Shown: one piece after another, positions 1 to 8,536 of the stretch
Numbering within the stretch: position 1 is the stretch's first letter
How the letters are laid out: every line of letters begins with the position of its first letter
DNA from: Nitrospirota bacterium
GTDB taxonomy: Bacteria; UBA2233
Length of the DNA stretch: 8,536 bases
Reading direction: 5' to 3'
Assembly: GCA_011620345.1 (NCBI GenBank)
Contig: WOZJ01000001.1
Coordinates: 1-8,536 of the forward strand
Translations under genes and position numbers: made by a program
Notes under the pieces: generated by a model
The model's input: only the letters and a program-made list of their open reading frames with translations
What the model was told of the DNA's origin: nothing
Databases searched by the model: none

Positions 1-6
1 CGTCAT
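1..6 (-). other. Possible first codons of a gene downstream of cobT
   Basis: On the minus strand an ATG ACG lies at the very edge of the window, 19 nt after the cobT stop. A GAGAG sequence sits 8 nt before it, a reasonable ribosome binding distance. Only two codons are visible, so no product can be assigned. Another cobalamin-assembly gene such as cobS or cobU would fit cobT's usual neighbourhood, but that is inference only. Confidence 0.2.
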
Positions 7-25
7 GCCCGGTGCTCTCGGGAAC

Positions 26-1039
26 TCAGCCGCCTCGAAGCACGTCCTTTAGCGTGGCCATCTCACGGAACGCTCTCCAAGCGTGCATCAAAAGGCTCGC
101 TGCAAGGATGGCGCCCGTTCCCTCGCCAAGCGCCATGTCGAGCGAAAGAATGGGTCTTGCACACAGCCGCTCGAGCACGGCCTTTGAGCCCGCCTCCCTG
201 CCAACGTGCCCAAAGAACACGCACTTGTCGAGCTCTGGCTCGATAAGCCTCGCTACGAGGAACGCGGCCAAGGAAATGACCCCGTCGAGGACGGCCGGGA
301 TACGCCTTTTTTTAAGCCCCGCGTAGAACCCGGCAAGCGCCGCGATTTCGAGCCCTCCAAGTTCGGAAAGCACGCTGACCGGGTCTTTTGGGTCCGGCCC
401 TCGCTCGTTTAGCGCGCGTGTTACAACCCCTACCTTCTTTTCGTAGCCCTCCGGGTCGAGCCCGGAACCCCTGCCCACGACGCACTCCGGGGCCAGGCCC
501 AAAAGAAGCGCAATGATGGCCGCGGAGGGAGTGGTATTGCCGATTCCCATCTCCCCGCCGATGCCGAGGTTCACTCCTGCCTGGGCGAGGAGCCCCGCGT
601 AGCGCTCCCCAACTTCCAGCGCCCTTTGGACCTCGTTTTCGCCCAACGCTGGGCCCTTCAAAAAGTTGACCGAGCCTTTTCTTATTTTGTCTTGAGAAAC
701 GCCCGGTATTCCTACAGTATCCGCGTCCACCCCCACGTCCGAAACCCAAAGCTTCGCCCCGATCGAGCGGCAGAACACCGAAATACATGCCCCACCGCTT
801 GTGAAGGCCTTGAGCATCAACGCCGTCACTTCTTTTGGGTAGGCGCTAATGCCTTCCTCCGCCACGCCGTGGTCGGCGGCGAACACGACAACGCCGGGCC
901 GAACCTCTTGAACATCGATGCTACCCCATACGGCCGCAAGGTTGGCCGTAAGCTCTTCTAGGCGGCCAAGCGCCCTTTTTGGCTTGGCCTTGCCTTCCCA
1001 CGTAAGGAGCGCATCGTGATACAGCCGCTCATTCCACAC
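26..1039 (-). CDS. cobT: Nicotinate-nucleotide--dimethylbenzimidazole phosphoribosyltransferase (CobT)
   Basis: CobT transfers phosphoribose from nicotinate mononucleotide to a lower-ligand base (5,6-dimethylbenzimidazole or a related benzimidazole), giving the alpha-riboside phosphate for the cobalamin nucleotide loop; it acts in the cytoplasm. Numbering from the GTG start (337 aa, normal for the family): AADHGV at 54-59, GEMGIGNTT at 162-170, VGRGSGLD at 188-195, GHVGREAGSK at 277-286 and LGEGTGA at 304-310. E306 matches the catalytic glutamate of the Salmonella enzyme (E317) and E163 matches its E174, so the enzyme looks active. GTG at 1039 is preferred because GAGGA lies 8 nt before it. 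A TTG at 1054, giving 342 aa and overlapping the previous stop as TTGA, has no convincing ribosome site. It is the last complete gene of the minus-strand acyl-CoA operon, an unusual place for it. Family assignment is near certain; the start is less so. Confidence 0.97.
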   Translation of the reverse strand: MWNERLYHDALLTWEGKAKPKRALGRLEELTANLAAVWGSIDVQEVRPGVVVFAADHGVAEEGISAYPKEVTALMLKAFTSGGACISVFCRSIGAKLWVSDVGVDADTVGIPGVSQDKIRKGSVNFLKGPALGENEVQRALEVGERYAGLLAQAGVNLGIGGEMGIGNTTPSAAIIALLLGLAPECVVGRGSGLDPEGYEKKVGVVTRALNERGPDPKDPVSVLSELGGLEIAALAGFYAGLKKRRIPAVLDGVISLAAFLVARLIEPELDKCVFFGHVGREAGSKAVLERLCARPILSLDMALGEGTGAILAASLLMHAWRAFREMATLKDVLRGG

Positions 1040-1047
1040 GCATTGGG

Positions 1048-1052
1048 TCCTC
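1048..1052 (-). promoter_or_regulatory. Ribosome binding site deciding the cobT start
   Basis: GAGGA on the minus strand sits 8 nt before the GTG at 1037-1039 and overlaps the TGA stop (1051-1053) of the preceding OB-fold gene by two bases. This favours GTG over the upstream TTG and suggests translational coupling between the two genes. Confidence 0.55.
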
Positions 1053-1464
1053 AAGCCGGCCGGAAGGCAAGGTAGGCCTTGGAAACGCCCGCTTCCATTG
1101 CCTTGGGAAAGCCCGCCTTGAGGGGCATTCCGATTTTGATAGTTTCAGGCCTTTTGGTGTCCACGCCTTCGATGCGGCCGACGATCCGGACGCCCTCATT
1201 CAACTCGACAACGCCCACTATGTAGGGGTTGTCCCGGCCGTAACCTTGTTCCGCCATAGACTTAGGAACGACAAAGATCGAGGTGAAGGCGATCAGCTTG
1301 CCATCGCCTTGAAACTCCTTCCATTCGAGCGCGTCCTTGTAGCATTGCACGCAAAAAGGCCTTGGCGGCAAATATATGGCCCCGCATTCCTTGCATTTCA
1401 CGCCCATGAGCTTGGCTTCTTCCATGCCCATCCAATAGCTCAGCTCGTTGAACGACATTTCCAT
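1051..1464 (-). CDS. Zn-ribbon OB-fold protein (DUF35 family), thiolase partner
   Basis: A small 137-aa protein of the DUF35 acyl-CoA-associated OB-fold family. Four cysteines, C24, C27, C38 and C41 (CKEC and CVQC), form the N-terminal rubredoxin-like zinc ribbon. The following beta-rich half (about 50-135), including GKLIAFTSI and a GMPLKAGF segment, is the OB fold. Such proteins pair with thiolases of the SCP-x/archaeal type, as in the archaeal thiolase/HMG-CoA synthase complex and benzoylsuccinyl-CoA thiolase BbsAB, where they help complex formation and CoA-substrate handling. The thiolase gene ends 25 nt upstream, so a heteromeric enzyme is expected here. The ATG at 1464 is chosen because AAAGGAG precedes it by 6 nt. 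The reading frame stays open upstream into the thiolase gene, but that extension has no family similarity and would overlap the thiolase. The acyl substrate is unknown. Confidence 0.9.
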   Translation of the reverse strand: MEMSFNELSYWMGMEEAKLMGVKCKECGAIYLPPRPFCVQCYKDALEWKEFQGDGKLIAFTSIFVVPKSMAEQGYGRDNPYIVGVVELNEGVRIVGRIEGVDTKRPETIKIGMPLKAGFPKAMEAGVSKAYLAFRPA

Positions 1465-1489
1465 CGTGGTCTCCTTTGTTTCCAAATAT

Positions 1490-2758
1490 TTAGCCCTTTT
1501 TCTGGAGGATCGTGAGCGTGCAGGTTCCGCCCGTCCCGCCCAAGTTGTGGGCGGCGCCCACGCGCAAATCGGCGATGGGAACCTGACGCTCCCCGGCCCT
1601 GCCCCTAAGCTGAAGCCAGATTTCGAGGACCTGGGCGACACCCGTAGCCCCCACGGGATGGCCCTTACACTTGAGCCCGCCAGAGGTGTTGATGGGCTTG
1701 GGCCCGCTCCTTCGTGTCAGCCCATCGTTTACCGCCTTGATCCCCTCGCCGGGGGCAAAGAAGCCTAAATCCTCGGTATGGATGACCTCGGCAATGCTGA
1801 AGCAATCGTGTACCTCGGCGATCTGGATATCTTTAGGACCAAGCCCGGACATGGCGTAGGCCTCCTTGGCAGCCTGCTTCGTGGCCTCGAACTGGGTTAG
1901 GTCCTCTTTTAAGTACAAAGGGTACCCCGAGCCCTGACCGAGCCCCACTACATGGACGGGCGTATCGCTAAAGCCCTTGGCAATCTCCTCGGCCACGAGC
2001 AAAAGGCAGCAGGCCCCGTCGCTGATCGGGCTGCAATCAAAAAGCCTCAGAGGCCAGGCAATCTCCGGGTTTACCCTGGGGTCGGAAAGAAAGGCCCGTT
2101 CGTCCTCCCAGCTTGGCACGGGCTGACCCTTAGCCTTCGCCTTTTCGGCCCTCTGGGCCATGAGTTCCTTTATCGTCACGCCGAACTGAGCCTTGGGGTT
2201 GAGCTTTGCGTTCTCGTGGCTTTTGAGCGTCACGGCGAACAAATCGTCCGCGCTCGCCTTGTAGCGCTCAAAATAGGCCGTCGCGATGGTCGCAAAGATG
2301 CCCGGGAACGTGAAGCCCGTTTTCCACTCGTACGGCGAGCTCGCCATGGCAAGCCCCTCGGTCACCTCCTCGGTAGAGCGCTTGGACATCTCCTCGAGCC
2401 CTCCAACGAGCACGATGTCGTACATCCCGGAGGCCACGGCCTGAACGCCCGCCCGGAACGCGAGCGCCGAAGAGGCGCAGGCACCCTCCAGCCTGGCCGC
2501 GGGCCTTGGAACGATCCCTAGCAGGTCGGTAAGAACCGGACCTAAGTGAGACTGCTTGAGAAAGAAATCACTCGAGAAGTTTCCCAGGTAGAGGGCTTCG
2601 ATGTCTTTTGGGTTCAGCCCGTTGTCCACAGAATCCAGCATCTCTAAAAAGGCTTGGGCGAACAGGTCTTTGTAATCTAAACCTTTGAACATTCCGAATT
2701 TGGACATCGCCCCGCCTACGAGGCACACACCCCTTCCTAGCTTTGGGGTTCTTGACAT
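1490..2758 (-). CDS. Thiolase of the SCP-x/archaeal type (acetyl-CoA acetyltransferase-like)
   Basis: A 422-aa thiolase that cleaves or forms a 3-ketoacyl-CoA bond with CoA/acetyl-CoA in the cytoplasm. Visible motifs are the nucleophile C94 in GACASS, the GG-LEEMS segment near 119-125, EVHDCF with H317 and C319, CKGHPVGATG with catalytic H367, and a C-terminal AAHNLGGTGGTC (402-413). The HDCF and HNLGGTGG forms mark the SCP-x/archaeal-like group rather than FadA-type thiolases, which end with a CxGGG loop. Members of this group usually work with a DUF35 Zn-ribbon protein, which is the next gene. The ATG at 2758 follows a perfect AAGGAGG by 7 nt; the frame is open to 3052, but that extension overlaps the upstream gene and lacks similarity. 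The heme DUF3365 gene ends 43 nt upstream. Direction and substrate (degradation or synthesis) cannot be decided from sequence. It is not a HMG-CoA synthase, given the intact thiolase histidine motifs. Confidence 0.93.
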   Translation of the reverse strand: MSRTPKLGRGVCLVGGAMSKFGMFKGLDYKDLFAQAFLEMLDSVDNGLNPKDIEALYLGNFSSDFFLKQSHLGPVLTDLLGIVPRPAARLEGACASSALAFRAGVQAVASGMYDIVLVGGLEEMSKRSTEEVTEGLAMASSPYEWKTGFTFPGIFATIATAYFERYKASADDLFAVTLKSHENAKLNPKAQFGVTIKELMAQRAEKAKAKGQPVPSWEDERAFLSDPRVNPEIAWPLRLFDCSPISDGACCLLLVAEEIAKGFSDTPVHVVGLGQGSGYPLYLKEDLTQFEATKQAAKEAYAMSGLGPKDIQIAEVHDCFSIAEVIHTEDLGFFAPGEGIKAVNDGLTRRSGPKPINTSGGLKCKGHPVGATGVAQVLEIWLQLRGRAGERQVPIADLRVGAAHNLGGTGGTCTLTILQKKG

Positions 2759-2765
2759 GATGCTC

Positions 2766-2772
2766 CCTCCTT
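2766..2772 (-). promoter_or_regulatory. Strong Shine-Dalgarno for the thiolase
   Basis: AAGGAGG on the minus strand, 7 nt before the ATG at 2756-2758. It fixes the thiolase start and excludes the 98-codon upstream extension of the same reading frame. Confidence 0.85.
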
Positions 2773-2801
2773 GGGTGTTTCTTTGGTAGATTCTTTGAAT
2801 C

Positions 2802-3365
2802 CTAACGGTCCGGGCGCTTTGGCCGGAATTCCGCCCAGAATACGCCCCTGAAATCGCCCGCCTTAAACCCTCTTGCTTTATCGCCTGGGTAGAGCGCATC
2901 CAGAATGGCCGCCACGTCCTTATCGAGCCGCTCGCCATGGCATGGCAGGCACATCTCCGCAACAAAAATGGGCTCGACGTAGCCTGCCCACCCCCCTTGG
3001 AGCAAAAGCGCATTAGGAGTCGCCTCGCTCGGGCTCTTTTGGTAAGCCTCAAGGTAGGGAGTAACCCATGACTTGGGCGCGTTGCTTGGGCTTCTTAGCT
3101 TGGGACTCGTTCGGCCAAGTCGGACACTTTGAGAGCTTAGCCTCGAGGCAATTTGGGGCGCCCGCTCCTGGCAGATGACGACGGCGTGCTCTGGCCCTTG
3201 CTTAAGCGCAGCCTTAAGCTCGGCCATCAAGGCTTGCTTGAAAGGGGCGATCAGCATTCGCCCCTGCTCGATCAGCATGGCCTCGCCCTCCCCTTGGGCA
3301 CGCGGGGGAAGCCAAAGCGAAACAACGAAAACCATGGCCAAAAAACCCTTTCGCCTCTTAAGCAT
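2802..3365 (-). CDS. Secreted DUF3365 (Tll0287-like) protein with one heme-c motif
   Basis: A 187-aa protein. The start MLKRRKGFLA and a hydrophobic run to about residue 20, then a small/polar stretch near 21-28, look like a signal peptide (cleavage perhaps around RAQG). The rest matches the DUF3365/Tll0287-like fold: a helical segment with a conserved VICQERAP (63-70), RLGRTSPKLRSPSNAP (82-97), and a late CLPCHG with C139, C142 and H143, the CxxCH signature for covalent heme c. A YPGDKARGFKAGDFRG block (159-174) ends the domain as usual. The family is thought to bind heme in the periplasm and often serves as the sensor part of signalling proteins. Here the domain stands alone with no transducer, so it may be a redox or gas-responsive subunit or an electron carrier. 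The ATG at 3365 has AAAGG 8 nt upstream, overlapping the stop of the BtrH-like gene 11 nt away, so translation is probably coupled. Its link to the acyl-CoA genes is unexplained. Confidence 0.87.
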   Translation of the reverse strand: MLKRRKGFLAMVFVVSLWLPPRAQGEGEAMLIEQGRMLIAPFKQALMAELKAALKQGPEHAVVICQERAPQIASRLSSQSVRLGRTSPKLRSPSNAPKSWVTPYLEAYQKSPSEATPNALLLQGGWAGYVEPIFVAEMCLPCHGERLDKDVAAILDALYPGDKARGFKAGDFRGVFWAEFRPKRPDR

Positions 3366-3376
3366 AAGGCTTGCCT

Positions 3377-4399
3377 TTATTGATTACAGAGTTTCTTATG
3401 GATCTCTTCCCAGAGTCCCTTTTCTATGGCGTAGATATCCCTAAAAAGCTCGCCCGCCCCTCGAAGCCTGTCTTCGTTTTTCTCTTCGGAGGCTTCCTTC
3501 AAAAGCTGGGCCGCCTCGCTCCAGAGTTCGGCAGCTTGTCCCATCCGCTCGGGTGCGTTCATAGCGCAAAGCCAAGGAAGAAAACCGCAGGCTTCGGTTA
3601 GGTACTCCGCGTAGAGTTTGCGGAAATTCCCGCCACCCGTACCGCGGCGCTCGATCGCCTGGTAGCCGAACCTTGCACACCATGCCCAGCGCTCAGGCAG
3701 CTCTCTTGGCCAGCTTTCGACCTCTTGGCCAAGAGCCCTTAAGGCATCCAGCCCTAAAGGGTAGCGCGACTCGAGCAACGATTCGGCGTTTCCCTTTAGG
3801 GCCTTGGCAATCGGCCCTGTCAACCCTTTCACCTCGAGGTTTGCAACGGGTGTAAAGTAGTTTTCCATAGGCCAAGGGCCATGAGGGGAACCCATGGCGG
3901 CCTGCAGGTCCCCGTATGCCAGCTCTTGCCACCCCTCTCTTTCGGTGTCCCCGACAAAGAACACCCTCGAATTATCATCGTAGCCGCCTATCAAAATGCA
4001 GTGGCTAGAAAAATGAGTACTCGATTTGTAGTAGGGGAGGTAGTACAAATCTGTCAGGGCAAGTACGGGTAGATTCGCATTGATCGCCTCCTGAATATCT
4101 AGAAGCGGAAAATCCTTCCTCGGCCGCCAAAAAAAAGGGTAGCCCAGGTTTGTCAAGAAAGGCGGAACGAGGAACAGGCTCCGGCCCGTAAAGAACCTCG
4201 GCACCTGGGCGCGGTCGTCTTTCATGTAGATAAACCCAAGCCCGCTTCCTAACCCAAAGCACAACGCCTCTGAAAACGGATGCCCATGATAGACCATGAC
4301 ATCCCGGAGAGCGGAAGAGCAGCAGTGCGCCCCGGGAATATGCTGCAAACCCTCAACAATCCTAGGCATCGGCCTTCTACCCACACGCAAAGCGTTCAT
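3377..4399 (-). CDS. BtrH-like protein (BtrH_N domain plus DUF4872)
   Basis: A 340-aa protein resembling the N-terminal domain of butirosin biosynthesis protein H followed by DUF4872. The N-terminal half has the expected GAHCCSSALRD (23-33) with candidate nucleophile C26 or C27, then FGLGSGLGF (48-56). SSHCILIGGYDD (131-142) follows, with probable catalytic H133, and FFVGDTE (147-153) has a candidate acidic residue D151. This is the layout of papain/C39-like cysteine enzymes. The helical C-terminal half (about 195-340) matches DUF4872. BtrH itself moves an amino-acyl group from a carrier protein to an aminoglycoside; other members are uncharacterised. No signal peptide or membrane helix is seen, so it is probably cytoplasmic. 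It is the first gene of the minus-strand operon and divergent from an acyl-CoA ligase, so transfer of an acyl group from CoA or a carrier is plausible but inferred. The ribosome site before the ATG at 4399 is weak (A-rich); an internal ATG at 4369 is possible but leaves less before the HCC motif. Confidence 0.85.
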   Translation of the reverse strand: MNALRVGRRPMPRIVEGLQHIPGAHCCSSALRDVMVYHGHPFSEALCFGLGSGLGFIYMKDDRAQVPRFFTGRSLFLVPPFLTNLGYPFFWRPRKDFPLLDIQEAINANLPVLALTDLYYLPYYKSSTHFSSHCILIGGYDDNSRVFFVGDTEREGWQELAYGDLQAAMGSPHGPWPMENYFTPVANLEVKGLTGPIAKALKGNAESLLESRYPLGLDALRALGQEVESWPRELPERWAWCARFGYQAIERRGTGGGNFRKLYAEYLTEACGFLPWLCAMNAPERMGQAAELWSEAAQLLKEASEEKNEDRLRGAGELFRDIYAIEKGLWEEIHKKLCNQ

Positions 4400-4410
4400 T
4401 CATTTCTTTT

Positions 4411-4431
4411 AAGCCTAATCGAAAAAGGCTT
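4411..4431 (-). promoter_or_regulatory. Small hairpin in the leader of the BtrH-like gene
   Basis: In the minus-strand transcript, AAGCCT and AGGCTT form a 6-bp stem around a 9-nt T-rich loop, ending 11 nt before the ATG at 4399. It is next to a weak ribosome site, so it could influence translation initiation. The stem is short and may be chance. Confidence 0.25.
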
Positions 4432-4517
4432 CTGAAAACAAGCCTCGAACTCCCCCAAAAAAGTAAAGATGTTGCCCTACCCCTGATACCGGGCAAGTCA
4501 GCGTCAAAAGCGCCTCC

Positions 4518-4544
4518 CCTTGTAGGCATAGCCTCCATTCAAGG
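4518..4544. promoter_or_regulatory. Nested inverted repeat, candidate operator in the divergent intergenic region
   Basis: CCTTG (4518-4522) and CAAGG (4540-4544) flank a tighter palindrome, AGGC-ATA-GCCT (4524-4534). It lies between the divergent BtrH-like and CoA-ligase genes, where a shared regulator of an acyl-CoA unit would bind. The arms are offset (1 nt on one side, 5 nt on the other), so it could equally be a structured RNA or chance. No regulator gene is present in the window. Confidence 0.25.
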
Positions 4545-4557
4545 CTTGCCCTTTGCA
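4542..4557 (+). promoter_or_regulatory. Candidate sigma-54 (-24/-12) promoter for the CoA ligase
   Basis: AGGCTTGCCCTTTGCA has the GG-N10-GC spacing of sigma-54 promoters (GG at 4543-4544, GC at 4555-4556) and a full TTGCA at the -12 element; the -24 element keeps GGC and the following G but lacks the usual CAC. Transcription would start near 4568, about 80 nt before the ligase ATG. No good sigma-70 pair was found nearby in this direction. No sigma-54 activator gene is visible. Confidence 0.3.
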
Positions 4558-4638
4558 TTCGTGTATGGTAAGAAAGAAAAAACGCCATTTTATGGTTGTA
4601 CATTACCACGGTTTGACAGCAGGAAAAGTATTGTATGC

Positions 4639-4645
4639 AAGGAGG
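4639..4645 (+). promoter_or_regulatory. Shine-Dalgarno deciding the CoA-ligase start
   Basis: AAGGAGG lies 4 nt before the ATG at 4650 and only 1 nt before the ATG at 4647. The earlier in-frame ATG at 4635 lies upstream of it and would place this sequence inside the coding region, so 4650 is the best start. Confidence 0.7.
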
Positions 4646-4649
4646 CATG

Positions 4650-6272
4650 ATGGAAACACGGCAAACACCTCGTTTCCCTTTCGATAGCATAACCGAAGAA
4701 GGCGTCAAAGAGTTGAGGAGGCGATACAACCGGGTCAATCGCTGGGTCGTGGCAGACATGGTAAGAAGGAGCGCCTACCGCTTCCCAAATAAGCCCGCGC
4801 TCATATTCAACGATACAGCGCTTACCTATACCGAGCTCGAGCGGGCGCTCAATAGGGTCGGGAACGCCCTTCTTTCGCTTGGCCTCAAAAAGTTCGACAG
4901 GGTCGCCGTACTCGGCCACAACACGATCCACCACGTCCTGGCCTGGCTCGGGATCCTCAAGGCGGGCGGCATCTACGTCCCATTGAACTTCATGCTCAAG
5001 GGCAAGGAGCTTGCCTACCAGGTCAACCACGCTGACGCCAAGGTGTTGATCGTCGAAGATAGCCTCTTGGGCAACATCGAGGGGGTCTTGGCCGAGCTTC
5101 CGAGCGTGCATCAGCGCATTTGGTCAAACCAGGGCTTCGGTCAGGAGGCGCCAGAAGGCTGGCTGGATTTTGAAGCGTGGATGTCGGGCGCATCAGAAGA
5201 AGAGCCCGATGTAGAACTCTACATCGAAGACCCAGTAGAGATCTGCTACACCTCTGGAACCGAAGCCCTGCCCAAGGGGGCTGTATTGATGAACCAGAAC
5301 CTGTTTGCCCAGTACATGTCCGCCGCGCTCGCCTGCGAGGTTTCGGAAGAAGACGTGGGGCTTAGCGTCATGCCGATCTTCCACGCGGCCGAGCGAGGGG
5401 CCAGGCTCGCCACCGGGCTGCTTGCCGGCATGACCAACGTCCTCATGCTCCTTCCAAACCCCGACGAGGTTTTTCGCTTGATCCAAACGCACCGTGTCAC
5501 CTTGATGTTCTTGCCCACGACCTACTGGATCATGCTGCTCAACCATCCTTCTTTCAAAGAATACGACTTAAGCTCGCTCAAAAAGCCGATGTACGGGGCC
5601 TCCATCATGCCTGTGGCCGTGCTCGAGCAAATTCTTCAGAAATTCCCCGGCTGCAAGGTGTACAACTCCTACGGCCAGACGGAGACCGCGCCGTGCAACT
5701 TCCACCTCGATCCACGCTACGCGCTCACAAAGCCGGGGTCCGCCGGGATGAGCGGGCTCAACATGGAATCAAGGCTCGAAGACGACGCGCATCGCGCTAT
5801 CGAGACTCCCGGCATCCCTGGCGAGATCGTAAGCCGTGGAGGCCACGTGTTCCTTGGCTATTTCAAGGACCCCCAAAAGACCGAAGAGGCCATGGCGCAC
5901 GGCTGGTTCCACACGGGCGACATCGGCGTGGCCGACGAGGACAACTTCGTGAGCATCGTGGATCGAAAAAAGGACATGGTTAAGACGGGCGGGGAAAACG
6001 TGTCTACTCGCGAGGTGGAAGAGGCGATCTACAAAGACCCGCGCGTCCAAGAGGTGGCCGTAATAGGCATTCCAGACCCAAAATGGGTGGAGGCGGTCAC
6101 GGCCGTCATCGTCCCAAAGCCCGGGAGTACCATCAAGGAAGAAGAAATTCTAAAACTTTGCAGGCAAGACTTGGCAGACTTCAAAGTGCCCAAGCATGTC
6201 GTTTTCGTAGAGGAGCTCCCTAGATCGAGCTCGGGCAAAATCTTAAAGCGTGAGCTACGCAAACGCCTCTAG
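4650..6272 (+). CDS. AMP-forming acyl-CoA ligase (long-chain/medium-chain fatty acid type)
   Basis: This 540-aa ANL-superfamily enzyme activates a carboxylic acid with ATP to an acyl-adenylate and then a CoA thioester. Motifs: the P-loop YTSGTEALPKG (200-210, with E-A where most members have T-G), MPIFHAAE at 241-248, YGQTETAP at 341-348, HTGDIG at 421-426 with ribose-binding D424, DRKKDMVKTGGENVS at 438-452, and PRSSSGKILKREL at 524-536. In the last, K530 is the adenylation-step lysine. Length and order are complete for a FadD/medium-chain-type ligase; an aryl or alicyclic acid substrate is also possible. No membrane segment is seen. It is transcribed away from the BtrH-like/thiolase operon across a 250-nt intergenic region, so it may supply that operon's acyl-CoA, though this is inference. 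The start at 4650 is set by the AAGGAGG just upstream; starts at 4647 or 4635 add one or five residues. Confidence 0.93.
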   Translation: METRQTPRFPFDSITEEGVKELRRRYNRVNRWVVADMVRRSAYRFPNKPALIFNDTALTYTELERALNRVGNALLSLGLKKFDRVAVLGHNTIHHVLAWLGILKAGGIYVPLNFMLKGKELAYQVNHADAKVLIVEDSLLGNIEGVLAELPSVHQRIWSNQGFGQEAPEGWLDFEAWMSGASEEEPDVELYIEDPVEICYTSGTEALPKGAVLMNQNLFAQYMSAALACEVSEEDVGLSVMPIFHAAERGARLATGLLAGMTNVLMLLPNPDEVFRLIQTHRVTLMFLPTTYWIMLLNHPSFKEYDLSSLKKPMYGASIMPVAVLEQILQKFPGCKVYNSYGQTETAPCNFHLDPRYALTKPGSAGMSGLNMESRLEDDAHRAIETPGIPGEIVSRGGHVFLGYFKDPQKTEEAMAHGWFHTGDIGVADEDNFVSIVDRKKDMVKTGGENVSTREVEEAIYKDPRVQEVAVIGIPDPKWVEAVTAVIVPKPGSTIKEEEILKLCRQDLADFKVPKHVVFVEELPRSSSGKILKRELRKRL

Positions 6273-6291
6273 GAGTCCTCGCCAAAGAGGC
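6265..6291. terminator. Possible bidirectional terminator hairpin between convergent genes
   Basis: GCCTCT (6265-6270) pairs with AGAGGC (6286-6291), and the 15-nt loop contains a second small palindrome, AGGAGTCCT (6271-6279). It straddles the CoA-ligase stop and ends just before the stop of the convergent transporter gene. Neither side has a T-tract, so it is not a classic intrinsic terminator; it could still stall transcription or protect the 3' ends. Confidence 0.3.
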
Positions 6292-6296
6292 CAAGG

Positions 6297-7169
6297 TTAT
6301 ACCTCAACCCCGATGTAGTGATTGACGGCCTTTCCGATGCCAAAGTTGAGGACCGCAACGCTAAGGCAGACCGTGCACATTTCTAGGAAGCGGCGCTTGA
6401 AGGGCAGGTCTTGGGCCAAGGAGGTGTAGAAGGCAAACGCTGCCACGATCAGCACGACAAGGGAAAACGAAAGCCCGAGGCTTATGAACGGGTTGGTCAG
6501 CACAAAGAAGGGGAAGATTAACATTGTTACCGTCAACACGTAGGCAAACCCCGTAAGAAGCCCAGACTTAACCGCGTTTTTCCCTTCTTCTTCCCTTGCC
6601 GAGAGGTACTGCGACGCCGTCATGGACATCGAGGCGGCCAGCCCCGTAATTAGCGCAACCAACGCGATTGTTTTTGGGTTGCCGAGAGCGAGCGTCAGCC
6701 CGGCAAGCACGCCGGTAAGCTCAATCAAGGCATCCGATAGCCCCAAGATAATGTCGCTCGTGTACTTAAGTCGGTCTTCTTCGATGAGGCCCAAAAGGGC
6801 GTGCTCAAATTCCTCTTCTTCTTGGATCATCCGCTCGATATCCGCGATCTCCGGTATGCCCGCTTTGAGCTCGATCAGCGCCCGCATGTTCGATTCCTCA
6901 ACCCGTTCGATCAGTTTGATCCCGAAACTCAACCCAAAAATCCTTGCGATCCAGGTCAAGAATAAGACCTTAAGCCTCGAGGGAGCAACGTCTTTGTTTG
7001 TCAGCCGTTTCCAGAAATCGTAGTGGGAGCGCTCGACGGCAGCGATCTTTTTTAGTACCTCCTTGTTCCTTGGCTCGGACACGACGCGAGCAAGATTCGC
7101 GTAAATCTTGGATCCGGTCACTTCTTCGCGCTGACGCTCTAGAAGCCGCTTGGCTAAAAGCTCCGCCAT
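6297..7169 (-). CDS. Ferritin-like domain fused to a VIT1/CCC1-type Fe/Mn transporter
   Basis: A 290-aa fusion protein. Residues 1 to about 130 form a rubrerythrin/ferritin-like helical domain with diiron-type ligands: E15/E16, the ERSH pair E46 and H49, E88/E91/E92, and E120 with H123 in an acidic QEEEEFEH run. Residues from about 136 to the end form a VIT1/CCC1 membrane domain with about five hydrophobic helices (near 138-162, 165-185, 205-225, 228-250 and 262-285), including LSDALIELTG (144-153) and MTASQYLSAREE (183-194), the typical charged metal-path motifs. The architecture matches MbfA-like proteins, which export iron and protect against iron or peroxide stress, so export of Fe(II) or Mn(II) from the cytoplasm is likely. 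The ATG at 7169 has AGAGGG 5 nt upstream. The GGDEF gene ends 27 nt before it, implying cotranscription. The exact metal cannot be read from the sequence. Confidence 0.92.
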   Translation of the reverse strand: MAELLAKRLLERQREEVTGSKIYANLARVVSEPRNKEVLKKIAAVERSHYDFWKRLTNKDVAPSRLKVLFLTWIARIFGLSFGIKLIERVEESNMRALIELKAGIPEIADIERMIQEEEEFEHALLGLIEEDRLKYTSDIILGLSDALIELTGVLAGLTLALGNPKTIALVALITGLAASMSMTASQYLSAREEEGKNAVKSGLLTGFAYVLTVTMLIFPFFVLTNPFISLGLSFSLVVLIVAAFAFYTSLAQDLPFKRRFLEMCTVCLSVAVLNFGIGKAVNHYIGVEV

Positions 7170-7196
7170 GGTTTCCCTCTTTTACAATTGTAAGTA

Positions 7197-8465
7197 CTAG
7201 CGGTTTTGCGCTCCGAGGCGCTTTCTTCGTTGCTCTTGGTACAGCGCCGCATTGGCCTGGCGGATGAGACCTTCCTTATCAAAGGGAATGCCTAATGCCA
7301 CGGAAATCCCAAAACTAAGCCCAAAAAACCAGGCATTCTCTGCCTTGGCCCTCTCGACCGTCGCCATAACGCGCCCGATGATGTTTTTTAGCACCTCTTC
7401 GTCCGCCCCGGGAAGGATCGCGGCGTACTCGTCGCCTCCCACCCTCGAAACGATGTCGTCTTTCCTGAATGCATTCATAAGAATGTTGGCGGCGAGCTGA
7501 ATCGCCTTATCGCCTAGCTTATGGCCAAACCTGTCGTTGGTTTCCTTCAGGTTGTCGATATCCGCCACGATCAGCCCAATAGGAACAAGCCTTCCCTTAG
7601 AAAGCCGCTCAAGCTCTTTTTCGAAATAAGGCCGGTTGTAGAGCCCTGTGAGCGTGTCGTGGAAGCTGTAGTATTTCAGCTCCTCTTCGAGCCGTTTGAT
7701 GTCCGAAATGTCGGTCAGAACGCAAACGGCCCTTTCCTTCTTCCAGGTTTCGAGCGTGCTAAGGAGCGCGAGCGAAGCGATGACGTACGTCCTCGTTTGA
7801 TCTTTCCGGATCAGCTCGACCTCCGTCCGTACGGGCACATCGAGTGAGAGCACCTTCGTAAGGCCATCCCGGAATTCGTACAGGTCTTTCTTGGAGAACA
7901 GCTCAAACCACGAAAAGGCCGGTTCTATGAGCTCGGCCTCCTTGTAGCCCGTAAGGGACTCGGTGACCCTGTTCACATCGTAGACCCTGCCATCCTCATC
8001 CAGCACCAATACGCTATCGGAGGCGTTGTCCACGATTTCCCGGAAGTACCGCTCGGAATCTTCTAGCCGTCGCTTGAGCCGCTCGATCTTTGTAACGTCC
8101 CTGACGATCAGCGCAAACAAAGGGCCGTCATTTTCTTCGGTTGCCTTCCCCAGGCATGCGACCCACAAGGCTAAATCTAGCCTCTTGCCGTCTTCGAGAA
8201 CATGCGCAAGCTCGAGCTCTAGAGGCATTTCCAAGGCGCTGGCCTTTTCCATACCCGCCCGAAGCGCGCTTACCTGATCTTCTAGGAGCGCCTTGAGAAG
8301 CGAGCGTTCACCCGCCAAGGGAGTAACCTCTCGAGAAAACAGCATCTCAACGAAACGATCGTTGGCAGCGAGAACGGTGAGGTTAGAATTGACGATCGCC
8401 AACCCCTCCTTTGCCTTCGCAAACATTCGGACAAGACCGTCTCGAAAGTGCTCCAAGGGTTCCAT
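7197..8465 (-). CDS. PAS-PAS-GGDEF diguanylate cyclase
   Basis: This 422-aa cytoplasmic protein makes cyclic di-GMP from two GTP. An N-terminal PAS-like domain (about 12-125) ends in FALIVRDVTKIERLK. A short coiled linker leads to a second PAS domain (about 138-257), which starts YFREIVDNASDSVLVLD, has NRVTESLTGY, and ends VLTDISDIKRLEEELK. The GGDEF domain (about 265-412) begins FHDTLTGLYNR and carries metal-site D302 in ADIDNLK. It has an intact GGDEY active loop (343-347) and an RxxD inhibitory site, RKDD (334-337), five residues before it, so activity and product inhibition are expected. The usual ALYxAK end is ALYQEQ followed by a basic tail. No membrane helices are seen, so the signal is intracellular; no heme or flavin pocket can be assigned by eye. 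The ATG at 8465 has AAGGA 7 nt upstream. It leads the transporter gene 27 nt downstream. Confidence 0.94.
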   Translation of the reverse strand: MEPLEHFRDGLVRMFAKAKEGLAIVNSNLTVLAANDRFVEMLFSREVTPLAGERSLLKALLEDQVSALRAGMEKASALEMPLELELAHVLEDGKRLDLALWVACLGKATEENDGPLFALIVRDVTKIERLKRRLEDSERYFREIVDNASDSVLVLDEDGRVYDVNRVTESLTGYKEAELIEPAFSWFELFSKKDLYEFRDGLTKVLSLDVPVRTEVELIRKDQTRTYVIASLALLSTLETWKKERAVCVLTDISDIKRLEEELKYYSFHDTLTGLYNRPYFEKELERLSKGRLVPIGLIVADIDNLKETNDRFGHKLGDKAIQLAANILMNAFRKDDIVSRVGGDEYAAILPGADEEVLKNIIGRVMATVERAKAENAWFFGLSFGISVALGIPFDKEGLIRQANAALYQEQRRKRLGAQNR

Positions 8466-8504
8466 GGGGCCATCCTTTTCGTTCGTTGGGAAACTTTTTT
8501 CCTT

Positions 8505-8513
8505 ATTCTAGCA
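8505..8513 (-). promoter_or_regulatory. Candidate extended -10 promoter of the GGDEF/transporter operon
   Basis: On the minus strand TGCTAGAAT gives an extended -10 (TG-N plus TAGAAT, five of six matches to TATAAT), about 40 nt before the GGDEF ATG, with transcription expected near 8498. No good -35 is seen at 16-18 nt, which an extended -10 can tolerate. The upstream gene is outside the window, so read-through cannot be excluded. Confidence 0.4.
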
Positions 8514-8536
8514 GCAATTGCAAGCGGACAAAGCGC

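Follow-up and report, generated by a model that had tools for sequence, protein, structure and literature searches.

The closest described relatives of the protein at the centre of this study, CcbD/LmbD (lincosamide), CtaG (closthioamide), AziU3 (azinomycin) and BtrH (butirosin), are antibiotic-pathway enzymes with a cysteine-protease fold. CtaG and CcbD are described as acyl or peptidyl transferases, and CcbD transfers acyl groups via its cysteine in a ping-pong reaction that is promiscuous for fatty acyl groups (PMC12945683). A BtrH protein also occurs in the sulfate reducer Desulfoscipio (Desulfotomaculum) geothermicus DSM 3669, where the genes for BtrH, a thiolase, a DUF35 protein and a CoA ligase lie in one acetone-induced cluster that additionally holds genes for a TDP enzyme, a B12 mutase, HGD-D and ECH (PMC8084838). 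Here we analyze 8,536 nt of a genome from the little-studied lineage UBA2233 of Nitrospirota (assembly GCA_011620345.1, contig WOZJ01000001.1, positions 1 to 8,536; hereafter the window), which contains genes of the same four families.

Results

Five genes of the window run co-directionally on the minus strand: a BtrH-like gene (3377..4369), a DUF3365 gene (2802..3365), a thiolase gene (1490..2758), a DUF35 gene (1051..1464) and cobT (26..1039). The gene of an AMP-binding CoA ligase (4647..6272, plus strand) is divergent from this run and lies outside the operon. An earlier note on this DNA had recognized the divergent ligase and four of the minus-strand genes at these positions, separated by gaps of 11 nt (BtrH-like/DUF3365), 43 nt (DUF3365/thiolase) and 25 nt (thiolase/DUF35), and we recover the same genes and gaps; the number rises to five, since cobT directly follows the DUF35 gene. 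Translation of cobT begins at GTG 1039 or TTG 1054; the start codon either lies no more than about 12 nt from the stop of the DUF35 gene or shares bases with it in the sequence TTGA. The note had also given each gene its own Shine-Dalgarno sequence. As read from the sequence, the motif is strong before the thiolase, DUF35 and ligase genes only, and weak before the DUF3365 and BtrH-like genes.

All Pfam matches of the BtrH-like, DUF3365, thiolase, DUF35 and ligase proteins exceed the gathering score. The gene order is retained in a sister species within UBA2233 (G001), with protein identities of 92–98%, and in every gene the changes at the third codon position outnumber those at the first and second. 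Because the order is retained and third-position changes dominate, the comparison indicates that all these genes are real and under purifying selection. Most components of the locus are ordinary.

The divergent intergenic region (4370..4646) had been put at 250 nt; it measures about 277 nt with the revised BtrH-like and ligase starts, and 235 nt between the open reading frame starts as listed. It matches no Rfam family and folds no more strongly than shuffled sequences, and a leader RNA was rejected on these grounds. The region is 98.6% identical to that of the sister species, a value that is not exceptional: a GGDEF gene holds an identical run of 292 nt.

The BtrH-like protein consists of a BtrH_N domain (PF14399, 102.2 bits against a gathering score of 29.7) followed by a DUF4872 domain (PF16169, 97.7 against 28), which together span its whole length. 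Although its reading frame is open to 4399, translation probably begins with the ATG at 4369, giving 330 amino acids, because the upstream ATG is altered in the sister species and most homologues start near 4369. The triad Cys16-His123-Asp141 (330-residue numbering) and the motif YQxIExRGTGGGxFR are invariant across 44 homologues. A sequence search for solved relatives of the protein returned no match; they surfaced through fold search only. The predicted structure (pLDDT 95.5) matches CtaG, CcbD and AziU3 along the full length, with Z scores of 21–22 over about 290–300 residues and Foldseek E values of 2.5e-9 to 4e-6, and the next-ranked matches cover the papain-like half only. Identity to CcbD/LmbD, CtaG, AziU3 and BtrH is just 11–14%. 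The Cys-His-Asp triad has counterparts in the Cys-His-Glu of CcbD and in C11, H128 and D144 of CtaG, for which variants exist. As modelled, the protein has the two-domain BtrH/CcbD/CtaG fold together with the Cys-His-acid triad of cysteine acyl and aminoacyl transferases, in agreement with the cysteine acyltransferase fold proposed earlier. A literature search found no mention of DUF4872 in the papers it covered.

The sole NCBIfam model that matches the protein, across most of its length, is that of the BtrH-related acyltransferase DarH (NF053550). Identity with DarH was rejected, as the protein scores 85.7 bits where 300 are required; unlike in DarH systems, no dialkylresorcinol genes lie near the window gene.

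The thiolase (422 amino acids) belongs to the DUF35-dependent, non-decarboxylating type. It matches Thiolase_C_1 with 143 bits and has 6esq_A as its best solved relative (E=6e-69), and the active-site Cys and GHPxGATG can be read from the translation. The DUF35 protein (137 amino acids) is a thiolase partner of the ChsH2 type (PF01796, 58.4 bits; PF12172, 37.9 bits; 6esq_E, E=1e-15). As in thiolase/DUF35 complexes, the two genes adjoin and the Zn-ribbon and OB domains are present. The best solved match to both subunits is thus the archaeal-type acetoacetyl-CoA thiolase/DUF35 pair, whose genes likewise adjoin; unlike that system, the window pair has no neighbouring HMG-CoA synthase gene, and its thiolase carries an insert of ∼34 residues. 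Among relatives, the nearest thiolase/DUF35 pair sits in a cluster of beta-oxidation genes, as does a thiolase that is 64% identical (G022). The ligase is AMP-forming and matches the PRK08316 fatty acyl-CoA synthetase model NF006182 with 672.6 bits against a cut-off of 663. Its reading frame is open from 4635, but the gene's own AAGGAGG comes just after the ATG at that position, which makes 4647/4650 the probable start. The identities first suggested for the thiolase, its DUF35 partner and the ligase are thereby upheld.

The DUF3365 protein (187 amino acids; the Pfam family is now named Tll0287-like) scores 51.4 bits against a cut-off of 24.1 and matches the solved Tll0287 structure 5b82 with E=2e-6. 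Its hydrophobic, signal-peptide-like N-terminus and single CxxCH heme c motif (CLPCH, residues 139–143) fit the secreted heme c protein of the earlier note. It was rejected as a functional partner, since the neighbours of its relatives are unrelated; only in isolated instances does an ACAD or an acetate-CoA ligase occur close by. The product of cobT is nicotinate-nucleotide--dimethylbenzimidazole phosphoribosyltransferase (TIGR03160, 369.3 bits against a cut-off of 319.3), and in the sister species a carbonic anhydrase gene lies next to its 3′ end in convergent orientation. Both genes are probably passengers, co-transcribed without a role in the acyl reaction.

Gene neighbourhoods were compared across 80 BtrH loci, some of which are cut by contig ends. 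Within this set the cluster of BtrH, DUF3365, thiolase and DUF35 genes occurs only in the genus-mate, thiolase and DUF35 genes are also found at one further locus (L029), and neither DUF3365 nor cobT adjoins BtrH in any of the 79 other loci outside the genus. Of 40 non-redundant loci, 12 have an acyl-CoA gene no more than two genes away from BtrH, compared with 6.2 expected (permutation test, p=0.002), and the other 28 have none in that range; without the Gammaproteobacteria the enrichment is weak (p=0.04). A tally of Pfam families near to and far from BtrH (120 proteins each) was too coarse for this purpose, leaving single-member families unlisted. At one locus (L049) the BtrH and CoA ligase genes overlap at GTGA, and Gammaproteobacterial BtrH genes accompany 4HBT thioesterase-like genes and acyl-CoA dehydrogenases. 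The branch found in a catabolic setting includes Alcanivorax, sulfate reducers, Chloroflexota, Dadabacteria and the lineage of the window. A weaker association of BtrH with acyl-CoA genes holds across genera, whereas the complete cluster does not. The earlier note had looked to conserved adjacency with DUF3365, thiolase and DUF35 genes across genera to bear out its model and had named the lack of it as refutation; the survey goes against the note on this point.

The D. geothermicus proteins are 41% (BtrH), 42% (thiolase), 34% (DUF35) and 33% (ligase) identical to those of the window. Their cluster is without DUF3365 and cobT, both present in the window, and conversely genes for TDP lyase, HGD-D and ECH were not found beside the window genes. 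The closest relative of the D. geothermicus BtrH (50%; genome G414) has no thiolase or DUF35 neighbours. The two mutases of the window genome, whose assembly is 97% complete, read MRQYAGF and MRQFAGF, compared with QRQLVGF in D. geothermicus. We take this site to separate substrate classes, Tyr and Phe marking the methylmalonyl-CoA and isobutyryl-CoA types where D. geothermicus has Leu.

Discussion

We tentatively favour the view that the window encodes a set for activation and thiolysis of fatty or organic acids, with a BtrH-family acyltransferase drawing on an acyl thioester. The PRK08316-type ligase would charge a fatty or organic acid to its CoA ester, and the thiolase/DUF35 pair would cleave 3-oxoacyl-CoA or, in reverse, form it. 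By a ping-pong mechanism like that of CcbD, the BtrH-like enzyme would load its cysteine with one such acyl group before handing the group over to an acceptor that presents an amine or a hydroxyl. Unlike in the antibiotic systems, no carrier-protein or NRPS gene adjoins, and the setting is one of catabolic acyl-CoA genes. CoA is a likelier donor than a carrier protein, because no carrier gene adjoins and acidic residues prevail in the C-terminal helices (net charge −4 in the window protein, family mean −2), while CcbD binds its carrier via arginines; the charge of one helix is, however, a thin argument. A link of BtrH to acyl-CoA catabolism is plausible because a relative in a sulfate reducer is induced together with genes of the same kinds. 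The acyl-CoA-to-acceptor model of the earlier note is thus supported by the fold, the triad and this co-induction, but not by the neighbourhoods, given that the one with DUF3365 is confined to the genus and most loci lack an acyl-CoA gene. Against the acyltransferase reading we also counted the divergent orientation of the ligase, the score far below the DarH cut-off and the weak enrichment without Gammaproteobacteria.

It is also quite possible that the co-transcription is incidental: the ligase and the thiolase/DUF35 pair would perform beta-oxidation, and BtrH, DUF3365 and cobT would be unrelated genes that share the transcript only in this genus. The survey is consistent with this, as BtrH is mostly away from acyl-CoA genes (G414 being one example) and is never joined elsewhere by the two passengers, the relatives of DUF3365 having unrelated neighbours. 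Moreover, the locus lies on a genomic island rich in acyl-CoA genes, and therefore any insertion would fall near one. What chance insertion accommodates less well is the independent recurrence of BtrH with a ligase or thiolase/DUF35 genes in several phyla and the co-induction of the D. geothermicus homologues (PMC8084838).

It is unlikely that the BtrH-like protein acts instead as an acyl-CoA thioesterase or editing hydrolase, with water resolving the acyl-cysteine and CoA being recycled or dead-end acyl-CoAs cleared. A papain-like triad allows hydrolysis, and the Gammaproteobacterial neighbours would suit such a role, but those full-length fold relatives whose role is known act as transferases rather than as hydrolases, and beside 4HBT thioesterases the activity would be redundant. 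It is highly improbable that the genes belong to an anaerobic acetone pathway via 2-hydroxyisobutyryl-CoA, in which cobT would provide the mutase with B12. The four families shared with the acetone-induced cluster (PMC8084838) and cobT within the operon speak for it, but the mutases are of other types in this 97% complete assembly, and genes for TDP lyase, HGD-D and ECH do not adjoin the window genes.

With an incidental linkage, the window would amount to an ordinary acyl-CoA locus. Returning to the acyltransferase reading, a broader and rather doubtful extension is that proteins of the BtrH/CcbD fold form a widespread branch that serves primary metabolism in anaerobes and hydrocarbon degraders, moves fatty or short-chain acyl groups directly from CoA to an acceptor, and includes the acetone-induced D. 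geothermicus protein. The solved full-length relatives come from antibiotic pathways, and the catabolic branch offers a concrete enzyme to assay. Such a branch could explain the acetone-induced protein of anaerobic ketone degradation that stands unassigned in the available part of its report (PMC8084838).

Gene content and layout

The window is the entire contig G000:C33, 8536 bases long, and belongs to a genome of 1.8 Mb. Of the genomes compared, G001 alone is closely related; it corresponds to UBA2233 and was deposited as Nitrospirae bacterium UBA2233. The minus strand carries cobT, a DUF35/OB protein, a thiolase, a DUF3365 (Tll0287-like) protein and a BtrH_N-DUF4872 protein; a PRK08316-type CoA ligase, scoring above the PRK08316 cut-off, lies on the plus strand and is followed by minus-strand genes for a VIT1 protein and a PAS-GGDEF protein. 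The intergenic gaps in the earlier note are correct, and the four co-directional genes it described are present, but the run comprises five, since cobT adjoins the DUF35 gene within a few bases. Gene spacing suggests that the run is co-transcribed. It is terminated in G001 by a convergent carbonic anhydrase gene, with three further CoA ligases in its flanks. In every gene, third codon positions vary more than first and second positions.

At positions 1036-1056 a one-base length difference puts the ATG of the sister species' cobT out of frame in the window; judging from the sequence, cobT must start here at GTG or TTG, barring an assembly error. An acyl-CoA island surrounds the operon on G001:C53 (loci L010 and L011): three extra CoA ligases, carbonic anhydrase, another thiolase whose partner contains an OB domain and, judged by eye, putative CoA-transferase subunits and TRAP transporter genes. 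The VIT1-type membrane protein (6297-7169) has an N-terminal ferritin-like region and a weak COQ7 match, and may be an iron/manganese transporter that carries a ferritin-like domain of its own.

The sister species shares, without a single difference, a 290-nt stretch (4458-4747) spanning the divergent region and the beginning of the ligase gene. Between this stretch and the BtrH-like gene, the minus strand has a hairpin and T run (4446-4425) that resemble a terminator and are placed as in an attenuator; folding analysis and an Rfam search of the divergent region lent the attenuator idea no support.

Among solved structures, the thiolase and the DUF35 protein come nearest to two different chains of the same entry, 6esq. 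The relative closest to the thiolase (64% identity, genome G022) neighbours a DUF35 partner, 3-hydroxybutyryl-CoA dehydrogenase, acyl-CoA dehydrogenase and, by inspection, ETF-like subunits, a neighbourhood that points to a role in beta-oxidation. An insert of ~34 residues (about 198-231; window 2066-2167) breaks the thiolase profile match into two, and the G022 relative is broken at the same place.

The BtrH-like protein

The BtrH-like gene (minus strand, 3377-4369 with the probable start) is single-copy in its genome, with relatives of 30-41% identity in Bacillota, Chloroflexota, Dadabacteria, Desulfobacterota-type bacteria and Gammaproteobacteria. A Cys, His, Asp triad and the motif YQxIExRGTGGGxFR are invariant in 44 sequences. 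Sequence searches found no solved-structure relatives. The confident AlphaFold model (mean pLDDT 95.5) matches CtaG, CcbD and AziU3 over its full length (Z 21-22); the next matches (Z 14 and below) cover the papain-like half only. CcbD moves a carrier-bound acyl group through its own cysteine to an amine and also accepts fatty acyl groups (PMC12945683), for CtaG, transfer of hydroxybenzoate onto a beta-alanyl chain has been proposed (PMC6772006), and BtrH has been described as an acyl carrier protein:aminoglycoside acyltransferase (PMC10318531). By model and analogy, the predicted fold and acyl-cysteine chemistry are well supported. Because its C-terminal helix is acidic and acyl-CoA genes are its neighbours, we infer that acyl-CoA is the likelier donor for the predicted acyltransferase.

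Conservation of the neighbourhood

Among 80 BtrH loci from one scan, DUF3365 and cobT adjoin BtrH in the genus-mate only, contrary to the expectation of conserved DUF3365 adjacency. The proposed association with the DUF35-thiolase pair recurs in the genus-mate and in the acetone-induced cluster of Desulfoscipio geothermicus DSM 3669 (L029), but in no other locus. Of 40 non-redundant loci, 12 have an acyl-CoA gene no more than two genes from BtrH, where 6.2 would be expected (p=0.002); when Gammaproteobacteria are left out, 7 of 34 do, where 3.8 would be expected (p=0.04). Expected counts come from redrawing the centre among other genes of the same loci; the values depend on simple gene calling and a small set of seed sequences, and the test was run at three neighbourhood widths.

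The strongest cases of linkage are L029; L049, where the BtrH stop and ligase start overlap as GTGA; L041, with two ligases immediately upstream of BtrH; and Alcanivoracaceae, with the order Metal_hydrol-BtrH-thioesterase-ligase-ACAD-ACAD-GMC oxidoreductase. The conserved run of Alcanivoracaceae (L073:7081-16481 among others) has one or two 4HBT proteins after BtrH and a second Metal_hydrol at its end; we found no published description of this Metal_hydrol-BtrH-4HBT-ligase run. One gene from BtrH in HRbin37 (L027:5854-7359) is a thiolase whose C-terminal extension resembles, by eye, the OB domain of DUF35 proteins but lacks their zinc ribbon; a Pfam search of the extension gave no match. Members of this BtrH branch (L003/L049; L138 in genome G414) are scarce within any one order, with 4 among the 113 genomes around D. 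geothermicus; such a patchy distribution suggests horizontal transfer.

Independent expression evidence comes from Frey et al. 2021 (PMC8084838), in which BtrH, thiolase, DUF35 and CoA ligase homologues are co-induced in D. geothermicus on acetone. L029 belongs to the strain studied there, and the order of its genes agrees with the published tags; we assign tag 101190 to the DUF35 protein by its position there. Identities to the window are 41% for BtrH, 42% for the thiolase, 34% for the DUF35 protein and 33% for the ligase. The mutases found in the window's genome are of another type than that of the D. geothermicus cluster; what the two have in common is therefore the set of genes and not evidently a substrate. 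The G414 BtrH, next within the order of D. geothermicus and 50% identical to the BtrH of that species, has no thiolase or DUF35 neighbours.

Interpretation

All parts belong to known families, and DUF3365 and cobT are most reasonably regarded as passengers. The element left unexplained, a predicted acyltransferase of the CcbD/CtaG fold among catabolic acyl-CoA genes, has support from its fold, its triad, a modest enrichment of such neighbours and a single published case of co-induction, but none from a gene order conserved across genera. That the entire linkage is incidental is a serious though somewhat less likely alternative.
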